This document shows, piece after piece, positions 1-64,000 of a stretch of DNA of 64,000 bases. The first letter of the stretch is position 1. Each line of letters starts with the position of its first letter. The stretch lies in the NCBI RefSeq assembly GCF_002913225.1, contig NZ_PPAW01000013.1:1-64000 (forward strand), read 5' to 3'. The DNA is from Campylobacter concisus (GTDB taxonomy: Bacteria; Campylobacterota; Campylobacteria; Campylobacterales; Campylobacteraceae). The translations under genes were made by a program, and so were the position numbers. The notes below the pieces were generated by a model that saw only the letters and a list, made by a program, of their open reading frames with translations, was not told the origin of the DNA and searched no databases.

Positions 1-165
1 AATAATCAATGTCAATATAAAATTAAATTTTATCCACCAATGGATAAACCAAAATAAATTTATCTTTGCCATTTAGATAGCTAAAAAGTTTCATTTTTGA
101 AATATTTTGTATAAAAATTCTTTTTTCTCAATTATATTTTAATATTATATTAATTTTATATCCTT

Positions 166-220
166 TATAATGTCACTAAATTATTTTAAAAAATATAACT
201 TTATAGTTATTTCCAAGGAA
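166..220 (+). promoter_or_regulatory. Promoter and ribosome binding site of the TPS locus
   Basis: A TATAAT -10 box lies at 166-171 in very AT-rich DNA, and an AAGGAAGG ribosome binding site lies at about 213-220, just upstream of the ATG at 228. No other gene is visible in bases 1-227. This would drive the transporter-exoprotein operon. The assignment rests on sequence resemblance only. Confidence 0.5.
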
Positions 221-227
221 GGTTGAG

Positions 228-1106
228 ATGAGAACTCTCTTATCTTTAGGCATAGTGTGTGCTGCGCTACTTGCTAATGAGACTAATCTAAAAAACGAGT
301 TAAATAACGAAGAGATTAGGGCGAATATGGCAAGCTCTTTTAACGAAAGCTCCAACATAAATTTACTTAACGAAAAACCAATTTCAGAAGGTAGGCTAAA
401 TTTAAACGAAACCCCATGCTTTAAAATAGATAAAATTTCGCTTCTTAGTGAGAACGAAGTAGCTAGCTTTAATGCTAGCAGTGGTGCTGATGAGGCCATA
501 ATAAGAGAAGCTTATAATGCAAACTACTCTAAATTTAACTCTATTTTAGAGGCTAGCTTAAACAAGCTTGATTTTAAATCTGGCAGCTGTCTTGGCAAAA
601 ACTCTATCAATCTAATCATAAACTCTTTTAACAACGAGATAATAAAAAGTGGCTATATCACTTCAAGTGCGAGCCTGGTTACAAAGAGCTTAAAAGATGC
701 CAAGCTAGAGTTTGTGATAAATCTTGGCCTAATAGATAACATAAGCATAAACGAGCTTGACAGCCAAAGAAATAGAGCGAGCCTCTTTAGCGCATTTGGT
801 GAGTACTCTCATAAAAATAAAGTGGCAAATATAAGAGATATCGAGCAGGCTCTTGAGTCACTTCAAAACGTCTCGAAAAATGACGTTAGTATTAAATTCT
901 TACCTTCAAATAGAGCTGGCTTTTCAAACATAGTGATCACTAGGGTTGATAGCTTTCCACTAAAAGCTGCCATTAGCCTTGACAACCTTGGCTCAAAACA
1001 AAGCGGCAAGTACCAAGGCATGCTAAATTTAAGCACGCTAAATTTACTTGGATTTAACGAAATTTTTAGCTTCTCACGCGGCAAAGATATATTTAAAAAA
1101 ATATGA
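228..1106 (+). CDS. TpsB/ShlB-type outer-membrane transporter, N-terminal part (frameshifted)
   Basis: This is the N-terminal half of a two-partner secretion transporter, which exports a partner exoprotein across the outer membrane. A short hydrophobic signal peptide (about residues 1-16) is followed by a ShlB-type POTRA region: a CFKIDKISLL start, a GSCLGKNSINLIIN segment and GYITSSA. The first barrel strands follow, ending at FSFSRGKDIFKK. The frame stops at 1104-1106 right after a run of seven A (1095-1101). With six A the reading would continue as FKKYEVTNK into the next frame, giving about 590 residues, a normal size for the family. The break is therefore a slippage event, a sequencing error or a real inactivation. 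The family call is firm; the functional state is open. Confidence 0.85.
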   Translation: MRTLLSLGIVCAALLANETNLKNELNNEEIRANMASSFNESSNINLLNEKPISEGRLNLNETPCFKIDKISLLSENEVASFNASSGADEAIIREAYNANYSKFNSILEASLNKLDFKSGSCLGKNSINLIINSFNNEIIKSGYITSSASLVTKSLKDAKLEFVINLGLIDNISINELDSQRNRASLFSAFGEYSHKNKVANIRDIEQALESLQNVSKNDVSIKFLPSNRAGFSNIVITRVDSFPLKAAISLDNLGSKQSGKYQGMLNLSTLNLLGFNEIFSFSRGKDIFKKI

Positions 1107-2001
1107 GGTTACAAATAAATTTAATGGCGCCACTGATTACGGAGCTTCAAATAACTACTATTACGGCTTTGCTGTCCCATTTGGCTACTTCATGCTTGAG
1201 TATGAAAAGAGTAAATATGACTACGCCCAGATCATAAATGCAGCCTACAATCTCTACACATATAAAGGTAGAAGCGAGAGCGACTCACTAAGCCTTGCTT
1301 ATACATTTTATAGGGACTCAAATTTTAAAAATAGCGCTTATGTAAAGCTATTTAAGAGAAAAAATAAAAACTGCCTAGAGGACTACGAGTTAGATAACCA
1401 AGCTAGAAGAAATGCTGGATATGAGGTAGGTGTAAAATCAAGCTGGAATTCTTACAACCAAGCTTTTAGCGCCAAGCTAGCTTACAAAAAAGGCACTGGT
1501 ATATTTAGATCACAGCCTGATCCTTTGGAGGATAGCGGCGAGGCTACATCTAGGTTTGCTCTAATAAATTTAAACCTAAACTACAAATATAAATTCGAAC
1601 TTCCACTAAGCTATGATCTAAATATCAACGCAAGATATGGCCTAAATAAACTAAGCTTGCAAGATCGTTTTAGCATCGGTGGATATCACAGTGTTAGGGG
1701 ATTTGACGGAGAGAGCTCGCTTGTTGGAAACCACGGAGTAAGCGTAAGAAATACCCTATCATATAACTACTATAAGAGCAACTCTGTCTATGCAGGGCTT
1801 GACGCTGGTATGGTAAGAGCAGCGAGCAGTGGCATAAAGGATAAAAACACCCTTGCAGGATACGCCATAGGTCTAAGAGGCAGCATAAAAGCCTACAACA
1901 ACTTAAGCTATGACATATCTGTCTCAAAACCTCTTTATAAACCAAAGAGCTTTGAATCTAAATCAACAAATGTAAATTTCATCATAAGCTACGAATTTTA
2001 A
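1048..2001 (+). CDS. TpsB/ShlB-type transporter, C-terminal beta-barrel part
   Basis: This frame continues the barrel of the preceding gene; homologous sequence resumes at about 1095, so the nominal start at 1048 is probably not used. It shows alternating aromatic beta-strands and the family hallmark VRGF within GGYHSVRGFDGESSLVGNHG, which in TpsB proteins sits on the conserved loop that folds into the barrel. It ends in NVNFIISYEF, a typical outer-membrane C-terminus with terminal Phe. The exoprotein gene starts 9 bases downstream. No ribosome binding site supports independent translation, so a functional product needs restoration of frame at the 7-A tract. The split might be phase variable. 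Confidence 0.85.
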   Translation: MDLTKFLASHAAKIYLKKYEVTNKFNGATDYGASNNYYYGFAVPFGYFMLEYEKSKYDYAQIINAAYNLYTYKGRSESDSLSLAYTFYRDSNFKNSAYVKLFKRKNKNCLEDYELDNQARRNAGYEVGVKSSWNSYNQAFSAKLAYKKGTGIFRSQPDPLEDSGEATSRFALINLNLNYKYKFELPLSYDLNINARYGLNKLSLQDRFSIGGYHSVRGFDGESSLVGNHGVSVRNTLSYNYYKSNSVYAGLDAGMVRAASSGIKDKNTLAGYAIGLRGSIKAYNNLSYDISVSKPLYKPKSFESKSTNVNFIISYEF

Positions 2002-2010
2002 GGATAAAAT

Positions 2011-5000
2011 ATGCTAAAGGACAATCAAATTTCAAATGCACAAAAACCTAGCCTTTTAACCATAGGCTTAAATTTCTACGTAAGTCTCTCTTTGCTACTT
2101 GCCACTTCACCAGCATTAGCAAATGAGCCAAGTATCATAGCTGACCCAGGTGCTAGTAACCGCCCTGATATACTAAAAGCTCCTAATGAGACGCTAATAA
2201 TAAACATCACAAACCCTGATAGCAAGGGCGTATCTATGAACGAATATAGCAGGTTTAACACCCCAACCACTGGCACTATCCTTAATAACTCTAATAAAAA
2301 CATAGATACAAAGATAGCTGGCCAGATAGATGCAAACTATAGGCTTACAAAAGAGGCAAGCCTTATTATCAACAAAGTAAATTCGGCTGAAAAATCATCT
2401 CTAAAAGGAAATTTAGAGGTAGCAGGTAGTAGAGCTGATGTGGTCATAGCAAATCCAAATGGTATAAGCGTAGATGGTCTAAATATGATCAACTCTCGCT
2501 CACTTACACTAACAACAGGTAGTATCAATAAACTAAGTCCCAAAGAGATAGAGCTAATATCTAATAACTCTATAGACATCGTAGGGGACGGCCTAAACGA
2601 TAAGAGCAGCGACTATACTAATGTCATCTCAAATGCTGTAAATTTAAACTCAAATATCCACGCAAATGAGCTAAATATCATCGGTGAAAAGGCGGTTGCT
2701 TCAAGCAAAGATAGGCTTTACAACGATGTAAAAGCTAAAAACCAAGAAAACAGCTTTAGCCTAGATAGTAGCGCGCTTGGCGGTATGTATGCTAATAAAA
2801 TCAAACTAGTTGGCACAAGTAACGGTGTAGGCGTAAATAATAACGGCCTAGTTATAGCAAATAACAACATAGAGATAAGCCTTGATGGTGATATAGTTAA
2901 TGCTGGCGCTATCGCTTCTAACAAAGATGCTAAGATAGAGGCAAAGACTATAACAAACAAAGATGAAGCGCTAATAGCAGCAAAAAAGAGCCTTGACATA
3001 AAAGCAGAGACTTTGGTAAATACCTCAAGCCAAATTTATGCTAAAGATATAAATGTAGAGGCTAAAAAGCTAGTAAATAACTCAAGCTCGCAGGCTAGGG
3101 TGGAGACAGTGCACAAACAAGGCACTATGCACCTAAAAAAAGAGGGCGTAAATAGATATAAGCTTGGTGTAAATTTAAAAGAACTAAAAGAAAAAATAAG
3201 TGCGAAACTAGCTAAGAAGCTAGGCAAAGATATAAGTGAGCTAGATGAAAAAGAGGTAAATGAGCTAGTATTAAAAGAGGCTGCAAATAAAGATGGCGCT
3301 CTATATGCTCTAAATTTACACAAAGACTCGCATCTAGTTGGCACTAGCCAAAAGATATTTCATAATCTAAGACTAGACTATGATACAAATGAGGTTCTAG
3401 TTGATACTAGTAGAGCAAAGAAAAACGAGCAAAAAAGAACTATCACATATAGTATAGTTAAAGATGTTCTAAACGAAGATGATAAAGCCAACTTCATCCC
3501 AGGCAGCATAGTAGCAAGCAATGATATAAATTTAAAAGTAGATGAAGTGCTAAATGATAAGAGCTTTATCTACTCAGGCAATGACCTTGTGCTTGATAGC
3601 AAAGATATAAAAAACGTAGCGCTAAATTTAACAAGAGATGGTCAAAGCTTTAATGAGTTTAAATGGAAGCAACAAGAGTGGAAAGGAAAAATGGGAAAAG
3701 TCACTGGCAAAAAGAAATGGGTGACTAAAGGTGGAAAAAGCACTAATTTTAACTTCTCATACACAGATGTTGGTTTGCCAGCAGTCTTTGCAGCGGGCAA
3801 TAACATAGTAGGAAGCACACAGGACTTTTCAAACTACGCACTAAATGATGATATAAAGCTAGCAAATGTTGATCTAGATAAATTCTCTGAGCCAATATTT
3901 AATAGCCCAATCATCAAAAACCTAAATAGAAGGGTTAAAAACCAAGGGTATTACTACAGCCTTGATAGTATAAACTCTGCTTATATAGCAAATATCCTTG
4001 ATGGCTTATATGAGGCAAGAAATGAGAGCATAAGCAAATTTAAAAAGGAAGCAAAAGATAAAAACGTAAAAGCCTCAGCTCTAGTAATGGCTAACAACAT
4101 AGACCTAGACGCCAAAGGCAACATAAGCCTAGCTGGCAGCGTAGTGGCTGATAATGTAAATTTAAACTCACAAAATTTAAACCTAAATCACCTAGAGCTA
4201 AACTCTAAAGATCTAAATTTAAAAGCAGGCGCAGCAAATATCAACTCAAGTGAAATTTCAGCCAAAAATATAAATGTAAATGCCAATAATATAAGCTTAG
4301 ACAAAGAGTCATCTCAGTTTAGCAAGGCGTCAAATTTAAAAGCAGACGAGAGCTTAAATTTAAGTGCTAAAGAAAATCTAAACATCGCTGGTTCAAGCTT
4401 AGAGGCTGACAAGCTAAATTTAAGTGCAGATAATATAAATATAAACGCCAAAGAGTTTGCCTACAGCCATAGCGCAAAAGAAAAGGGCATAAGCTTTAAA
4501 CAAAGCATCCAAACGCTAAATAGTGCAAACCTAGACGCAAAAGATATAAATTTAAACTCTAAGTCAAATACCAACATAAGCTCAAGCAACTTAAGAGCTA
4601 CTAACAAGCTAAACATAGAAGCTGGAAATGATATATATGTAGTAGGTGCTAATACAAACGAGAGCACGGAAACTAAAGAGAAGTCAAAGGGCTTTTTCTC
4701 TAAAAAAGAGTCTCATCTAATGGCTATAAATCAAAAGGTCATTAGCTCAAATTTAAACGCAGGTGATATCAGTCTAAAGGCTGGTGGTAATGCAATAGTA
4801 ACTGGCTCAAATTTAAGTGCCAAAAATGATATAGACATAGATGCAAATAGTATAAGTATAAATCCTAGCGCATATGAGAGCTTAGAGTATTCTCAAACTA
4901 ATAAAAGGGGCTTTGGTGGGTTTAAAAGATCTATTGATATGCACTCTTTATCAAATTTAAATCTAACCTCTTCATCGCTATTAACAAATAGTGGCAACAT

Positions 5001-6981
5001 AAATTCAAATGCAAATAAAGATATATCTATCATCTCTTCAAATATAAACTCAGCATCAGCTCTAAATTTAAATGCTTTAAATGCCATCTCTATACTAGCA
5101 GCCAAAGAGCAAAGCAAAGAGATAGACTTGCATAAAAGCTCCACTTTTAATCCTCTTGGAATTTTAACCTATGTGGCTACTCTTGGAACCGGTGGTGGCA
5201 AGATATATAGTGCAAAACATAACGAACAAGGCACTCTTGATGGTATATCAAAGCTTTCAAATATATCAGCTAAAGATAACATAAACTTAAACACATCTGA
5301 TGCGACTATCACAGCAATTTTAAGCTCAGATAAAAATATAGAGGTAAAAGCAAACCAAACCACCATTCTAAACGCTACTAATACCCATGAAAGCTACAGC
5401 ATATCTAAAAGCAAGAGTATAAGCATAGCTAGATTGCAAGATATATTAAAAGATATTAAACCAAAAAGCCTAAGCGAGCTTAAAAAAGATACTAGCATAA
5501 AGCTAAGAGTAGCAGACGCTAAATATAAAGAAGCTACTAATAACACCTCTTCTTTAAATTCCATTAGTTCTACCCTAAATGCCAATAATATCAATATAGA
5601 TACTAACTATGATATAAGTGTAAAAGGCTCAAACCTAAACGCAAAAGAAGATATTAGCTTAATTAGTAAAAATGGCAACATCTACATCTCAAATAGCACA
5701 GATACAATCGATTCCACCTCCACTTTAAAAGAGGCACAGGCTGCCCTCTCCATCACTGTGCAAAACGAATATGCACAGATCGCTCCAGCTACTATAGCCC
5801 TACAAGAAGCCGTCAAACAACTAAATAGCGTAAAAAAAGAATACGAACAATATAAGAATGAAAAATCAAATTTACAAACCAAACTAAATGAACTAAAGCA
5901 AAGATATAAAAACAAAGAAGTAGGCATCAATGCTTCTGATATAGAAGATCTAAGTGATATATTAGATAATATAAAAGATGAAGAGAGATACTATATAACA
6001 AACGTAGCACTAGCTACTACAAATGTAGCCTCTAAAACAACAGCTCTAATATCTCAAATAGCAGCAGCATCTGTAAGCTCAGGAACATATGGCTTTAGCG
6101 TAGGAGTAGCAGCAAATATAAGTGGCACACAAACAAATACTAAAAACAAACAAACCATCTCTTCACCTTCAAATTTAAATGCTTTAAATATAAGACTAAC
6201 AACCAATAAAGATAAAGAGAGTAGCACTAACATAACTGGCTCAAATCTACTAGCTAATAATAATATAGATATAAACACTAAAGATCTAAATATAAACTCT
6301 AGCCAAGATAGATTTGAATCAGATGAAAATAGTAAGTCTCTTAGCGGAAGTGCTAAATTTACTATGTATGGAGGAGGAGGTGGAAGCTTAGGTCTAGACC
6401 ACTCACAATCAAACAGCTATAGTGAAAGTATCATCAATAATAACTCAAAGCTAATATCTAATAAAGATATAAACATAAACACAACTAATGACGCAACCAT
6501 AAAGGGAGCAAATTTAAGAGCCGATGGAACACTAAATTTAAAAGTAGGAAATAATCTACTCTTAGAGAGCCTAAGAGATAGATATACCTCTAATCAAAAA
6601 GACTTTAGTATATCAGCAGGAGTTGGCTTTAGTGGTAATACTATAGCCAAGAGTAATGGTATAACTACAACAGGGTTATTTGATAAAAATCATTTCGTAG
6701 ATATTAACACAATAGATAAATCTAGCACCAATGCAAATTTCTCTAGATCAAGATCAAATACAATAACCAAGCAAACCATACTCTCATCCATAACAGCAAA
6801 TGAGCTAAACGTAGAAGTAGGCAAAAACACCCACCTAAAAGGATCACTACTAGCAGCAGGAGAGTATGATAAAGACAATACCTTTATAGATAACCACAAC
6901 CTAAATTTAAAGACAAACACCCTAAGCTATGAAAACCTATCAAATACAAGCTACAACAAAGGATCATCTCTTAGTATATAG
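2011..6981 (+). CDS. FhaB/CdiA-like TPS exoprotein (filamentous haemagglutinin), main part
   Basis: This is a 1,656-residue secreted exoprotein, the partner of the upstream transporter. It has an N-terminal signal region ending near ALANEPS (about residue 38). A TPS secretion domain follows with the NPNG motif at 148-151 (VVIANPNGIS), then long haemagglutinin-type beta-helix repeats rich in NLNA, KDINLNS and SNLNAGDI units, and a coiled-coil-like segment near residues 1245-1310. Such proteins form a surface filament that adheres or delivers a C-terminal toxin. The frame stops inside a TATATA run (6975-6980). Removing one TA restores SIGANYQVGK and joins the frame encoding the C-terminal effector, giving about 2,019 residues. 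As read here the protein lacks its toxin end. The family call is firm; whether it works in contact-dependent inhibition is inferred. Confidence 0.9.
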   Translation: MLKDNQISNAQKPSLLTIGLNFYVSLSLLLATSPALANEPSIIADPGASNRPDILKAPNETLIINITNPDSKGVSMNEYSRFNTPTTGTILNNSNKNIDTKIAGQIDANYRLTKEASLIINKVNSAEKSSLKGNLEVAGSRADVVIANPNGISVDGLNMINSRSLTLTTGSINKLSPKEIELISNNSIDIVGDGLNDKSSDYTNVISNAVNLNSNIHANELNIIGEKAVASSKDRLYNDVKAKNQENSFSLDSSALGGMYANKIKLVGTSNGVGVNNNGLVIANNNIEISLDGDIVNAGAIASNKDAKIEAKTITNKDEALIAAKKSLDIKAETLVNTSSQIYAKDINVEAKKLVNNSSSQARVETVHKQGTMHLKKEGVNRYKLGVNLKELKEKISAKLAKKLGKDISELDEKEVNELVLKEAANKDGALYALNLHKDSHLVGTSQKIFHNLRLDYDTNEVLVDTSRAKKNEQKRTITYSIVKDVLNEDDKANFIPGSIVASNDINLKVDEVLNDKSFIYSGNDLVLDSKDIKNVALNLTRDGQSFNEFKWKQQEWKGKMGKVTGKKKWVTKGGKSTNFNFSYTDVGLPAVFAAGNNIVGSTQDFSNYALNDDIKLANVDLDKFSEPIFNSPIIKNLNRRVKNQGYYYSLDSINSAYIANILDGLYEARNESISKFKKEAKDKNVKASALVMANNIDLDAKGNISLAGSVVADNVNLNSQNLNLNHLELNSKDLNLKAGAANINSSEISAKNINVNANNISLDKESSQFSKASNLKADESLNLSAKENLNIAGSSLEADKLNLSADNININAKEFAYSHSAKEKGISFKQSIQTLNSANLDAKDINLNSKSNTNISSSNLRATNKLNIEAGNDIYVVGANTNESTETKEKSKGFFSKKESHLMAINQKVISSNLNAGDISLKAGGNAIVTGSNLSAKNDIDIDANSISINPSAYESLEYSQTNKRGFGGFKRSIDMHSLSNLNLTSSSLLTNSGNINSNANKDISIISSNINSASALNLNALNAISILAAKEQSKEIDLHKSSTFNPLGILTYVATLGTGGGKIYSAKHNEQGTLDGISKLSNISAKDNINLNTSDATITAILSSDKNIEVKANQTTILNATNTHESYSISKSKSISIARLQDILKDIKPKSLSELKKDTSIKLRVADAKYKEATNNTSSLNSISSTLNANNINIDTNYDISVKGSNLNAKEDISLISKNGNIYISNSTDTIDSTSTLKEAQAALSITVQNEYAQIAPATIALQEAVKQLNSVKKEYEQYKNEKSNLQTKLNELKQRYKNKEVGINASDIEDLSDILDNIKDEERYYITNVALATTNVASKTTALISQIAAASVSSGTYGFSVGVAANISGTQTNTKNKQTISSPSNLNALNIRLTTNKDKESSTNITGSNLLANNNIDINTKDLNINSSQDRFESDENSKSLSGSAKFTMYGGGGGSLGLDHSQSNSYSESIINNNSKLISNKDININTTNDATIKGANLRADGTLNLKVGNNLLLESLRDRYTSNQKDFSISAGVGFSGNTIAKSNGITTTGLFDKNHFVDINTIDKSSTNANFSRSRSNTITKQTILSSITANELNVEVGKNTHLKGSLLAAGEYDKDNTFIDNHNLNLKTNTLSYENLSNTSYNKGSSLSI

Positions 6982-7049
6982 GAGCTAACTACCAAGTAGG
7001 TAAAAAAGAAGTTGCCAATTTTACACAAGATGACTATCGACCGCAGAAT

Positions 7050-8072
7050 ATGCAAAATACGCTTGATATTGCAAAAAACGAAAAAGCAAATTCACGAAAT
7101 AATCCTAATATTTCTAATATTTCGCTTGGAACTTCAAATTCCGTAATTTTAAGCAAAACTCTTGCTACCATAGGAAATGGAAATTTGCAAATAGTAAATT
7201 TAGATAAAAGCGATGATTTAGAAAGATTAAATAGAAATGTTAAAAATATCCAAAAGGACATTGTCAATTCTCAAACTAGCACTTTTACTAATGCAGATAT
7301 TGATATTAGACTTTTTAGCCAAAATGGCAGGGAAGCTATAAAACACGATCTATTAATAATGGCAGATTCTCTTTCAAACAATATGCCAAAGGAAAATTCA
7401 ACTAACCCTATCGAAGCAGGTATCGGTAAAACTCTAAATTTCTTAGGCGATATTACACTTGGTATAATTCCTAGTGAAAATAACAATGGTGGAATTTTAG
7501 GACAATTAGGAGCTACTATTGTTGCTGAACCAAATTTTAAAGTTCTGGGAGATAAAAATTCAAATAATGTATTTATTCCGGGTATTATGACCAAAGAAGA
7601 ATCCGCAAAATATCAAGCAAAATTTATGATTGCACCAAAAGAATATAATTACGAAGATACTTTTGCGTATTCTGATTATAAAATTTACTATAATCCAACT
7701 CGTGGTTTGATCGCTGATTTGGTTGAAAGCGCTGTAGATTTATCTGGTGGCACAAGCGGGATAGCCAAGCAAACAGGCTATGAGATGAAAAATAATCCAA
7801 ATAATCATTATGTAGCATTGTCGCAAGGAAGTTTAATTGCAAATTCTGCAATAAATTACTATGGATTAAATGAAAATATAGTTTATATAGGAACTCCACT
7901 ATATACAAAACCAAATAATGGCATTACTATAAATAGCAAAAATGATGTCATGCACGACCCAACGAATATATTTAATATACCTTTGTATAAAAACGGACAA
8001 ATATTTTACGAACACATTTGGAGTAATCAATATAAAGGTGTTATTGAAAATATAAAAATTAAGGAGCAATAA
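7050..8072 (+). CDS. C-terminal pretoxin and alpha/beta-hydrolase-like effector of the TPS exoprotein (out of frame)
   Basis: This is the displaced C-terminal end of the exoprotein; the continuous frame begins just after 6981 and no convincing ribosome binding site precedes the ATG at 7050. Residues about 36-110 (TLATIGNGNLQIVNLDKSDDLERLNRN) are a pretoxin segment also present in the orphan module near 9.0 kb. The last about 140 residues look like a serine alpha/beta hydrolase: YYNPTRGLIADLVESA, then VALSQGSLIANS with a nucleophile elbow at S258, and candidate acid and base D299 and H322. A lipase- or esterase-type toxin is an inference. A lipoprotein gene overlaps the stop by one base, as in toxin-immunity pairs. 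Confidence 0.7.
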   Translation: MQNTLDIAKNEKANSRNNPNISNISLGTSNSVILSKTLATIGNGNLQIVNLDKSDDLERLNRNVKNIQKDIVNSQTSTFTNADIDIRLFSQNGREAIKHDLLIMADSLSNNMPKENSTNPIEAGIGKTLNFLGDITLGIIPSENNNGGILGQLGATIVAEPNFKVLGDKNSNNVFIPGIMTKEESAKYQAKFMIAPKEYNYEDTFAYSDYKIYYNPTRGLIADLVESAVDLSGGTSGIAKQTGYEMKNNPNNHYVALSQGSLIANSAINYYGLNENIVYIGTPLYTKPNNGITINSKNDVMHDPTNIFNIPLYKNGQIFYEHIWSNQYKGVIENIKIKEQ

Positions 8073-8410
8073 TGAGATTGGATTTATTTATTTGTATTAT
8101 TTTATTTACTGGTTGCACAAGCATCCCTAGCAAATTCGTAGAAAATGATGATTATGGATATGTAAGTAAATGCGGATTTTATATTCATGAAAGTATCAAC
8201 AGAAAAAATTTATATCTTTTAAAAGATGATAGTAGAAGAATTTATATTTTCAAAGATAACCAATACATAATATCAAGTGAACAATATAGCATCATAGTGC
8301 CGATAGAGACTTGCAACAAAGAGTGGTGTAAAATTTATTATCCTTGTAGTGACACAAAATATTTTGTAAAAAAAGATGATATTGTATTATTTAATGGAAA
8401 AACATATTGA
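8072..8410 (+). CDS. Small lipoprotein, candidate immunity protein
   Basis: This 112-residue lipoprotein has the lipobox LFTGC (Cys at about residue 15). The mature part contains paired cysteines and a C-terminal segment (EWCKIYY, YFVKKDDIVLF) with an SH3-like pattern. Its ATG overlaps the stop of the preceding effector frame by one base (8070-8072), with an AAGGAG site at 8061-8066, so the two are translationally coupled. Position directly after a polymorphic exoprotein C-terminus suggests cognate immunity, and a periplasm-facing lipoprotein would fit a toxin acting on the envelope. No sequence family was recognised; the immunity role is inferred from context alone. Confidence 0.6.
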   Translation: MRLDLFICIILFTGCTSIPSKFVENDDYGYVSKCGFYIHESINRKNLYLLKDDSRRIYIFKDNQYIISSEQYSIIVPIETCNKEWCKIYYPCSDTKYFVKKDDIVLFNGKTY

Positions 8411-8482
8411 TATGACTAACAACGACTATAAAATTGACTATAATCCAATAGATTTTCATATATAAAATGGGGTAAAAATAAA

Positions 8483-8656
8483 ATGAGCAGTTATATAGGA
8501 ATTGTTTTTTGTGACAATAATGCTTATTTGGAAAATAATTTTAATGAAATTTGCAACAAACCATTATTTTCTATATTAGTAATAAACAAAGGTGATAAAG
8601 TTGATATAAAATATGCAAATTGGAAAATAGATGGTTTGAGTGAAAGGATAAAATAA
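8483..8656 (+). CDS. 57-residue hypothetical protein
   Basis: A short frame starts at ATG 8483 (MSSYIGIVFCDNNAYLENN) and ends in LSERIK. Its TAA overlaps the ATG of the next gene (8656), a coupling that supports translation. The product is small, soluble-looking and without a recognised domain. Between the lipoprotein and this gene, 8412-8465 encodes only a 17-residue fragment (NDYKIDYNP) that resembles SDYKIYYNP of the upstream effector, so the stretch may hold remains of a replaced toxin end. It could be an immunity protein or a fragment of one. Confidence 0.4.
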   Translation: MSSYIGIVFCDNNAYLENNFNEICNKPLFSILVINKGDKVDIKYANWKIDGLSERIK

Positions 8657-8898
8657 TGGAAAAATATGAAAATTACAAACACTATCTAAAAGACAATATA
8701 TCAATTATTACAGAAAAAATAAACGAACTACTTTATACCAATAAAAGGGATGATTTTATTTTAGGAGAATTGGCAGCATATTACGACATTATAGACATAT
8801 TCAAACAACAGGCATTACTATTTGGCATCGATATTAAGGATATTGGACTAGATAAAGTTGATGAATATAATATTTTATTTGGAAATAATAAAATATAA
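8656..8898 (+). CDS. 80-residue hypothetical protein, possible small immunity protein
   Basis: An 80-residue, largely helical and acidic protein (start MEKYENYKHYLKDNIS, end ILFGNNKI) that looks cytosolic. An AAAGGATAA site lies a few bases before its ATG, and the ATG overlaps the stop of the 57-residue gene. No domain was recognised. Location between an effector/lipoprotein pair and an orphan exoprotein module suggests it belongs to the toxin-immunity cassette stock of the locus. The function is unknown. Confidence 0.5.
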   Translation: MEKYENYKHYLKDNISIITEKINELLYTNKRDDFILGELAAYYDIIDIFKQQALLFGIDIKDIGLDKVDEYNILFGNNKI

Positions 8899-8993
8899 CA
8901 AAAATATTTCTCTCTACATTGCTAATATTTTTTCCAAACAACTTATCAATGCCCAATACTACTAAATTTCTAAACTACAAGTATGAACTATGA

Positions 8994-9419
8994 AGATTCC
9001 GCTTACAAGGTTATCTATCGTTTAAAAACCTAGCAACTCTAGGCAGTGGCAACATAGAGATAGCAGATAAAGATAACTCTGATGATCTAACAAGACTAAA
9101 TAGAGATACAACCAAACTAACAAAAGATCTAGTAAATACTAGCATAAGCTCAAATGTAGATGGTAGTATGGATTTAAGGGTACTAACTAAGAGTGGGCAA
9201 AAGGAGATAGCTAAAGAGATAGTAGATACAAGCACCATAATAGACGCCATAAAACAAATATCAACTACAGATAGGGCAAATATATTCTCATTCTTTAAAG
9301 AAGTAAGCAAGCAATACAAAGTATTAAATGGTGTTAGAGAAGAGGTGGCAAATTCACCAGAACTACAAGCATTTTTATCTAGCAACACTACAACCGAAGC
9401 ACAAAAAAAGAGGCTATGA
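8994..9419 (+). pseudogene. Orphan exoprotein C-terminal module, 5' part (no start codon)
   Basis: An open frame from 8994 shows clear similarity from about 9021: KNLATLGSGNIEIADKDN then SDDLTRLNRDTTKLTKDLVN. This matches TLATIGNGNLQIVNLDKSDDLERLNRN of the main exoprotein's pretoxin region. There is no start codon or ribosome binding site before the homologous part; the first internal ATG is at 9168. The frame ends at TGA 9417-9419 just after a run of seven A (9403-9409). Eight A would give EAQKKEAMTLIALAVMKN and join the next frame. It therefore looks like a displaced, untranslated cassette that could recombine into the main gene, as known for orphan CdiA-CT modules; that role is inferred. 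Confidence 0.75.
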
Positions 9420-10405
9420 CTCTAATAGCACTTGCTGTTATGAAAAACTTAGGATATCTACCAAATGATATAAAGTCTATATATACAGATGAAAGAGGAT
9501 ATAATGACGAGAAAATACAAGGTTTCACAAGCTTGCAAACTGGAGCTAGCTATATAAATTTCAAAAACATAACCAATATGAAAGATCTTGTAAAGACCAT
9601 AACTCATGAAAACCAAAGATCTATGGATATACAAGATCATAGAGATATAGATAAAAATAGAGATGATGATACTAAGTATGCATCAAATTTCTCAGACTTT
9701 GCAACTAGATATTTCTCTCATGCTCTATGGCTAAATGACAGAGGTTTTTCTAAAACACCTTTAACAACAGCTGCAACATCAAGCATGATAAACAACAATA
9801 GAGAATTTGCAAAGCTGGATAAGAATTTGGGAGCGAATAGAGTTGAGGCATATTCTAGACCGGTAGGTTTTGGTAAAAACCATATGTTTATAGTTGTTGA
9901 TGGAAGTAATTATAAAGAAGGAATTACTATTGCTTCTCTTGGTGCTAAAAATTTTATACTTGGTGGTGATACTGAAATCGTAGTAAAAGATATAAACCAT
10001 ATTAGTGAAGAAGAAAAGGTGGCATACAAAGATAGAGATCGTTACTTGAATAATGAATGGAAAGAAAAACAGGTGATTGAAATTCCAAGAGGTATGACAG
10101 AAAGAGAATTTGATGAGCGTGTTTTAGACAATGCAAGAAACTATAACAAAATCTTTGAAGACAATAGATATCCAAATCTTACTTCAACAATCAGTGAATC
10201 TTTTTTTGGAGGTTACAATAACAACGAGGACTCTTTATTAAGAAATTCAAATACATTTGTAGATGATGTAATAGAATTTAGTGGAGGATCTATTATGAAT
10301 TTTAAAAATGCACCTTTGCAAAATAGTACAGAATTAAGAAATCTAACAGAACAATTAAATAAAATAGCCCCACATACAATAGATTTTGGTGTATTTATGC
10401 AGTAG
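9416..10405 (+). CDS. Orphan exoprotein C-terminal module, pretoxin and putative toxin part
   Basis: A 329-residue frame continues the module. Residues about 26-110 (YTDERGYNDEKIQGF, QTGASYINF, THENQRSMDIQ, SHALWLND) follow the pretoxin pattern of FhaB/CdiA C-termini. The rest is the variable effector, with GKNHMFIVVDG and later RNSNTFVDDVIEFSGG. This order (His near a strand, then an Asn-Ser-Asn-Ser-Phe-like turn and helix) recalls papain/NlpC-like domains, but no cysteine is seen in the usual place; the comparison is tentative. ATG 9416 is probably not a natural start, because the frame joins the preceding one if one A is added. A membrane-protein gene starts 8 bases downstream. Confidence 0.65.
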   Translation: MTLIALAVMKNLGYLPNDIKSIYTDERGYNDEKIQGFTSLQTGASYINFKNITNMKDLVKTITHENQRSMDIQDHRDIDKNRDDDTKYASNFSDFATRYFSHALWLNDRGFSKTPLTTAATSSMINNNREFAKLDKNLGANRVEAYSRPVGFGKNHMFIVVDGSNYKEGITIASLGAKNFILGGDTEIVVKDINHISEEEKVAYKDRDRYLNNEWKEKQVIEIPRGMTEREFDERVLDNARNYNKIFEDNRYPNLTSTISESFFGGYNNNEDSLLRNSNTFVDDVIEFSGGSIMNFKNAPLQNSTELRNLTEQLNKIAPHTIDFGVFMQ

Positions 10406-10413
10406 GATAATAA

Positions 10414-10785
10414 ATGGAACTAGTATATATTTTTTTAATATCAAATTTAGTGCTTTATTTAATACTGTATATAAGTAAGCGATTTATGATAAATTTCATA
10501 TATAAATTTTTCAGACTTTTATCTGGATTATATATTTTTATAGGTTATGCCATACTTGTTTATTTTGCTTGCTATATTGTGTATTATCACATCAATTGGA
10601 TTGAAATAAGCAGAGGAATATTAATGGCCATGATAGTTGTTTTTTTTATGAATATGATCTGGCCAGCCATTATATTGATAGATTGGCAAAATAATCCTAA
10701 GCACTTTTCTGGCTATTATCAACTCTTTTTGGATATATTTCTGATAGTTGTTGTTTTTTTGATGGGAGATAACGTTGGCTATTAA
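10414..10785 (+). CDS. Small integral membrane protein, candidate immunity protein of the orphan module
   Basis: This 123-residue protein is almost entirely hydrophobic, with about four membrane segments (near residues 3-20, 34-58, 66-90 and 101-118). An AGGA element overlapping the stop of the upstream module serves its ATG, so the two are linked. Membrane immunity proteins are common for toxins that act on or pass the inner membrane, which makes it a candidate partner of the orphan toxin end. No family was recognised. The DNA is very AT-rich compared with the core genes downstream. Confidence 0.55.
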   Translation: MELVYIFLISNLVLYLILYISKRFMINFIYKFFRLLSGLYIFIGYAILVYFACYIVYYHINWIEISRGILMAMIVVFFMNMIWPAIILIDWQNNPKHFSGYYQLFLDIFLIVVVFLMGDNVGY

Positions 10786-11068
10786 TAATATCGGTCTAAT
10801 TTTCGGATCTATCGCAAGTTTTATATTTTTGATTTTTTGGTTTAAAGAGTCTAAAAAGAAGGGCAGAAAGTTTATTATTAGGTATTTTTTCGTTTTTCTT
10901 GGTGCTATAATGATCATCCTGACAAATTTTATAAACATTCCTCAATTTTTTGCATACGACCTAGGTGATAGAAATTTACTCTATATCGCATATGCTTGTT
11001 TGTGTCTTCAGCTCATAGTTGATATTTGCTATGCTATTTGTGCTATTTTTGTCAAGTTAAATAAATAG
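10775..11068 (+). CDS. Small integral membrane protein (TTG start)
   Basis: A 97-residue protein with about three membrane segments (near residues 5-23, 34-54 and 66-92) and a basic loop KESKKKGRKFIIR. It overlaps the preceding gene by 11 bases; the TTG at 10775 is preceded by GGGAG at about 10764-10768, which supports that start. No family was recognised. It belongs to the same AT-rich run of small membrane proteins and may be another immunity-type gene. Confidence 0.5.
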   Translation: MAINNIGLIFGSIASFIFLIFWFKESKKKGRKFIIRYFFVFLGAIMIILTNFINIPQFFAYDLGDRNLLYIAYACLCLQLIVDICYAICAIFVKLNK

Positions 11069-11125
11069 ATGTATGAATATAAATAATTCTATTAAATTTG
11101 GCAATGGGCATTGTGATATATTTTA

Positions 11126-11566
11126 ATGGGTAGTTTTATTAGCAGAATAATTGACATTGGTTTTATGCCAAACGCTCCGTGGCTGTATTGGCTGGTATTT
11201 GACACTGTAGGGTTGCTATTTTTAAAGATGCTGATAGAGGATGTTATTTCAAGTTTATATTATCTCAAATTTCAGACAAGAAACAATCTTCGATCTTCTT
11301 TGTATATTTTGTTTGACCTAGTAGTTATATTGTTGATAGCTTTTTTGTTTTATAGGCTATATTTTAGTGTCACTAGATCGGATGGCATTTTGCCCCTAAC
11401 GGCGAATTTATCACTCTTTCTTGTTTTTGCGGTTTGCATTTATGCTATTGTTGGGGCAGTTAGGTATTTGGAAAAACCACAAAACAATACCAAAGAGGCC
11501 AAACCAAAATTCTTTAGAATGTCTCGCTCAAAAAGACGCAAGGAGAATTTGAAAAATAATGGATAA
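11126..11566 (+). CDS. Small membrane protein with basic C-terminal tail, copy 1
   Basis: A 146-residue protein with three to four membrane segments (about 19-38, 60-83 and 92-113) and a charged cytosolic tail, EAKPKFFRMSRSKRRKENL. The same tail with few changes ends the next protein (11559-11990), so the two are related in part or share a docking tail. No family was recognised. The next gene overlaps its end by 8 bases, and an AAGGAG within the tail coding sequence may serve as its ribosome binding site. Confidence 0.55.
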   Translation: MGSFISRIIDIGFMPNAPWLYWLVFDTVGLLFLKMLIEDVISSLYYLKFQTRNNLRSSLYILFDLVVILLIAFLFYRLYFSVTRSDGILPLTANLSLFLVFAVCIYAIVGAVRYLEKPQNNTKEAKPKFFRMSRSKRRKENLKNNG

Positions 11567-11990
11567 AGTTTGGAGTGAGCTAATCTTGCAGCTTATGATG
11601 GGGGATCACCCATTGCTGCACTGGATTATTTATAATATCTTTGGACTACCACTTATGTTTTATATATGGAAGGCTACAGCTATTTTCTTGCATGGTGGTA
11701 TTGCCTTTAGCAAAAACAACCCCATAAAAGGTATAGCTCTTAAGTTATTCTTTGTCTTGGTTTCACTATTTCCATTTTACTTACTTATAAAATTTACTTT
11801 TACAAAATCAAATGGCTATCTTGTTTGTCCTTGTGTTTTTAGTTATATCTCTACCTTTGTTGTATTCTTTTTTGCTATTAGACCTATAAAACAAAAATCT
11901 AATAATATCCCAGAAGCCAAGCCAAAATTCTTTAAAATATCTCGTTCAAAAAGGCGCAGGGGAAATTTGAAAAACAATGCTAAAAAGTAG
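11559..11990 (+). CDS. Small membrane protein with basic C-terminal tail, copy 2
   Basis: A 143-residue membrane protein that overlaps the previous gene by 8 bases. It has about three hydrophobic segments (near 21-43, 60-80 and 90-110) and the tail EAKPKFFKISRSKRRRGNL, nearly identical to that of its neighbour, while the membrane parts have diverged strongly. Both carry an acidic/aromatic N-terminus and a DxxxLxxW-like pattern (NAPWLYW, HPLLHW). This suggests an old tandem duplication with fast change of the membrane portion. Function unknown; possibly immunity-type. Confidence 0.55.
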   Translation: MDKVWSELILQLMMGDHPLLHWIIYNIFGLPLMFYIWKATAIFLHGGIAFSKNNPIKGIALKLFFVLVSLFPFYLLIKFTFTKSNGYLVCPCVFSYISTFVVFFFAIRPIKQKSNNIPEAKPKFFKISRSKRRRGNLKNNAKK

Positions 11991-11995
11991 AAAAT

Positions 11996-12426
11996 ATGCT
12001 TAACTGTATAGGCTGGGGTTTCATAGGATTTATGTGCTTGCTTGATTGCGTATCTATGCTAATACATAAAAATGTAAAAGTTGGTGAGAAGTTTTTTAAA
12101 TTTGATGATGCTGGTAATTTATATCTTTTGCCAGCTTTTAGTTTTTATTTTTGGGTATATATAGCTTTTGGATGGCTTTTAGAAAAGAGCCACCAGTTGT
12201 GCAAAGACTAGTGGGCATGTGGTGTCCTGACTGCATGAAATTTTATAATATAGGTGAAACTACTTGCGAAGAGTGCGGACAAGAGCTGCTAAAATGTTAT
12301 AACACGCACTATGAAAAAAGACCAAAACCAAAGACCGAGCCGCTGTTTAGGTCAAAACCTAGAAATAAAAAGATAAAATTTATAAAAATATTTTTTGCTT
12401 TTATTATTGGTCTAGTATATGAGTAG
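11996..12426 (+). pseudogene. Membrane/zinc-ribbon protein, probably split by a frameshift
   Basis: The frame from ATG 11996 encodes two hydrophobic segments and stops at 12209-12211 after GWLLEKSHQLCKD. A second frame, open from TTG 12151 to 12426, encodes CPDCMKFYNIGETTCEECG, a four-cysteine zinc ribbon, followed by a basic stretch and a last hydrophobic segment. Adding one A to the AAAA at 12183-12186 would give GWLLEKEPPVVQRLVGMWC and a single protein of 143 residues, the same size as its two neighbours. No ribosome binding site supports the TTG at 12151. I therefore read this as one gene with a one-base loss, though two separate small genes cannot be excluded. Confidence 0.45.
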
Positions 12427-12560
12427 TATTTATAACTTTTTTATAACTCTAATGCCCATTTTATCGTACCTAAGTACAATTTACAATTTTTTTATGAAGC
12501 AATATAATTTCTTAATAAAAAATGTAACAATGTGACAAAAATAGTAAAGGGAAAAACATC

Positions 12561-15110
12561 ATGTCAAACAAAATTGCAGTAGTAAAAAGCATAGATGGTG
12601 AAGGTGCAAAAGCCATAAATGGTTTGGGTGAGGTAAGAGAGCTTCATGTGGGCGACATAGTTTATGGTGGCGAAAAGATAGTGACTGATGGGGCTAACTC
12701 TAAGGTGACGATCACTGCTACTAATGGCAAAGAGGTGACATTGATAGGCAAGGATAGCTTAAATTTAGACCAAGAGATTCTGGGTGGTGAAAACATAGGT
12801 AGCAAAACCACAGCCAGTATAGATGACCTACAAAAAGCGATCCTAAGCGGTAAAGACCTAAACGCACTCGAAGAGACCGCAGCTGGTGGCAATGCTGGCG
12901 GAAATGCTAGTGGCGATGGGGTGAGCCTTGGTGCTGCTAGCTTTGCTGAGGGCGGACACTACTCAAATGTCAATGAAAATTTTAGAAATTTAAATGGATA
13001 TGGCAGAAATTTTGAATCTCCAGTTGGCTCAGTTGATGGATATGCTGACAATATATCAGATACAGGTTTTACACAACTTGTATCTAAACCAACTTTAAGT
13101 ATAGTAGCTCAACAAGATATGAGCGAAGATGGAATCTATGATGTATCTACTGGATATAGCAGATATCTAACTTTTGATTTTTCATTAAATAAGGCATTAA
13201 ATGTCTTGCCAACTACTTTGAGCTTAAATTTTAGCGGCATAGATGGAAAAGATTATTATAAATCTATGAGCCAATATTCTATTGATGGTGGAAATAATTG
13301 GATATCACTCGGTAATAATCAAATATTCCTAAATGACCCAAATGATATCGCAAATTTAAAGGTTAGATATTATATTGCAGATGATTATGGACAAACACCA
13401 GGATATCAAAACGAAGGTGAAATGATTAAAGATTTGGGAGCAGATATAGCGCCTGGCATTAATAATTTTGGAGACTACAAAAGAAATTTAACATTGAGTG
13501 TTACTAGTGATAATGATGAAATTCCAACCGTAAATGCAATTGGTGCGATAATAGATAATGATAATAACATCTTAATAGATCAAGATATAGATGGTGTAAA
13601 TTTAGACACAGGCAGTGGTGACGATACAATAAAGATGACTTCAAAAGCTGTAAATTCGTATATAAAAGAGAGTTATTATGGTGATAATAAACTAATACTT
13701 GAAGGCGCAGGTTTAGATAATACGACAATAAGGGCAGGTCAAAATGATGAGGTTTTGATAAAAGATTCTGAGCTAAAAAACAATTCAACAATAAGCACAG
13801 GAGATGGTATTGATAGCGTTGATATAGAAAATTCAAAACTTTTTAATAGTACTATAAATGTAGGTGATGGCTCACTTGATAATACTGAAGTTATAAATAT
13901 TAAAAATTCAGAGTTGGCAGATGCGTCAATAGCCGCCGCTAATACTAAGCTTGAGTTAAACATAGATAAAACATCGGTAGTAAAAGGTATAGAAATTAGA
14001 AGTGGCAAAGGAGATGATCTTATAAATATCCATACTAGTATCTTAAAATCTGATACTCTTTATAACACGATTATTACAGGAAACGGAAAAGATACTATAA
14101 ATATAGATAGTGGTGCAACAATCGACGAAGTTATGATAGAAACACAACTAGGTGATGACACGATTAATATAAATGATGCGACTATTACTGGTGGCATCAT
14201 AAGCACAGATGGTCTTGAGAGTATAAGCCCAATAGATAAAGATACTTTCAACATAAAGAATTCGACATTAAAAAATGGCGTAAGACTTTATGGCGGACTA
14301 GATACAGATACTTTTAATATAGAAAATATCACTGTGGATCAAAACGGGTATGGCGGTGACTCTTTTGCTATTGATGGTGGTAGAGGTAATGATATATTCA
14401 ACATAAGAGGCACGATCGATGGTAAATTTAACGATGCTAGGGTAGGGTATTTATCTGAAGTTATCTCTGGCGGAGATGGTGATGATACTGTAAATTTTGA
14501 AAGCGACTCAGTTGTGAACTACTCAAAAATTTATGGAGAATGGAGCGGTCCTATCGGCAATGATACGTTTAATATAAAAAGTGGGGCCACTTTAAATAAC
14601 TCGATGATATGTGGTATGGATGGCAATGACACGTTTAATATAAAAAGTGGTGCTATGTTAAATGATACGCAAATTTATGGTGATGATCACAAAAATGAAT
14701 GGAACGCAACTGGCAACGATATCGTAAATGTGGAAAAAGGCGCAGTTTTAAATAACGTCTCTATCGATGGTGGAAGCGGTGAAGATACGTTGATAGTTCG
14801 AGAAAATAATATCGACTTTTCAAAGGTTAAAAATTTCGAAAAAATATCTCTTGGTGGCCACGTGCAGGATGATGGCACCATAGTAGATAATGAGAGTGCA
14901 AATTTAAGATTAAGCGCAGCAGATGTCAAAGATATCTTGCGTGATACTAGCAAAGATGTGCTAAAAGTAGACGGCGATGCTAATGATAAGCTCGAGCTAA
15001 ACGGCTTTGACGAGCACTCAGGTGTAAGCTCTGGAGGCTACACTAAGTACGCAAGTCTTGATGGCACCATAAGTATAGAGATCAAAGACGAAGTTGTTTT
15101 GAGCTTTTGA
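12561..15110 (+). CDS. LapA-type adhesin with N-terminal retention module and TAAG cleavage motif
   Basis: An 849-residue acidic surface protein. Residues 1 to about 100 match the retention module of type I secreted LapA/BapA adhesins (VGDIVYGGEKIVTDGANSK, then GKEVTLIGKDSLNLDQEIL). A TAAG motif follows at 106-109; in LapA the periplasmic protease LapG cuts TA/AG to release the adhesin. A Gly/Ala-rich linker leads to a domain near 180-330, then a beta-solenoid of short repeats (GNDTFNIKSGATLNNS, GGDGDDTVNF) to about residue 780. The C-terminus (ISIEIKDEVVLSF) fits a type I secretion signal. It is small for the family. No LapBCE secretion genes or LapD/LapG lie in the window. The retention-module call is strong; export route and regulation are inferred. 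Confidence 0.75.
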   Translation: MSNKIAVVKSIDGEGAKAINGLGEVRELHVGDIVYGGEKIVTDGANSKVTITATNGKEVTLIGKDSLNLDQEILGGENIGSKTTASIDDLQKAILSGKDLNALEETAAGGNAGGNASGDGVSLGAASFAEGGHYSNVNENFRNLNGYGRNFESPVGSVDGYADNISDTGFTQLVSKPTLSIVAQQDMSEDGIYDVSTGYSRYLTFDFSLNKALNVLPTTLSLNFSGIDGKDYYKSMSQYSIDGGNNWISLGNNQIFLNDPNDIANLKVRYYIADDYGQTPGYQNEGEMIKDLGADIAPGINNFGDYKRNLTLSVTSDNDEIPTVNAIGAIIDNDNNILIDQDIDGVNLDTGSGDDTIKMTSKAVNSYIKESYYGDNKLILEGAGLDNTTIRAGQNDEVLIKDSELKNNSTISTGDGIDSVDIENSKLFNSTINVGDGSLDNTEVINIKNSELADASIAAANTKLELNIDKTSVVKGIEIRSGKGDDLINIHTSILKSDTLYNTIITGNGKDTINIDSGATIDEVMIETQLGDDTININDATITGGIISTDGLESISPIDKDTFNIKNSTLKNGVRLYGGLDTDTFNIENITVDQNGYGGDSFAIDGGRGNDIFNIRGTIDGKFNDARVGYLSEVISGGDGDDTVNFESDSVVNYSKIYGEWSGPIGNDTFNIKSGATLNNSMICGMDGNDTFNIKSGAMLNDTQIYGDDHKNEWNATGNDIVNVEKGAVLNNVSIDGGSGEDTLIVRENNIDFSKVKNFEKISLGGHVQDDGTIVDNESANLRLSAADVKDILRDTSKDVLKVDGDANDKLELNGFDEHSGVSSGGYTKYASLDGTISIEIKDEVVLSF
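14556..14687 (+). repeat. Tandem 66-base repeat inside the adhesin gene
   Basis: Two adjacent copies (14556-14621 and 14622-14687) share most bases, beginning with the codons for GNDTFNIKSGA. They encode 22-residue solenoid units. A more diverged unit starts at 14712. Such near-identical units allow copy-number change by recombination. Confidence 0.6.
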
Positions 15111-15111
15111 T

Positions 15112-15612
15112 CTACGCTAGCATTCTAACTATCATCGACCACTCATTTGCAAGCTTTTCAAGGCTAAATTTAGCATTCGCAGGGCTGGTTGATGGTAGTT
15201 TTATAATTTCATTTTTTGTCGCTTTTATGATTTCATTTTCTAAGTATTTTTTGCAAATTTCGTAAGCTTTGCCACCGTTTGCATAGACTTGCTTGATCTT
15301 TGCCTCTTTAAATAATGGCTTTAAATTTACAGGCATGATCTTGCTCATTTTTGCGTCGCTTGAGCCCTCTATCTCGCATGATATAGCCGCGTCATATATC
15401 GCGATGTGGTGAGAAAGTAGAAATTTTATCTTTTCATCCGTACTAGCAGGCAGTGGAGCGTTTAAAATCCCAGCCAACACCCGCCAAAAGCGGTTTTGCG
15501 GATTTGTATAGTAAAAGCCAAATTTACGAGATATGACAGATGGAAATGAACCAAGGATCAAAATTTTAGAGTTTTTATCAAAGATTGGCTTAAAAGAGTG
15601 CGTTTGGCTCAT
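15112..15612 (-). CDS. DNA-deoxyinosine (hypoxanthine) glycosylase, UDG superfamily family 6
   Basis: A 166-residue base-excision repair enzyme expected to remove hypoxanthine arising from adenine deamination. The sequence follows the HDG family order: HSFKPIFDKNSKILILGSFPS (motif I at about 6-26), YYTNPQNRFWRV at about 34-45, an IAIYDAAISCEIEGS segment, and LPSTSPANA near the C-terminus. Length is typical. It is convergent with the adhesin gene, which ends one base before it, with no hairpin between them. The gene marks the switch from the accessory region to core-type sequence. Confidence 0.85.
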   Translation of the reverse strand: MSQTHSFKPIFDKNSKILILGSFPSVISRKFGFYYTNPQNRFWRVLAGILNAPLPASTDEKIKFLLSHHIAIYDAAISCEIEGSSDAKMSKIMPVNLKPLFKEAKIKQVYANGGKAYEICKKYLENEIIKATKNEIIKLPSTSPANAKFSLEKLANEWSMIVRMLA

Positions 15613-15693
15613 ATTTTTGCCTTTTAAATTTATGAATAATTTTAGATAATGATATATAAAATTTGCTTTAGAAGTTAAATTTAAGGAGCTACA

Positions 15694-16140
15694 GTGCCTT
15701 GGTGCAAGATGAGGTTTTTCGATAAGAGCTGGATAAGTGGCTATCTAGACGATTATGAGTTTGAAAAGAGGACAGAGGATTATGGCTCGTACATAAAGTC
15801 TTTTTATGGCGAGCTAAAGATGCTTGAGAGAGTTTTTGTAGATCTAAATTTTAGTGATGCAAAGATAGTATCTTTTACCTTTATGAAAAGTGGCGCTAGG
15901 GTTAAATTTTATATCGGAGACTTGCAAAATGGCTACTACGAGCTAAGTGCCCTTTTTAAAAATTTTCATATAGATGATAGCGCTCTTGGCGAGATCATAG
16001 CTAGTGAAGTGGCTTTTGCGGAGAATAAATTTTATTTTTCATATATGATGGGCGATCTTAAGGAGCGTCATTTTGCCTTTGACGAGATATGCAGTATTAA
16101 ATTTAAAAAAATTTCAAGCAAGATGTATTCTAGCTGCTAG
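15694..16140 (+). CDS. Conserved-looking hypothetical protein (GTG start)
   Basis: A 148-residue soluble protein of unknown function. The GTG at 15694 has an AAGGAG site at 15683-15688 and is preferred over the ATG at 15709, which would be about 20 bases from it. The start MRFFDKSWISGYLDDYEFE weakly recalls the DUF4085 family; I would not rely on this. The gene runs toward the oxidoreductase gene and shares a bidirectional terminator with it. Confidence 0.55.
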   Translation: MPWCKMRFFDKSWISGYLDDYEFEKRTEDYGSYIKSFYGELKMLERVFVDLNFSDAKIVSFTFMKSGARVKFYIGDLQNGYYELSALFKNFHIDDSALGEIIASEVAFAENKFYFSYMMGDLKERHFAFDEICSIKFKKISSKMYSSC

Positions 16141-16143
16141 AGT

Positions 16144-16173
16144 AAATTTTAGGTGCAAAAGCACCTAAAATTT
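16144..16173. terminator. Bidirectional terminator
   Basis: A perfect 13-bp stem (16144-16156 with 16161-16173) has an AAAA loop and A/T-rich flanks, sitting exactly between two convergent genes. It should act as a factor-independent terminator in both directions. Confidence 0.85.
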
Positions 16174-19100
16174 AATTGATTTCGTCGCTAAAGTCTGCTA
16201 GGCTAAGGCGTTTTAGCTGGCGGTAGCGTCTTTGTGCGTCGGCCTTGTTTTTGGCTAGTAGCTCGTCTGCGTGCTCAGGGTTGGTCTTTTTGAGCGAGTT
16301 GTAGCGAACCTCGTTTAGTAAAAACTCTTCATAAAGCGACCAGTCTGGCTCTTTTGATGTGATTTTGAGTGGATTTTGTCCCTCTTTTAAAAGGCGCGGA
16401 TCGTATAGGTATGTCGGCCAGTATCCGCATTTTGTAGCGAGTTCGCCTTGTCCGCCAGACTGTGACAAGCCGCCTTTGATGCCGTGAGCGATGCACGGAG
16501 AGTAGGCGATGATGAGACTTGGGCCATCATACGCTTCAGCTGCTGCGATCGCTTTTATCACGTTTGCTTGGCTCGCGTTTGAGTTGATCTGCGCTACGAA
16601 AATGTTGCCGTAAGTCATCGCGATGTAGCCAAGGTCCTTTTTCTGAGCTGGCTTGCCGCTAGCTGTAAATTGCGCTATCGAGCCTGCGCGGCTTGATTTT
16701 GAGCTTTGGCCACCAGTGTTTGAATAAACTTCGGTGTCAAGCACTAGCACATTTACGTTCTCACCGCTTGCTAGTACGTGGTCAAGTCCGCCAAAGCCGA
16801 TGTCATACGCCCAGCCGTCGCCGCCGATGATCCATTGCGACTTTTTGACGAGAAATTTCTTAAGCTCTAAAATTTCTTTAACGCCTGGCGCGCTTAAATT
16901 TTGCTCTAAAATAGGCAATAAATTTTTCGTGATCTCTTGTGTTTTAATGCCATCATTTTTGAAATTTATCCAGTCGTTGTAAAGCGCTGAAAGTGCGTTT
17001 GGCACGCTATCTATGTTATTTCTCATTATATCTTCGATGCGGTGGCGCATGGTCTCCATTGCTACGTTCATACCCATGCCAAACTCTGCGTTATCTTCAA
17101 ATAGCGAATTTGCCCACGCAACACCCTTGCCTTCGTCGTTTGTGGTGTACGGAGTAGATGGAGCTGAGCCGCCATATATCGAGCTACAACCAGTCGCGTT
17201 TGCCACGATCATGCGCTCGCCAAAAAGCCTTGTAATAAGCGTGATATACGGAGTTTCGCCACATCCCGGGCAAGCGCCGTGGAATTCAAAAAGCGGCTTA
17301 GCAAAGCCAACGCCTTTAACGCTCTCTTTGTTCATGAGATCGTCTTTGTAAGCGACCTTTTTAAATAGATAATCAGCATTTTCTTGCTCGTTTTTGCCTA
17401 GCTCTTCTTCAAGCGGCACCATGACGAGCGATTTTTCTTTACTTGGGCAGTTTTGCGCGCACAGCTCGCAGCCGGTGCAGTCTAGTGGGCTTACTTGGAT
17501 TTTATATTTTAGTCCCTTGAGCTCTTTGCCTTTTGCCTCTAGGTTGTGCTCTTTTACGCCTTGTGGGGCTGCGCTAAGCTCGTTTTCGTCTATCAAAAAT
17601 GGCCTGATGACAGCGTGCGGGCAGACAAATGCGCACTGGTTGCACTGGATGCAGTTTTGCTCGATCCATTTTGGCACCATGACGCCAACGCCGCGTTTCT
17701 CGTAAGCCGTCGTGCCAGCTTCAAAGTGGCCGTCTTCGTAGCCTATGAAGGCTGAGACTGGTAGGCTGTCGCCTCTGGCCGCATTTATCGGTTTTACGAC
17801 GTTTTCGATGAAGCTGTTGCCGATATATTTTTCATCTTTTTGCTCATCATCTGCTAAATTTGCCCACGCAGGATCGACTGGCACTTTTATGAGCCCATTT
17901 GCGCCAACGTCGATAGCGTTGTAGTTCATCTGCACGATCGCCTCGCCTTTTTTAGCGTAGGCTTTGTGTGCGTACTCTTTCATATATTTTTGTGCATCTT
18001 CAAATGGTATGATGTCTGCAAGCTTGAAAAATGCCGACTGCATTATGGTGTTTGTGCGGTTTTTAAGGCCGATATCGTGTGCTAGCTTTGTTGCGTTTAT
18101 GATGTAGAAATTTATATTTTTGCTAGCTAAAATTTTCTTAACTTTATTTGGCAGTTTGGCTATCGTCTGCTCTGCGTCCCAGATAGAGTTTAATAAAAAT
18201 GTGCCGTTTTCTCTGATGCCATCAATGACGTCGTAAATTTCAAGATATGCTGCGACTGAGCATGCTACAAAGTGCGGGTTTGAGACGAGATAGGTCGAGC
18301 GGATCGGCTTTTTGCCAAAGCGAAGGTGTGAGCGTGTGTAGCCACCTGACTTTTTACTATCGTAGGCAAAATATGCCTGAGCGTAAAGATCAGTCTTATC
18401 GCCGATGATCTTTATAGAGTTTTTGTTTGCACCCACGGTGCCATCAGCGCCAAGGCCGTAAAATAAGCACTCTTTAACGCTCTCATCGCTTAGTGAAATT
18501 TTCTCTCCAGTTGGCAGCGAGGTAAAAGTGACGTCATCAACGATACCCACCGTAAAGCCGTCTTTTGGCTCACTTTGGTTTAAATTTTCAAATACAGCTA
18601 GCATTTGCGCAGGATCGACGTCCTTTGAGCTTAGGCCGTATCTGCCGCCAACTATGATCGGGGCGTCTTTTTGGCCGTAAAATGCAGCTTTTATATCAAG
18701 ATATAGCGGCTCGCCAAGGCTGCCAGGCTCTTTTGTGCGGTCAAGAACGGCTATTTTTTTCACGCTCTTTGGCATCACGTCAAATAGATACTTTGTGCTA
18801 AATGGGCGGTACAAATGCACCTTGATGATGCCCACCTTTTCGCCTTTTGCATTTAGATAGTCCACGACCTCTTCAAGAGTTTGCGTAACTGAGCCCATAG
18901 CTACGATGACACGTGTCGCTTCTGGGTCGCCGTAGTAGTTAAATGGCTTGTAGTCACGGCCAGTGATCTTTGAAATTTCAGCTAGGTAGTTTGCCACGAT
19001 ATCTGGCACTTCGTCATAAAAGCGGTTGCTTAGCTCTCTTGTTTGAAAATATATATCGTCATTCTGCGCTGTGCCACGAGTTTTTGGGCTCTCTGGATTT

Positions 19101-19723
19101 AGCGCATTGTCTCTAAATTTCTGCAACGCTTCGCGGTCAAGAAGTCTGTCAAAGTGTGCGTAGTCCATCACTTCTACTTTTTGAATTTCATGGCTCGTTC
19201 TAAAGCCATCAAAGAAGTGTAAAAAGGGCACTCTGCCCTTGATCGCTGCTAAATGCGCCACGCCAGCGATATCCATCACCTCTTGCACCGAGCCGCTTGC
19301 TAGCATAGCAAAGCCGGTTTGGCGACAGGCATAGATGTCTTGGTGGTCGCCAAATATTGAAAGAGCCTGCGCTGCTAGAGAGCGAGCTGAGACGTGGATG
19401 ACGCCAGGGAGGAGCTGTCCTGCTATTTTATACATATTTGGAATTTTTAAAAGTAGGCCTTGAGAAGCTGTGTAGGTCGTAGTTAGCGCGCCGACTTGTA
19501 GTGAGCCATGCACCGTGCCAGCTGCACCGCCTTCGCTTTGCATCTCGACTACTTTTACTGGCATACCAAATAAATTTTTCTTGCCCTGCGCTGCCCAAAG
19601 GTCAGTGTAGTCAGCCATAGGCGAGCTAGGAGTGATAGGGTAAATTCCAGCTACTTCGGTAAATGCGTATGACGCGTAAGCTGCGGCCTCGTTTCCGTCC
19701 ATAGTTTTCATTATTTTTGACAT
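16172..19723 (-). CDS. nifJ: Pyruvate:ferredoxin (flavodoxin) oxidoreductase, single-chain
   Basis: A 1,183-residue homodimeric-type PFOR that oxidatively decarboxylates pyruvate to acetyl-CoA and passes electrons to flavodoxin or ferredoxin. Domains in order: N-terminal alpha domain (GNEAAAYASYAFTEVAGIYP), transketolase-like domain II, CoA-binding domain, and two 4Fe-4S motifs, CIQCNQCAFVCP (about 690) and CTGCELCAQNCP (about 748). Then comes the TPP domain with HGACPGCGETP (about 818) and NATGCSSIYGG (about 842), whose cysteines bind the proximal cluster. Length is normal. A flavodoxin gene lies 3 kb away and is its probable electron partner. Confidence 0.97.
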   Translation of the reverse strand: MSKIMKTMDGNEAAAYASYAFTEVAGIYPITPSSPMADYTDLWAAQGKKNLFGMPVKVVEMQSEGGAAGTVHGSLQVGALTTTYTASQGLLLKIPNMYKIAGQLLPGVIHVSARSLAAQALSIFGDHQDIYACRQTGFAMLASGSVQEVMDIAGVAHLAAIKGRVPFLHFFDGFRTSHEIQKVEVMDYAHFDRLLDREALQKFRDNALNPESPKTRGTAQNDDIYFQTRELSNRFYDEVPDIVANYLAEISKITGRDYKPFNYYGDPEATRVIVAMGSVTQTLEEVVDYLNAKGEKVGIIKVHLYRPFSTKYLFDVMPKSVKKIAVLDRTKEPGSLGEPLYLDIKAAFYGQKDAPIIVGGRYGLSSKDVDPAQMLAVFENLNQSEPKDGFTVGIVDDVTFTSLPTGEKISLSDESVKECLFYGLGADGTVGANKNSIKIIGDKTDLYAQAYFAYDSKKSGGYTRSHLRFGKKPIRSTYLVSNPHFVACSVAAYLEIYDVIDGIRENGTFLLNSIWDAEQTIAKLPNKVKKILASKNINFYIINATKLAHDIGLKNRTNTIMQSAFFKLADIIPFEDAQKYMKEYAHKAYAKKGEAIVQMNYNAIDVGANGLIKVPVDPAWANLADDEQKDEKYIGNSFIENVVKPINAARGDSLPVSAFIGYEDGHFEAGTTAYEKRGVGVMVPKWIEQNCIQCNQCAFVCPHAVIRPFLIDENELSAAPQGVKEHNLEAKGKELKGLKYKIQVSPLDCTGCELCAQNCPSKEKSLVMVPLEEELGKNEQENADYLFKKVAYKDDLMNKESVKGVGFAKPLFEFHGACPGCGETPYITLITRLFGERMIVANATGCSSIYGGSAPSTPYTTNDEGKGVAWANSLFEDNAEFGMGMNVAMETMRHRIEDIMRNNIDSVPNALSALYNDWINFKNDGIKTQEITKNLLPILEQNLSAPGVKEILELKKFLVKKSQWIIGGDGWAYDIGFGGLDHVLASGENVNVLVLDTEVYSNTGGQSSKSSRAGSIAQFTASGKPAQKKDLGYIAMTYGNIFVAQINSNASQANVIKAIAAAEAYDGPSLIIAYSPCIAHGIKGGLSQSGGQGELATKCGYWPTYLYDPRLLKEGQNPLKITSKEPDWSLYEEFLLNEVRYNSLKKTNPEHADELLAKNKADAQRRYRQLKRLSLADFSDEIN

Positions 19724-19879
19724 ATTTCCGCCTTAAAATTATCTTAAAAATGGCTTTATTATAAGGAAATAATCCAAAATTTGTCATTAATCTCTATCAT
19801 TAAAAAATTAAAATTTATAAATAACTAAGATGTAAGTCAAATTTTAATATTGTAGAGGCAAAGTAAAAAGGATAAAATT

Positions 19880-21046
19880 TTGATAAATATTCATAAAATA
19901 GCCTATCTAAGGGTTATCGCGCTAGCTTTTGCAGCTTTTATATTTAATACAACTGAGTTCGTGCCAGTGCCGCTTTTAAGCGACATGGCGAAGGATTTTG
20001 GCATGAGTACGGCTGATACTGGGCTCATCATCACGATATATGCGTGGAGTGTGACGATACTCTCGCTACCTTTTATGCTTTTAACTGCAAATTTAGAGAG
20101 AAGGTCGCTACTTTTAAAGGTTTTTATCATTTTTGTCGCTTCTCACGCACTTTGCGCGGTCGCTTGGAATTTTACTGTTTTAGTCACAGCTCGCGTGTTA
20201 ATAGCCATCTCACACGCCATATTTTGGTCGATCACCGCCTCGCTTGCCGTTAGGGTGGCACCTATCAATAAAAGCTCGCAAGCTCTGGGACTTTTAGCTC
20301 TTGGCACATCGATGGCGATGATACTTGGCTTGCCGCTTGGCAGGATTTTAGGCGATAGTTTGGGCTGGCGTGTCACATTTGGGCTGATCGGGGTCTTTGC
20401 TGTGGGCGTTGGCGCTTGGCTATATAAAATTTTGCCACTTTTGCCTAGCAAAAACTCAGGCTCGCTAAAAAGCTTGCCGGAGTTAGCTAAAAATGGCTTT
20501 TTGATGGTGATATTTTTGCTAACTGCTATCGTTATCAGCGCGCATTTTAGCACCTATAGCTACATCGAGCCATTTGCTAAAGATATTAGTGGCTTTGATG
20601 GTAAATTTATCACCATATTTTTGCTTTTGTTTGGCGTCGCTGGTATCGTAGCAAGCGGGCTTTTCTCTAAATTTTATAAGCTCATACCAAATGCCTTTAC
20701 GGCTATCTCAATAGCGATCATTTTAGCCTGCTTGATTGCGCTAAATTTGATCGCTACAAACGAGAGCTTGATGCTTGCACTTGCCTTCATCTGGGGACTT
20801 GGCATAGCTGGGATAAATATGAGCTTTCAGATAAAGGTGCTAAGCTTAGCCTCAAATGCCACGGACGCTGCGATGGCGATATACTCAGCCATTTATAATA
20901 TCGGCATAGGAGCAGGTGCTCTCATAGGACATCAGACGATAGTTCGCCTTGGAGAGCAAAATATCGGCAACGTTGGTAGCTTTTTTGCAGTGGCTGGGCT
21001 TGTTATCTTTCTCGTTGTGGCGGTTAAATTTAAAAAGGCTGAGTAA
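19880..21046 (+). CDS. MFS exporter, SotB/YdeA-like sugar efflux
   Basis: A 388-residue major facilitator with about 12 membrane segments. The start (LAFAAFIFNTTEFVPVPLLSDMAKDF) and the TTEF/VRVAP patterns match the DHA1 branch containing SotB (YdeA), which exports sugars such as arabinose or IPTG. The TTG start at 19880 follows an AAAAGGAT site; no better ATG exists. It is divergent from the PFOR gene. The substrate is not determined by sequence. Confidence 0.8.
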   Translation: MINIHKIAYLRVIALAFAAFIFNTTEFVPVPLLSDMAKDFGMSTADTGLIITIYAWSVTILSLPFMLLTANLERRSLLLKVFIIFVASHALCAVAWNFTVLVTARVLIAISHAIFWSITASLAVRVAPINKSSQALGLLALGTSMAMILGLPLGRILGDSLGWRVTFGLIGVFAVGVGAWLYKILPLLPSKNSGSLKSLPELAKNGFLMVIFLLTAIVISAHFSTYSYIEPFAKDISGFDGKFITIFLLLFGVAGIVASGLFSKFYKLIPNAFTAISIAIILACLIALNLIATNESLMLALAFIWGLGIAGINMSFQIKVLSLASNATDAAMAIYSAIYNIGIGAGALIGHQTIVRLGEQNIGNVGSFFAVAGLVIFLVVAVKFKKAE

Positions 21047-21138
21047 AATTAGTCTTTTTAAACAACCAAAAACGTTACAAATTTCTACAAATAAGTGATA
21101 ATAAATATCATAACTAAGAATAATTTTAGCTAAGCTTT

Positions 21139-21157
21139 TTTATAATCGTTATCAGAA
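21139..21157 (+). promoter_or_regulatory. Fur-box-like site over the -10 of the flavodoxin operon
   Basis: A TATAAT box at 21141-21146 is overlapped by AATCGTTATCA (21144-21154), whose complement TGATAACGATT matches the core of a Fur box. The same 11-mer occurs before the TonB receptor gene at 55.7 kb. Overlap with the -10 would allow repression when iron is plentiful. Binding is inferred. Confidence 0.6.
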
Positions 21158-21183
21158 AAACAAATAAAAATTAGGAGCTTGTT

Positions 21184-21495
21184 ATGTCAGTTTTAGTTAT
21201 CGGAGCAGATGAGATCACGCCTATTAAGGCGGTTTTGCATGATTTGGGGGCTGAGAAGATAGAGCACTGGGACGCTAGAAACGAAAACCGCGTAAATCGC
21301 AAGCCGATCCCACAAGACACCGAGTGCGTGGTGATGCTCACTAGCTTTTTAAACCACAACACGATGAAGACCATTAAAACTCAAGCAAAAAAGAGAAATA
21401 TCCCTATCGTTTGTGCTAAAAGAAGCGTTAGTTGCGTATTTTGCGAGTATTGTAAGGTCTTTGGCCTAGATAAGGAATTTGGATGCAAAGAATAA
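21184..21495 (+). CDS. DUF2325 protein, small cysteine-rich
   Basis: A 103-residue protein of the DUF2325 type (start MSVLVIGADEITPIKAVLHDLG, then TSFLNHNTMK and a C-terminal CVFCEYC plus GC cluster). The DUF2325 fold is Rossmann-like; its function is not established. The clustered cysteines suggest metal or Fe-S binding, or redox sensing. It is the first gene of an operon whose third gene is flavodoxin, behind a Fur-like site. As I recall, C. jejuni has a similar fldA neighbourhood (Cj1382c-Cj1384c) that is iron repressed. Confidence 0.7.
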   Translation: MSVLVIGADEITPIKAVLHDLGAEKIEHWDARNENRVNRKPIPQDTECVVMLTSFLNHNTMKTIKTQAKKRNIPIVCAKRSVSCVFCEYCKVFGLDKEFGCKE

Positions 21496-21498
21496 TCG

Positions 21499-22212
21499 AT
21501 GAAGTTCGGGTTTTTATCAGATATTGGCGAAATAACTCCAAGTATTTTTGCAAAGCTTGACAAGCTTTCGCGTGCGAAAATTTTCATCGCACTTTATAAT
21601 GTTGGCGTAGAGAGCGAGCTAAAGATCCCGCTTTCTTACGCTAAATTTCTAAATTTCAAAGATATTTTTGAGGCTAGGATAAATTTCTTGCTGCGTGAGA
21701 AATTTTTAAATTTCAAACCAGTTGATAGCTTTTGCTTGCCTTCAAACATCATCATAAATGCTTATTTGAAAAATGACTTTAAAGTGTTGAAATTTGTAGC
21801 AAAAGAGCCAAAGATGGCCGCTGCAAAGATGATAAAGATACTTTATAAAAGCGGGGAATTTGAGTTTTTCATTGACGCAGCGCAGATGTTTTGCCAGTTT
21901 GTTTATGATAAAATACGCCTCCGCCATCAGGACAAAGAGGTCGTGCTAAATGGCGGCGTCATCTCGGTCAAAAAAGATGGCAAAAATTTGCTCAATGTCA
22001 TGCCAAGCTTTAAAAGGGTGAGCTTTGATGATATGAGAAATTTAAACGACGACATCGATGCAGCCGTTTGCGCGCTTGGTAGTGAGTGCGAGATGGTTTA
22101 TATCGTTTGTCCTAGAAATGAGGAATTTAGGCGGCACGTTGAGGTTAGGCACTGCTTTGCAAGAGGGTGCATAAAGCTCGTGCCTTATACTATTATTAGT
22201 AAAATTTTTTAA
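21499..22212 (+). CDS. Hypothetical protein of the flavodoxin operon
   Basis: A 237-residue soluble protein that I cannot assign to a family. It has a helical N-terminal half (MKFGFLSDIGEITPSIFAKL) and an alpha/beta-looking C-terminal half ending KLVPYTIISKIF, with several scattered cysteines. It starts 3 bases after the DUF2325 gene and ends 11 bases before flavodoxin, so all three should be co-transcribed and iron controlled. A link to flavodoxin maturation or iron-limitation metabolism is inferred from position only. Confidence 0.65.
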   Translation: MKFGFLSDIGEITPSIFAKLDKLSRAKIFIALYNVGVESELKIPLSYAKFLNFKDIFEARINFLLREKFLNFKPVDSFCLPSNIIINAYLKNDFKVLKFVAKEPKMAAAKMIKILYKSGEFEFFIDAAQMFCQFVYDKIRLRHQDKEVVLNGGVISVKKDGKNLLNVMPSFKRVSFDDMRNLNDDIDAAVCALGSECEMVYIVCPRNEEFRRHVEVRHCFARGCIKLVPYTIISKIF

Positions 22213-22223
22213 AAAGGATAAAA

Positions 22224-22715
22224 ATGATAGGTATAGTTTATGGAAGCAGCATGGGAAATACCGAAGATGCAGCAAAACTTATAAGCGAGGGCTTGGGGCT
22301 TGAAAATGAGCTTTTAAACGTCTCTGACGTGGACGCAGCAAAGATAAATAGCTTTGATAAGCTCATCCTTGGCACATCGACCTGGGGTAGCGGCGATCTT
22401 CAAGATGACTGGGACGCATTTGACTTTAAAGCGTTAAATTTAAGTGGCAAAACGGTTGCTGTTTTTGGCATGGGCGATAGCGAGAGCTACTCAGATGAGT
22501 ACTGTAACGGCATGGCAAAGCTTTACGATGAGGTCGTAAAAGCTGGCGCAAAGGTAGTGGGCGAGGTTAGCACTGATGGATATACATTTGATGGCTCTGA
22601 TGCCGTAAGAAATGGTAAATTTGTGGGTCTAGCGCTTGATGCTGATAACCAAAGTGACAAGACTGAGGGTAGAATTTCAGCTTGGATAGAGCAGATAAAA
22701 CCATACTTTGCGTAA
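22224..22715 (+). CDS. fldA: Flavodoxin
   Basis: A 163-residue long-chain flavodoxin, an FMN electron carrier. The FMN phosphate loop is YGSSMGNTEDAA (about 6-17). The aromatic loops TSTWGSGDLQDDW (about 53-65) and GMGDSESYSDEYCNG carry the residues that stack on the flavin. In Campylobacter and Helicobacter flavodoxin accepts electrons from pyruvate oxidoreductase, encoded about 2.5 kb upstream here. It is the last gene of a three-gene operon with a Fur-like site, and ends in a strong hairpin. Confidence 0.95.
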   Translation: MIGIVYGSSMGNTEDAAKLISEGLGLENELLNVSDVDAAKINSFDKLILGTSTWGSGDLQDDWDAFDFKALNLSGKTVAVFGMGDSESYSDEYCNGMAKLYDEVVKAGAKVVGEVSTDGYTFDGSDAVRNGKFVGLALDADNQSDKTEGRISAWIEQIKPYFA

Positions 22716-22716
22716 C

Positions 22717-22745
22717 AAATTTAGCTAGATCTTCTAGCTAAATTT
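22717..22745. terminator. Bidirectional terminator after flavodoxin
   Basis: A perfect 13-bp stem (22717-22729 with 22733-22745) with a 3-base loop lies between the convergent flavodoxin and ABC-transporter genes. It overlaps the last codons of the ABC ATPase gene by two bases. Confidence 0.75.
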
Positions 22746-23481
22746 ATATATCCATAGCCGAGATAAAGCTTTTTATCCTCTCATTTTGGCTGTTAAAAAA
22801 CTCATCTACCAAGCCATCAAACGCGATCACACCTTTATCTAAAAATAAAATTCTATCAGCTATCTTTCTAGCAAAATTCATATTGTGAGTGACGATGATC
22901 ATGGACTTTTTCTCTTTTGCGAGAGATAAGATGACCTTTAAAACTTCAGCCTCTAGCTCTGGATCTAGCGCACTTGTAGGCTCGTCAAGTAGTAAAAAGT
23001 ACGGATTTACAGCTAGTGCTCTAGCGATGGCTACACGTTGTGCTTGTCCGCCTGAGAGCCTGTTTGGAAAGGTGTCTTCTTTGTGGCTAAGACCCACTTT
23101 AGCTAAAAGCTCTTTTGCCTCTTTTATCGCCTCGTTTTTGTCTTTCTTTTGAACGTAGATCGGAGCTTCGGTGACATTTTGAAGCGCTGTTAGGTGCGGG
23201 AAGAGGTTGAAGCTTTGAAAGACCATGCCTGTTTTTTTGCGAATTTCTAAAAGCTCTTTTGAGTTAAGCTTATCTTTAAAATTTACACTCCTATCATCTA
23301 CCTCTAAAGTACCACTTTCTGGGATCTCAAGTAAATTTATACATCTAAGAAGCGTTGATTTGCCACAACCAGATGAGCCAACTATCACGGTCGTTTGCCC
23401 CTCTTTAAAGCTTGTATTTATGTTATCTAGCACCAAATGATCGCCGTAAGATTTGCTTATATTTTTAAAATTTATAGCCAT
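22744..23481 (-). CDS. Polar amino acid ABC transporter, ATP-binding subunit
   Basis: A 245-residue GlnQ/HisP-type ATPase. Walker A GSSGCGKST (about 35-43), Q-loop GMVFQSFNLFPH, signature LSGGQAQRVAIARAL, Walker B YFLLLDEPTSALDP and switch His in IIVTHNMNFA are all present. It powers import of an amino acid with the adjacent permease and the two binding proteins encoded upstream. Its start overlaps the permease stop by one base. Confidence 0.95.
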   Translation of the reverse strand: MAINFKNISKSYGDHLVLDNINTSFKEGQTTVIVGSSGCGKSTLLRCINLLEIPESGTLEVDDRSVNFKDKLNSKELLEIRKKTGMVFQSFNLFPHLTALQNVTEAPIYVQKKDKNEAIKEAKELLAKVGLSHKEDTFPNRLSGGQAQRVAIARALAVNPYFLLLDEPTSALDPELEAEVLKVILSLAKEKKSMIIVTHNMNFARKIADRILFLDKGVIAFDGLVDEFFNSQNERIKSFISAMDI

Positions 23482-24149
23482 TAGACATACCTTGAGACAG
23501 CTTTTTCAAGCCTTGATTGAAGATAGGTTAAAAGTGTGCAAACCACTAGATAGATGAGTGCTGCTAGGATGTAGAGGATGAGTGGCTCAAAGGTCCTTGC
23601 TGCGATCCTTTGAGCGACCATAAACATATCTACCATCGTTATAGAAGCTGCTAGTGAAGTGTCTTTAACAAGGCCTATAAATGTATTTGAAAGCGGAGGG
23701 AGTGAGATCCTCACTGCTTGAGGCGCGATGATACGCTTTAAAATTTGATAGTGCGTCATGCCAAGCGATGTGGCCGCCTCCCACTGACCTTTTGGCACAG
23801 AAAGTATGGCAGCCCTTACAGATTCAGACGCATAAGCGCCCACGTTTAGACTAAATGCGATAGTGGCCGCACTCCAAGTATCAAGCGTGACGCCGAGGCT
23901 AGGAAGTCCGTAAAATACGATGAAAAGCTGCACAAGAAGCGGCGTGCCACGAAATATCCAAACATAGGTGGCAAATATAAATTTTAAAATTTTTATATTT
24001 GAAAGCCTTGCTACTGCTGTGATAATGGCGATGACAAGCCCTAGCGAAAACGAGAGCAAAGTAAGTGGGATCGTCACTTTTAAAAGTGCGATGATCATCG
24101 GTAGCGTCGAGCTTGAAACAAGCTCGATCACTCTATCTAAATTTTCCAT
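23481..24149 (-). CDS. Polar amino acid ABC transporter, permease subunit
   Basis: A 222-residue inner-membrane permease of the HisM/GlnP type with about five membrane segments. It carries the EAA loop that contacts the ATPase (QWEAATSLGMTHYQILKRIIAPQAVRISLPP). A single permease gene suggests a homodimer. It is preceded, unusually, by a membrane-protein gene of unrelated type rather than by the binding-protein genes. Confidence 0.93.
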   Translation of the reverse strand: MENLDRVIELVSSSTLPMIIALLKVTIPLTLLSFSLGLVIAIITAVARLSNIKILKFIFATYVWIFRGTPLLVQLFIVFYGLPSLGVTLDTWSAATIAFSLNVGAYASESVRAAILSVPKGQWEAATSLGMTHYQILKRIIAPQAVRISLPPLSNTFIGLVKDTSLAASITMVDMFMVAQRIAARTFEPLILYILAALIYLVVCTLLTYLQSRLEKAVSRYV

Positions 24150-24160
24150 TTTTGCCTTAA

Positions 24161-25528
24161 CTATTCCTTATTTTTGAAGATATAAAAAAACATACATAAA
24201 ATTATTATGAAAAATATAATTGGTAGATATATGTTGAAAGCTTCTAAATTACTCTCTGAACCAAATAGTGGCAATATGCCTTTTGCTTTTTCTAAAAATT
24301 CAACACTTAATAAATTTAGATAATCATTCCAAACACTTAGAAGTGCGATGAATTGAAATAAAGTTATAAATAAGAGTATTTTATTTTGTCTTTGCTCCAT
24401 TTTGGAGCTTTTCTTGGTATAAATTCTTGCTAAATAATCTTTAAAATAGACAACATATTCGTTTGAAGTTTTGATCATATTTTCTATATTCCATTTTTCT
24501 TCTATTGCGTGGTAAATTTTACTATCGGCTTCAATAGAAAGTTTAAATTTTTGATTAAAAATATTTAGATTTTCGATTTTATTTATTATTGCATCGATTT
24601 TATCGCTGTATTCTGATATTTTTGATATAGAGTTATCTTTTAAAATATTGTCATTGTAAAACTCGAGTATTAAATTTATCTGTTTAGATAAATAAAACCA
24701 AAGGTATTGCATTTGAAATTGTATTGGTATGTATCTGTATTTATCTTTTTGATTTTGTAATATTATCGTATGAAAGCGACCATTGAAAAAGTATAAATTA
24801 TCGTGTTTTGAATTTACTGATTTTATTTTTATAGGAGAACTATAGTTTTGATTTCTTTCAGCTAATGAATTTAAATTTAATAAATAATTTGAGTATTTTT
24901 CGAACTCTTTATCATTTAGGTTTTCTAAGATAGCTACATTTGTTATATTTCCGCTATTATTTAGTATTTTAAGGCTATCTGCACTATCTTTTAAGTTAAA
25001 ATTTACAGCTATAAATTTTTTTGCCTCTTTGATCAAGTTGTTTTGTAAATTTAAGATAATAGACGGCAGATATGAGCTATTGGTTTCTTTAACAAAGATA
25101 TTGCGAATACAATTATAAAAATCTAATTTGTCTTGTTCGTGTCTAGCGACATTTTCTATATTATTTAGGGGCAAAACAAAGTCAAGCTCATACACTATAC
25201 AAAATTGAAATAGCCTATAGTCAAACATTAAGTATGCTTGCAAGTCATTGTCATCTATAAAATCAGATATATTAAATTTGTCGTTGATATTAAAATGATC
25301 ACTTTTCAGTTCTGCTTGTAAATCTTTAGAATTTATAAGTTGGTTATCTAAAATTATAAATGAACTATATAGATTAAAAAGTTCATCCATAGTTTGTTTC
25401 CAGCAAGGTGCTTTAATGTTTTCAAATTTTTTAAAATTTTCAATATTTATTTTTGTATCAAAAAGCTTTATTAATGTTTGTGTGCTGATTTCTATTGGTT
25501 GAATAATTGTGGTTTTAGTATGTATCAC
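24161..25528 (-). CDS. Membrane-anchored protein of unknown function inside the ABC operon
   Basis: A 455-residue protein: a large, charged, helical cytosolic part of about 380 residues, then two hydrophobic C-terminal segments (LLFITLFQFIALLSVW and IYLPIIFFIIILCMFFYIF). The layout (cytosolic domain plus two terminal membrane helices) recalls CorA-like or DUF155/RMND1-like proteins, but I see no GMN motif and make no family claim. Its start overlaps the SET-domain gene by four bases (ATGA), so the two form a translationally coupled pair. Base composition is more AT-rich than the flanking transporter genes, which suggests insertion. Confidence 0.65.
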   Translation of the reverse strand: MIHTKTTIIQPIEISTQTLIKLFDTKINIENFKKFENIKAPCWKQTMDELFNLYSSFIILDNQLINSKDLQAELKSDHFNINDKFNISDFIDDNDLQAYLMFDYRLFQFCIVYELDFVLPLNNIENVARHEQDKLDFYNCIRNIFVKETNSSYLPSIILNLQNNLIKEAKKFIAVNFNLKDSADSLKILNNSGNITNVAILENLNDKEFEKYSNYLLNLNSLAERNQNYSSPIKIKSVNSKHDNLYFFNGRFHTIILQNQKDKYRYIPIQFQMQYLWFYLSKQINLILEFYNDNILKDNSISKISEYSDKIDAIINKIENLNIFNQKFKLSIEADSKIYHAIEEKWNIENMIKTSNEYVVYFKDYLARIYTKKSSKMEQRQNKILLFITLFQFIALLSVWNDYLNLLSVEFLEKAKGILPLFGSESNLEAFNIYLPIIFFIIILCMFFYIFKNKE

Positions 25529-25989
25529 AAAAACCCTTTTTCTTTATCGTCAAGGTACTCTTTTTTTAATGGTTCTTTGTTGTAGTCTATAACTATTTCA
25601 TCATTTTTATTTATTTGTTTTATTGTTTCTATGCGAATTGGATTGTATTTTATCTCTACATTTGGCACACTTGAGTGATTTATATAGCTGTATTTTGTTC
25701 TAAATGCTCGTACAAGTAATGTTTTATTGCTAAGTGCGTTCCACTCCATAAAAATATAGTTTTGATATTTCCCTAAATTTATACTCTTTGCTATTTCATC
25801 ATAGTGATCCCAGCTCATTACTTGTCCATCTAAAAAGCAAAGTATTGTGCCACTATCTAAATTTTTATTAGCAAAAAGTCCAAATCCGTGAATTTTACTT
25901 TCAGAAATATACGTAAAATTTATATTATCTATTACGGTTTCATCTATAAAGCCTATGTTTTTTGTTACATCTGTATCTTTTTCGCTCAA
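25525..25989 (-). CDS. SET-domain protein (putative lysine methyltransferase)
   Basis: A 154-residue compact SET-domain protein. Hallmarks in order: SKIHGFGLFA at 31-40 (SAM-binding GxG region), YSYINHSSVPN at 100-110 (the NHSxxPN knot motif) and NDEIVIDYN at 129-137 (the ExxxDY catalytic Tyr motif). No pre-SET or post-SET zinc cluster is seen. Such short bacterial SET proteins are expected to methylate lysines; the target here is unknown. It is coupled to a membrane protein and placed inside an amino-acid transporter operon, 54 bases after the second binding-protein gene. Confidence 0.85.
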   Translation of the reverse strand: MSEKDTDVTKNIGFIDETVIDNINFTYISESKIHGFGLFANKNLDSGTILCFLDGQVMSWDHYDEIAKSINLGKYQNYIFMEWNALSNKTLLVRAFRTKYSYINHSSVPNVEIKYNPIRIETIKQINKNDEIVIDYNKEPLKKEYLDDKEKGFL

Positions 25990-26043
25990 AATTTCTCCTA
26001 GTTATACAAATAGTAAAGCCAATAAAATTATTGGCTTTAAAAA

Positions 26044-26796
26044 TTATTTTGAAATATCTTTTCCAAAATATTTCATTGAAATTTCACTTATCTTGCCCTC
26101 GGCTTTTAGCTCATCAAGCGCTTTGTTTATCGCTTCTAGTAGCTCGGTGTTGCCTTTTTTAAGAAGTGCAGCTGTTGGCATCGGCTCGTTGCTGGTGTAT
26201 GCGATCTTGAGCGGTGCATTTGGGCGTTGTTTGATGTAGTCAAAAAATGTGACATTGTCATTTATCGTATCATCGGCTCTTTTTGAGATGATAAGCTCCA
26301 CGCCTTTGCTAAAGCCATCAGCCACAACCACTGTTGCGCCGTTTTTCTCAGCTATCGCTGCCCAGTTGCTAGTTGCAGAGTGCACGCTTTTTTTGCCCTT
26401 TAGATCAGCAAAACTTTTGATGTCGTTATTATCTTTATGCACGACTATTACAGGATATGGCATGGTGTAAGGCACGCTCATGTCATACTTTTTCTTTCTA
26501 TCTTCGTTTATGCTAACTTGATTAAACACCACATCCGCTTTGCCAGCGTCAAATGCTGCAAGCATCGCATCCCATGGAGCTGTTAGAAACTCTATCTTTA
26601 AATTTAGCTTCTTTGCTACAGCTTTTGCGATATCTACGTCATATCCTACTAGCTCGCCCTTTTCGTCATAAAATGAGTAAGGTGAGTAAGTGCCTTCAGT
26701 TGCAACTATAAGCTCGCCTTTTTTGATAGTTGAAGCATTTAAATTTAAAGCTAAAAAAGCACCTGCGATAAAGCCAAAAATGGGCTTAAAATTCAT
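26044..26796 (-). CDS. Amino acid ABC transporter substrate-binding protein, copy 2
   Basis: A 250-residue periplasmic binding protein (SBP_bac_3 family). It has a signal peptide ending near LNAS (about residue 22), a GELIVATEGTYSPYSFYDEKGELVGYDVDIAKAV type start, and the domain-2 patterns DVVFNQVS and IISKRADDTINDN. It is a clear paralogue of the gene 10 bases upstream, sharing the AWDAMLAAFDAGKADVVFNQ-type core and the terminal EISxKYFGKDISK. Two binding proteins with one permease may give the transporter two specificities. The substrate is not certain; cystine or another polar amino acid is possible. Confidence 0.9.
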   Translation of the reverse strand: MNFKPIFGFIAGAFLALNLNASTIKKGELIVATEGTYSPYSFYDEKGELVGYDVDIAKAVAKKLNLKIEFLTAPWDAMLAAFDAGKADVVFNQVSINEDRKKKYDMSVPYTMPYPVIVVHKDNNDIKSFADLKGKKSVHSATSNWAAIAEKNGATVVVADGFSKGVELIISKRADDTINDNVTFFDYIKQRPNAPLKIAYTSNEPMPTAALLKKGNTELLEAINKALDELKAEGKISEISMKYFGKDISK

Positions 26797-26805
26797 TGAT
26801 TCTCC

Positions 26806-27585
26806 TTATTTAGAAATGTCTTTGCCGAAGTATTTAAGCGAAATTTCGCTTAAAACTCCTTCTTTGCTAAGCTCATTTAGGGCATTATTTATCTTATTTA
26901 GTAGCTCTTTGTTACCTTTTTTAACAATCGCAGCCGTATACATAGGCTCATCACCAGCTTCGATGATCTTTATAGGGGCATTTGGATGTTGTTTGATGTA
27001 GTCATAAAACATCACCGCATCATCTATCGTATCATCTGCTCTTTTTGTGATGATCAAATTTATCTGATCGCTCAAACTATCGGCCACAACTAGCTTGGCG
27101 CCATACTTTTCAACGGTTGGTATCCACATGCTATTTACTGAATGCACGCTTCTTTTACCTTTTAGATCAGCAAAGCTTTTGATGTCGCTATTGTCTTTAT
27201 GCACGACGATGGCTGAATAAGAGAGCATATATGGCACGCTGTAGTCATACTTTTTCTTTCGCTCATCGGTTATGCTAACTTGGTTAAATACCACGTCAGC
27301 CTTGCCAGCATCAAATGCCGCAAGCATCGCATCCCATGAAGCTTCGATAAATTTTGGCTTTACGCCTAGTTTTTTAGCCACAGCTCTTGCTATCTCTACG
27401 TCATAGCCCATTAACTCATCTTTTTCATTGTGAAATGAAAATGGCGAATAAACACCCTCGGTCGCTATCCTTATGACACCATCTTTTTTGATCTGCTCGT
27501 AAGAATTTGCTAAGGCAGAATTTAAAGAGAACAAGCAGGCAACTACGAAGGTTACACCAAATTTAAAAGCACTAGAAAATTTCAT
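26806..27585 (-). CDS. Amino acid ABC transporter substrate-binding protein, copy 1
   Basis: A 259-residue periplasmic solute-binding protein and the first gene of the amino-acid ABC operon. The signal region holds a possible lipobox (VVAC, Cys about 17) and also a good signal-peptidase I site (SALA-NS, about 26), so anchoring is uncertain. The binding-domain start IRIATEGVYSPFSFHNEKDE and the terminal FGKDISK match the downstream paralogue. An AAGGAG site precedes the ATG. A 14-base inverted repeat (27663-27676) lies upstream of the probable promoter. Confidence 0.9.
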   Translation of the reverse strand: MKFSSAFKFGVTFVVACLFSLNSALANSYEQIKKDGVIRIATEGVYSPFSFHNEKDELMGYDVEIARAVAKKLGVKPKFIEASWDAMLAAFDAGKADVVFNQVSITDERKKKYDYSVPYMLSYSAIVVHKDNSDIKSFADLKGKRSVHSVNSMWIPTVEKYGAKLVVADSLSDQINLIITKRADDTIDDAVMFYDYIKQHPNAPIKIIEAGDEPMYTAAIVKKGNKELLNKINNALNELSKEGVLSEISLKYFGKDISK

Positions 27586-27662
27586 ACAAAACTCCTTATA
27601 AAAAATAAAATCAATAACGGAATTTGCAAAAAAAGATAAATTTAAGATTTATGCAAATGTCA

Positions 27663-27676
27663 GTCGCAACTGCGAC
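27663..27676. promoter_or_regulatory. GTCGCA-AC-TGCGAC inverted repeat upstream of the amino-acid ABC operon
   Basis: Six-base GC-rich arms separated by two bases stand out in AT-rich DNA, about 80 bases before the first binding-protein gene and 50 bases after the upstream stop. There is no T-tract following on the minus strand, so an operator is more likely than a terminator. The regulator is unknown. Confidence 0.35.
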
Positions 27677-27726
27677 CTAGGTAATATTTTGGCGCTATTT
27701 TATCACAAAAATAAAAGGGCGGCGCC

Positions 27727-30700
27727 TCACTCCGCTAAAAGTGAGACCGCTAGAGCTTTAACGCCCTTAAAATCAACCTTGCCACTTGCAAGCGTTGGGA
27801 TATCATCAACGATAAATATATAGCTTGGCATCATTATCGGAGCTAGGCTACTCTCTTTTAAAATTTGCTCGATATTCTCAGGCTCTGTGCCACTTTTTAC
27901 TAAAAGTGCGATCGCTTCGCCTTTTTTGCTATCTGGCACGTTTGCGCTACTAAAGACAACGTCGCCCCCAAGCACCTTTGCAAGCTCTTCTTCGACGCTT
28001 CCAAGGCTTATCATCTCGCCGCCTATCTTGGCAAATCTTGAGTATCTATCGACGATAAACACAAAGCCGTTTTCATCGATGTGGCCTTTATCACCAGTTT
28101 TATAGTATCTTACGCCATCAATATGCGTGATGACCTCGCTTGTTTTAGCTTCGTCGTTTAGATAGCCCTTCATCACCTGCGAGCCGCCGATGACGATGAG
28201 TCCGTCTGTGCCAGTTTCTAGCTCTTCAAGCGTCTCTGGGTCGATTATTTTTATGATAGTGCCAGGCAGAGGCATGCCAACGCTGCCAGGTCTATTAAAT
28301 GTAAGCTCTTTTAGGCTCTCTTTTTCTAGGATATTTGGCATATTTACTGCAGCTACTGGCGCCGTTTCGGTCGCGCCATAGCCTTCATAAATTTCTATGC
28401 CAAATTTGAGCCTAAACTCGTCTTTTATCTCAGGTTTTAGCTTTTCAGCCCCAGCTACGACCATTCTGGCACTTTGAAACATCAGCGGATGAAGCTTTTT
28501 GTTTCTAGTGTAGAGCCTAAAGAACGTTGAGGTGCCAAAGATGATGCTAGCGCTGTGTCTTGCAGCCATTTTGCCGATAGTCGCTCCGTCTGTTGGGTCA
28601 GGCACGCTTACCATTTTTATGCCCTCGCAAAGTGGCATGAGCGTGGTGACTGTTAGGCCAAATGAGTGAAAAACAGGGAGTGAATTTAAGATCACGTCAT
28701 CTTTTTTGAAATTTAGAAGTTCGCTTATTTGCTTAATGTTTGCAAGTAAATTTTTATGGCTTAGCTCGATGCCTTTTGGCTCGCCCTCGCTGCCGCTACT
28801 AAATAAAATGGTGGCTGTATCTTCTAAGCTTACACGCTTAAAATAGCAAAGTTTGATGAGCCAAGTTGGAGCAAAAAAGGCAGTTAAAAGCGCTAAAAAT
28901 TTCTCTTTTTTTGAGACGCTAGCTGAGAGATCTTCTGCAAATTTAGCCTTGCCGCTCATCGCATCTTTTAGATCAAAGCCCTTAAGTGCGAGTTTTTCAA
29001 GAAATTTGCTAGATGTGATCACCGTGTTTATATTTGCCTTTCTTAGGGCGTGATTTAGCGAGGTCTCATTTAGCGTGTAGTTTAAATTTACGCTCACTTT
29101 GCCCATGGCAAGAAGCGCCATATTGACGATAGCTGCGATGCTTGAGCTAGGCAGTAAGATGCCTATATTTTTCTCATCTTTTAGCTCGCGCTTGAAAATT
29201 TTGATAAAGACTAAAACGGCGGTTATAAATTTCAAGTTGCTTAAATTTAGCCCAGTGCTGTCGCTCACGCACTCTTTAAATTTACTCTCTTTTGCGTTAT
29301 TTAGCCACTCGCTTGTTAGCGGTTTTTGCCTTGAGATAAAGCTCTCCCACGATGAAAAGCTAAGCTCAAGCACCTTTTGCTTCATCTTTGCAGCGTTTAT
29401 AAATGTGGTTATTGGCTTACCAAAGGCGACGATGATGTCGCGTCTGCCGTTTTTAGAAGTGAGGTCTTTGTAAAATTTACTAGCTCTTGAAAAGCTAGAT
29501 CCCCAAAGGCCACGAAGATAAAATGGCACGATACAAATTTCTTCTAGATCTCTGATGATAAGCTCAAAGCCTTTTTGAAACTCATTTATCTGGCCGTTAT
29601 AGCTGATGTGGCCCTCTGGGAAAAGTGCAACCACTTCGCCATTTTTTAGGCACTCTCTAACTAGCTCTATGGACTCTTTACTAGCGCCTGCGCCTATTGG
29701 GATCACCTTAAAAAATTTAAAAATTTGCTTTAGATACCATTTGTTATAGATAGTTCTATACATGACAAATCTTATGCCCCTTGGGCTTGCAGCTTGAAGC
29801 ACGAGCCAGTCGATCCAGCTGATGTGATTGCCAAGAAGTAGTGCACCGCCACTTTGTGGTAAATTTTGAAGTCCTTCAACGAAAAAGCGGTACTTTGTCT
29901 TTAAAAATGGCAGTAAAAGTAGCCTTGTAAAAAGGTGCGGAAGCTGTAAAATGGCGTAAAAACTGCCTATTAAGCAAACAAGCGCTGTAAAGACAAAGAG
30001 TCCAGTGGTTGAAATTTCAAAATATACTAAGCCTATGCCAATGGCTAGAAATAGCAGCATTGAGACGTTTTGCAAGAAGTTGTTTGCCGCCATTATCTTG
30101 CCGGTGCTCTTTTGTGGGGCAAAGTACTGGATCATCGCATTTAGCGGCACTATAAAAATTCCACCAAAAAAACCAAATGCAAATGAGCTAAGGCTTACTA
30201 CGCCGATGCTTGAGCCAAATGCGAAAAATAAAAGCGAGAAAAATATACCAATAGCACCCATCGGCACGATGCCAAGCTCTATGTGTAGCTTTGACATAGA
30301 TCCAGCCACGTATGAGCCAAATGCGATACCTATGGCACTTACTGCAAGGATGGCTTGCACCGCTAGTGAGCTGTCGTCATTAAAAACTGCCTTGTAGTGA
30401 GCTGGGAAGGCTGCAATGATGATCTGAGAAATTCCCCAAAATATGCTAAGACCAGCGATGCTTAACCAGATATTTTTATCTAATCTTACCTCTTTTAAAT
30501 TTTCTCTTAAGTAGCTAAGGCTGATGTATCTTTTTAGCTCAAATTCTCCGCTTTGTTCGTTTGTTTCGCTGATATAAGGTAGCTTGTAGGCAAAAAATGC
30601 TTCAAGTGCGCTAAATACGACCAAAAAGATGCCGATAGGATAGACGCTTTTTAAAATTTCTTCTGAGTTTTCGCCTTGGATGTATAAATTTTCAAATATA

Positions 30701-31179
30701 AATGAAAACAAAAATGAGCTAATAAGTATCGCAATGATGGTGAGTGCTTGGATGACGCCGTTTGCTGTGCCAAGTCGCTCAGTGCCGACGAGGGCTTTGA
30801 TGATGCCATATTTTGCAGGCGAGTAGATCGCACTTTGAGCAGCTAGTATGAGAGTGAGTGCAAATGCCACGCCAAAAGCGCCCAAAAGGTAGCTAATAAG
30901 CACCGCAACGCTGATAACAACGCCAAAGACGGCGCAAATTCTAATAACCTTTGTCTTTGCAAATTTGTCATTTATAAAGCTTGAGGGCGAAAATAAAAAT
31001 ATAAATGGAAGCAAGATCATCGCGTTTATAACGGCTGTTAGGATGAAAAGCGTATCGCCTGAGTAGGTCTTTAAAAGGACGTTTTGAATTGTTATTTTGT
31101 GCGCTAGATCGACACTTGCGTTTAAAAATGCGATCGCAAGGTAGGGCAAAAAGCCAGTGACTTTTAATAAATTCCTCAT
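27727..31179 (-). CDS. MFS / acyltransferase / acyl-ACP synthetase fusion (Aas-like, LplT-PlsC-AMP ligase)
   Basis: A 1,150-residue three-part membrane protein. Residues 1 to about 410 are an MFS transporter of LplT type. Residues about 430-620 are a PlsC acyltransferase with the HX4D motif HISWID (about 451-456) and FPEGHIS. Residues about 640-1150 are an AMP-forming acyl-ACP/CoA ligase with SSGSEGEPKGIELSHKN (about 795), YGATETAPVAAVN and the YYKTGDKG loop. In E. coli the separate LplT and Aas take up and re-acylate lysophospholipid; the fusion should do flip, activation and acylation in one chain. Fits with the phospholipase PldA and Mla genes in this window. Confidence 0.92.
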   Translation of the reverse strand: MRNLLKVTGFLPYLAIAFLNASVDLAHKITIQNVLLKTYSGDTLFILTAVINAMILLPFIFLFSPSSFINDKFAKTKVIRICAVFGVVISVAVLISYLLGAFGVAFALTLILAAQSAIYSPAKYGIIKALVGTERLGTANGVIQALTIIAILISSFLFSFIFENLYIQGENSEEILKSVYPIGIFLVVFSALEAFFAYKLPYISETNEQSGEFELKRYISLSYLRENLKEVRLDKNIWLSIAGLSIFWGISQIIIAAFPAHYKAVFNDDSSLAVQAILAVSAIGIAFGSYVAGSMSKLHIELGIVPMGAIGIFFSLLFFAFGSSIGVVSLSSFAFGFFGGIFIVPLNAMIQYFAPQKSTGKIMAANNFLQNVSMLLFLAIGIGLVYFEISTTGLFVFTALVCLIGSFYAILQLPHLFTRLLLLPFLKTKYRFFVEGLQNLPQSGGALLLGNHISWIDWLVLQAASPRGIRFVMYRTIYNKWYLKQIFKFFKVIPIGAGASKESIELVRECLKNGEVVALFPEGHISYNGQINEFQKGFELIIRDLEEICIVPFYLRGLWGSSFSRASKFYKDLTSKNGRRDIIVAFGKPITTFINAAKMKQKVLELSFSSWESFISRQKPLTSEWLNNAKESKFKECVSDSTGLNLSNLKFITAVLVFIKIFKRELKDEKNIGILLPSSSIAAIVNMALLAMGKVSVNLNYTLNETSLNHALRKANINTVITSSKFLEKLALKGFDLKDAMSGKAKFAEDLSASVSKKEKFLALLTAFFAPTWLIKLCYFKRVSLEDTATILFSSGSEGEPKGIELSHKNLLANIKQISELLNFKKDDVILNSLPVFHSFGLTVTTLMPLCEGIKMVSVPDPTDGATIGKMAARHSASIIFGTSTFFRLYTRNKKLHPLMFQSARMVVAGAEKLKPEIKDEFRLKFGIEIYEGYGATETAPVAAVNMPNILEKESLKELTFNRPGSVGMPLPGTIIKIIDPETLEELETGTDGLIVIGGSQVMKGYLNDEAKTSEVITHIDGVRYYKTGDKGHIDENGFVFIVDRYSRFAKIGGEMISLGSVEEELAKVLGGDVVFSSANVPDSKKGEAIALLVKSGTEPENIEQILKESSLAPIMMPSYIFIVDDIPTLASGKVDFKGVKALAVSLLAE

Positions 31180-31350
31180 GAATAAAGCCTTTTTGGATTT
31201 AAAATTTTATAAATCTAACAGCAAAATATTTAAAATATCATTAATAAAAAACTCTAGCCATAAATTTTGTGGTGAAATTTCTTTGAAAAAATTTAAATTT
31301 TATATGCTTTTTGATAAAATCTGCCCATCAAAAATAAGGAAAAATTTATC

Positions 31351-33213
31351 ATGGACTATGAAATCATCGTCGTTGGCGGCGGACATGCAGGCATTGAGGC
31401 AAGTCTTGCGGCTGCTAGAATGGGCAAAAAAACTCTACTGATCACGATCTTAGCCGAGCAAATAGGCGCTGCAAGCTGCAACCCAGCCATCGGCGGCCTT
31501 GCAAAGGGGCATCTTGTAAAAGAGATTGACGCGCTTGGCGGTCAAATGGGGCTTACAACGGACGCTGTTGGTATTCAGTTTCGCGTGCTAAATGAGAGCA
31601 AAGGCCCAGCAGTACGTGGTAGCCGCGCTCAAATCGATATGGATAGATACCGCGTTTATATGAGAAATTTACTTTTAAACACTCCAAATTTAGAAATTTC
31701 TCAAGAGATCGCCACTGAAATTTTAAGCGAAAATGGCGAAGTAACCGGCGTTAAAACCCACCTAAATAACATCTATAACGCAAAAAAAGTGATAATTACA
31801 ACTGGCACATTTTTAAACGGGCTAATCCACGTTGGATTTAATAAACTTGAAGCTGGTCGAGTGGGCGAGCTAAGCGCAAAAGATCTAAGCTCTAGCCTAA
31901 GAGAGCTTGGGCTAAATTTAGGCAGGCTAAAGACTGGAACATGCCCAAGGATCGACGCAAAAACTATAAATTTTGAAATTTTAGAAAAGCAAGATGGCGA
32001 TCAAGACCCAACGCCTTTTAGCTTTAGAACTAAAAATTTCTCCCCAACGCAGCTACCATGCTACATCGCCTATACAAACGAAACCACCCATGAGATAATC
32101 CGCTCAAATTTTGACAAAGCGCCACTTTTTACAGGTCAGATCGAAGGAATCGGACCAAGATATTGTCCTAGTATCGAGGATAAGATAAACCGCTTTGGCG
32201 ACCGCGACAGGCACCACCTTTTCATCGAGCCTCAGACCCTTGAAGCGACAGAGTACTACATAAATGGCTTTTCAACTAGCTTGCCTTATGAGGTGCAAGT
32301 GCAGATGCTCCGCTCAGTAAAAGGCTTTGAAAATGCTAAAATCGTAAGGCACGGATATGCTATCGAGTACGATTATGTCGAGCCAACACAGCTAAAACAT
32401 AGCTTAGAAACCAAAAAAGTAAAAGGGCTATACTTGGCTGGGCAGATAAACGGCACGACAGGATACGAGGAGGCCGGGGCTCAGGGGCTAATGGCTGGTA
32501 TAAATGCAGCGCTTTCGCTTGATAACAAAGAGCCGCTTATCTTGCGCCGTGATGAGGCGTATATCGGCGTTTTGATAGACGACCTTGTGACAAAAGGGAC
32601 AAAAGAGCCATATAGGATGTTTACGAGCAGGGCGGAGTATCGCTTGCTTTTGCGTGAGGAAAATGCCATTTTGAGGCTTGGCGGATATGGGCATGAGCTT
32701 GGGCTGCTTGATGATGAAACTTTTGAAAAGATCAAAAATATAAGAAGAAATTTAAAAGAGGGGCTGGAGTTTTTAAACAACACTCAGATCACACCAAATA
32801 AGGCAAATTTAGAGCTTTTAGCAAGTCTTGATGAAGAGCCGATCAGTCAAAATGTGAGCCTTCAAAAGATAGTCGCCAGAAAGAGCTTTACGGCTGAAAA
32901 ACTAAGAAAGCTTGATGAGAGATTTGCCACACTTGATGATGCGAGCATGGATCAAATTTTAACCGAGTGTAAGTATCAGCACTACATCGGCGAGCAAAAA
33001 AATCAGATCGAGAAGATGAAAGATATGATGGATGTGAAAATCCCTGAAAATTTCGACTTTAGAAGCATAAGCGGTCTTAGCAACGAGGTGGTCGAAAAGC
33101 TTGAGAAATTTGCCCCGCCAACGCTCTTTGCGGCGAGTGAAATTTCAGGTATCACGCCAGCAGCTATTGATATCTTGCATATCTACATAAAGATGAGCGA
33201 GAAAAAGGCTTAA
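31351..33213 (+). CDS. mnmG: tRNA uridine 5-carboxymethylaminomethyl modification enzyme MnmG (GidA)
   Basis: A 620-residue FAD enzyme that, with MnmE, modifies the wobble uridine of certain tRNAs. The FAD loop [20 protein letters not shown] starts at residue about 8. GidA signatures [42 protein letters not shown] and the C-terminal helical region ([12 protein letters not shown]) are all present. Full length. It is divergent from the Aas-like gene and ends in a perfect palindromic terminator. Confidence 0.97.
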
Positions 33214-33226
33214 ATTTAAGCCTTTT
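33203..33226. terminator. Terminator of mnmG
   Basis: A 24-base perfect palindrome (12-bp arms with AAGGCTTAAA core) overlaps the mnmG stop and runs into TTTTAT. Confidence 0.8.
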
Positions 33227-33576
33227 ATGGTTTTAAAGTTTAACTAGTGTTTAAAATTTAAAACAAAGTCACTCGTTTTTAGTAGTTGCTATTTATAATT
33301 TTTTAAGTTTAATAAATTTTATTATTAAAATTTTCTATTTTACAAATGTTAAAATAGAAAAATTTTTTATCTTAATGTTTAGACATTAGATCAAATTTCT
33401 CTTTTATAAAAAGCTTAAAATCACGATATATAGGCATTTCTAGATAAATTTGCCTCAAATTTTGGTGTAAAAAAAGCTTAAATTCACTTTATTTTTACAA
33501 ACTATATTGTGAGATTATAGTTTTTTAATTTTTTGAGAGTATAATCGTTTAAATTTTATTTATAGAAAGGAAATTA
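33227..33576 (+). promoter_or_regulatory. Intergenic region with AT hairpin and pet promoter
   Basis: This non-coding stretch before petA contains an 11-bp hairpin (33332-33342 with 33350-33360) followed by a T-rich run, a possible second terminator. A TATAAT box at 33540-33545 and an AAAGGA ribosome binding site precede the petA ATG at 33577. No gene or other element was recognised. Confidence 0.5.
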
Positions 33577-34080
33577 ATGTCAGTAAAGCAAGAAAGACGA
33601 AGCTTTATCGGCCTTGCGTTTGGTGCCGTGGCAGCTGTTGGTGGCGCGATGTCACTAGTTGCCATGAAAAAGACCTGGGATCCGCTCCCTAGCGTAAAAG
33701 CTGCTGGTTTTACAACTGTCGATCTAAGCCCGATCAAAGATGGCGAGATGAGACAGGTTGAGTGGCGTAAAAAGCCTATTTTCATTCTCAAAAAAAGCCC
33801 AGATATGGCTAAAAACGACAAGAGAGATGTTGTTGTTGGAGATGCGAGATATGTCGTAGTTATCGGACTTTGCACGCACCTAGGATGTATCCCTGAGTAT
33901 AAAGCGAGCAAGCAAATGTTTGTCTGTGCCTGTCATGGCGGCGAATTTAACGCTGATGGCGTGCAGACATACGGACCTCCACCAAGACCGCTTGATATCC
34001 CACCATTTAAGATCGATGGAACCAAGCTAGTTCTAGGCGAAACAAGCCCAGAATATGAAAAATTAGTAGCTAAAGCTTAG
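33577..34080 (+). CDS. petA: Ubiquinol-cytochrome c reductase, Rieske iron-sulfur subunit
   Basis: A 167-residue Rieske protein of the bc1 complex. A twin-arginine-type start (RRSFIGLAFGA, about 9-19) anchors and exports the folded protein. The two cluster motifs CTHLGCIP and CACHGGEF supply the Cys/His ligands of the 2Fe-2S centre; GPPPRPLDIPPFKIDG follows. It is the first of three co-transcribed genes, petABC, 8 bases before petB. Confidence 0.96.
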   Translation: MSVKQERRSFIGLAFGAVAAVGGAMSLVAMKKTWDPLPSVKAAGFTTVDLSPIKDGEMRQVEWRKKPIFILKKSPDMAKNDKRDVVVGDARYVVVIGLCTHLGCIPEYKASKQMFVCACHGGEFNADGVQTYGPPPRPLDIPPFKIDGTKLVLGETSPEYEKLVAKA

Positions 34081-34087
34081 GAGGTTA

Positions 34088-35335
34088 GTGATGTCTTTAT
34101 CTCATAAATCAACTGGCGTTATTGACTGGCTTGACCAGCGCCTAGCTTTTACAAAACTGATGAAGGTTCTAGTTAGTGAATACTGGATCCCAAAAAATAT
34201 AAATTTCCTTTGGGCGATGGGCGTTATCCTAACGACACTTTTCTTACTTTTGATCATCACTGGCTTTTTGCTTATGATGTATTATAAACCAGACATACAT
34301 TTGGCCTTTGATAGCGTAAATTATACTATCATGCAAGAGGTTGAATACGGCTGGCTGTGGCGTCATATTCACGCGATTTCAGCATCGACTATCTTTCTTA
34401 TCATGTATATCCACTTGCTTACTGGACTTTACTATGGCTCATACAAAAGAGGCAGAGAGGTCATTTGGGTAAGCGGCATGGTGCTATTTATCTGCTTTTC
34501 AGCAGAGGCATTTAGCGGCTATATGCTCCCATGGGGTCAGATGAGCTACTGGGCGGCTACCGTTATCACTCAGCTCTTTGGTGGCGTGCCAGTTATTGGC
34601 GATGCTTTGGTTGAGTGGATTAGGGGCGATTATGCAGTTGGCGACTCAACGCTTACAAGATTTTTCATGCTTCACGTATGCTTGCTACCACTTGTAACTA
34701 TCGTTGTTTTGGTTATCCACTTCTACTCACTAAGAGTTCCACACGTAAATAACCTAACAAGCGAAGATATCGACTTTGATGTAGAGGCTGAGGTCTATCT
34801 ACACGGTGACAGAGCAAAAGCTAAAGTTATACCATTTTGGCCAGGATTTTTGGCAAAGGACTTCATGTATGTATCATTTTTTATGATATTTGTTATGTAT
34901 CTTGTTTGCTATCACTTTGGCTTTGCGATGGATCCTATCAACTTTGAGCCAGCAAATCCACTAAAAACTCCACCACACATCTATCCAGAGTGGTATTTCT
35001 TGTGGCAATATGAAATTTTACGTGGCTTCTTCTTTGATATAGCAGGAATTTCAGCTTATAACATCGGTCTTATCGCATTTGCATTTGCGGGCGTGGCATT
35101 TATGCTTATACCACTCTTTGATAGAAGCGACCTTGTAGCACCAGCTCACAAAAGACCACTATTTTTCGTATGGTTTTGGGTTCTAGTTGCAGATCTTATC
35201 GTATTATCTATATATGGCAAGCTTCCAACAGGCGGTATCAACGACTGGATAGGATTTTATGCGTCACTACTATTTTTGGTGCTATTTATAATCGCACTTC
35301 CAGTTATCACAATACTTGAAAGAAAAAGGGGCTAA
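34088..35335 (+). CDS. petB: Ubiquinol-cytochrome c reductase, cytochrome b subunit
   Basis: A 415-residue integral cytochrome b. Paired haem histidines lie in the WRHIHAISAS and FFMLHVCLLPLVTIVVLVIHF helices, and PEWYFLWQYEILRG carries the PEWY quinol-site motif. About eight membrane segments, matching full-length cyt b rather than split b6/subunit IV. Lies between the Rieske and cytochrome c1 genes. Confidence 0.97.
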   Translation: MMSLSHKSTGVIDWLDQRLAFTKLMKVLVSEYWIPKNINFLWAMGVILTTLFLLLIITGFLLMMYYKPDIHLAFDSVNYTIMQEVEYGWLWRHIHAISASTIFLIMYIHLLTGLYYGSYKRGREVIWVSGMVLFICFSAEAFSGYMLPWGQMSYWAATVITQLFGGVPVIGDALVEWIRGDYAVGDSTLTRFFMLHVCLLPLVTIVVLVIHFYSLRVPHVNNLTSEDIDFDVEAEVYLHGDRAKAKVIPFWPGFLAKDFMYVSFFMIFVMYLVCYHFGFAMDPINFEPANPLKTPPHIYPEWYFLWQYEILRGFFFDIAGISAYNIGLIAFAFAGVAFMLIPLFDRSDLVAPAHKRPLFFVWFWVLVADLIVLSIYGKLPTGGINDWIGFYASLLFLVLFIIALPVITILERKRG

Positions 35336-35337
35336 TC

Positions 35338-36378
35338 ATGAAAGAGCTTAAAATTTTTGCCATCGTTGTTATCCTTTCAGGTATTTTATACTGGGGTATC
35401 GAGCCTTACGCTCACACAAAGCTTCATCCGCACACTGCAAATGCCGAGTATAACTTCTCAAAAGAGGATACTGACTACGCAAAGCACTTTTTAGAGCAGA
35501 AAAAAGAGGCGCTTGAGGCTGCAAAAGCTAGCGGCAACAAAGCTAGCATAGAAGCAGCTACAAAAGATGTTGAGACAGCACAAAAAATTCTTGATGACTA
35601 CACAGCTTTTTGGGCTGATATAAATTCGATCGACCTTGCAAAAGGTGACGCTGCAAAAGGCGCTGAGACATTTGGCGCAGCTGGATGTACAGGATGTCAC
35701 GGCATCGAAGCAGCTGGCATGCCAGCTAGTATGGACGCTGAGACAGCTAGCCAAAGCTTTGGCGTAGTGCCACCAGATCTTAGCACAGCTGGTAAAATTT
35801 ATGACGAGAGATTTTTGGCTGCACTCATCAAAAATCCAACTATGGCTGTAAAACTATCTCATAAATTTAACGACGAGCATCCTTATCCGATGACAGCATT
35901 TATGGGTGCTGGCGGCGATATAAACGCTGAGATCGCTGACATAGTTGCTTACCTTAAAAAGGTATCAGCTGATGCGGATGCAAAGAGCAAGATCACTGAC
36001 GAGAAAGTCTTTGCTGATGCATGCCAAAGATGCCACGATATGAAGTATGACAAAAAATATACTCTTAGCAACAAAGCAAGCCTTGCAGCATATATGGGCT
36101 CAAACCCACCTGATCTATCTATGATGATCCGCTCAAAAGGTGCAGACTACTTGCATAAATTTATAAACGATACTCAAAAGATGCTTCCAGGCACTGCGAT
36201 GCCTAGAGTTGGCTTAAACAAAGCCGCTGAAGACGACATAGTATCTTACATAGAAAAAGTAGGCGACAGCAAAAAGGCTGAGCGCGAGAGCACAGGACTT
36301 TATGTCATGATCTACTTCTTCATCTTAGGAATTTTTGCTTGGCTTTGGAAACGCAAAGTCTGGAGCGAACTCCACTAA
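35338..36378 (+). CDS. petC: Ubiquinol-cytochrome c reductase, dihaem cytochrome c subunit
   Basis: A 346-residue c-type cytochrome with an N-terminal membrane segment, a coiled-coil-like Ala/Lys-rich stretch (about 45-85), and two haem motifs, CTGCH (about 119-123) and CQRCH (about 230-234). A C-terminal membrane anchor (LYVMIYFFILGIFAWLW) follows. The dihaem c4-like form is typical of epsilonproteobacterial bc1 complexes, in place of monohaem c1. Two bases separate it from petB; a hairpin terminator follows. Confidence 0.95.
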   Translation: MKELKIFAIVVILSGILYWGIEPYAHTKLHPHTANAEYNFSKEDTDYAKHFLEQKKEALEAAKASGNKASIEAATKDVETAQKILDDYTAFWADINSIDLAKGDAAKGAETFGAAGCTGCHGIEAAGMPASMDAETASQSFGVVPPDLSTAGKIYDERFLAALIKNPTMAVKLSHKFNDEHPYPMTAFMGAGGDINAEIADIVAYLKKVSADADAKSKITDEKVFADACQRCHDMKYDKKYTLSNKASLAAYMGSNPPDLSMMIRSKGADYLHKFINDTQKMLPGTAMPRVGLNKAAEDDIVSYIEKVGDSKKAERESTGLYVMIYFFILGIFAWLWKRKVWSELH

Positions 36379-36407
36379 AATTTAAGAGCCTTTTTGGCTC
36401 TTAAATT
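36379..36407 (+). terminator. Terminator of petABC
   Basis: A 12-bp perfect stem (36379-36390 with 36396-36407) with a TTTTT loop directly follows the petC stop codon. Confidence 0.85.
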
Positions 36408-36499
36408 CTTTCTAGTAAATTTACATATATAAATAGGTATGTGATTTTTTAAATTTATTCTTTTACAAATTTAATCAAGCTGTCTTTGCAAATTTTAAA

Positions 36500-36655
36500 A
36501 TTTACTTGACACTTATTTGACTTGAGAAAGCAAATTTACAAATTTTAAAATCTTACTCACTCGCCTTAGCAGACTACTAAATTTAGGGCTCATAGCCACT
36601 CGCCACTAAATTTAGAGCCGTGATATGCCAGCTCTAATTTTAAAATTTGACAGAG
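36500..36655. repeat. Structured intergenic repeat, copy A
   Basis: This non-coding unit resembles the unit at 36795-36950. Shared blocks include ACTCGC, GACTACT, GCCACTAAA, AGAGCCG and AATTTTAAAATTT. Its centre is an inverted repeat, CTAAATTTAG (36577-36586) with the same sequence at 36606-36615, which would form a 10-bp stem around a 19-base loop. It contains no plausible gene. The role is unknown; a structured RNA or a decayed repeat family are both possible. Confidence 0.45.
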
Positions 36656-36733
36656 TTTTTCTAGAAAAACCGCATGTAGAGCGTTAGCACCATTGCATGC
36701 CACCTCTAACGTGCGAGGGGATTAGGGGATTTA

Positions 36734-36786
36734 AAAAGGGGGATAAGGGGACGGCTTCGTAATTCAAGTCCCCTTGTCTCCCTTTT
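36734..36786 (+). ncRNA. Strong 19-bp stem-loop between the two repeat copies
   Basis: Bases 36734-36752 (AAAAGGGGGATAAGGGGAC) pair with 36768-36786 over 19 bp; the only two irregular pairs are G-U, allowed in RNA on the plus strand. The loop is 15 bases. GC-rich arms are unusual for this genome. The TTTTGAT after the right arm could make it a terminator, but it lies 330 bases from the nearest upstream gene. It might be the end of an untranslated RNA; no RNA family was recognised. Confidence 0.4.
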
Positions 36787-36794
36787 GATAAATT

Positions 36795-36950
36795 TACATC
36801 TCAAAGCAAATTTTAAACTTTCATTCACTCGCAAGAATTGACTACTGATTTTAGGTCTCGCAAAGCTTGCCACTAAAATCAGAGCCGAAATTACTCGCTC
36901 ATCAAATTTTAAAATTTTCTCAAATTTAACAAAACTGCATGCAGTTCAAT
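36795..36950. repeat. Structured intergenic repeat, copy B
   Basis: The second, diverged copy has a central stem CTGATTTTAG (36845-36854) with CTAAAATCAG (36873-36882), and an 18-base loop. Relative to copy A, both arms differ in matching ways, so pairing is kept although the sequence changed. It ends near a perfect 14-base palindrome AACTGCATGCAGTT (36933-36946). No gene is visible here. Confidence 0.45.
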
Positions 36951-36970
36951 GTGCCGCCACATACATCTCT

Positions 36971-37453
36971 CTACCTAGCTTCTATCTTTGGCATCTGCAG
37001 CATAAAATTTCTAGCTTCGCTTAAAAGCACTGGCTTAAGCGCATCTGCTGATGTTTGTGGGTCGTAAATTCTCTCATACGAAAGCATCAAAACTCCATCT
37101 TTTTTAAGTAAAAAGTGGATTATTTCTATATTTTTGCTCTTAGCCCCATCTTTTATGAAAGCTAAAATTTGATCATTTTCTTCGCTATAAAGCACATTTT
37201 TATCTTGCTTAAGAGCCTTTTTTAGCTCCTCTAGCTCGCTTTTTGTCTTAGCATCTTTGTCAAACTTTACTTTAAAAGCGGCAAAGTGCTCGTCCATATT
37301 TTCATTTTTTAAAAAGTAAAGGCTCTCGTTTTTAACCACTTGCTTCTTATAAAACGTGCTCCCATCAAATCTAAAACTCTCAACCAAGCTTAGCTCATCT
37401 GCCAAAGAAAAGAGACCAAAAAACAGCAAAACAAAAAGGCTAAATTTACGCAT
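36971..37453 (-). CDS. Exported hypothetical protein
   Basis: A 160-residue protein with a clear signal peptide (MRKFSLFVLLFFGLFSLADE), so probably periplasmic. The mature part is a small alpha/beta protein of unknown family, ending in ARNFMLQMPKIEAR. It stands alone, divergent from the antiporter gene and facing the repeat-rich intergenic region. Confidence 0.65.
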   Translation of the reverse strand: MRKFSLFVLLFFGLFSLADELSLVESFRFDGSTFYKKQVVKNESLYFLKNENMDEHFAAFKVKFDKDAKTKSELEELKKALKQDKNVLYSEENDQILAFIKDGAKSKNIEIIHFLLKKDGVLMLSYERIYDPQTSADALKPVLLSEARNFMLQMPKIEAR

Positions 37454-37568
37454 AAAATTTCACTCCAAATTTCTAAAATAGCCGTCATTTTGCCCAAATT
37501 TCGCTTAGCTTAATCAAAAAATAACAAAGCTTTTTATACAATCAGGCATTTTTATTTTAAGGATCTTT

Positions 37569-38732
37569 TTGCAGTTACACCAAGCAAGCGAGCTTAGCAT
37601 CCTTGTCGTTTTGGCATTTATTGTCTTTGCTTCGCCTTATATTTCTAAAATTTTACGCATCCCAGTCGCGCCTGCTGAGATACTACTTGGAGCGGTTGCT
37701 GGCTACATCGGAGTTGTCGGCGAGAACGAGATGTTTAAGCTCATTAGCGAAGTTGGCTTTTTCTTTTTGATGTTTTTAGCTGGCATGGAGATCGACCTTA
37801 GGATGCTCATAAACATCGACCGTAAAATTTTGCGCCTTGGGCTCATCTACCTAGCGCTCATCTACGCTCTAGCCACAGCTTTGACGCTAGGACTTGAGCT
37901 AAGCCTACTTTACATCATCATCATCCCGATAATGGCCGTTGGCATGATATTTACGCTATTTAAGGAGTATGGCAAGCAACAAGAGTGGCTAAATTTAAGC
38001 ATGCTAATAGCAACTATCGGCGAGCTTTTAAGCATCACGCTTCTAACTTTTACCGCTGCTTACTTGCAGTTTGGAGCGAGCATAAATTTATGGCTAACGA
38101 TTGGCTATTTGATCCTATTTTTGGCTATCAGCGTGCTTAGTTTTAAAATTTTGGACGTGCTTTTTTGGTGGTATCCGGGTCTTAAAGTGGTGCTCATGCC
38201 GCACTACGACAAGGACGAGAAGGACATCAGGCTTTGCATCGCGGTATTTTTCACGATGATAGCTTTGATGCTCTATCTAAATTTAGAAGTCGCCTTTGGC
38301 GCGTTTATCGCAGGTATGTTTATTACGACATTTTTTGATCACAAAAAGGACTTGCCGCACAAGCTTTCAAGCTTTGGATTTGGCTTTTTGGTACCGATAT
38401 TTTTCATCCATATAGGCTCGACCTTTAAGCTTTCAAGCCTAGGATCTAGCGAAGTGATAAAGGATGCTATTTTTATATTTTTAGCGATGCTTGGCACCAG
38501 AGTTATATCTAGTTTGCTCTTTTTGGGCAAGCTTGGCTTTAGGGGGATATTTTTATTTTCAGTTTCGCAGTCTATGCCGCTCACTCTTTTGATCGCAGTT
38601 GCTACTATCGCACACAAATCAGGCGAGATAAGTGACTATTCTTACTCATCTTTCATCCTAGCAAGCCTCGCACAAGCTATAATAGGAGCTATAATCATCA
38701 AAATTTTAATGCAATCAAAAAGCAAGGAGTAA
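37569..38732 (+). CDS. Cation:proton antiporter, CPA2 (Kef-type) family
   Basis: A 387-residue membrane protein with about 11-12 segments, without a C-terminal RCK/TrkA-N domain. The start (LSILVVLAFIVFASPYISKILRIP) and the GVVGENEMF and FFLMFLAGMEIDLRML motifs are those of Na+/K+:H+ exchangers of the CPA2 group. The TTG start follows an AAGGAT site at the right spacing. It leads an operon with citrate synthase (2-base gap) and cysQ. Confidence 0.85.
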   Translation: MQLHQASELSILVVLAFIVFASPYISKILRIPVAPAEILLGAVAGYIGVVGENEMFKLISEVGFFFLMFLAGMEIDLRMLINIDRKILRLGLIYLALIYALATALTLGLELSLLYIIIIPIMAVGMIFTLFKEYGKQQEWLNLSMLIATIGELLSITLLTFTAAYLQFGASINLWLTIGYLILFLAISVLSFKILDVLFWWYPGLKVVLMPHYDKDEKDIRLCIAVFFTMIALMLYLNLEVAFGAFIAGMFITTFFDHKKDLPHKLSSFGFGFLVPIFFIHIGSTFKLSSLGSSEVIKDAIFIFLAMLGTRVISSLLFLGKLGFRGIFLFSVSQSMPLTLLIAVATIAHKSGEISDYSYSSFILASLAQAIIGAIIIKILMQSKSKE

Positions 38733-38734
38733 AA

Positions 38735-40012
38735 ATGTCATCAAATACAGCCACACTAATCGACAATCGAACTGGAAAAAGCTATGAATTTCCTATCCTA
38801 AAAGGCACGATGGGGCCAGACGTCATCGACATATCGACCTTCTTTAGCGACACTGGGATGTTTACCTTTGATCGGGGCTACACATCAACTGCGATGTGCC
38901 GCTCAGCCATAACCTACATCGACGGCCTAAAGGGCGAGCTCATGTATAGGGGCTACGACATCGCCTATCTGGCTGAAAATAAGACATTTTTAGACGTTGC
39001 CTACCTGCTTTTAAACAAAGAGCTACCAACTGGCGAGCAATATGCAAGCTTTAAAGATGAGCTTAAAAAAAGAAGCTTCATACATGAGGGCATGATGAAG
39101 CTATTTGATGCATTTCCAGACAAGGCGCACCCTATGGCGATCTTGCAAGCGGCAGTCTCTGCGCTAAGTGCCTTTTACTCAGACCACCTAAATATGGACA
39201 AGCCTGAAGAGTATCACGAAATGGCTATGAGGATAATCGCTAAAATCCCAACGATAGCGGCCTTTAGCTACCGCTACTCACGCGGTCTTCCTATCATATA
39301 TCCAAATTTGGATCGTGGCTTTACTGAAAATTTCTTATATATGATGAGGGGCTATCCATACGAGCATGTCGATCTTAAACCTATCGAGATAAAGGCGCTT
39401 GACACGGTCTTTATGCTGCACGCAGACCACGAGCAAAACGCCTCAACGACTACCGTTAGGACCGTTGGCTCTACGCACGCGCACCCATACGCATGTATAA
39501 GTGCAGGTATCGGCGCACTTTGGGGTTGGGCTCATGGCGGAGCAAACGAGGGTGTCATCCGCCAGCTTGAAGAGATCGGCTCGGTTGCAAACGTCGATAA
39601 ATACATCGCTAGAGCAAAGGATAAGAACGATCCATTTAGACTAATGGGCTTTGGTCACAGGGTCTATAAAAACTTCGACCCTCGCGCAAAGGTGCTTAAA
39701 AAGATGAGAGATCAGCTGATGGATGAGATCGGCATTAGCTCAGAGCTCATAAAGATCGCCAACCGCATCGAAGAGATCGCGCTAAATGACGACTACTTTG
39801 TAAGTAGAAATTTATATCCAAATGTTGATTTTCACTCAGGGCTCATCCTAAAAGCGCTTGGCATACCAAATAACATGTTTGCCGTCATTTTCGTCATCGG
39901 CAGGACGCCAGGCTGGATCAGCCAGTGGATCGAGCTAAAAGAGCAAGACACGATAAAGATCGTCCGTCCAAGACAGCTCTACGTCGGAGAGACAAACAGA
40001 ACACCAAAATGA
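38735..40012 (+). CDS. gltA: Citrate synthase
   Basis: A 425-residue type II citrate synthase that condenses acetyl-CoA and oxaloacetate. Active-site elements are visible: HADHEQNAST, GWAHGGANEGV, MGFGHRVYKNFDPRAKVL and the Asp-containing NVDFHSGLILKALGIP segment. The long N-terminal domain with a RGYDIAYLAE element is typical of Gram-negative hexameric enzymes. Its stop overlaps the cysQ ATG (ATGA). Confidence 0.97.
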   Translation: MSSNTATLIDNRTGKSYEFPILKGTMGPDVIDISTFFSDTGMFTFDRGYTSTAMCRSAITYIDGLKGELMYRGYDIAYLAENKTFLDVAYLLLNKELPTGEQYASFKDELKKRSFIHEGMMKLFDAFPDKAHPMAILQAAVSALSAFYSDHLNMDKPEEYHEMAMRIIAKIPTIAAFSYRYSRGLPIIYPNLDRGFTENFLYMMRGYPYEHVDLKPIEIKALDTVFMLHADHEQNASTTTVRTVGSTHAHPYACISAGIGALWGWAHGGANEGVIRQLEEIGSVANVDKYIARAKDKNDPFRLMGFGHRVYKNFDPRAKVLKKMRDQLMDEIGISSELIKIANRIEEIALNDDYFVSRNLYPNVDFHSGLILKALGIPNNMFAVIFVIGRTPGWISQWIELKEQDTIKIVRPRQLYVGETNRTPK

Positions 40013-40812
40013 GCGAGCTTTTAAATTTAGCCATCAAGGCAGCCATCAGCGCTGGGGGTGAGATAATGAAATTTTACTCATCTAATAGCCAGGCGCTTAA
40101 AGTCTGCCTAAAAGATGACAGCTCGCCGCTAACTAGCGCTGATCTAGCGGCAAATGAGGTGATACTAAAAGAGCTAAGTAAAAGCGGGATAAAAATTTGC
40201 TCTGAAGAGAGTATCTTGCAAGATAGCGATAAAGATGAGTTTTGGCTAGTTGATCCCCTTGATGGCACGAAAGAATTTCTAGCTAGAAATGGTGAATTTT
40301 GCGTTTGTATAGCGCTTATAAAAGAGGCTAGACCGGTGCTTGGCGTCATTTTTATCCCAGTTAGCAAAGAGCTTTTTTATGCTGATGAAAACGGCGCTTT
40401 TAAAGAAATTTTAGGCGCTAATGATGAGGTCATAGAAAAACAAGATCTAAATGAAAAAGCTAAAAGCTTAAATAACTTCATCTTTTCAAGCAGAAGAGGC
40501 GAGACAAAAAAGGTTGAGCTCATAAGAGATAGTTTAAATTTAGAGCAAAAATGCATCGGATCTGCCATTAAATTTTGCCGTTTAGCCGAGCTTGGCGGGA
40601 TATATGTGAGATTTAGCCCAAGCTATCTTTGGGACAATGCTGCAGGTGAGGCTGTGGTGAAATTTAGCGGTGGCAAGGTCTTAAACGCTAGCGACAGATG
40701 CGAGCCAAGCTACAAGCTAGCGGATCTAAAAAGCCCATTTTACGTAGCTTTTGGCAAAAATGCTTTGAGCTTAGAGGATGAAGTTTTTAAGCTTATAGAG
40801 CAGGGCAGATAA
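40009..40812 (+). CDS. cysQ: 3'(2'),5'-bisphosphate nucleotidase CysQ (inositol phosphatase family)
   Basis: A 267-residue phosphatase that hydrolyses 3'-phosphoadenosine 5'-phosphate. Metal-binding motifs: EES (about 64), WLVDPLDGTKEFLARNGEF (about 79-97) and LWDNAAGEAVV (about 204-214). The ATG at 40009 overlaps the citrate synthase stop and is preferred over an in-frame start inside gltA. No sulfate-assimilation gene is nearby, so its role here may be general recycling of the nucleotide. Confidence 0.88.
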   Translation: MSELLNLAIKAAISAGGEIMKFYSSNSQALKVCLKDDSSPLTSADLAANEVILKELSKSGIKICSEESILQDSDKDEFWLVDPLDGTKEFLARNGEFCVCIALIKEARPVLGVIFIPVSKELFYADENGAFKEILGANDEVIEKQDLNEKAKSLNNFIFSSRRGETKKVELIRDSLNLEQKCIGSAIKFCRLAELGGIYVRFSPSYLWDNAAGEAVVKFSGGKVLNASDRCEPSYKLADLKSPFYVAFGKNALSLEDEVFKLIEQGR

Positions 40813-40814
40813 GG

Positions 40815-41279
40815 CTACTTGCACCTTATCTCACCACTCATCTTTAAAAATGCGCTCTCGTTTTGCTCTAAAAATTTATTTGCCGCTTCTAAATCCTGAA
40901 ATTTATCTTTTAGTCTGATCACTAAAGTGCCGCATTTTAGCTCTCTGGCTCGCTCTAAACTAGCATCAAAGCTTTGCGTTAGATCATTTACGCTTTTTAT
41001 CAAAAGATCGTTTTTGTCTAGCTCTTTTACGCTAAATTTAGCGTGTCTCTCAGCTCTTACTACGCCAAGATAGTTTGCGACTTTGGCGTTACTTATGTAG
41101 ATGAAAACTCCCTCACGCAAGTTGCTGCTAAATGCCACTGCATCATCTTGTTCAAGTATCTTTGCAAGCTCTTCGCCGCCATAGTTTAGGCTGCTTTTAA
41201 GGTTTAGGTTTTTCACGCTTGGCTTGCTCGCACAACCTGCTAAAAATATACAAAATATAAGAGCAAAAGTTCTTTTCAT
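40815..41279 (-). CDS. Lipoprotein of unknown function
   Basis: A 154-residue lipoprotein starting MKRTFALIFCIFLAGCASKP, with lipobox LAGC. The ATG at 41277-41279 with a GAGGA site upstream is preferred over a TTG five codons earlier, which would overlap that site. The mature part has no recognised domain. It follows the methyltransferase gene by one base and runs toward cysQ, 2 bases from its stop. Confidence 0.7.
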   Translation of the reverse strand: MKRTFALIFCIFLAGCASKPSVKNLNLKSSLNYGGEELAKILEQDDAVAFSSNLREGVFIYISNAKVANYLGVVRAERHAKFSVKELDKNDLLIKSVNDLTQSFDASLERARELKCGTLVIRLKDKFQDLEAANKFLEQNESAFLKMSGEIRCK

Positions 41280-41280
41280 T

Positions 41281-42837
41281 TTAAATTTCCTCAAGCAAAT
41301 AGAGCATGCTAGCTATTCTTATAGTGCCTGCTACATAGCTCAATATATTTGATACAACCTTGTTTCTTTTTATCTCCTTGCCATTTGTTTCAAAAAACTT
41401 GACATCATTTTCTTTTATAAATTTTAAAGCTTTGGTTACAATATCTTCTAAGTTATTTTTACCATCAAGTAGCAAAAATATATAATAATCAACCAAATTC
41501 AGTTTTTCAGAAATACCAAATTTATTTGCAAAAACAATGTCTGTCTTATCTTTATGTTTTAAAAAATACTTAACATAATTTATCAAATTTGGATTTAGTC
41601 TTGAGTGATTTGGAGTATACTCTATATCTTTTAATGCGTCTCTTACAAGCATTACGTTTGCTGAGTTAGTTAAAATCCTTACAAAAGTGCTATAAACCAG
41701 AAGCTTATCTTCTGGCAAAATTTCTAAAATTTGAGAGAGATTTATGCTTGCTGGGAACATATTGTTAAAGACCTCGCAGAGCCAAGATATATCTTGAGGC
41801 ATAAGAGCAAATTTATCATACCAGCCATCATCTTTTTTTATAAAGTCGGCTACTACATGAATTTTATTTATATCGCTTGGTCCTATTTGCTTTGTCTTAA
41901 CTGCCTCAAAAGCATCTTTATGAACGATTAGACTCTGTCTAAAAAGTCTCATATTTAATGCATCAAAAAATTGCTCACTTTGTATACGATCAGTAAAGTG
42001 TGTATTTTTAAAATCATCCACAAGATCATTTCCAAAGTTGGGAGCAAAGATATCTTTAAGGTCACAATCGCAAAGATAAGCTAAGTCAAATTTATCTATT
42101 TTTTCGCAAAAGTCTTTAAAGTAAAATGGATCATTTATATCTTCTAAAAACTCATGTGCTACATAGAAGTCATCTTTGCTAAGAATATCATCTATCAAAT
42201 TAATAAGCGATTTAACTGGCATAGCTCTTTCAAATTTTTCATTATCTCTTGTTAGCAAGACCTCTTTATATACTAAAAGAGCCTCTTTAGCGGCCTTTAG
42301 CCTCTCTTCTATGCTATCTTTGTCCTTCGCAGCAAGTAGCATGATATCTCTTATAATATCCTTTACTTTCCAGCCTGGATATGTGTTGTAAGATATAAAC
42401 GCCACGCCGTTTTGGCTTAAATTTTCTCTTACAACCCTTAGTATCGCATCTTTTACAAAGTCAGGCACCCAGCTAAATACACCGTGAGCAATGATGTAGT
42501 CAAATTTCTCATCACTTTTAAACTCGCAGATATCGCCGTGGATTAGCTCTAAATTTTGTAGTCCTATCTCTTTTGCAATCTCTTTTCCGCGCCTTATTTG
42601 CTCGCCGCTAAGGTCGATGCCAACTACTCTTGCGTTCTCGTTATTTACGGCAAATGGGATCAAATTTCCGCCAAAGCTGCACCCTATCTCCAAAACTTTC
42701 GCGGTTTTGCAAGGAGGTGGGTTGATACCAAGAAGCGTAGCGCAAGCCTCTAGTTTATAAGGTGAGCTTTGCGCAAATGCTGCTGATTTGTAAGTTAGTT
42801 CATCATAAGATTTTTCTATTTTGCTATTTTGGCTCAT
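41281..42837 (-). CDS. SAM-dependent methyltransferase with methyltransferase regulatory domain
   Basis: A 518-residue protein. Residues about 40-160 are a class I methyltransferase fold: VLEIGCSFGGNLIPFA (SAM loop), VVGIDLSGEQI, and FDYIIAHGVFSWVPD. Residues about 220-310 fit the methyltransferase regulatory domain, and a long C-terminal part (about 330-518) resembles the accessory domain of bacterial protein lysine methyltransferases. Several bacterial homologues modify surface proteins such as porins or flagellins; the target here is unknown. It lies 9 bases after the peroxiredoxin-like gene. Confidence 0.82.
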   Translation of the reverse strand: MSQNSKIEKSYDELTYKSAAFAQSSPYKLEACATLLGINPPPCKTAKVLEIGCSFGGNLIPFAVNNENARVVGIDLSGEQIRRGKEIAKEIGLQNLELIHGDICEFKSDEKFDYIIAHGVFSWVPDFVKDAILRVVRENLSQNGVAFISYNTYPGWKVKDIIRDIMLLAAKDKDSIEERLKAAKEALLVYKEVLLTRDNEKFERAMPVKSLINLIDDILSKDDFYVAHEFLEDINDPFYFKDFCEKIDKFDLAYLCDCDLKDIFAPNFGNDLVDDFKNTHFTDRIQSEQFFDALNMRLFRQSLIVHKDAFEAVKTKQIGPSDINKIHVVADFIKKDDGWYDKFALMPQDISWLCEVFNNMFPASINLSQILEILPEDKLLVYSTFVRILTNSANVMLVRDALKDIEYTPNHSRLNPNLINYVKYFLKHKDKTDIVFANKFGISEKLNLVDYYIFLLLDGKNNLEDIVTKALKFIKENDVKFFETNGKEIKRNKVVSNILSYVAGTIRIASMLYLLEEI

Positions 42838-42846
42838 TTTACCCTC

Positions 42847-43344
42847 CTAGTAGTCTTGATTTTGCAATTTTTCTAGCATATTTTTAGCGTCATTTTCAGG
42901 CTCATCAACGATATATGCGCGCCTTATATTGCCACCTTTTATGATAAGCGTTTGACGAAAGTAAAATTTATGCCCATTTGAAGCTGCAAATACCGGAAGC
43001 TCAAGCGCGCGCTCTAGCATAAACTCGCTATCATTTAAAAACATCACGCCGGTTGCAGTCTCTTCTTCAAATTTCTTTTGAGCCGCGATATCTTGGGAGC
43101 CAATAGCTACTACCATAAATCCAAGATCGTTAAATTCTTTAAGAAGTTTTTTATAGTTTATCGCTTGTTTTGTGCAGCCTTTCATACCCGCAGTATTTTG
43201 TAGCTGTTCGCTTAAAAGCTCAAAATCCTCGCCTATCTTTGGGTAGATAAAAACCACGCAGTCATGGCTCCTTGCAAAGGCAGAAAAGTCAAATTCTTTG
43301 TCGTCTAAAGTCCTTAGATAGATGCTTGTGGGCACTTTTATCAT
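42847..43344 (-). CDS. Peroxiredoxin-like (AhpC/TSA, BCP type) protein
   Basis: A 165-residue thioredoxin-fold protein. VVFIYPKIGEDFELLSEQLQ is followed by GMKGCTKQAINYKKLLKEF (Cys about 57), which matches the BCP peroxidatic region, although the usual TPGCT is altered to MKGCT. The Arg near FRQTLIIKGGNIRRAYIV is kept. It should reduce peroxides in the cytosol. A second reactive cysteine is not evident, so a one-Cys mechanism is likely. Confidence 0.78.
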   Translation of the reverse strand: MIKVPTSIYLRTLDDKEFDFSAFARSHDCVVFIYPKIGEDFELLSEQLQNTAGMKGCTKQAINYKKLLKEFNDLGFMVVAIGSQDIAAQKKFEEETATGVMFLNDSEFMLERALELPVFAASNGHKFYFRQTLIIKGGNIRRAYIVDEPENDAKNMLEKLQNQDY

Positions 43345-43380
43345 CTTTCATCCTTTAAAATTTTTATCTATTATATATCT

Positions 43381-44058
43381 TTAAGCTTTTTTTGAATTTA
43401 AGAGATAGACGACAAAAAGAACAAAAAAGCTAATTATTAGCATCAAAAGGGCATAGATGTGAGCTTTGGTATAGTCAAGCATCTCAACTGCCTCAAATAT
43501 CGCGATACTAGCGACCTTGCTCTCGCCAGCCACGCTGCCACCTATCATCAAAACCACGCCAAATTCGCCCATCGTATGAGCAAAACTAACGACGATTGCG
43601 GTTAGTAAATTTGACCTGATACTTGGCAAGATCACTCTAAAAATGGTCGTGAGCTTGCTTTTACCAAGGCTGTAGCTCGCCTCAAAAAGGCTCTTTTTTA
43701 GGCTATTTAGCCCAGCATAAATGGGCCCAAACATAAATGGCAGCGAGTAGATGCAGCTTGCCACAACAAGGCCAGTGAAGTTAAAAACTAGTCTCACGCC
43801 AAAGAGTTCTTCGATAAATTTACCAAAAAATGAGTAAGGCGAGAGAAAAATAAGCAGATAAAAGCCAAGAACGCTTGGCGGCAGCACCAAAGGCAGCGAG
43901 ATAACGGACTCTAAAAATGCCTTGCCAAAAAATTTCTTTTGCGACATAAAGTAAGCCAGCGCAACGCAGAAAAAAAACAAAATAAATGTCGTGATAAAAG
44001 AGAGTTTTAGAGATAGCCAAAATGGCTCGTAGTCGATAGATAGCAGCTCGCTCATCAT
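43381..44058 (-). CDS. modB: Molybdate ABC transporter permease ModB
   Basis: A 225-residue inner-membrane permease with about five membrane segments. LPLVLPPSVLGFYLLIFLSP and the EAA-like loop LFEASYSLGKSKLTTIFRVILPSIRSNL fit ModB, as does FAHTMGEFGVVLMIGGSV. It overlaps modC by four bases and closes the modE-modA-TOBE-modC-modB operon. Confidence 0.94.
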   Translation of the reverse strand: MMSELLSIDYEPFWLSLKLSFITTFILFFFCVALAYFMSQKKFFGKAFLESVISLPLVLPPSVLGFYLLIFLSPYSFFGKFIEELFGVRLVFNFTGLVVASCIYSLPFMFGPIYAGLNSLKKSLFEASYSLGKSKLTTIFRVILPSIRSNLLTAIVVSFAHTMGEFGVVLMIGGSVAGESKVASIAIFEAVEMLDYTKAHIYALLMLIISFFVLFVVYLLNSKKA

Positions 44059-44912
44059 GCTTTTACCAAATTTACGCCAAAGGCTTTTGTGCTAACCACG
44101 ACCGTGTCGCCAGCTCTTAGTCCACTAGCTTCTGCGCTACTTAGCACGACCTCGCAAATTTGGCGATTTATCAGCACACTTGCCACAAAAATGGCGTCAC
44201 ACTTTTTGATCTCTAAAATTTTAGCGTTAAATGCAAATTTCTGTGATCCTGCACTTTTTAAAAATATCTCACTTGCACTGCCAGATCTTGAAATTTTGCC
44301 ATTTTCAAGGACAAAAACCTTGCTACAAAGCTTGTAAATTTCAGCTATGTCGTGACTTACTAAAATAACACTCATCTTAAACTCATCGTGAAGCGCTAGT
44401 AAATAATCCTGCAACTTCTCGCGCATGGCGTTATCTAGGGCACTTAGTGGCTCATCTAGCAGTAAAATTTCTGGCTTTCTCATCACCGCACGAGCGAGTG
44501 CCACGCGCTGCTTTTGACCGCCTGAGAGCTCGCCTATCTTGGCGTTTTTTAGGCTCTTTAGCTCGCAAATTTCAAGTAGTTTGTTCGCTAAATTTTCATC
44601 ATTATTTGCAAAGAGTAAATTTTTAAAGACGTTCATATTTTCAAAAAGGGCGTAGTCTTGAAACAAAAAGCCGATGTTTCGCTTTTGCGGGGCTAAATTT
44701 GTATTTTCATCAAAAAAGATCTTATCTCCAACCTTTATCACGCCACTTTGTGGGGCTTCAAAACCAGCGATAAGCCGTAGTATCGTCGTTTTGCCTCCGC
44801 CACTTGCTCCATAAAGTGCGACAAACTCGCCACCTTCAAAGGCAAGCTCAGCCTCAAGCATAAATTTACCGCTACCGCCATTTAGCTCTTTTTTGCAAGA
44901 AATTTCTATCAT
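44055..44912 (-). CDS. modC: Molybdate ABC transporter ATPase ModC
   Basis: A 285-residue ATPase: Walker A YGASGGGKTTI, Q-loop GFLFQDYALF, signature LSGGQKQRVALARAV, Walker B ILLLDEPLSALD and switch His in ILVSHDIAE. The C-terminal about 65 residues are a single TOBE/Mop-type domain (RQICEVVLSSAEASGLRAGDTV), which is shorter than the E. coli version. Confidence 0.94.
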   Translation of the reverse strand: MIEISCKKELNGGSGKFMLEAELAFEGGEFVALYGASGGGKTTILRLIAGFEAPQSGVIKVGDKIFFDENTNLAPQKRNIGFLFQDYALFENMNVFKNLLFANNDENLANKLLEICELKSLKNAKIGELSGGQKQRVALARAVMRKPEILLLDEPLSALDNAMREKLQDYLLALHDEFKMSVILVSHDIAEIYKLCSKVFVLENGKISRSGSASEIFLKSAGSQKFAFNAKILEIKKCDAIFVASVLINRQICEVVLSSAEASGLRAGDTVVVSTKAFGVNLVKA

Positions 44913-44914
44913 TT

Positions 44915-45304
44915 TTAAGCGCTTACGTGGATACTTGTTGATTTAACGTAGGCAAATACCTGCTCGCCTATCACTAAATTTAGCCCTTTTAAGGCGTGAT
45001 CTGAGATGATCGCTTCAAAGCAAAGCTGCTCACACTTTAGGCTAACTATGCTTAAAATTTCGCCGCGAGTTATGCCAGCAACCTCGCATTTTAGCTCATT
45101 TTCAAGAGAGCTAGCTTGAAGCTTGACCTTTGATAAAACGACGTCTGAGCTTTTGAAATTTAAGCTCACCTCATCATTTAGAGCAAATTTGCTAGCCTCA
45201 TTTAAAGCTAGCATATATAAATTTGTCCCTAAATTTAGGCACTCAAGCTCAAAAAAGCTGACGCCATCTTTAGAAGAAATTTGAGCGATCTTTGCTTTTA
45301 TCAT
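44915..45304 (-). CDS. Free-standing TOBE/Mop-domain protein of the molybdate operon
   Basis: A 129-residue protein built of two TOBE-like halves (LECLNLGTNLYMLALNEAS; VAGITRGEILSIVSLK and GEQVFAYVKSTSIHVS). Such molbindin-like proteins bind molybdate or tungstate oxyanions in the cytosol and may store or buffer them. It sits between modA (4-base overlap) and modC (2-base gap). As I recall, C. jejuni has a similar extra gene (Cj0302c) in its mod operon. Confidence 0.75.
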   Translation of the reverse strand: MIKAKIAQISSKDGVSFFELECLNLGTNLYMLALNEASKFALNDEVSLNFKSSDVVLSKVKLQASSLENELKCEVAGITRGEILSIVSLKCEQLCFEAIISDHALKGLNLVIGEQVFAYVKSTSIHVSA

Positions 45305-46056
45305 TTAGCTGGGACGTTGTAGCCAAATTTCTTGAAAATTTCTCTTGCTTTATCACCCAAGATAAACTCATAAAATGCCTTCGCATCAGCGTTATTTTCA
45401 GCACGTTTTAAGAGCACGATGCCTTGATCGATCGGAGTGTAGAGCTTTTGAGGCACGAAGATGTAGTTAGTGCCCTCTTTGTATTTTGCCATTTTCTCGC
45501 TAAAAAGCGCACTAGCAGCGATAAATCCAACGTCTGAAGCGCTTAATGCTTGAGATAGCGTCTCAGAAATTTTTTGAGCATAGACGATGTTTTTCTCTAC
45601 TTCATCATAAATTTTTGCATTTTTAAGAGCTTCGATGCTAGCCTTGCCGTAAGGTGCGGTCTCTGGGTTTGCTATTGAGATAGCTTTTAGGCCGCGAACC
45701 ACTTCTATGCCTTTTTTAAAATCCACGCCTCTTATAGAAAAGATCGCCAAAGCGCCTTGTGCATAAACTTTTGGAGCAGCTACTGCAAAGCCTGTGTCGT
45801 AGGCCTTTTGCGCAAAGCCCATATCAGCAGCCATGAAGATATCAGCTGGGGCCTGGTTTTGTATCTGCGTGACAAGGCCGCCGCTTGCGCCAAGAGTTAG
45901 GTTGATCTTAGCGTCTGGATGAAGCTTGTTAAACTCTTTTATAAGCTCGGGAAACGCATAGGTCGTGTTTGCTGCGGCATAGACATTTACGTCAGCGCCA
46001 AAGGCGTTTATAGCTAGCAACGCCGCTGCACATAAAAATTTAAAAACCCTTTTCAT
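45301..46056 (-). CDS. modA: Molybdate-binding periplasmic protein ModA
   Basis: A 251-residue binding protein with signal peptide MKRVFKFLCAAALLAINAFGA. Mature motifs: NVYAAANTTYAFPELIKEF, TLGASGGLVTQIQNQAPADIF and ANPETAPYGKASIEAL contribute the oxyanion site. The form (Asn-Thr after Ala-Ala) is a ModA/WtpA-like variant; molybdate versus tungstate preference cannot be decided from sequence. Directly after modE (1-base gap). Confidence 0.93.
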   Translation of the reverse strand: MKRVFKFLCAAALLAINAFGADVNVYAAANTTYAFPELIKEFNKLHPDAKINLTLGASGGLVTQIQNQAPADIFMAADMGFAQKAYDTGFAVAAPKVYAQGALAIFSIRGVDFKKGIEVVRGLKAISIANPETAPYGKASIEALKNAKIYDEVEKNIVYAQKISETLSQALSASDVGFIAASALFSEKMAKYKEGTNYIFVPQKLYTPIDQGIVLLKRAENNADAKAFYEFILGDKAREIFKKFGYNVPAK

Positions 46057-46057
46057 T

Positions 46058-46840
46058 TTATACTCCTATTATGATTTGAGATGATTTTACTATGGCTAAA
46101 AGTGTGTCGCCAACGCCTATTTGCATATCCATCGCGCTATCTTTTGTGATGATGGCAGTGAGCGTCTGCTCGTCGCTTAGCTTTAGCGTGATCTCAGCAT
46201 TTACAGCGCCTATTTTTGCCTCGATGACCTCGCCTTTTAGCTGATTTTTAGTGCTTATTTTTAGATCAAGATCTTTTGCGAGAATGACTGCTGGGGCTTT
46301 AAAGATGAAAACTACCTTTTGACCCACTTTTAGGCCTAAATTTTTCTCGCTCTCAACTGTTATGGTGGCTTCAAGCGTGTTACCGTTACTTAGTTTTGCA
46401 ACGATCTCAGAATTTACAGCGCCTCTATTTATACTAATGATCTCGCATGAGAGCTGGTTTCTGGCGCTTAAATTCATACTCATCCTTTGAAGGTTTATGA
46501 TATCAACATCTTCAAAATCAACCTTTTGGCAAATTTTTTGCAAAAAATCCTTTTGCGTCTCAAGGATGGCGTCATAAATTTTTATCAGTTTTTTGGCGTA
46601 TGGGCTAAGCTCTGAGCCGCTATTTTTCTTGTTGCCATCGGCTCTTACGATTAGCGGTTTGCTACTTTTGTTATTTATGGTATCCAGGCAGTCCCAAGCG
46701 TTTTTGTATGATATGCCGACAACCTCAGCTGCTTTTGTGATACTTTTTGTCTCTTTTATCGCCTTAAGTAACGCTATATGCTTTGCTAAAACCTGCGTAT
46801 CTTCGCCTAGAAATAGCTCTAAATTTATATCTGCTTTCAA
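46058..46840 (-). CDS. modE: Molybdate-responsive regulator ModE
   Basis: A 260-residue regulator. The N-terminal about 115 residues are a LysR-like winged helix (LLKAIKETKSITKAAEVVGISYKNAWDCLDTIN, then LIVRADGNKKNSGSELSPYA), and the C-terminal part carries two TOBE domains (ISINRGAVNSEIVAKL; IGAVNAEITLKL) that sense molybdate. I place the start at the TTG at 46840 (MKADINLEL), with a TAGAGG site 8 bases before it, not at a more upstream TTG that would swallow this site. It leads the operon it should regulate. Confidence 0.9.
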   Translation of the reverse strand: MKADINLELFLGEDTQVLAKHIALLKAIKETKSITKAAEVVGISYKNAWDCLDTINNKSSKPLIVRADGNKKNSGSELSPYAKKLIKIYDAILETQKDFLQKICQKVDFEDVDIINLQRMSMNLSARNQLSCEIISINRGAVNSEIVAKLSNGNTLEATITVESEKNLGLKVGQKVVFIFKAPAVILAKDLDLKISTKNQLKGEVIEAKIGAVNAEITLKLSDEQTLTAIITKDSAMDMQIGVGDTLLAIVKSSQIIIGV

Positions 46841-46994
46841 AATTTTAACCTCTAAATATATAATAATAATTTGCAAAGTATATCTAATTATATTAATACA
46901 AAAACTTAAAATTACAAATTTTCTTTAACTTTTTGTAAAGTTTCAAGAAGATAAAATCAAGCTGTATTTTATAAATAAATTTTAAGGTTTTAAG

Positions 46995-47711
46995 ATGAAA
47001 TTTTTGCTAGCTATCTTTTGTAGCCTGCTTTTAGCCTGTGCCAGCGCCGACATAAACACGACTAACGGCAATGAAAATGATGACTTTGATGTTGAATTTG
47101 AAGCAAAAAAAGATGTATTTGACCCGCTTAGTGGCTACAACCGAGTGATGACAAATGTAAATGACTTTATCTACATAAACATGCTAACTCCAGTAGCAAA
47201 AGGCTACGCTTATGTCGTGCCAGCCACAGCTAGAACGATGGTTGCAAATTTCTTTGACAACCTACTTTTTCCAGTGCGCTTTGTAAATAACCTGCTTCAG
47301 TTTAAATTTCAAAACGCAGGTGAAGAGACTTTGCGTTTTTTAGCAAACACGATAATTGGCTTTGGAGGGCTAACAGACGGGGCAAAATACTATGATCTAA
47401 AGGCTCACAACGAGGACTTTGGACAGACCCTTGGATACTGGGGGCTTGGAAGCGGCTTTCACATCGTTTGGCCACTTATCGGACCATCAAATTTAAGAGA
47501 TACGGGAGGCCTAGTTGGCGACTATTTTGCTGATCCTATCAGTTACGTTGATCCTAGGCTTTTATCGCTTGGTATCAAATCTTATAGAGCATTTAACAGC
47601 TTTTCACAAGATCCAACTGCTTATGAAAAACTAAGAAAAGACGCGATCGATCTATATCCATTTTTACGCGATGCTTACGAGCAAAGACGCGATAAACTTA
47701 TCAAGGAGTAA
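46995..47711 (+). CDS. mlaA: MlaA/VacJ outer-membrane lipoprotein
   Basis: A 238-residue lipoprotein (lipobox LLAC, Cys about 15) that extracts phospholipids from the outer leaflet of the outer membrane. Family motifs: DPLSGYNRVMTNVNDFIY, FFDNLLFPVRFVNNLLQ, DFGQTLGYWGLGSGFHIVWPLIGPSN. It is divergent from modE and begins a tightly packed operon with mlaC and an RND protein. Confidence 0.93.
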   Translation: MKFLLAIFCSLLLACASADINTTNGNENDDFDVEFEAKKDVFDPLSGYNRVMTNVNDFIYINMLTPVAKGYAYVVPATARTMVANFFDNLLFPVRFVNNLLQFKFQNAGEETLRFLANTIIGFGGLTDGAKYYDLKAHNEDFGQTLGYWGLGSGFHIVWPLIGPSNLRDTGGLVGDYFADPISYVDPRLLSLGIKSYRAFNSFSQDPTAYEKLRKDAIDLYPFLRDAYEQRRDKLIKE

Positions 47712-47713
47712 GT

Positions 47714-48316
47714 ATGAAAATTTTAAAAGCTCTTGCAGCGATTTTACTTTTAGCAACTAGCCTTTTTGCTATGTCAAAAGAGCAGATAAAGCCTGAGATA
47801 GAGGCAAAAACTGCTAAAGTGATTGAAGTTTTAAAAAATACAAATTTAGATGACAAGGCAAAGACAAAAGAGATATTTGCTCTGCTTGATCCATTTTTTG
47901 ACTACAAACAAATGGCAAAGATCAGCCTTGGCAAGCGCTACAACAGCCTAAGTGCCAACGAGCAAGCTAAATTTGACGCTGCTTTTGAGCAAAAGCTAAA
48001 AAGCTCATACATCGACAAGCTTTTAGGCTACAAAGACCAACAGATCCACATCACTGGAGAGAGTGAGCCACAAAAAAATAGATACTGGGTCACATCTGAG
48101 CTAGTAAATGACGGCAAAAGCTATGAATTTGTCTATAAATTTTACGACGCAAAGGAGCGCGGCTGGCTCATTTACGACCTTGATATCGTTGGCGTGAGCA
48201 TCATCCAAACTTATAGAAGCCAGTTTGGCGACGTGCTAAACAATGGCGATTTTAATACGCTTTTACAAAAACTAAACGAAGCTGTTTTGCCTGATCAAAA
48301 TAAAACTAATCCTTAA
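47714..48316 (+). CDS. mlaC: MlaC-type phospholipid-binding protein
   Basis: A 200-residue periplasmic protein with signal peptide MKILKALAAILLLATSLFA. The Ttg2D/MlaC fold is seen in FDYKQMAKISLGKRYNSLSANEQAKFDAAFEQ and the later WLIYDLDIVGVSIIQTYRSQF. It shuttles lipids between MlaA and the inner membrane. Two bases from mlaA; its stop overlaps the next ATG. Confidence 0.93.
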   Translation: MKILKALAAILLLATSLFAMSKEQIKPEIEAKTAKVIEVLKNTNLDDKAKTKEIFALLDPFFDYKQMAKISLGKRYNSLSANEQAKFDAAFEQKLKSSYIDKLLGYKDQQIHITGESEPQKNRYWVTSELVNDGKSYEFVYKFYDAKERGWLIYDLDIVGVSIIQTYRSQFGDVLNNGDFNTLLQKLNEAVLPDQNKTNP

Positions 48317-50766
48317 TGCGACAAATTTTTAAATTTATCATTGCCAAAAACAAGCTTGTTATCTCGCTTGTCCTGCTTTTAAGTGTTGTTTTTGGCTGCC
48401 TTAGCACAAGACTAAGCATCGACGCTTCAGCTGAGACCTTGCTACTTGAACACGACCCTGATCTAAAAGCCTATAGACAGATAGCAAAACGTTACGACTC
48501 GCCAGGGCTTTTGGTGGTCGCTTTTACCCCAAAAGATGATCTTTTTTCACCTAAAAATTTAGAGCTTATTAAAAATTTAAGCGACGAGCTAGCCAAAAAC
48601 GATATGGTCAGCAGCGTCATTTCTATCTTAAATGTACCGCTTCTAAATAGCGTAAAAGGCGGCGTGACTGGCATCTTAGAGCATACGCCAACGCTAAGCG
48701 ATAAAGATATAAATATCTCAAAAGCAAAGCTTGAGTTTGCAAAAAGTCCCATTTATAGTGGAAATTTGATAAGCAAAGATCTAAAAACCATAGCGATCGC
48801 GCTAAATTTAAAGCAAGATGAGAAATTTAACGAGCTTTTAAATGAGCGAAATTTGCTTAGCAAAAAAGAGTCAAACGGCACTATCACGCAGGCGGAGAAG
48901 CTTAAATTTAAAGCGCTTGTGGCTGAGTTTAAAGCTTACCGAGATGAGCTTAGAAAGAGCGATCACAAAAACCTTGAAGCCATAAAGGCAGCTATCGCTA
49001 AATTTAACGCAAATGATGAGCTATTTTTGGGCGGCGCAAATATGATCGCTGATGATATGATAGGCTTTATAAAGAGCGATCTTTTGGTTTACGGCCTAAG
49101 CGTTCTAGCGCTTCTTAGCTTTAGTTTGTGGCTATTTTTTAGGCAGCCAAGATGGATCGTCTTACCGATGTTTATCTGCGCGGTAAGTGCCATTTTTACA
49201 ACTGGAATTTTTGGTATGTTTGGCTGGGAAGTGACGGTCATTAGTTCAAACTACATCGCACTTCAGCTAATTATCACCATCTCAACAGTCATCCACCTAG
49301 TCGTAAGCTACCGAGAATTTTATGTAAAACACCCGAAATACAGCCAAAATCAGCTCATCTATATGACACTACGTGATAAATTTTCTCCATCTTTTTGGGC
49401 GATATTTACGACAGTCATTGGCTTTAGCTCACTAATGAGTGCCGATATAAAGCCAGTTATCATGCTTGGCATTATGATGAGTGCTGGCATTAGCGTTTCA
49501 CTCGTGCTTGCATTTTTGCTATTTGGCTCGGTAAATGCAAATTTAAAGAAGCTTGCCCCTGTTAGGACATTTGAAAACAGCTTTAAATTTACAAAATACT
49601 GCGCAAATTTAGCCCTAAACTCAAGAAAGATCATCTACGCAGTTTGCGTGCTTGTTGTCTGCTTTGGCGTTTATGGCATCAGTAAGATAAAGGTCGAAAA
49701 CAGCTTCATTGGCTACTTTAAAGAGAGCACGCAGATCCGCCAAGGCATGCAGGTCATCGACACAAAGCTTGGTGGCACGATCCCAGTTGATGTAATAGTT
49801 AAATTTAAAGAGAGCGAGCCAAAACAAGAAAAAAGTGATGAGAAAGATGACTTTGAAAGTGAGTTTGAGAACGACGCAAAGAGCGCAAAATACTGGTTTA
49901 ACAGCTACCACACAAGGATCGCAGAGAAGATCCACGACCATTTGACGCAGCAGAAATTTGTAGGCAACGTAAGCTCGCTTGCAACGCTCATAAAGGCGAT
50001 AAAAGAGCTAAATAACGGCGTTAGTGATGATTTTTTGCTTGCTGCTATGTATGAAAAGCTACCACTTGAGTATAAAAACATCTTGCTAAGCCCTTATGTG
50101 AGCGTCGAAAATGACGAGCTTAGATTTAGTTTAAGGATCATCGATAGCGACTCTGAGCTTAGACGAAATGAGTTTTTAAAAGAGCTTAGAGCTGGGCTTG
50201 CCAAGCTTACCAAAAATGACAACGTGAGCATAGAAGTGGCCGGTATGATGGTGCTTTACAACAACATGCTTCAAAATTTACTTAGCTCGCAGGTTGATAC
50301 ATTTGGACTAACGGTTGCGATACTTTTTGTCATATTTTGTTTTGTTTTTAGAAGCATTAAACTTGCAACCATCGCAATAGTTTCAAATTTGATCCCACTT
50401 TGCACGCTCTTTGGCGTGATGGGATTTTTTGGCATACCGCTTGATGTGATGAGCATTACGATAGCGGCCATTAGTATAGGTATCGGCGTTGATGATATCA
50501 TCCACTACATCCACCGCTTCAAAGAGGAGCTGCTTACAAAGGACGTTTTTGAGAGCATCAAGGCTGCGCACGCGAGCATAGGATACGCGATGTATTACAC
50601 TTCATTTACCATTTTTCTTGGATTTAGCGTGATGATAACGAGCAACTTTATACCGACTATTTATTTTGGCTTGCTAACCGATCTTGTTATGGTCTTTATG
50701 CTGCTTGGAGCGCTCATCATCTTGCCAAGTCTGATAGCTAGTTTTGTGAAAAAGCGCGAGGTATAA
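48316..50766 (+). CDS. RND/MMPL-type transporter associated with MlaA-MlaC
   Basis: An 816-residue membrane protein with about 12 segments in two halves and two large periplasmic loops (about 40-255 and 460-660), the MMPL/HpnN-like RND layout. It starts within the mlaC stop codon, so it is translationally coupled. In place of the MlaFEDB ABC complex, this RND protein probably drives lipid movement across the periplasm with MlaC; that role is inferred from gene order, which to my recollection is kept in Campylobacter (Cj1371-Cj1373). The GVDDIIHYIHRFKEEL segment carries conserved charged residues. Confidence 0.85.
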   Translation: MRQIFKFIIAKNKLVISLVLLLSVVFGCLSTRLSIDASAETLLLEHDPDLKAYRQIAKRYDSPGLLVVAFTPKDDLFSPKNLELIKNLSDELAKNDMVSSVISILNVPLLNSVKGGVTGILEHTPTLSDKDINISKAKLEFAKSPIYSGNLISKDLKTIAIALNLKQDEKFNELLNERNLLSKKESNGTITQAEKLKFKALVAEFKAYRDELRKSDHKNLEAIKAAIAKFNANDELFLGGANMIADDMIGFIKSDLLVYGLSVLALLSFSLWLFFRQPRWIVLPMFICAVSAIFTTGIFGMFGWEVTVISSNYIALQLIITISTVIHLVVSYREFYVKHPKYSQNQLIYMTLRDKFSPSFWAIFTTVIGFSSLMSADIKPVIMLGIMMSAGISVSLVLAFLLFGSVNANLKKLAPVRTFENSFKFTKYCANLALNSRKIIYAVCVLVVCFGVYGISKIKVENSFIGYFKESTQIRQGMQVIDTKLGGTIPVDVIVKFKESEPKQEKSDEKDDFESEFENDAKSAKYWFNSYHTRIAEKIHDHLTQQKFVGNVSSLATLIKAIKELNNGVSDDFLLAAMYEKLPLEYKNILLSPYVSVENDELRFSLRIIDSDSELRRNEFLKELRAGLAKLTKNDNVSIEVAGMMVLYNNMLQNLLSSQVDTFGLTVAILFVIFCFVFRSIKLATIAIVSNLIPLCTLFGVMGFFGIPLDVMSITIAAISIGIGVDDIIHYIHRFKEELLTKDVFESIKAAHASIGYAMYYTSFTIFLGFSVMITSNFIPTIYFGLLTDLVMVFMLLGALIILPSLIASFVKKREV

Positions 50767-50768
50767 AT

Positions 50769-51344
50769 TTATTTGATAACTTTGATAAACGAATAGACAT
50801 CAGCCACGCCATCAATGTGCTTAGCGTACCAAATGGCGTGCTTTTCTTGCTCGATGCTATCTACCACGCCACTAAAAACAACGTCACAGCCAACGATGCT
50901 AACACGCACATTTGTGCCCTCAACGACGCTATCTTTGAAGAGATTTTGTTTTAAATTTGCAAGAATGCTCAGGCTATCGCACGGATACTCGCTCTTTTTT
51001 ACCCTAAGATAGGTGTAAATTTTGCGCACTCCGTCCGTGCTTTTGGCAAGCTCAACTAGCTTACCTTCAAGCTCTTTGCTATCAACAAGCCCAATGAGAT
51101 AGGCATCGCCGTAAAAGACCTCTATCTCGATGTCGATGTTGCTAAGCCCTTTTGAAAACAAAATTTTGCTTTGTAGCTTGCTTTGGATAAATTTATCACG
51201 TGAGATCGAGTAGATACCGCGTTTATCGCGAGAAATAGAGTATGCGTCATATACGTTTAGTGGCGCTGTTGCTGGAGTGAGGACTGAGGAGCAAGAGCAA
51301 AAAAATAAGAGAAAAAATGCAAAAACGCTAAATTTAGAAATCAT
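50769..51344 (-). CDS. Lipoprotein with two BON domains
   Basis: A 191-residue protein with lipobox-like FFCSC near residue 17. Two BON domains follow (about 55-115: LQSKILFSKGLSNIDIEIEV, YLIGLVDSKELEGKLVELAK; about 125-190: VSIVGCDVVFSGVVDSIEQE). The layout is that of DolP/OsmY relatives that bind anionic lipids at the outer membrane. It ends 2 bases from the stop of the RND gene, convergent with it, which adds to the envelope-lipid theme. Confidence 0.85.
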   Translation of the reverse strand: MISKFSVFAFFLLFFCSCSSVLTPATAPLNVYDAYSISRDKRGIYSISRDKFIQSKLQSKILFSKGLSNIDIEIEVFYGDAYLIGLVDSKELEGKLVELAKSTDGVRKIYTYLRVKKSEYPCDSLSILANLKQNLFKDSVVEGTNVRVSIVGCDVVFSGVVDSIEQEKHAIWYAKHIDGVADVYSFIKVIK

Positions 51345-51419
51345 AAATCCTTTTGTAATTTCAAAAAGTTTATAGAAAATGGGCTAAAATTTATCTAAAT
51401 CTGCTAAAATAACGCGCAC

Positions 51420-51517
51420 GGAGGATAAAGTAATCTGGTGATGCTCACGGGCTTCAAACCCGATGACTGGGCGGTTGACCGTCTGGTGGGGAGTTCGATT
51501 CTCTCATCCTCTCGCCA
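51420..51517 (+). tRNA. selC: tRNA-Sec (anticodon UCA)
   Basis: A 98-base selenocysteine tRNA that reads UGA. The anticodon stem-loop GGGCTTCAAACCC carries anticodon TCA, a very long variable arm follows (GACTGGGCGGTTGACCGTCT), then the T-arm with TTCGATT and an encoded CCA (51515-51517). The acceptor starts GGAGGAT and pairs with ATCCTCT. The exact 5' base may be off by one because the outermost pair is a mismatch or G-U. No selenoprotein gene was recognised in the window. Confidence 0.93.
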
Positions 51518-51639
51518 CTTTTACTTCTTTTAAATTTCTACTTTTTAAATGATCTTTTTTTGATTTTAAGGCGCAGTTAGCTAGTAAAATTTCAAAAACA
51601 AAGGTTGCAAATTTAAACAATTATCTTTAAATTTAAAGT

Positions 51640-51981
51640 TTAAATTTTTATATCCAAAACGTGCGGTTCTTCGCTCTCTTCTTCGCTATCAAGCTCGTCT
51701 TCTAAGACCTCTTCATCTTTGGCTTTTGCGTTTTGCTCTTCGTTCTCAAACTCGCTCGCCTCTTCTTCGCTCTTTTGACGCTCGTGCTCTTTTTCAGGGT
51801 CTATTTTGTATGACTCCTCCATCGGACGCACCTCTTTGATCTCCTCATTTTGCTGGGTAGCTAGCTCAGATGCCATTAGCGCTTGCATGTCAAAGCGTGC
51901 CTGTTGGTTTGCATGCACCTGCGAGACGACTGGGGCGTTTTGGTTGATGAAGTTGCTGTTTCCTAAAGGTGTTACCGCCAT
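51640..51981 (-). CDS. Acidic, low-complexity hypothetical protein
   Basis: A 113-residue protein with an ordinary N-terminus (MAVTPLGNSNFINQNAPVV) and a strongly acidic, Glu/Lys-rich C-terminal half (residues about 55-108), probably disordered. It follows the NFACT gene by 2 bases and should be co-transcribed. Function unknown; no signal peptide. Confidence 0.65.
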   Translation of the reverse strand: MAVTPLGNSNFINQNAPVVSQVHANQQARFDMQALMASELATQQNEEIKEVRPMEESYKIDPEKEHERQKSEEEASEFENEEQNAKAKDEEVLEDELDSEEESEEPHVLDIKI

Positions 51982-51983
51982 TT

Positions 51984-53306
51984 TTAGCCTTTATTTATGA
52001 TGATCGTTTTGTAGTTTGTGTAAGTGACGTTCGCGCCATTTTCACGCCTTAAATTTTCGCGTTTGGTGTAATCCACCTCGTATCTGCCAGCCCCTTTTAC
52101 GCTAAATTCCACGCAAAATTTAGCAGCCATTTCTAGCACATCTTCTGGCACTTTGCTCTTGTTTGTTTTTATGATGACGTGAGCGCTTGGGGCGTCTTTT
52201 AGATGAAGCCAGATGTCGTCTTTTTTGGCGAGATCAAGTAAATTTATATTACCTTTTTCGTTTCTGCCAATTAGAATTTTAAACTCTCTAACGTAAAAAA
52301 TTTCAGCATTTTCACTCACATCTTTTATCTGGCGCTCTCTTTGTTTTGCCTTGTTTTTTGGACTTAAAATTTCAAGCTCGTAAGCGCTATTTGCCTCTTT
52401 TAAAAGTGACTTTAGCCCTTCTAAAAACTCGATCTTTTCGCTTAAATTTCTCTTTTCTATCTCCACACCAAGGGCTTTTGCGCGAAGTTTTTTTGATCTT
52501 GCATAAAATTCATTTGCGCTATTTTTTGGCGTATCACTAAGAGTTAGTTTTATCTCATTGCTGTCAAAATCATTAAGACAAATTTCTCTCTCATAGCCCT
52601 TAAAATTTGCCAAATTTGCAAGCAAAAGCGTGCCGTAGTTTGAAAACTCCTCGCTCTTTTTCATAAGCTCATCTTTATCTTCAAGCGAGTTTAAAATTTC
52701 CCTCATGCTATCTATCTTTTTTTGCACGCTAGCAAGCTTTGCCTCTTTTAGGCTAGCTATCCTTGCTTCATTTATCCTAGTGGCTTCACTTTTAAAAAAC
52801 TCATCAAATTCCGTTATAGGCTCGCACGGCTTTTCTTTTATGGCGATGGCTGGAAGTTCTTTTAAAACCTCGCCAGTTTCTATCTTGCGGTAGCTATTAT
52901 CGATATGTCTTAGCGCCTCGATGATGATGTTGTTTTCATCAGTTATCACAGCGTTTGTAAAGCGGCCAGTAAATTCAAGATAGAGGATGAAATTTTCGCT
53001 TTTATATGAGCCACTTTGCGTGCAAGTAAATTTTAAAATTCTATTGTCTTTTAGGCACTCGACGCTTTTTATATGCGAGGCATTAAAGCGCTTTTTTAGG
53101 ACGTTATCAAAGGGTGCTTGATAAATTTTCGCCTCTTTTAGCTCGTCATCTTTATAGATCGCTGAGTTTGACTTATTTAGATCAAAAATGATCTTTTCAC
53201 CGCTAAATTCGATAAGTATAGCCATGTCGCTTACGCGCTTTGCTTGGCTTATCTTTTTAAATTTTGATAGATAACTTGCTATTTGAACTAAATGTGCGTA
53301 CTTCAT
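51984..53306 (-). CDS. NFACT family protein (RqcH/Tae2/FbpA-like)
   Basis: A 440-residue protein with an NFACT-N-like start, a coiled-coil middle (about 175-225 and 275-305), and a C-terminal NFACT-R (DUF814) domain: DIWLHLKDAPSAHVIIKTNKSKVP, then AAKFCVEFSVKGAGRYEVDYT. Homologues include RqcH, which elongates stalled nascent chains with alanine, and proteins annotated as fibronectin-binding. It is shorter than RqcH (about 570) and lacks a clear HhH segment, so a full RqcH role is uncertain. Confidence 0.85.
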   Translation of the reverse strand: MKYAHLVQIASYLSKFKKISQAKRVSDMAILIEFSGEKIIFDLNKSNSAIYKDDELKEAKIYQAPFDNVLKKRFNASHIKSVECLKDNRILKFTCTQSGSYKSENFILYLEFTGRFTNAVITDENNIIIEALRHIDNSYRKIETGEVLKELPAIAIKEKPCEPITEFDEFFKSEATRINEARIASLKEAKLASVQKKIDSMREILNSLEDKDELMKKSEEFSNYGTLLLANLANFKGYEREICLNDFDSNEIKLTLSDTPKNSANEFYARSKKLRAKALGVEIEKRNLSEKIEFLEGLKSLLKEANSAYELEILSPKNKAKQRERQIKDVSENAEIFYVREFKILIGRNEKGNINLLDLAKKDDIWLHLKDAPSAHVIIKTNKSKVPEDVLEMAAKFCVEFSVKGAGRYEVDYTKRENLRRENGANVTYTNYKTIIINKG

Positions 53307-53350
53307 GCGGGGATTATATCAGAAATGTTGCAAAAATGTTTTAACAAAGA

Positions 53351-53372
53351 GTCCTAGCTGGTTTGCTAGGAC
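53351..53372. terminator. Terminator after the chemoreceptor gene
   Basis: An 8-bp perfect stem GTCCTAGC/GCTAGGAC with a 6-base loop lies just past the chemoreceptor stop on the minus strand, followed by TCTTTGTT. Confidence 0.7.
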
Positions 53373-53377
53373 AAAAG

Positions 53378-55354
53378 TTAAAATTTGTTTTTAGCGACCT
53401 CTTTAACGATCTGATCAGCTATCTCATCGACCTCGTTTGTGGCCTTGTTTGTTTGGTTTGCCACTTCGAGATTTTCTTTTGTTAAGTTGTCGATGTCAGC
53501 AACTAGCGTGTTTATCTGAGCGATCGCTATGGTTTGCTCATTTATGGCCGCACTCATGTCGTCTATGTTTTGCGTTAGGATATTTGCATTTGCCTCGATC
53601 TCACCAAGGCTTTTTTGTGTGCGCTCGGCTAAATTTCTAACCTCATCAGCCACCACCGCAAAGCCCCTGCCATGCTCGCCCGCACGTGCCGCTTCTATTG
53701 CAGCGTTAAGGGCTAGTAAATTTGTCTGATCGGCGATGTCGTGGATGATGGTGATGATATTTTTTATCTCCTCAGACTGCCTTTTGACATCATCAGATCT
53801 TGCATTTACCTGCCTCATAGACGCGCTCATCTGCTCAACCGCAGCCGCACCCTCAGAGAGCGATGTAGCACTCTTGTTTGCTTTAGTGGTAAGCTCCTGC
53901 ATGTAGCCTTTTAGCACTTTAGCGCGGTCTTCTAGCAGTTTTGCGACATCTTCATTATTTTTTAGCATCTGCGCGATCTTATCGCCAAGCGCGTCGATTC
54001 CTTTTGCGATGACGCCCTCGTCGTTTATCCTAGCGGTAAAGTCGTTTTTAAAGTAGATTTCTAGCGCTTTTAAGATGTCGTGCTCGTTTGAAGCGATATT
54101 TGTCTTTAGTGAGTCACGCAGATCGCCAAATGCCTCTTTTAGCTTTAGCAGAGCTTGGCTATTTGTCGTCGCTTCAAGCGTCGCCCTAAAGTCGCCGCCT
54201 TTTATCTTGCTTACAAATTCTTGCGTTTTGGCTAAAAACTCGCGCTCGTTATTTAAATTTTCTTTTGTGCTTTCTATGTTTTCATTGATGATACTAGCCA
54301 TAACGCCTAGCTCGTCGCTGCTTTTTAGCTTGATAGGCTCGACGTTTGAAGTTTTGTTATTTATAAATTTAAAGACCTCGATTAGCCCATTTTGTATCGT
54401 TAAAACTGGTCTTAAGAAGTATCTAACGACCACTATAATAGCGATGATGACTGAGATCAAAAACACACTAAACATCAAAATTTGTTTGTTTGAAGCGCTT
54501 TTTATCTCAGCTACAAACTCATCAGCATCAGCCACTATACAGACGTTCCAGCCTGTTAGCTTTTGATTTTGGCAGTAGATGACGTTTCTCATGCCTTTAT
54601 AGAAAAATAGTGAGACCTTGTCGCCATCTATGCTGTTTTTCATATTTTCTTTGATGAGGTTTTTGTAGGTTTCATCTTCGTTTGAGACTAAATTTATATC
54701 AGGATGAACTATCACTTTGCCAGCATCATCGGCGATCATGATGTTTGAAGTCTTAGTTGTTTTTATCTCTAAAAGCTCTTCTCTAAGGCCGTTTAAGAAG
54801 ATATTTGCGCCGATTACCGCCACAAGCTTGTGGTTGCTATCAAAGATAGGAGCGTAGGCTGTGATGGTTAAATTCTTTGTCGTGACATCTACGTATGGCT
54901 CTGAAAATCCAGGCTTGCCGCTGCTGCTAGCACCCTGAAACCAAGCCCTTGTGCGGCCGTCAAAATTTGGTATCAAAAATGGCTGGTTGTTTTTCAAAAG
55001 ATCAGTCTTGATGACGTTGCCATTATCTGCATAGCCCACAAATAGCGCGTCAAATGGCGAAATGACAAACGCACCCTTTAGTGCCTCAGCTATATCGTTC
55101 CTGTTAGCATAGAGCTTTTTATCCTCTAGCTCTTTTGCAAAGGTTTGCACCATGTGAAGTCTTGATTTTAAAAACTCATCGACAAAGTACATCGTCGATT
55201 TTAGCCCAGTTTTACGGACATTGTTGTAGGACTGAATTTTTTCTGATTTGGAATTTGAGTAGTTTATGCTAAAAAATATGCCTATGCCTATTAGCATCCA
55301 AGCTGTCAGCAAAAAGGCTATCTTGTTAGACAAGCTAGAAAAAAGTCTTTTCAT
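53378..55354 (-). CDS. Methyl-accepting chemotaxis protein (dCache type)
   Basis: A 658-residue chemoreceptor. A first membrane segment (about 11-29), a periplasmic dCache-like sensor of about 245 residues ([26 protein letters not shown] is typical), a second membrane segment (about 283-306), a HAMP-like linker and a signalling domain with the hairpin tip [21 protein letters not shown]. The [15 protein letters not shown] motif completes the tip. The sensor type often binds amino acids or organic acids; the ligand is unknown. Single gene with its own terminator. Confidence 0.93.
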
Positions 55355-55738
55355 CTTAAATCCTTTTAAAATTTTCGGCGTATTTTATAATAAAAGTTAA
55401 ATAATATCTCTTAATTTTTATTTTTAAGAAAAAATGGCAAAAAGTAGCTAAATAACGCTTGTTATGATAAATTTTGCTAAATTTTATTAATTTAATTATC
55501 CAAAGTAATAAACAAAGTATTTTAGGGATTTAGAATAAAATTTAAGGCTAAATTTGACGTTGAATTGATTTTAGTTGCTTAAATTATAATTTTAAAATAT
55601 ATAGATAATAAAAGTAGTATTTTTATGCGATTGTGAAATTTTCATAAATATAATGTAAATTAATTCATTAAAAATTAAATTTCAATTTTATATAATGATA
55701 ACGATTTTTAAAATAATTAATTTTTTAAAGGAGAATAA
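55355..55738 (+). promoter_or_regulatory. Intergenic region before the TonB receptor gene, with Fur-like site
   Basis: An AT-rich region between divergent genes with no coding frame of note. Near its right end, TATAAT (55691-55696) is overlapped by TGATAACGATT (55696-55706), a Fur-box core shared with the flavodoxin operon. An AAAGGAG ribosome binding site lies at 55727-55733. Iron repression of the receptor gene is expected. Confidence 0.65.
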
Positions 55739-57850
55739 TTGAGTAAATTTCGCATTAGTATCGCACTTTGTTTTGCGATTTCAGCTTTAAATGGCGCTGA
55801 TGTAAATTTAGAAGGCGTGAGCGTAGAAGATAGCGCTGATGATGGCTATAGGGCGACAACTAGCGAAGTTGGCAAGACAAATACACCTATCCTCGAGATA
55901 CCACAGACCGTAAACGTCGTAACTCAGCAGCAGCTAAAAGACAAAAAGCCAGAGAGTCTTGCTGAGAGCCTTCAAAACGTGAGCGGCGTTAGCTACGCAA
56001 ACTCGACTGGAGGGATATTTGACGCAGTTTTGAAACGTGGATTTGGCAAAAACAGAGATGGGTCGATCATGCGAAATGGCACTTCAGCTGGCGTTAGACA
56101 TAGTTTTAATGCAACCGTGCAAACAGTAGAGGTGCTAAAAGGGCCAGCTAGCTTGCTTTACGGCGTGCAAGACCCTGGTGGGATCATAAATTTAGTTACC
56201 AAAAAACCGCTTTACGACTTTAGCCATGAAATTTACGCTGGTGCTGGCAACAACCACTACTACAACTATGGCTTTGATAGCACCGGACCTATCGGAGAAA
56301 GTGGCTTTGCATATAGATTTATTTTCGATCAAAGCGGCAAACACTACTGGCGAGAGTATGGTAAATTTAAGTCCTTGCTAGTAGCCCCAAGCCTCAGCTA
56401 TAAAGGCGAGGACTACCGCATCGACGCTGCCTACTCATACGGACGCTACACCGATCCGCTTGACCGCGGTAGCTACATGGTGACAAATAAAACTGCCGCA
56501 TATAAAAACTGGGACGGCAAATTTCTACTAAGCGATCCCAAAAAGAGGCTCGATGAGAAATTTAACGAGATAAAGGGCGAAATTCACACATTTGATGTCG
56601 GTTTCGAGAAAAATTTGAGCGAAAATTGGCTTTTAAAAGCAAACTACGCCTTTACAAGATCAATGCACGAGTACGGACAAATGCGGGTTAGAAATTTTAC
56701 TCCAGCAACTGGCTTAGTCACTAGAGAAAATTCTTACTATTACGATTTTGAGCACAGAACTCACGCTGGCGGGATAAATTTAAACGGCATAGTTGAGACC
56801 GGCCCCATCTCGCATAACCTAATAACAGGCGTGGATCTAAAAGAGGAGCTTCGCCGCAGGGCAAATTCTTACAGAAGTCAAGGCGGAGCAAATAACGTAA
56901 ATTTATACAACCTTGTATTTGGCACCGCCTCTTTAGTAAAAACACCAAATCAAAACGACAAACAATATCAAAGGATACGCAGCATCGGCACATACGTGCA
57001 AGATAATATAAATTTAACCGAAAATCTAATCTACGCACTCGGCTTAAGATATGAGTACTACGATCAGCTTGGTGGCAAGGGCGAGCCATTTAAAACAGCT
57101 ACCGACAGCCACGGTGGCAAGCTGATATATCAAACTGGCCTTCTTTATCTACTAAATAAAGAGTGGTCGGTCTATGCGAACTACGCTCAAAGCTTTAAGC
57201 CGCAAATATCTATGAATGACGATCTTGGCTCGCTAGATCCTGAAGAGGGCAACTCTATCGAGCTTGGAAGCAAATTTCAAAACGATAGCATTACAGCTAC
57301 TGCAGCCATTTTCGATATCAAAAAGAAAAACGTAGCCTACAGCCTAAACAACATCACTTATGCAAGTGGCGAGGTGCGCTCACGTGGCTTTGAGCTAGAC
57401 GCAAACGGCAAAATAGCAAAGGGGCTTACTTTAGGGACGAGCTATGCCTACACAAAGACAAAGACTCTAAAAGACGAGGAGAACACTTGGAAGGTTGGCA
57501 AGCCATTTGACGCCACACCAAAGCACCAGGCAAGCTTGCTCGCAAACTACGACTTTACCCACCTTGGGCTAAAGGGCTTTAGGCTAGGCGGTGGGGCTAG
57601 ATACTTTGGTTCATGGTTTGCCTACTCAAATTCTGGTGACGCATACAAGATGCCTCATGCTGTGACTTATGACGCATTTGCAAGCTACACAACTAAAATT
57701 TCAGGCTATGAGACAAATTTTCAGCTTAATGTGAAAAATTTGACTGATAAAATTTACTACACTTCTTACAACTCAGAGGGCAAAAATATCCTAGCCATCG
57801 TGCCAGGATATGGCAGGCAGTTTATGCTCACGGCATCGGTTAAATTTTAA
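55739..57850 (+). CDS. TonB-dependent siderophore receptor
   Basis: A 703-residue outer-membrane receptor with signal peptide (ISIALCFAISALNGA) and a plug domain (IPQTVNVVTQQQLKDKKPESLAESLQNVSGV, then VEVLKGPASLLYGVQDPGGIINLVTKKP). The 22-stranded barrel ends in QFMLTASVKF with terminal Phe. The plug motifs match the ferrichrome/ferrioxamine-type siderophore receptor family. The start is TTG at 55739, with a strong AAAGGAG. A Fur-like site overlaps its -10. No ABC transporter for the siderophore is adjacent. Confidence 0.93.
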   Translation: MSKFRISIALCFAISALNGADVNLEGVSVEDSADDGYRATTSEVGKTNTPILEIPQTVNVVTQQQLKDKKPESLAESLQNVSGVSYANSTGGIFDAVLKRGFGKNRDGSIMRNGTSAGVRHSFNATVQTVEVLKGPASLLYGVQDPGGIINLVTKKPLYDFSHEIYAGAGNNHYYNYGFDSTGPIGESGFAYRFIFDQSGKHYWREYGKFKSLLVAPSLSYKGEDYRIDAAYSYGRYTDPLDRGSYMVTNKTAAYKNWDGKFLLSDPKKRLDEKFNEIKGEIHTFDVGFEKNLSENWLLKANYAFTRSMHEYGQMRVRNFTPATGLVTRENSYYYDFEHRTHAGGINLNGIVETGPISHNLITGVDLKEELRRRANSYRSQGGANNVNLYNLVFGTASLVKTPNQNDKQYQRIRSIGTYVQDNINLTENLIYALGLRYEYYDQLGGKGEPFKTATDSHGGKLIYQTGLLYLLNKEWSVYANYAQSFKPQISMNDDLGSLDPEEGNSIELGSKFQNDSITATAAIFDIKKKNVAYSLNNITYASGEVRSRGFELDANGKIAKGLTLGTSYAYTKTKTLKDEENTWKVGKPFDATPKHQASLLANYDFTHLGLKGFRLGGGARYFGSWFAYSNSGDAYKMPHAVTYDAFASYTTKISGYETNFQLNVKNLTDKIYYTSYNSEGKNILAIVPGYGRQFMLTASVKF

Positions 57851-57851
57851 C

Positions 57852-57881
57852 TTCACTAAGCCTTTTGGCTTGGTGAATTTT
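57852..57881 (+). terminator. Terminator of the TonB receptor gene
   Basis: An 11-bp stem (TTCACTAAGCC with GGCTTGGTGAA, one G-U pair) and TTTT loop is followed by TTTTCTTT, just after the stop codon. Confidence 0.85.
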
Positions 57882-57933
57882 CTTTAAATTTAGCTATTTT
57901 TGTTAAAATCGCCTCAAAATTTAAAGGAAATTT

Positions 57934-59199
57934 ATGAAACAAACCATTACAGAAAAAATATTTTCAGATCACGTTGGCAAAGAGGTAAGCGCAGGAGAGA
58001 TCATCGAGAGCAAGATCGATATGATCATAGGCAACGACATCACGACACCTATTTCGATCAAGCAGTTTGAGCGAAGTGGCGCTAAAAAGCTAGCCAACCC
58101 AGATGGCTTTGCCATCGTGATGGACCACTACATCCCGACAAAGGACATCCTAAGCGCAAATCAAGCCAAAATTTCACGTGAATTTGCCTACAAACACGAT
58201 CTTAAAAACTATTTTGACGAAAAAGATATGGGTATCGAGCACGCGCTTTTGCCTGAAAAAGGGCTAGTCATCCCAGGCGACGTCATCATCGGCGCAGACA
58301 GCCATACCTGTACGCACGGCGCTCTTGGAGCATTTAGCACCGGCATGGGCAGCACTGACCTAGCTTATGCGATGATCACTGGCAAAAACTGGTTTAAAGT
58401 GCCTGAGAGTATCAAAGTCGTCTTTAAAGGCAAGCTTGATAAGCACGTTTATGGCAAGGACCTCATCCTTGAGATCATCCGCCAAATAGGCGTTGATGGC
58501 GCACTTTACAAAGCGCTTGAGTTTAGCGGTGAGGTGATAGAGGGCCTTAGTATGGATGATAGATTTTCAATGTGTAACATGGCGATCGAAGCTGGCGCAA
58601 AGAGCGGTATCATCGCGGTTGATGAGATCACAAAAGAGTTTTTAAAAGATAAAAATTTACGCGATAAACCAAAATTTTTCTACTCAGACGAGGGCGCAAA
58701 ATACGACAAAATTTTAGAGATAGATGTCACAAACCTTGATCCAGTCATCGCATATCCATTTTTGCCAAGCAACGGCAAGAGCGTAAGGCAGGCTGTTCGC
58801 GACGATCTAGCTATCGATCAGGCATTTATCGGCTCATGCACAAATGGCCGTCTAAGCGACCTTCGCATAGCAGCGCAAATTCTAAAAGGCAAAAAAGTAG
58901 CCCGAAAAACAAGGCTCATCATCACCCCAGCGACGCAAAAGATCGCAAGAGCTGCTGAAAAAGAGGGGCTTATCGATATTTTCATCGAAGCTGGAGCAGT
59001 TGTGAGCAACCCAACATGTGGTGCTTGTCTTGGCGGATATATGGGCATTTTAGGCGCAAATGAGCGCTGTATCTCAACGACAAATAGAAATTTCGTAGGC
59101 CGTATGGGCGATAGAACGAGTGAAATTTATCTGGCTAACTCGGCTGTTGTGGCGGCCTCAGCGATAGCAGGTAAAATCGCCGATCCAAGAGACTTATAG
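57934..59199 (+). CDS. leuC: 3-isopropylmalate dehydratase large subunit, short LeuC/HACN type
   Basis: A 421-residue aconitase-superfamily protein that isomerises isopropylmalate in leucine synthesis. Cluster ligands lie in GADSHTCTHGALG, IGSCTNGRLSDLR and NPTCGACLGGYMG. It is shorter than the proteobacterial LeuC of about 466 residues and fits the archaeal/Thermotoga-like LeuC2/homoaconitase group. No leuD, leuA or leuB is adjacent, so it is solitary here; the small subunit must lie elsewhere. A homoaconitase-type or related substrate cannot be excluded. Confidence 0.88.
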   Translation: MKQTITEKIFSDHVGKEVSAGEIIESKIDMIIGNDITTPISIKQFERSGAKKLANPDGFAIVMDHYIPTKDILSANQAKISREFAYKHDLKNYFDEKDMGIEHALLPEKGLVIPGDVIIGADSHTCTHGALGAFSTGMGSTDLAYAMITGKNWFKVPESIKVVFKGKLDKHVYGKDLILEIIRQIGVDGALYKALEFSGEVIEGLSMDDRFSMCNMAIEAGAKSGIIAVDEITKEFLKDKNLRDKPKFFYSDEGAKYDKILEIDVTNLDPVIAYPFLPSNGKSVRQAVRDDLAIDQAFIGSCTNGRLSDLRIAAQILKGKKVARKTRLIITPATQKIARAAEKEGLIDIFIEAGAVVSNPTCGACLGGYMGILGANERCISTTNRNFVGRMGDRTSEIYLANSAVVAASAIAGKIADPRDL

Positions 59200-59218
59200 G
59201 CGTTAGCTTTTAAGTATC

Positions 59219-59295
59219 TTTGAATGAGTTAGAAATTTTCACACTTCGATAAACCATATGTTTTATCTTGTGTGAAAATTTCTAACTCATTCAAA
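59219..59295. repeat. 77-base element with perfect 26-bp inverted repeat
   Basis: Arms 59219-59244 and 59270-59295 are exact reverse complements over 26 bases. Inside, GATAAA (59248-59253) pairs with TTTATC (59262-59267), leaving an 8-base loop. It begins 20 bases after the leuC stop. There is no U-run after the right arm, so it is not a standard terminator; a MITE-like relic or a processing hairpin are possible. Its ATGAGTTAGAAA core recurs once at 60030-60041. Confidence 0.7.
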
Positions 59296-59352
59296 CCTAT
59301 CTTAAAATCTTGCCGCTAAATTTTTAAAAAAGAGCTAGCTAATTGGCAAAAT

Positions 59353-59499
59353 TTAATCTTTAACCTTGGGATGAAATTTGTTTTCGAAAAATTTTAAACC
59401 CATCTCACGATACTTTGCCTTATATTTTTGACAAATTTGGTGAAATGTTTTTCTTGTGAAATTTTCGTTGTAATACCTGGTTTTATCTGTAAAAATCAA
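59353..59499 (-). pseudogene. 48-codon open frame, possible gene remnant
   Basis: A minus-strand frame of 48 codons reads MIFTDKTRYYNENFTRKTFH to KFHPKVKD, with protein-like composition but only a TTG start and no ribosome binding site. A stop lies just upstream in frame. It may be the tail of a lost gene. No family was recognised. The rest of 59296-59535 shows nothing else. Confidence 0.25.
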
Positions 59500-59535
59500 A
59501 GAAATTCAAAAGCATTTTGTATAAATTAAATTTAG

Positions 59536-59578
59536 CCGATAAATCCTGATATTTTTGTAAATTTATCGGTTATTTTTT
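59536..59578 (+). terminator. Hairpin with T-run in the leuC-SemiSWEET gap
   Basis: A 9-bp stem CCGATAAAT (59536-59544) with ATTTATCGG (59561-59569), followed by TTATTTTTT, faces plus-strand transcription from leuC and the inverted-repeat element. It also lies just past the end of the minus-strand SemiSWEET gene. Confidence 0.65.
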
Positions 59579-59604
59579 AGCATAAAAGGTTTGAAGCTAG
59601 CGCA

Positions 59605-59862
59605 TTAAAACGCTGTTATAGTTGCCAAAAGTCCAAAGATTATACCTGGTAAGTTTGCAGCAGAAAGTGGATAGTCTTTTTTAGCTTTTAGCAAGCCGTA
59701 ACTTGTCCATATCGTGCAGTTTATCGCAGCAGCTAGTGGCTGAATAAAAGGCGTTTTATGGCCATCGAGGTTACCCATTATTTGTGGGATGTATGAAATA
59801 TACATAACAACCGATAGGCACGTGCCTATCCAACCTAAAATTTGTAAATTTCTTTCACTCAT
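59605..59862 (-). CDS. SemiSWEET family sugar transporter
   Basis: An 85-residue membrane protein with three helices (about 8-27, 38-59 and 66-84), matching one half of a SWEET sugar transporter. The PQ-loop motif YISYIPQIMGNLDGHKTPFIQP and the AINCTIWTSYG helix with Asn are family hallmarks. Such proteins work as homodimers that let mono- or disaccharides diffuse through the inner membrane. Campylobacters use few sugars, so the substrate is an open question. An AGGAGAT site precedes the ATG. Confidence 0.88.
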   Translation of the reverse strand: MSERNLQILGWIGTCLSVVMYISYIPQIMGNLDGHKTPFIQPLAAAINCTIWTSYGLLKAKKDYPLSAANLPGIIFGLLATITAF

Positions 59863-60085
59863 GTGATCTCCTTTAAAAGTAAGCCATTATATTATTTTTA
59901 GCTTTACGATTAGTGAGGTAAAAAAATTAATTTTACCTGCCAGAGAGAAGCCCACTGTTTTGGCAAAAGCGCTTTTTTTGCAAATTTAAGGGCGAAGCTT
60001 TTATCAAGTGATAATAAATTTAAAACAAGATGAGTTAGAAAATTTGGTTATACTTTTGTAATTTTTAAAATTTAAAAGGATAAAA

Positions 60086-60649
60086 ATGCAAACTTGCGTC
60101 ATTTTAGCAGGGGGCAAGAGCTCGCGCATGGGTCAAGATAAGACCTTGCTGCCATTTGGTGGCTTTGAAACGCTCACACACTATCAAGCCTCTAAATTTA
60201 GCAAAGTCTTTGATGAGGTTTTTGTAAGCTCTAAATTTGAGAAATTTAACCCACCGCTAAAGCTCATAAAAGATGAGAGCAGTGAGGATTTTTCGCCGAT
60301 GCTAGCGCTTTACTCTGTGCTTAAAAGCTTTGATCATAGCGTCTTTATCATCCCAGCTGATATGCCATTTTTTGATCTAAAAAGCTTAGAAGAGCTGGCT
60401 AAATTTAAAGATGAATTTGACATGGTCGTAGCTGGCGATGATGAGCATATCCACTCGCTTTGTGGCTTTTTTAGCCCAAGCTTAGCCACGTTTGCGCATG
60501 AGCTTTACCAAAAAAATGAGCACAAAATCGGACTTTTACGAAAAAGCTGCAAGTGCAAGATAGTAAATTTTGATGATAAAGAGCAGTTTTTTAACGTAAA
60601 TTTCCCGGAAGAATACAAAATAGCAAACGAAAAGATGAAAAATGAGTAA
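60086..60649 (+). CDS. mobA: Molybdenum cofactor guanylyltransferase MobA
   Basis: A 187-residue nucleotidyltransferase that adds GMP to molybdopterin. The N-terminal GTP loop LAGGKSSRMGQDKTLLPFGG (about 7-26) and IIPADMPFF (metal-binding Asp) are clear. It serves molybdo/tungsto-enzymes such as formate dehydrogenase and fits the mod operon in the window. Its end overlaps pldA by 8 bases. Confidence 0.93.
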   Translation: MQTCVILAGGKSSRMGQDKTLLPFGGFETLTHYQASKFSKVFDEVFVSSKFEKFNPPLKLIKDESSEDFSPMLALYSVLKSFDHSVFIIPADMPFFDLKSLEELAKFKDEFDMVVAGDDEHIHSLCGFFSPSLATFAHELYQKNEHKIGLLRKSCKCKIVNFDDKEQFFNVNFPEEYKIANEKMKNE

Positions 60650-61610
60650 ATTTATACTACTTTTAAGCCTTAGTTTTACATTTTTGATGGCTAGCAGGAC
60701 GGATGATTTTAAAAGGGCGCAAGAGCTTGAGCAAAGTGGCGATATAAAAGGTGCTATGCAAATTTATAAAAGCATTGCCGAAAACTCTATAAACACGCAA
60801 GGCTTAGCCTCCAAGGCTAGTCTAAATTCCGAGCCAGCGACGCCAGAAGCAAAGGTAAAGCAGGCTAAGATCACACAAGAAAACAAGGCTGAGTATCATC
60901 TGCAAAATGCACTTGGCATAGAACTTTATAAATTTAACTACCTTTTGCCAGTAACTTACGCTAAAACTATCCCAGATGATGGGCGAAAGAGCGTTGAGAC
61001 GAAGTTTCAAATAAGCCTTGCAAAGCCGCTATTTTACGACGTTTTTGGTCTTAGAGAGAGCCTAGTAGCAGCCTACACGCAGACTTCTTGGTGGCAGATC
61101 ACTAAAAAGTCATCGCCGTTTCGCGAGACAAACTATCAGCCAGAAATTTTCTTAAATTTTGCCTCACCAAAATATCTAGAGAAAATCGGCATCCAAAATC
61201 TAAAATTTGGCCTTTTACATGAGTCAAACGGACGAGATGGCAGCAAATCAAGGAGCTGGAACAGAGCCTACGTGCAAAGCGACTTTGTCTATGGCAACTT
61301 TAGCGTCTCGCCAAGAGCTTGGATAGTCGTTGGCGACAAGGGCGATAATAAGGACATTTTAAAGTATATCGGACACGGCGACGTAAGGCTTAGCTACAAG
61401 CTAAATGATCAAATTTTTAGCCTAATGCTAAGAAATAACTTACATTTTGATAAAACAAATAAAGGTGCAGCTGAAATTTCATATATGTTTCCGATATTTT
61501 CAAGCGGCGTTTATGGCTATTTGCAGTATTTTACAGGATATGGCGAGAGCTTGATTGATTATGATAGGCACACTGACAAGGTTGGTCTTGGCTTTGTTAT
61601 TTTAAAATAG
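60642..61610 (+). CDS. pldA: Outer-membrane phospholipase A (PldA)
   Basis: A 322-residue protein with signal peptide (LLLSLSFTFLMAS), a helical stretch of about 60 residues, then a 12-strand barrel. The catalytic motif HESNGRDG (about 193-200) holds the His and Ser, with Asn in NRAYVQSDF. It hydrolyses misplaced outer-leaflet phospholipids to lysolipids. It overlaps mobA by 8 bases, so the two are co-transcribed despite unrelated functions. Confidence 0.92.
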   Translation: MSKFILLLSLSFTFLMASRTDDFKRAQELEQSGDIKGAMQIYKSIAENSINTQGLASKASLNSEPATPEAKVKQAKITQENKAEYHLQNALGIELYKFNYLLPVTYAKTIPDDGRKSVETKFQISLAKPLFYDVFGLRESLVAAYTQTSWWQITKKSSPFRETNYQPEIFLNFASPKYLEKIGIQNLKFGLLHESNGRDGSKSRSWNRAYVQSDFVYGNFSVSPRAWIVVGDKGDNKDILKYIGHGDVRLSYKLNDQIFSLMLRNNLHFDKTNKGAAEISYMFPIFSSGVYGYLQYFTGYGESLIDYDRHTDKVGLGFVILK

Positions 61611-61775
61611 CCTTAAAAATTTAATCTTATAAAGTGGCTAAATTTGGGCAGATAACCTAAAATTTACATAAATAATGAAAAAAATTTAACTAATAGAAAA
61701 ACTTAAAAATATTAGAAAAAATATAAGCAAATTTTGCTAAAATCACTAGCAAAATCTCACAATAAAGGAGTTTTC

Positions 61776-63170
61776 ATGAGCGGTATAGCTTTGATTGTCT
61801 GTTTTGTTATAGCAATCATCCTTATGATCCTTATGATCTCAAAGTTCAAGGTGCATCCATTTTTGGCACTTATGAGTATATCTTTGGTGCTAGCAATAGT
61901 CGCAGGTATCGATCTATCCAAGATCCCAGCGATGATAGGCGTTGGTTTTAGCGGCACATTTAAGAGCATCGGCATCGTCATCATCTTTGGAACGATCATC
62001 GGTACAGTGCTTGAAAAAACGGGAGCTGCGCTAAAGCTAGCTGACATGGTCGTAAAGCTAGTCGGACAAAGACGCCCTGAGCTTGCCATGCTTATAATGG
62101 GCTGGGTTGTTGGCATACCGGTATTTTGCGATAGCGGTTTTGTCGTATTAAACTCTATCCGCGAGGCACTTTATAAGAAAATTTCAGCAAGCCCAGTTGC
62201 TATGTCAGTAGCACTTAGTGGCGGTCTATACGCTTCTCACGTCTTCATCCCGCCAACTCCTGGCCCGATAGCTGCTGCTGGCACACTTGGCCTTGGCGGA
62301 AATTTACTTCTTGTCATCATCATGGGTACAGTAGTTTCGGTGCCTGTTTTGGTAGCTGTCTATTTCTTTTCAAAAAGCATCGCTAAAAGCGTAACTATCA
62401 GCGACAAAGAGGCTGACGCTACGATAACAGCTAGCTACGAGGAGCTTTTAAATAAATTTGGCAAATTACCTAGCGGATTTTTGAGCCTTGCTCCTATCAT
62501 CATGCCTATCATTTTCATGGCGGTTGGCTCTGTGGTTGATGTTTTAGCAAAACAAGGCATGCTTGATAAAGCTGCGCTCTTGCCAAAGATATTTTTATTC
62601 TTAGGTAACCCTATCATCGCCCTTGCGATCGGCGTGATCTTTTGTGTATTTTTACTAGCTGAAACTAAAAAGATGAGAGAATTTGACCATATAACAAACG
62701 AATCATTAAAGATCGCTGGTCCTATACTCTTTATCACTGCAGCTGGCGGCGTTTTAGGCAACGTCATCACTGAGGCTGGCTTTGTAAATTTCATAAAAGA
62801 AAATGCCTCAACTATAAAAGCGATAGGAATTTTCTTCCCATTCATCATCTCAGCCGTGCTAAAAACCGCTCAAGGAAGCTCGACTGTGGCTATCATCACG
62901 ACAGCCTCTATCATGGGTGCATTTAGCGCTGACAACTCGCTCATGCACACGCTTGGCTTTACGAGCGAAATTTCAGCCGCACTTTGTGTCATGGCGATAG
63001 CATCTGGTGCGATGTGTGTATCTCACGCAAACGACAGCTACTTCTGGGTCGTAACAAACTTTAGTAAAATGACCGCAGATCAAGGATATCGCACACAAAC
63101 AGCTATGACATTTATTATGGGCGTTGTTGGCATGATCAGCGTTTATATACTATCTTTGGTGCTTTTATGA
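61776..63170 (+). CDS. GntP-family permease (probable glycerate/gluconate importer)
   Basis: A 464-residue transporter with 12 or more membrane segments. Family motifs: SKFKVHPFLALMSISLVLAI, FGTIIGTVLEKTGAALKLA, PVFCDSGFVVLNSIREAL, FIPPTPGPIAAAGTLG, and KTAQGSSTVAIITTASIMG. The ATG at 61776 with AAAGGAG is chosen over an upstream TTG lacking a site. Its stop overlaps the glycerate kinase ATG (ATGA), which points to glycerate as the substrate. Confidence 0.9.
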   Translation: MSGIALIVCFVIAIILMILMISKFKVHPFLALMSISLVLAIVAGIDLSKIPAMIGVGFSGTFKSIGIVIIFGTIIGTVLEKTGAALKLADMVVKLVGQRRPELAMLIMGWVVGIPVFCDSGFVVLNSIREALYKKISASPVAMSVALSGGLYASHVFIPPTPGPIAAAGTLGLGGNLLLVIIMGTVVSVPVLVAVYFFSKSIAKSVTISDKEADATITASYEELLNKFGKLPSGFLSLAPIIMPIIFMAVGSVVDVLAKQGMLDKAALLPKIFLFLGNPIIALAIGVIFCVFLLAETKKMREFDHITNESLKIAGPILFITAAGGVLGNVITEAGFVNFIKENASTIKAIGIFFPFIISAVLKTAQGSSTVAIITTASIMGAFSADNSLMHTLGFTSEISAALCVMAIASGAMCVSHANDSYFWVVTNFSKMTADQGYRTQTAMTFIMGVVGMISVYILSLVLL

Positions 63171-64000
63171 GAATTTTGGTTGCGATAGATTCATTAAAAG
63201 GCTCGCTAAGCTCGCTTGAGGCGGGCCTTGCTATAAAAGAGTCGCTTGAAGATTTTTGCGACGTCGTCGTAAAGCCAGTAGCTGACGGCGGTGAGGGCAG
63301 CGTGGAGGCTATGGCTGACGCACTTGATGCTAAATTTATAGATACCATCGTCAAAAACCCACTTGGCACTGAAATTTTAGCTAGATACGCTCTAAAAGAT
63401 GACCTTGCCATACTTGAGATGTCAAGCGCTTCTGGGCTTACTCTTATAAATCCTGATGAGAGAAATCCTATGAAAACTAGCACATTTGGCTTTGGTCAGA
63501 TGATAAAAGATGCCATTAGCAAGGGTGCTAGGAAATTTATCATAGGCATTGGCGGAAGTGCGACAAATGATGCTGGCACAGGCATGCTAAGTGCTCTTGG
63601 CTTTAAATTTTATGATAAAAATGGCTCTTTGCTTGAGGGTAAAGGTGAAGATCTAGCTCAAATTTGCGACTTTTCAGATGAAGAGGCTATAAAAGAGCTA
63701 AAAGAGTGTGAATTTTTAATCGCCTGTGATGTGGATAATCCACTTTACGGACAAAAGGGAGCAGCCTACGTCTATGCACCACAAAAGGGCGCAAATGGCC
63801 GCATGGTAAAGCAGCTTGATGATGGACTAAAGCACTTTGCGGGGCTTGTAAAAGAGAAAAATGGCACTAAATTTCACACGCAAAAGGGCGCTGGAGCAGC
63901 TGGCGGACTTGGCTTTGCTTTTGTGGCATTTTTGGGCGCAAAGCTTAGGCCTGGCATCGAGATCATCACGCAGACAATAGCACTTGAAGATGAGATCAAA
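63167..64000 (+). CDS. Glycerate 2-kinase (GarK/GlxK family), cut by the window end
   Basis: At least 278 residues are visible; the C-terminus lies beyond base 64000. Family motifs: ILVAIDSLKGSLSSLEAG, KPVADGGEGSVEAMADAL, GIGGSATNDAGTGMLSALGF, ACDVDNPLYGQKGAA, YAPQKGA and GAGAAGGLGFAFVAFLGA. It phosphorylates glycerate to 2-phosphoglycerate, feeding lower glycolysis and, via pyruvate, the PFOR encoded in the window. Translationally coupled to the permease. Confidence 0.93.
   Translation, partial: MRILVAIDSLKGSLSSLEAGLAIKESLEDFCDVVVKPVADGGEGSVEAMADALDAKFIDTIVKNPLGTEILARYALKDDLAILEMSSASGLTLINPDERNPMKTSTFGFGQMIKDAISKGARKFIIGIGGSATNDAGTGMLSALGFKFYDKNGSLLEGKGEDLAQICDFSDEEAIKELKECEFLIACDVDNPLYGQKGAAYVYAPQKGANGRMVKQLDDGLKHFAGLVKEKNGTKFHTQKGAGAAGGLGFAFVAFLGAKLRPGIEIITQTIALEDEIK

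What the first reader, a model, noticed from the sequence alone, without database searches (positions are those of the whole stretch)
36500..36950. Duplicated intergenic hairpins with compensatory changes
Two diverged copies about 270 bases apart share several blocks. Copy A has the stem CTAAATTTAG/CTAAATTTAG, copy B CTGATTTTAG/CTAAAATCAG: the arms differ at matching positions, so base pairing is kept (for example A-T replaced by G-C). Pairing kept despite sequence change is the sign of a selected RNA or DNA structure. I know no described element like it.
Basis: partly seen in the sequence, partly recalled or inferred. Interest (0 to 1): 0.62.

Follow-up and report, generated by a model that had tools for sequence, protein, structure and literature searches.

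The report
Replication-oriented hairpin repeats in Campylobacter concisus
The two hairpins belong to a previously unreported family of folded repeats, scattered through the genomes of the mouth and gut bacterium Campylobacter concisus, which mostly point in the direction of DNA replication and sit where the chromosome has been cut and rejoined, so they look like one cause of its genome rearrangements.

Summary
The two copies (36539-36649, 36807-36917) are ~112-bp units of an interspersed repeat: ~43 units in the window's genome, 13-70 in relatives, a few diverged copies in C. showae-like genomes. Units alternate with a GC-rich two-hairpin module (36650-36806) in mosaic arrays. Paired changes are genuine: five or more stem versions exist. 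The whole unit, not only the 10-bp stem, folds into one rod on the minus strand, with 17 of 30 pairs changed on both sides (0/500 shuffles) and G-U far above A-C departures. In four complete genomes 75 of 83 arrays point with replication; the 8 others sit beside chemoreceptor genes. The bias is weaker in the second clade (about 14 of 19 loci, my tally). No array lies within ~200 kb of dnaA. Arrays are rearrangement junctions; the window's array joins petC to a gene that lies elsewhere in all four relatives, and the reciprocal junction is present. No RAYT/IS200 transposase, no Rfam match, and no description found. Best reading: a BIME/MITE-like family acting on DNA, probably once spread by a strand-specific hairpin mechanism, now a substrate for homologous recombination. 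A bottom-strand RNA is not excluded.

The parts
36539..36649 (+). Unit A (one ~112-bp repeat unit; core stem CTAAATTTAG 36577-36586 / 36606-36615)
   Evidence: R1 match 108.6 bits; nhmmer; on the minus strand the whole unit folds as one rod, -36.3 kcal/mol, z -4.6
36807..36918 (+). Unit B (second unit type; core stem CTGATTTTAG 36845-36854 / CTAAAATCAG 36873-36882)
   Evidence: R1 match 131.4 bits; minus-strand fold -30.8 kcal/mol, z -3.8
36650..36806 (+). GC-rich module C with AT-rich linkers: hairpin 1 about 36671-36715, hairpin 2 stem 36734-36752 / 36768-36786
   Evidence: fold z -4.6 (DNA) and -5.4 (RNA); 140 unique C modules in relatives, plus strand the more stable one in 125
36717..36750 (+). 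Four runs of 4-5 G on the plus strand of module C (possible G-quadruplex)
   Evidence: sequence; a G4-type motif is on the plus strand of 85 of 140 C modules, on the minus strand of none
36488..36538 (+). Bare palindrome GCAAATTTTAAAATTT (36488-36503) and short linker; the left edge of the array
   Evidence: repeat families D1 and D4; similar palindrome joints between modules at other loci
36633..36650 (.). Palindromic joint at the right end of unit A
   Evidence: CAAATTTTAAAATTTG with at most 1 mismatch occurs in the window only in the array
36902..36917 (.). Palindromic joint at the right end of unit B and of the array
35338..36378 (+). petC-like cytochrome c gene: left side of the junction
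   Evidence: ORF; the left flank maps to G014 240k, G016 324k, G019 294k, G027 253k
36971..37453 (-). 160-aa gene convergent to petC: right side of the junction
   Evidence: ORF; the flank maps to G014 1789k, G016 257k, G019 1788k, G027 1727k; found in 26 relatives at E<1e-70

Best explanation
The region is one array (unit A, module C, unit B) of an interspersed, non-coding mosaic repeat of the C. concisus complex. SHOWN: (1) The unit is an imperfect hairpin kept by paired changes in several independent stem versions, with conserved unpaired bases. The full-length fold, including two tandem GA/GA internal loops in the concisus types, exists on the minus strand. [quoted passage not shown] (3) Arrays differ in module composition at the same site. 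(4) Arrays are junctions of reciprocal rearrangements, including the window's own array. INFERRED: the hairpin acts as DNA. Copies probably spread in the past by a mechanism that reads one strand of a folded hairpin at replication forks (as in REP/IS200 or attC biology, with an enzyme no longer recognisable), or wrong-way insertions were removed because a strong hairpin on the lagging-strand template is unstable. Today the arrays act mainly as dispersed homology: crossovers between arrays on opposite replichores give inversions that keep their polarity, and exchange between arrays moves genes such as bioB-crcB.
For: Family size and mosaic structure. Covariation: core on plus: 13 pairs, 94.7% paired, covariation 0.384 against 0.154 shuffled; minus strand: 30 pairs, 17 changed on both sides, 0/500 shuffles, slid versions at most 0.07; outer arms alone 0.494 against 0.319. 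Strand: minus G-U 754, A-C 85 over 230 unique units; cross-type test, structure from the distant type R applied to type A rows, 104 G-U against 13 A-C, and B2 applied to R rows 22 against 0. Polarity: 75 of 83 clusters with the replichore, 6 against, 2 mixed; in convergent sites 39 with, 2 against, 2 mixed; in tandem sites whose genes lie on the lagging strand 5 of 5 with; the exceptions lie beside methyl-accepting chemotaxis genes. Junctions: the G014 arrays 306437 and 1537947 reappear with partners swapped as G016 374943 and 1614926; the window's array breaks synteny against all four genomes, and the reciprocal junction is at C56:1813-2256. Shared old site: topA-array-bioB in concisus and in showae-like genomes.
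Against: No transposase or recombinase partner was found: no Y1 transposase in 48 genomes. No clean target duplication was seen; the one empty site examined has diverged flanks. In the second clade the polarity is weaker: by my tally 7 of 10 G007 loci and 7 of 9 G005 loci go with replication. Module C folds better on the opposite strand from the unit, so 'keep the strong strand off the lagging template' does not fit both modules. Many sites are shared by all four genomes, so the 83 clusters are only about 20-25 independent sites. Not every rearrangement between these genomes was shown to lie at an array: coverage was partial, and the comparison with G007 did not show junctions at arrays.
Confidence: 0.52

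Rival explanations
1. The units make a structured RNA from the minus strand (3'-UTR hairpin or small RNA), and the paired changes protect that RNA.
For: G-U is strongly preferred over A-C on the minus strand across types; the minus-strand fold is regular, with tandem GA internal loops.
Against: The minus strand follows a gene's 3' end at convergent sites but is antisense to both neighbours at the many leading-strand tandem sites. Module C in the same arrays folds better on plus. No Rfam family matches above its gathering score. G-T is also the most tolerated mismatch in DNA hairpins (general knowledge).
Confidence: 0.25
2. The arrays are a functional polarity signal of the chromosome (for a segregation or fork-processing protein), kept in place by selection.
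For: Replichore polarity and conserved sites. No copies within about 200 kb of dnaA although suitable gaps exist there.
Against: Only 10-25 sites per genome, with copy number varying about fivefold between clades, and no copies in many other Campylobacter. GGGNAGGG, the E. coli KOPS motif (recalled), is strand-polar here but lies outside the arrays.
Confidence: 0.12
3. The compensatory changes come from mutation, not selection: template-directed correction between the two arms keeps each hairpin perfect, and gene conversion spreads the versions.
For: Few independent stem versions, each shared by many copies; one-sided intermediates in the upper stem are rare and balanced (48 G-T, 69 A-C on plus).
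Against: Conserved unpaired positions (col 41 of the CTAC foot, col 73) and a recurrent mismatch persist in all types; outer arms keep G-U rather than perfect pairs on one strand. Correction would erase both.
Confidence: 0.15
4. A decayed MITE of an ordinary DDE transposon with no function other than past transposition.
For: Size, intergenic location, palindromic ends, mosaic arrays, no coding capacity.
Against: The ends are not a classical pair of TIRs with a target duplication; the internal structure is conserved across species, which is not expected of a decayed MITE; replication polarity is not usual for such elements.
Confidence: 0.2

Closest known systems
REP sequences / BIMEs (with RAYT, TnpA-REP)
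   Same: Intergenic imperfect hairpins with bulges, alternative complementary stem versions, a conserved foot tetranucleotide (here CTAC or TTAC), mosaic clusters, preference for convergent and tandem gene spacers (features of REPs in PMC3733652, PMC6006769)
   Different: Units of 112 nt rather than 21-65 nt, all in one orientation within most arrays, no 5' GTAG foot, no Y1/RAYT gene in 48 genomes, a GC-rich spacer module, orientation tied to replication
Integron attC sites in sedentary chromosomal integrons
   Same: Long imperfect hairpin with conserved unpaired bases; the better-folding strand lies on the leading-strand template (PMC5371416)
   Different: No gene cassettes in array, no integron integrase over the cut-off, dispersed over the chromosome
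MITEs and modular repeats (BOX, RUP, Correia, ERIC)
   Same: Short, non-coding, palindromic, intergenic, multi-copy, modular
   Different: No TIR/target-duplication signature or parent transposon found; strand-specific full-length structure; polar with replication
Dispersed repeats that mediate symmetric inversions (rRNA operons, IS elements, tlp genes)
   Same: Inverted copies on opposite replichores recombine reciprocally
   Different: Here the substrate is a 0.1-1 kb non-coding hairpin array

Membership tests
REP/BIME (RAYT-associated) | RAYT / Y1 transposase gene in the genome or lineage | tested here: not met
   PF01797: 0 of 48 genus genomes; the control search rings in 5 reference genomes
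REP/BIME (RAYT-associated) | 5' GTAG (or CGTC) unpaired foot before a short stem | tested here: not met
   5' foot is CTAC 182/230, TTAC 27/230 on plus; GTAG occurs only at the opposite foot of the complementary strand
REP/BIME (RAYT-associated) | Multi-copy intergenic hairpins in mosaic clusters | tested here: met
Integron attC | Integron integrase IntI | tested here: not met
   TIGR02249: best partial match 47 bits against a 265-bit cut-off
Integron attC | Sites separated by gene cassettes in a single array | tested here: not met
   Arrays are dispersed and the modules are non-coding
Integron attC | Strand-specific imperfect hairpin with conserved unpaired bases | tested here: met
MITE | Terminal inverted repeats shared with a full-length transposon | not tested
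   No parent element turned up among the fetched loci, but no systematic search for one was made
MITE | Target-site duplication at empty/filled sites | tested here: inconclusive
   One empty site in G007 (1457331-1457392); the flanks are too diverged to define the junction
Known structured RNA family (Rfam 15) | Match above the gathering score | tested here: not met
   The only gathering match in the window is tRNA-Sec elsewhere; weak hits in the array are far below gathering

The most novel reading that the evidence does not exclude
The units are the recognition hairpins of an uncharacterised strand-specific system (ssDNA recombinase/transposase, or structured RNA) in C. concisus that installs or keeps arrays in the direction of replication and uses them as programmed exchange points between replichores.
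Probability: 0.15. Interest if true: 0.82.

Novelty: new variant of a known kind. Interest (0 to 1): 0.6.

Why it matters
C. concisus has two genomospecies, is studied in inflammatory bowel disease, and shows gene rearrangement between strains that one paper noted without a cause (PMC5893538). This repeat family offers a concrete cause for part of that rearrangement, explains some assembly breaks, and gives a testable case where hairpin polarity follows replication, as reported for attC sites in sedentary integrons but without an integron or a recognisable enzyme. It also gives an unusually clear covariation record for a non-coding repeat.

Tried and rejected
RAYT/REP membership: no Y1 transposase. 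Integron attC: no IntI. Rfam: nothing. KOPS as the reason for polarity: GGGNAGGG is polar genome-wide but is not in the arrays. Palindrome as a genome-wide insertion target: CAAATTTTAAAATTTG is almost absent outside arrays at 0-1 mismatch, and the G007 empty site has none. Gene direction as the cause of polarity: fails at convergent sites and at tandem lagging sites. Lack of suitable gaps near the origin: gaps are present there. Synteny against G007 blocks did not show array junctions, but coverage was partial. Literature searches gave no description of this repeat.

Full report
OBSERVATION. A DNA search of the window's own genome (1.92 Mb, 74 contigs) with the region found about 30 loci; model R1, built from 67 units, finds 43-44 units. 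In the genus, about 26 genomes carry 9-33 DNA matches each and the rest few or none. A pattern scan over 84,980 species genomes, with the core hairpin of two unit types, hits only C. concisus records and one C. showae record.

ANATOMY. A unit is ~112 bp, bounded by CAAATTTTAAAATTTG-like palindromes. Two flank types (A, B) and several stem versions exist: CTAAAATTTG/CAAATTTTAG, CTAAATTTAG/CTAAATTTAG, CTGATTTTAG/CTAAAATCAG, CCAAATTTCG/CGAAATTTGG (type R, showae-like genomes), and rarer CCAAATTCAG/CTGAATTTGG and CTAAATTTTG/CAAAATTTAG. Units alternate with a GC-rich module C of two hairpins or with short linkers, giving mosaic arrays such as A-C-B (window) or C-U-U-C-U-C. Module C carries G runs on its plus strand.

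STRUCTURE. On an alignment of 55 units the 13-pair core is 94.7% paired, with 8 pairs changed on both sides and a covariation score of 0.384 (shuffled 0.154; slid versions at most 0.07). RNAalifold gives 16 pairs, 10 with compensatory change, and conserved unpaired positions. Folding the opposite strand shows more: the complete unit becomes one rod, with 26 consensus pairs of which 15 are compensatory, at -20.9 kcal/mol against -11.2 on plus (the two alignments differ somewhat in membership). Counting 30 named pairs gives 17 changed on both sides, 0 of 500 shuffles as high; the outer arms alone also covary. Over 230 unique units the minus strand has 7708 Watson-Crick, 754 G-U and 85 A-C cells. 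The structure for that count came from one member, so the test was repeated across types: type R's structure on type A rows gives 104 G-U against 13 A-C, B2's structure on type R rows 22 against 0. The minus strand is therefore the structural strand of the unit. For module C it is the plus strand (125 of 140). Cells count sequences, not events: the number of independent stem changes is about six.

POLARITY. Two of the complete genomes were checked to start at dnaA; for the other two this is assumed from their similar layout. In four complete genomes of the window's clade, 75 of 83 array clusters point with replication, 6 against, 2 are mixed (the replichore boundary was taken as half the chromosome length). 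The exceptions lie beside chemoreceptor genes, whose conserved 3' halves recombine on their own. Convergent sites (39 with, 2 against, 2 mixed) and sites between two lagging-strand genes (5 of 5 with) show that the rule is not simply gene direction. No array lies between divergent genes. No unit lies within roughly 200 kb of dnaA, although suitable gaps exist there. The bias is weaker in the other clade: by my tally 7 of 10 loci in the fetched part of G007 and 7 of 9 in G005. The sites are largely shared between genomes, so the number of independent sites is about 20-25.

REARRANGEMENT. Flank mapping shows that many arrays are synteny junctions. The clearest case: G014 arrays at 306437 and 1537947, on opposite replichores, correspond to G016 arrays at 374943 and 1614926 with partners exchanged reciprocally, the outcome expected of a crossover between inverted arrays. 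The window's array is itself such a junction: petC on its left maps to G014 240k and the 160-aa gene on its right to G014 1789k, and the same split is seen against G016, G019 and G027; the reciprocal junction (crcB side joined to the gene that follows petC in relatives) is at C56:1813-2256 of the window's genome. G019 shows a further exchange that puts bioB-crcB between petC and its old neighbour. At the topA-bioB site a unit is present both in concisus and, as type R, in showae-like genomes, so the family is probably older than that split.

MECHANISM. Shown: a conserved strand-specific hairpin, replication polarity in one clade, mosaic exchange, reciprocal junctions. Inferred: the hairpin acts as DNA. 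The arrays' polarity puts the unit's better-folding strand on the leading-strand template, the arrangement reported for attC sites of sedentary integrons (PMC5371416). Either past spread was strand-specific at forks, as for IS200/IS605 and REP (PMC6006769), or wrong-way copies were lost. No Y1 transposase remains in any of the 48 genomes searched, so the enzyme is unknown. A minus-strand RNA remains possible (0.25).

KNOWN OR NEW. It works most like REP/BIME or MITE families, but fails the tested defining features of REP (RAYT, GTAG foot) and of attC (IntI, cassettes). No paper in the library was found to describe it. I rate it a new variant of a known kind.

Noticed in passing
G014 1-400 kb, G007 400-800 kb and 1260-1660 kb: GGGNAGGG (E. 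coli KOPS consensus, recalled) occurs 22 times on the leading-sense strand and 0 times on the other outside the arrays; possibly the FtsK guide motif of C. concisus.
   Followed up: partly
G014 502k, 564k, 573k, 1036k and orthologues: Chemoreceptor (MCP) genes sit next to arrays, and the arrays whose polarity breaks the rule lie at these genes.
   Followed up: partly
window 36971-37453: The 160-aa gene right of the array has strong matches in only 26 other genomes of the genus, in two sequence clades (88-93% and 72-76% identity) that match the high- and low-copy repeat clades.
   Followed up: partly
G014 332542-334581: A flavoprotein-like oxidoreductase gene and a single unit are present together in G014 and absent together in G019.
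   Followed up: no
window 51419-51513: Selenocysteine tRNA gene, Rfam RF01852, 50.4 bits.
   Followed up: no
window 36717-36750 and 85 of 140 C modules: G-quadruplex-type motif always on the plus strand, i.e. [quoted passage not shown]
   Followed up: partly
unit minus strand, e.g. window 36807-36917: Two tandem GA/GA internal loops (GAGCGAG opposite CGAGTGAG) are conserved in most concisus-type units; they exist only on the minus strand.
   Followed up: no
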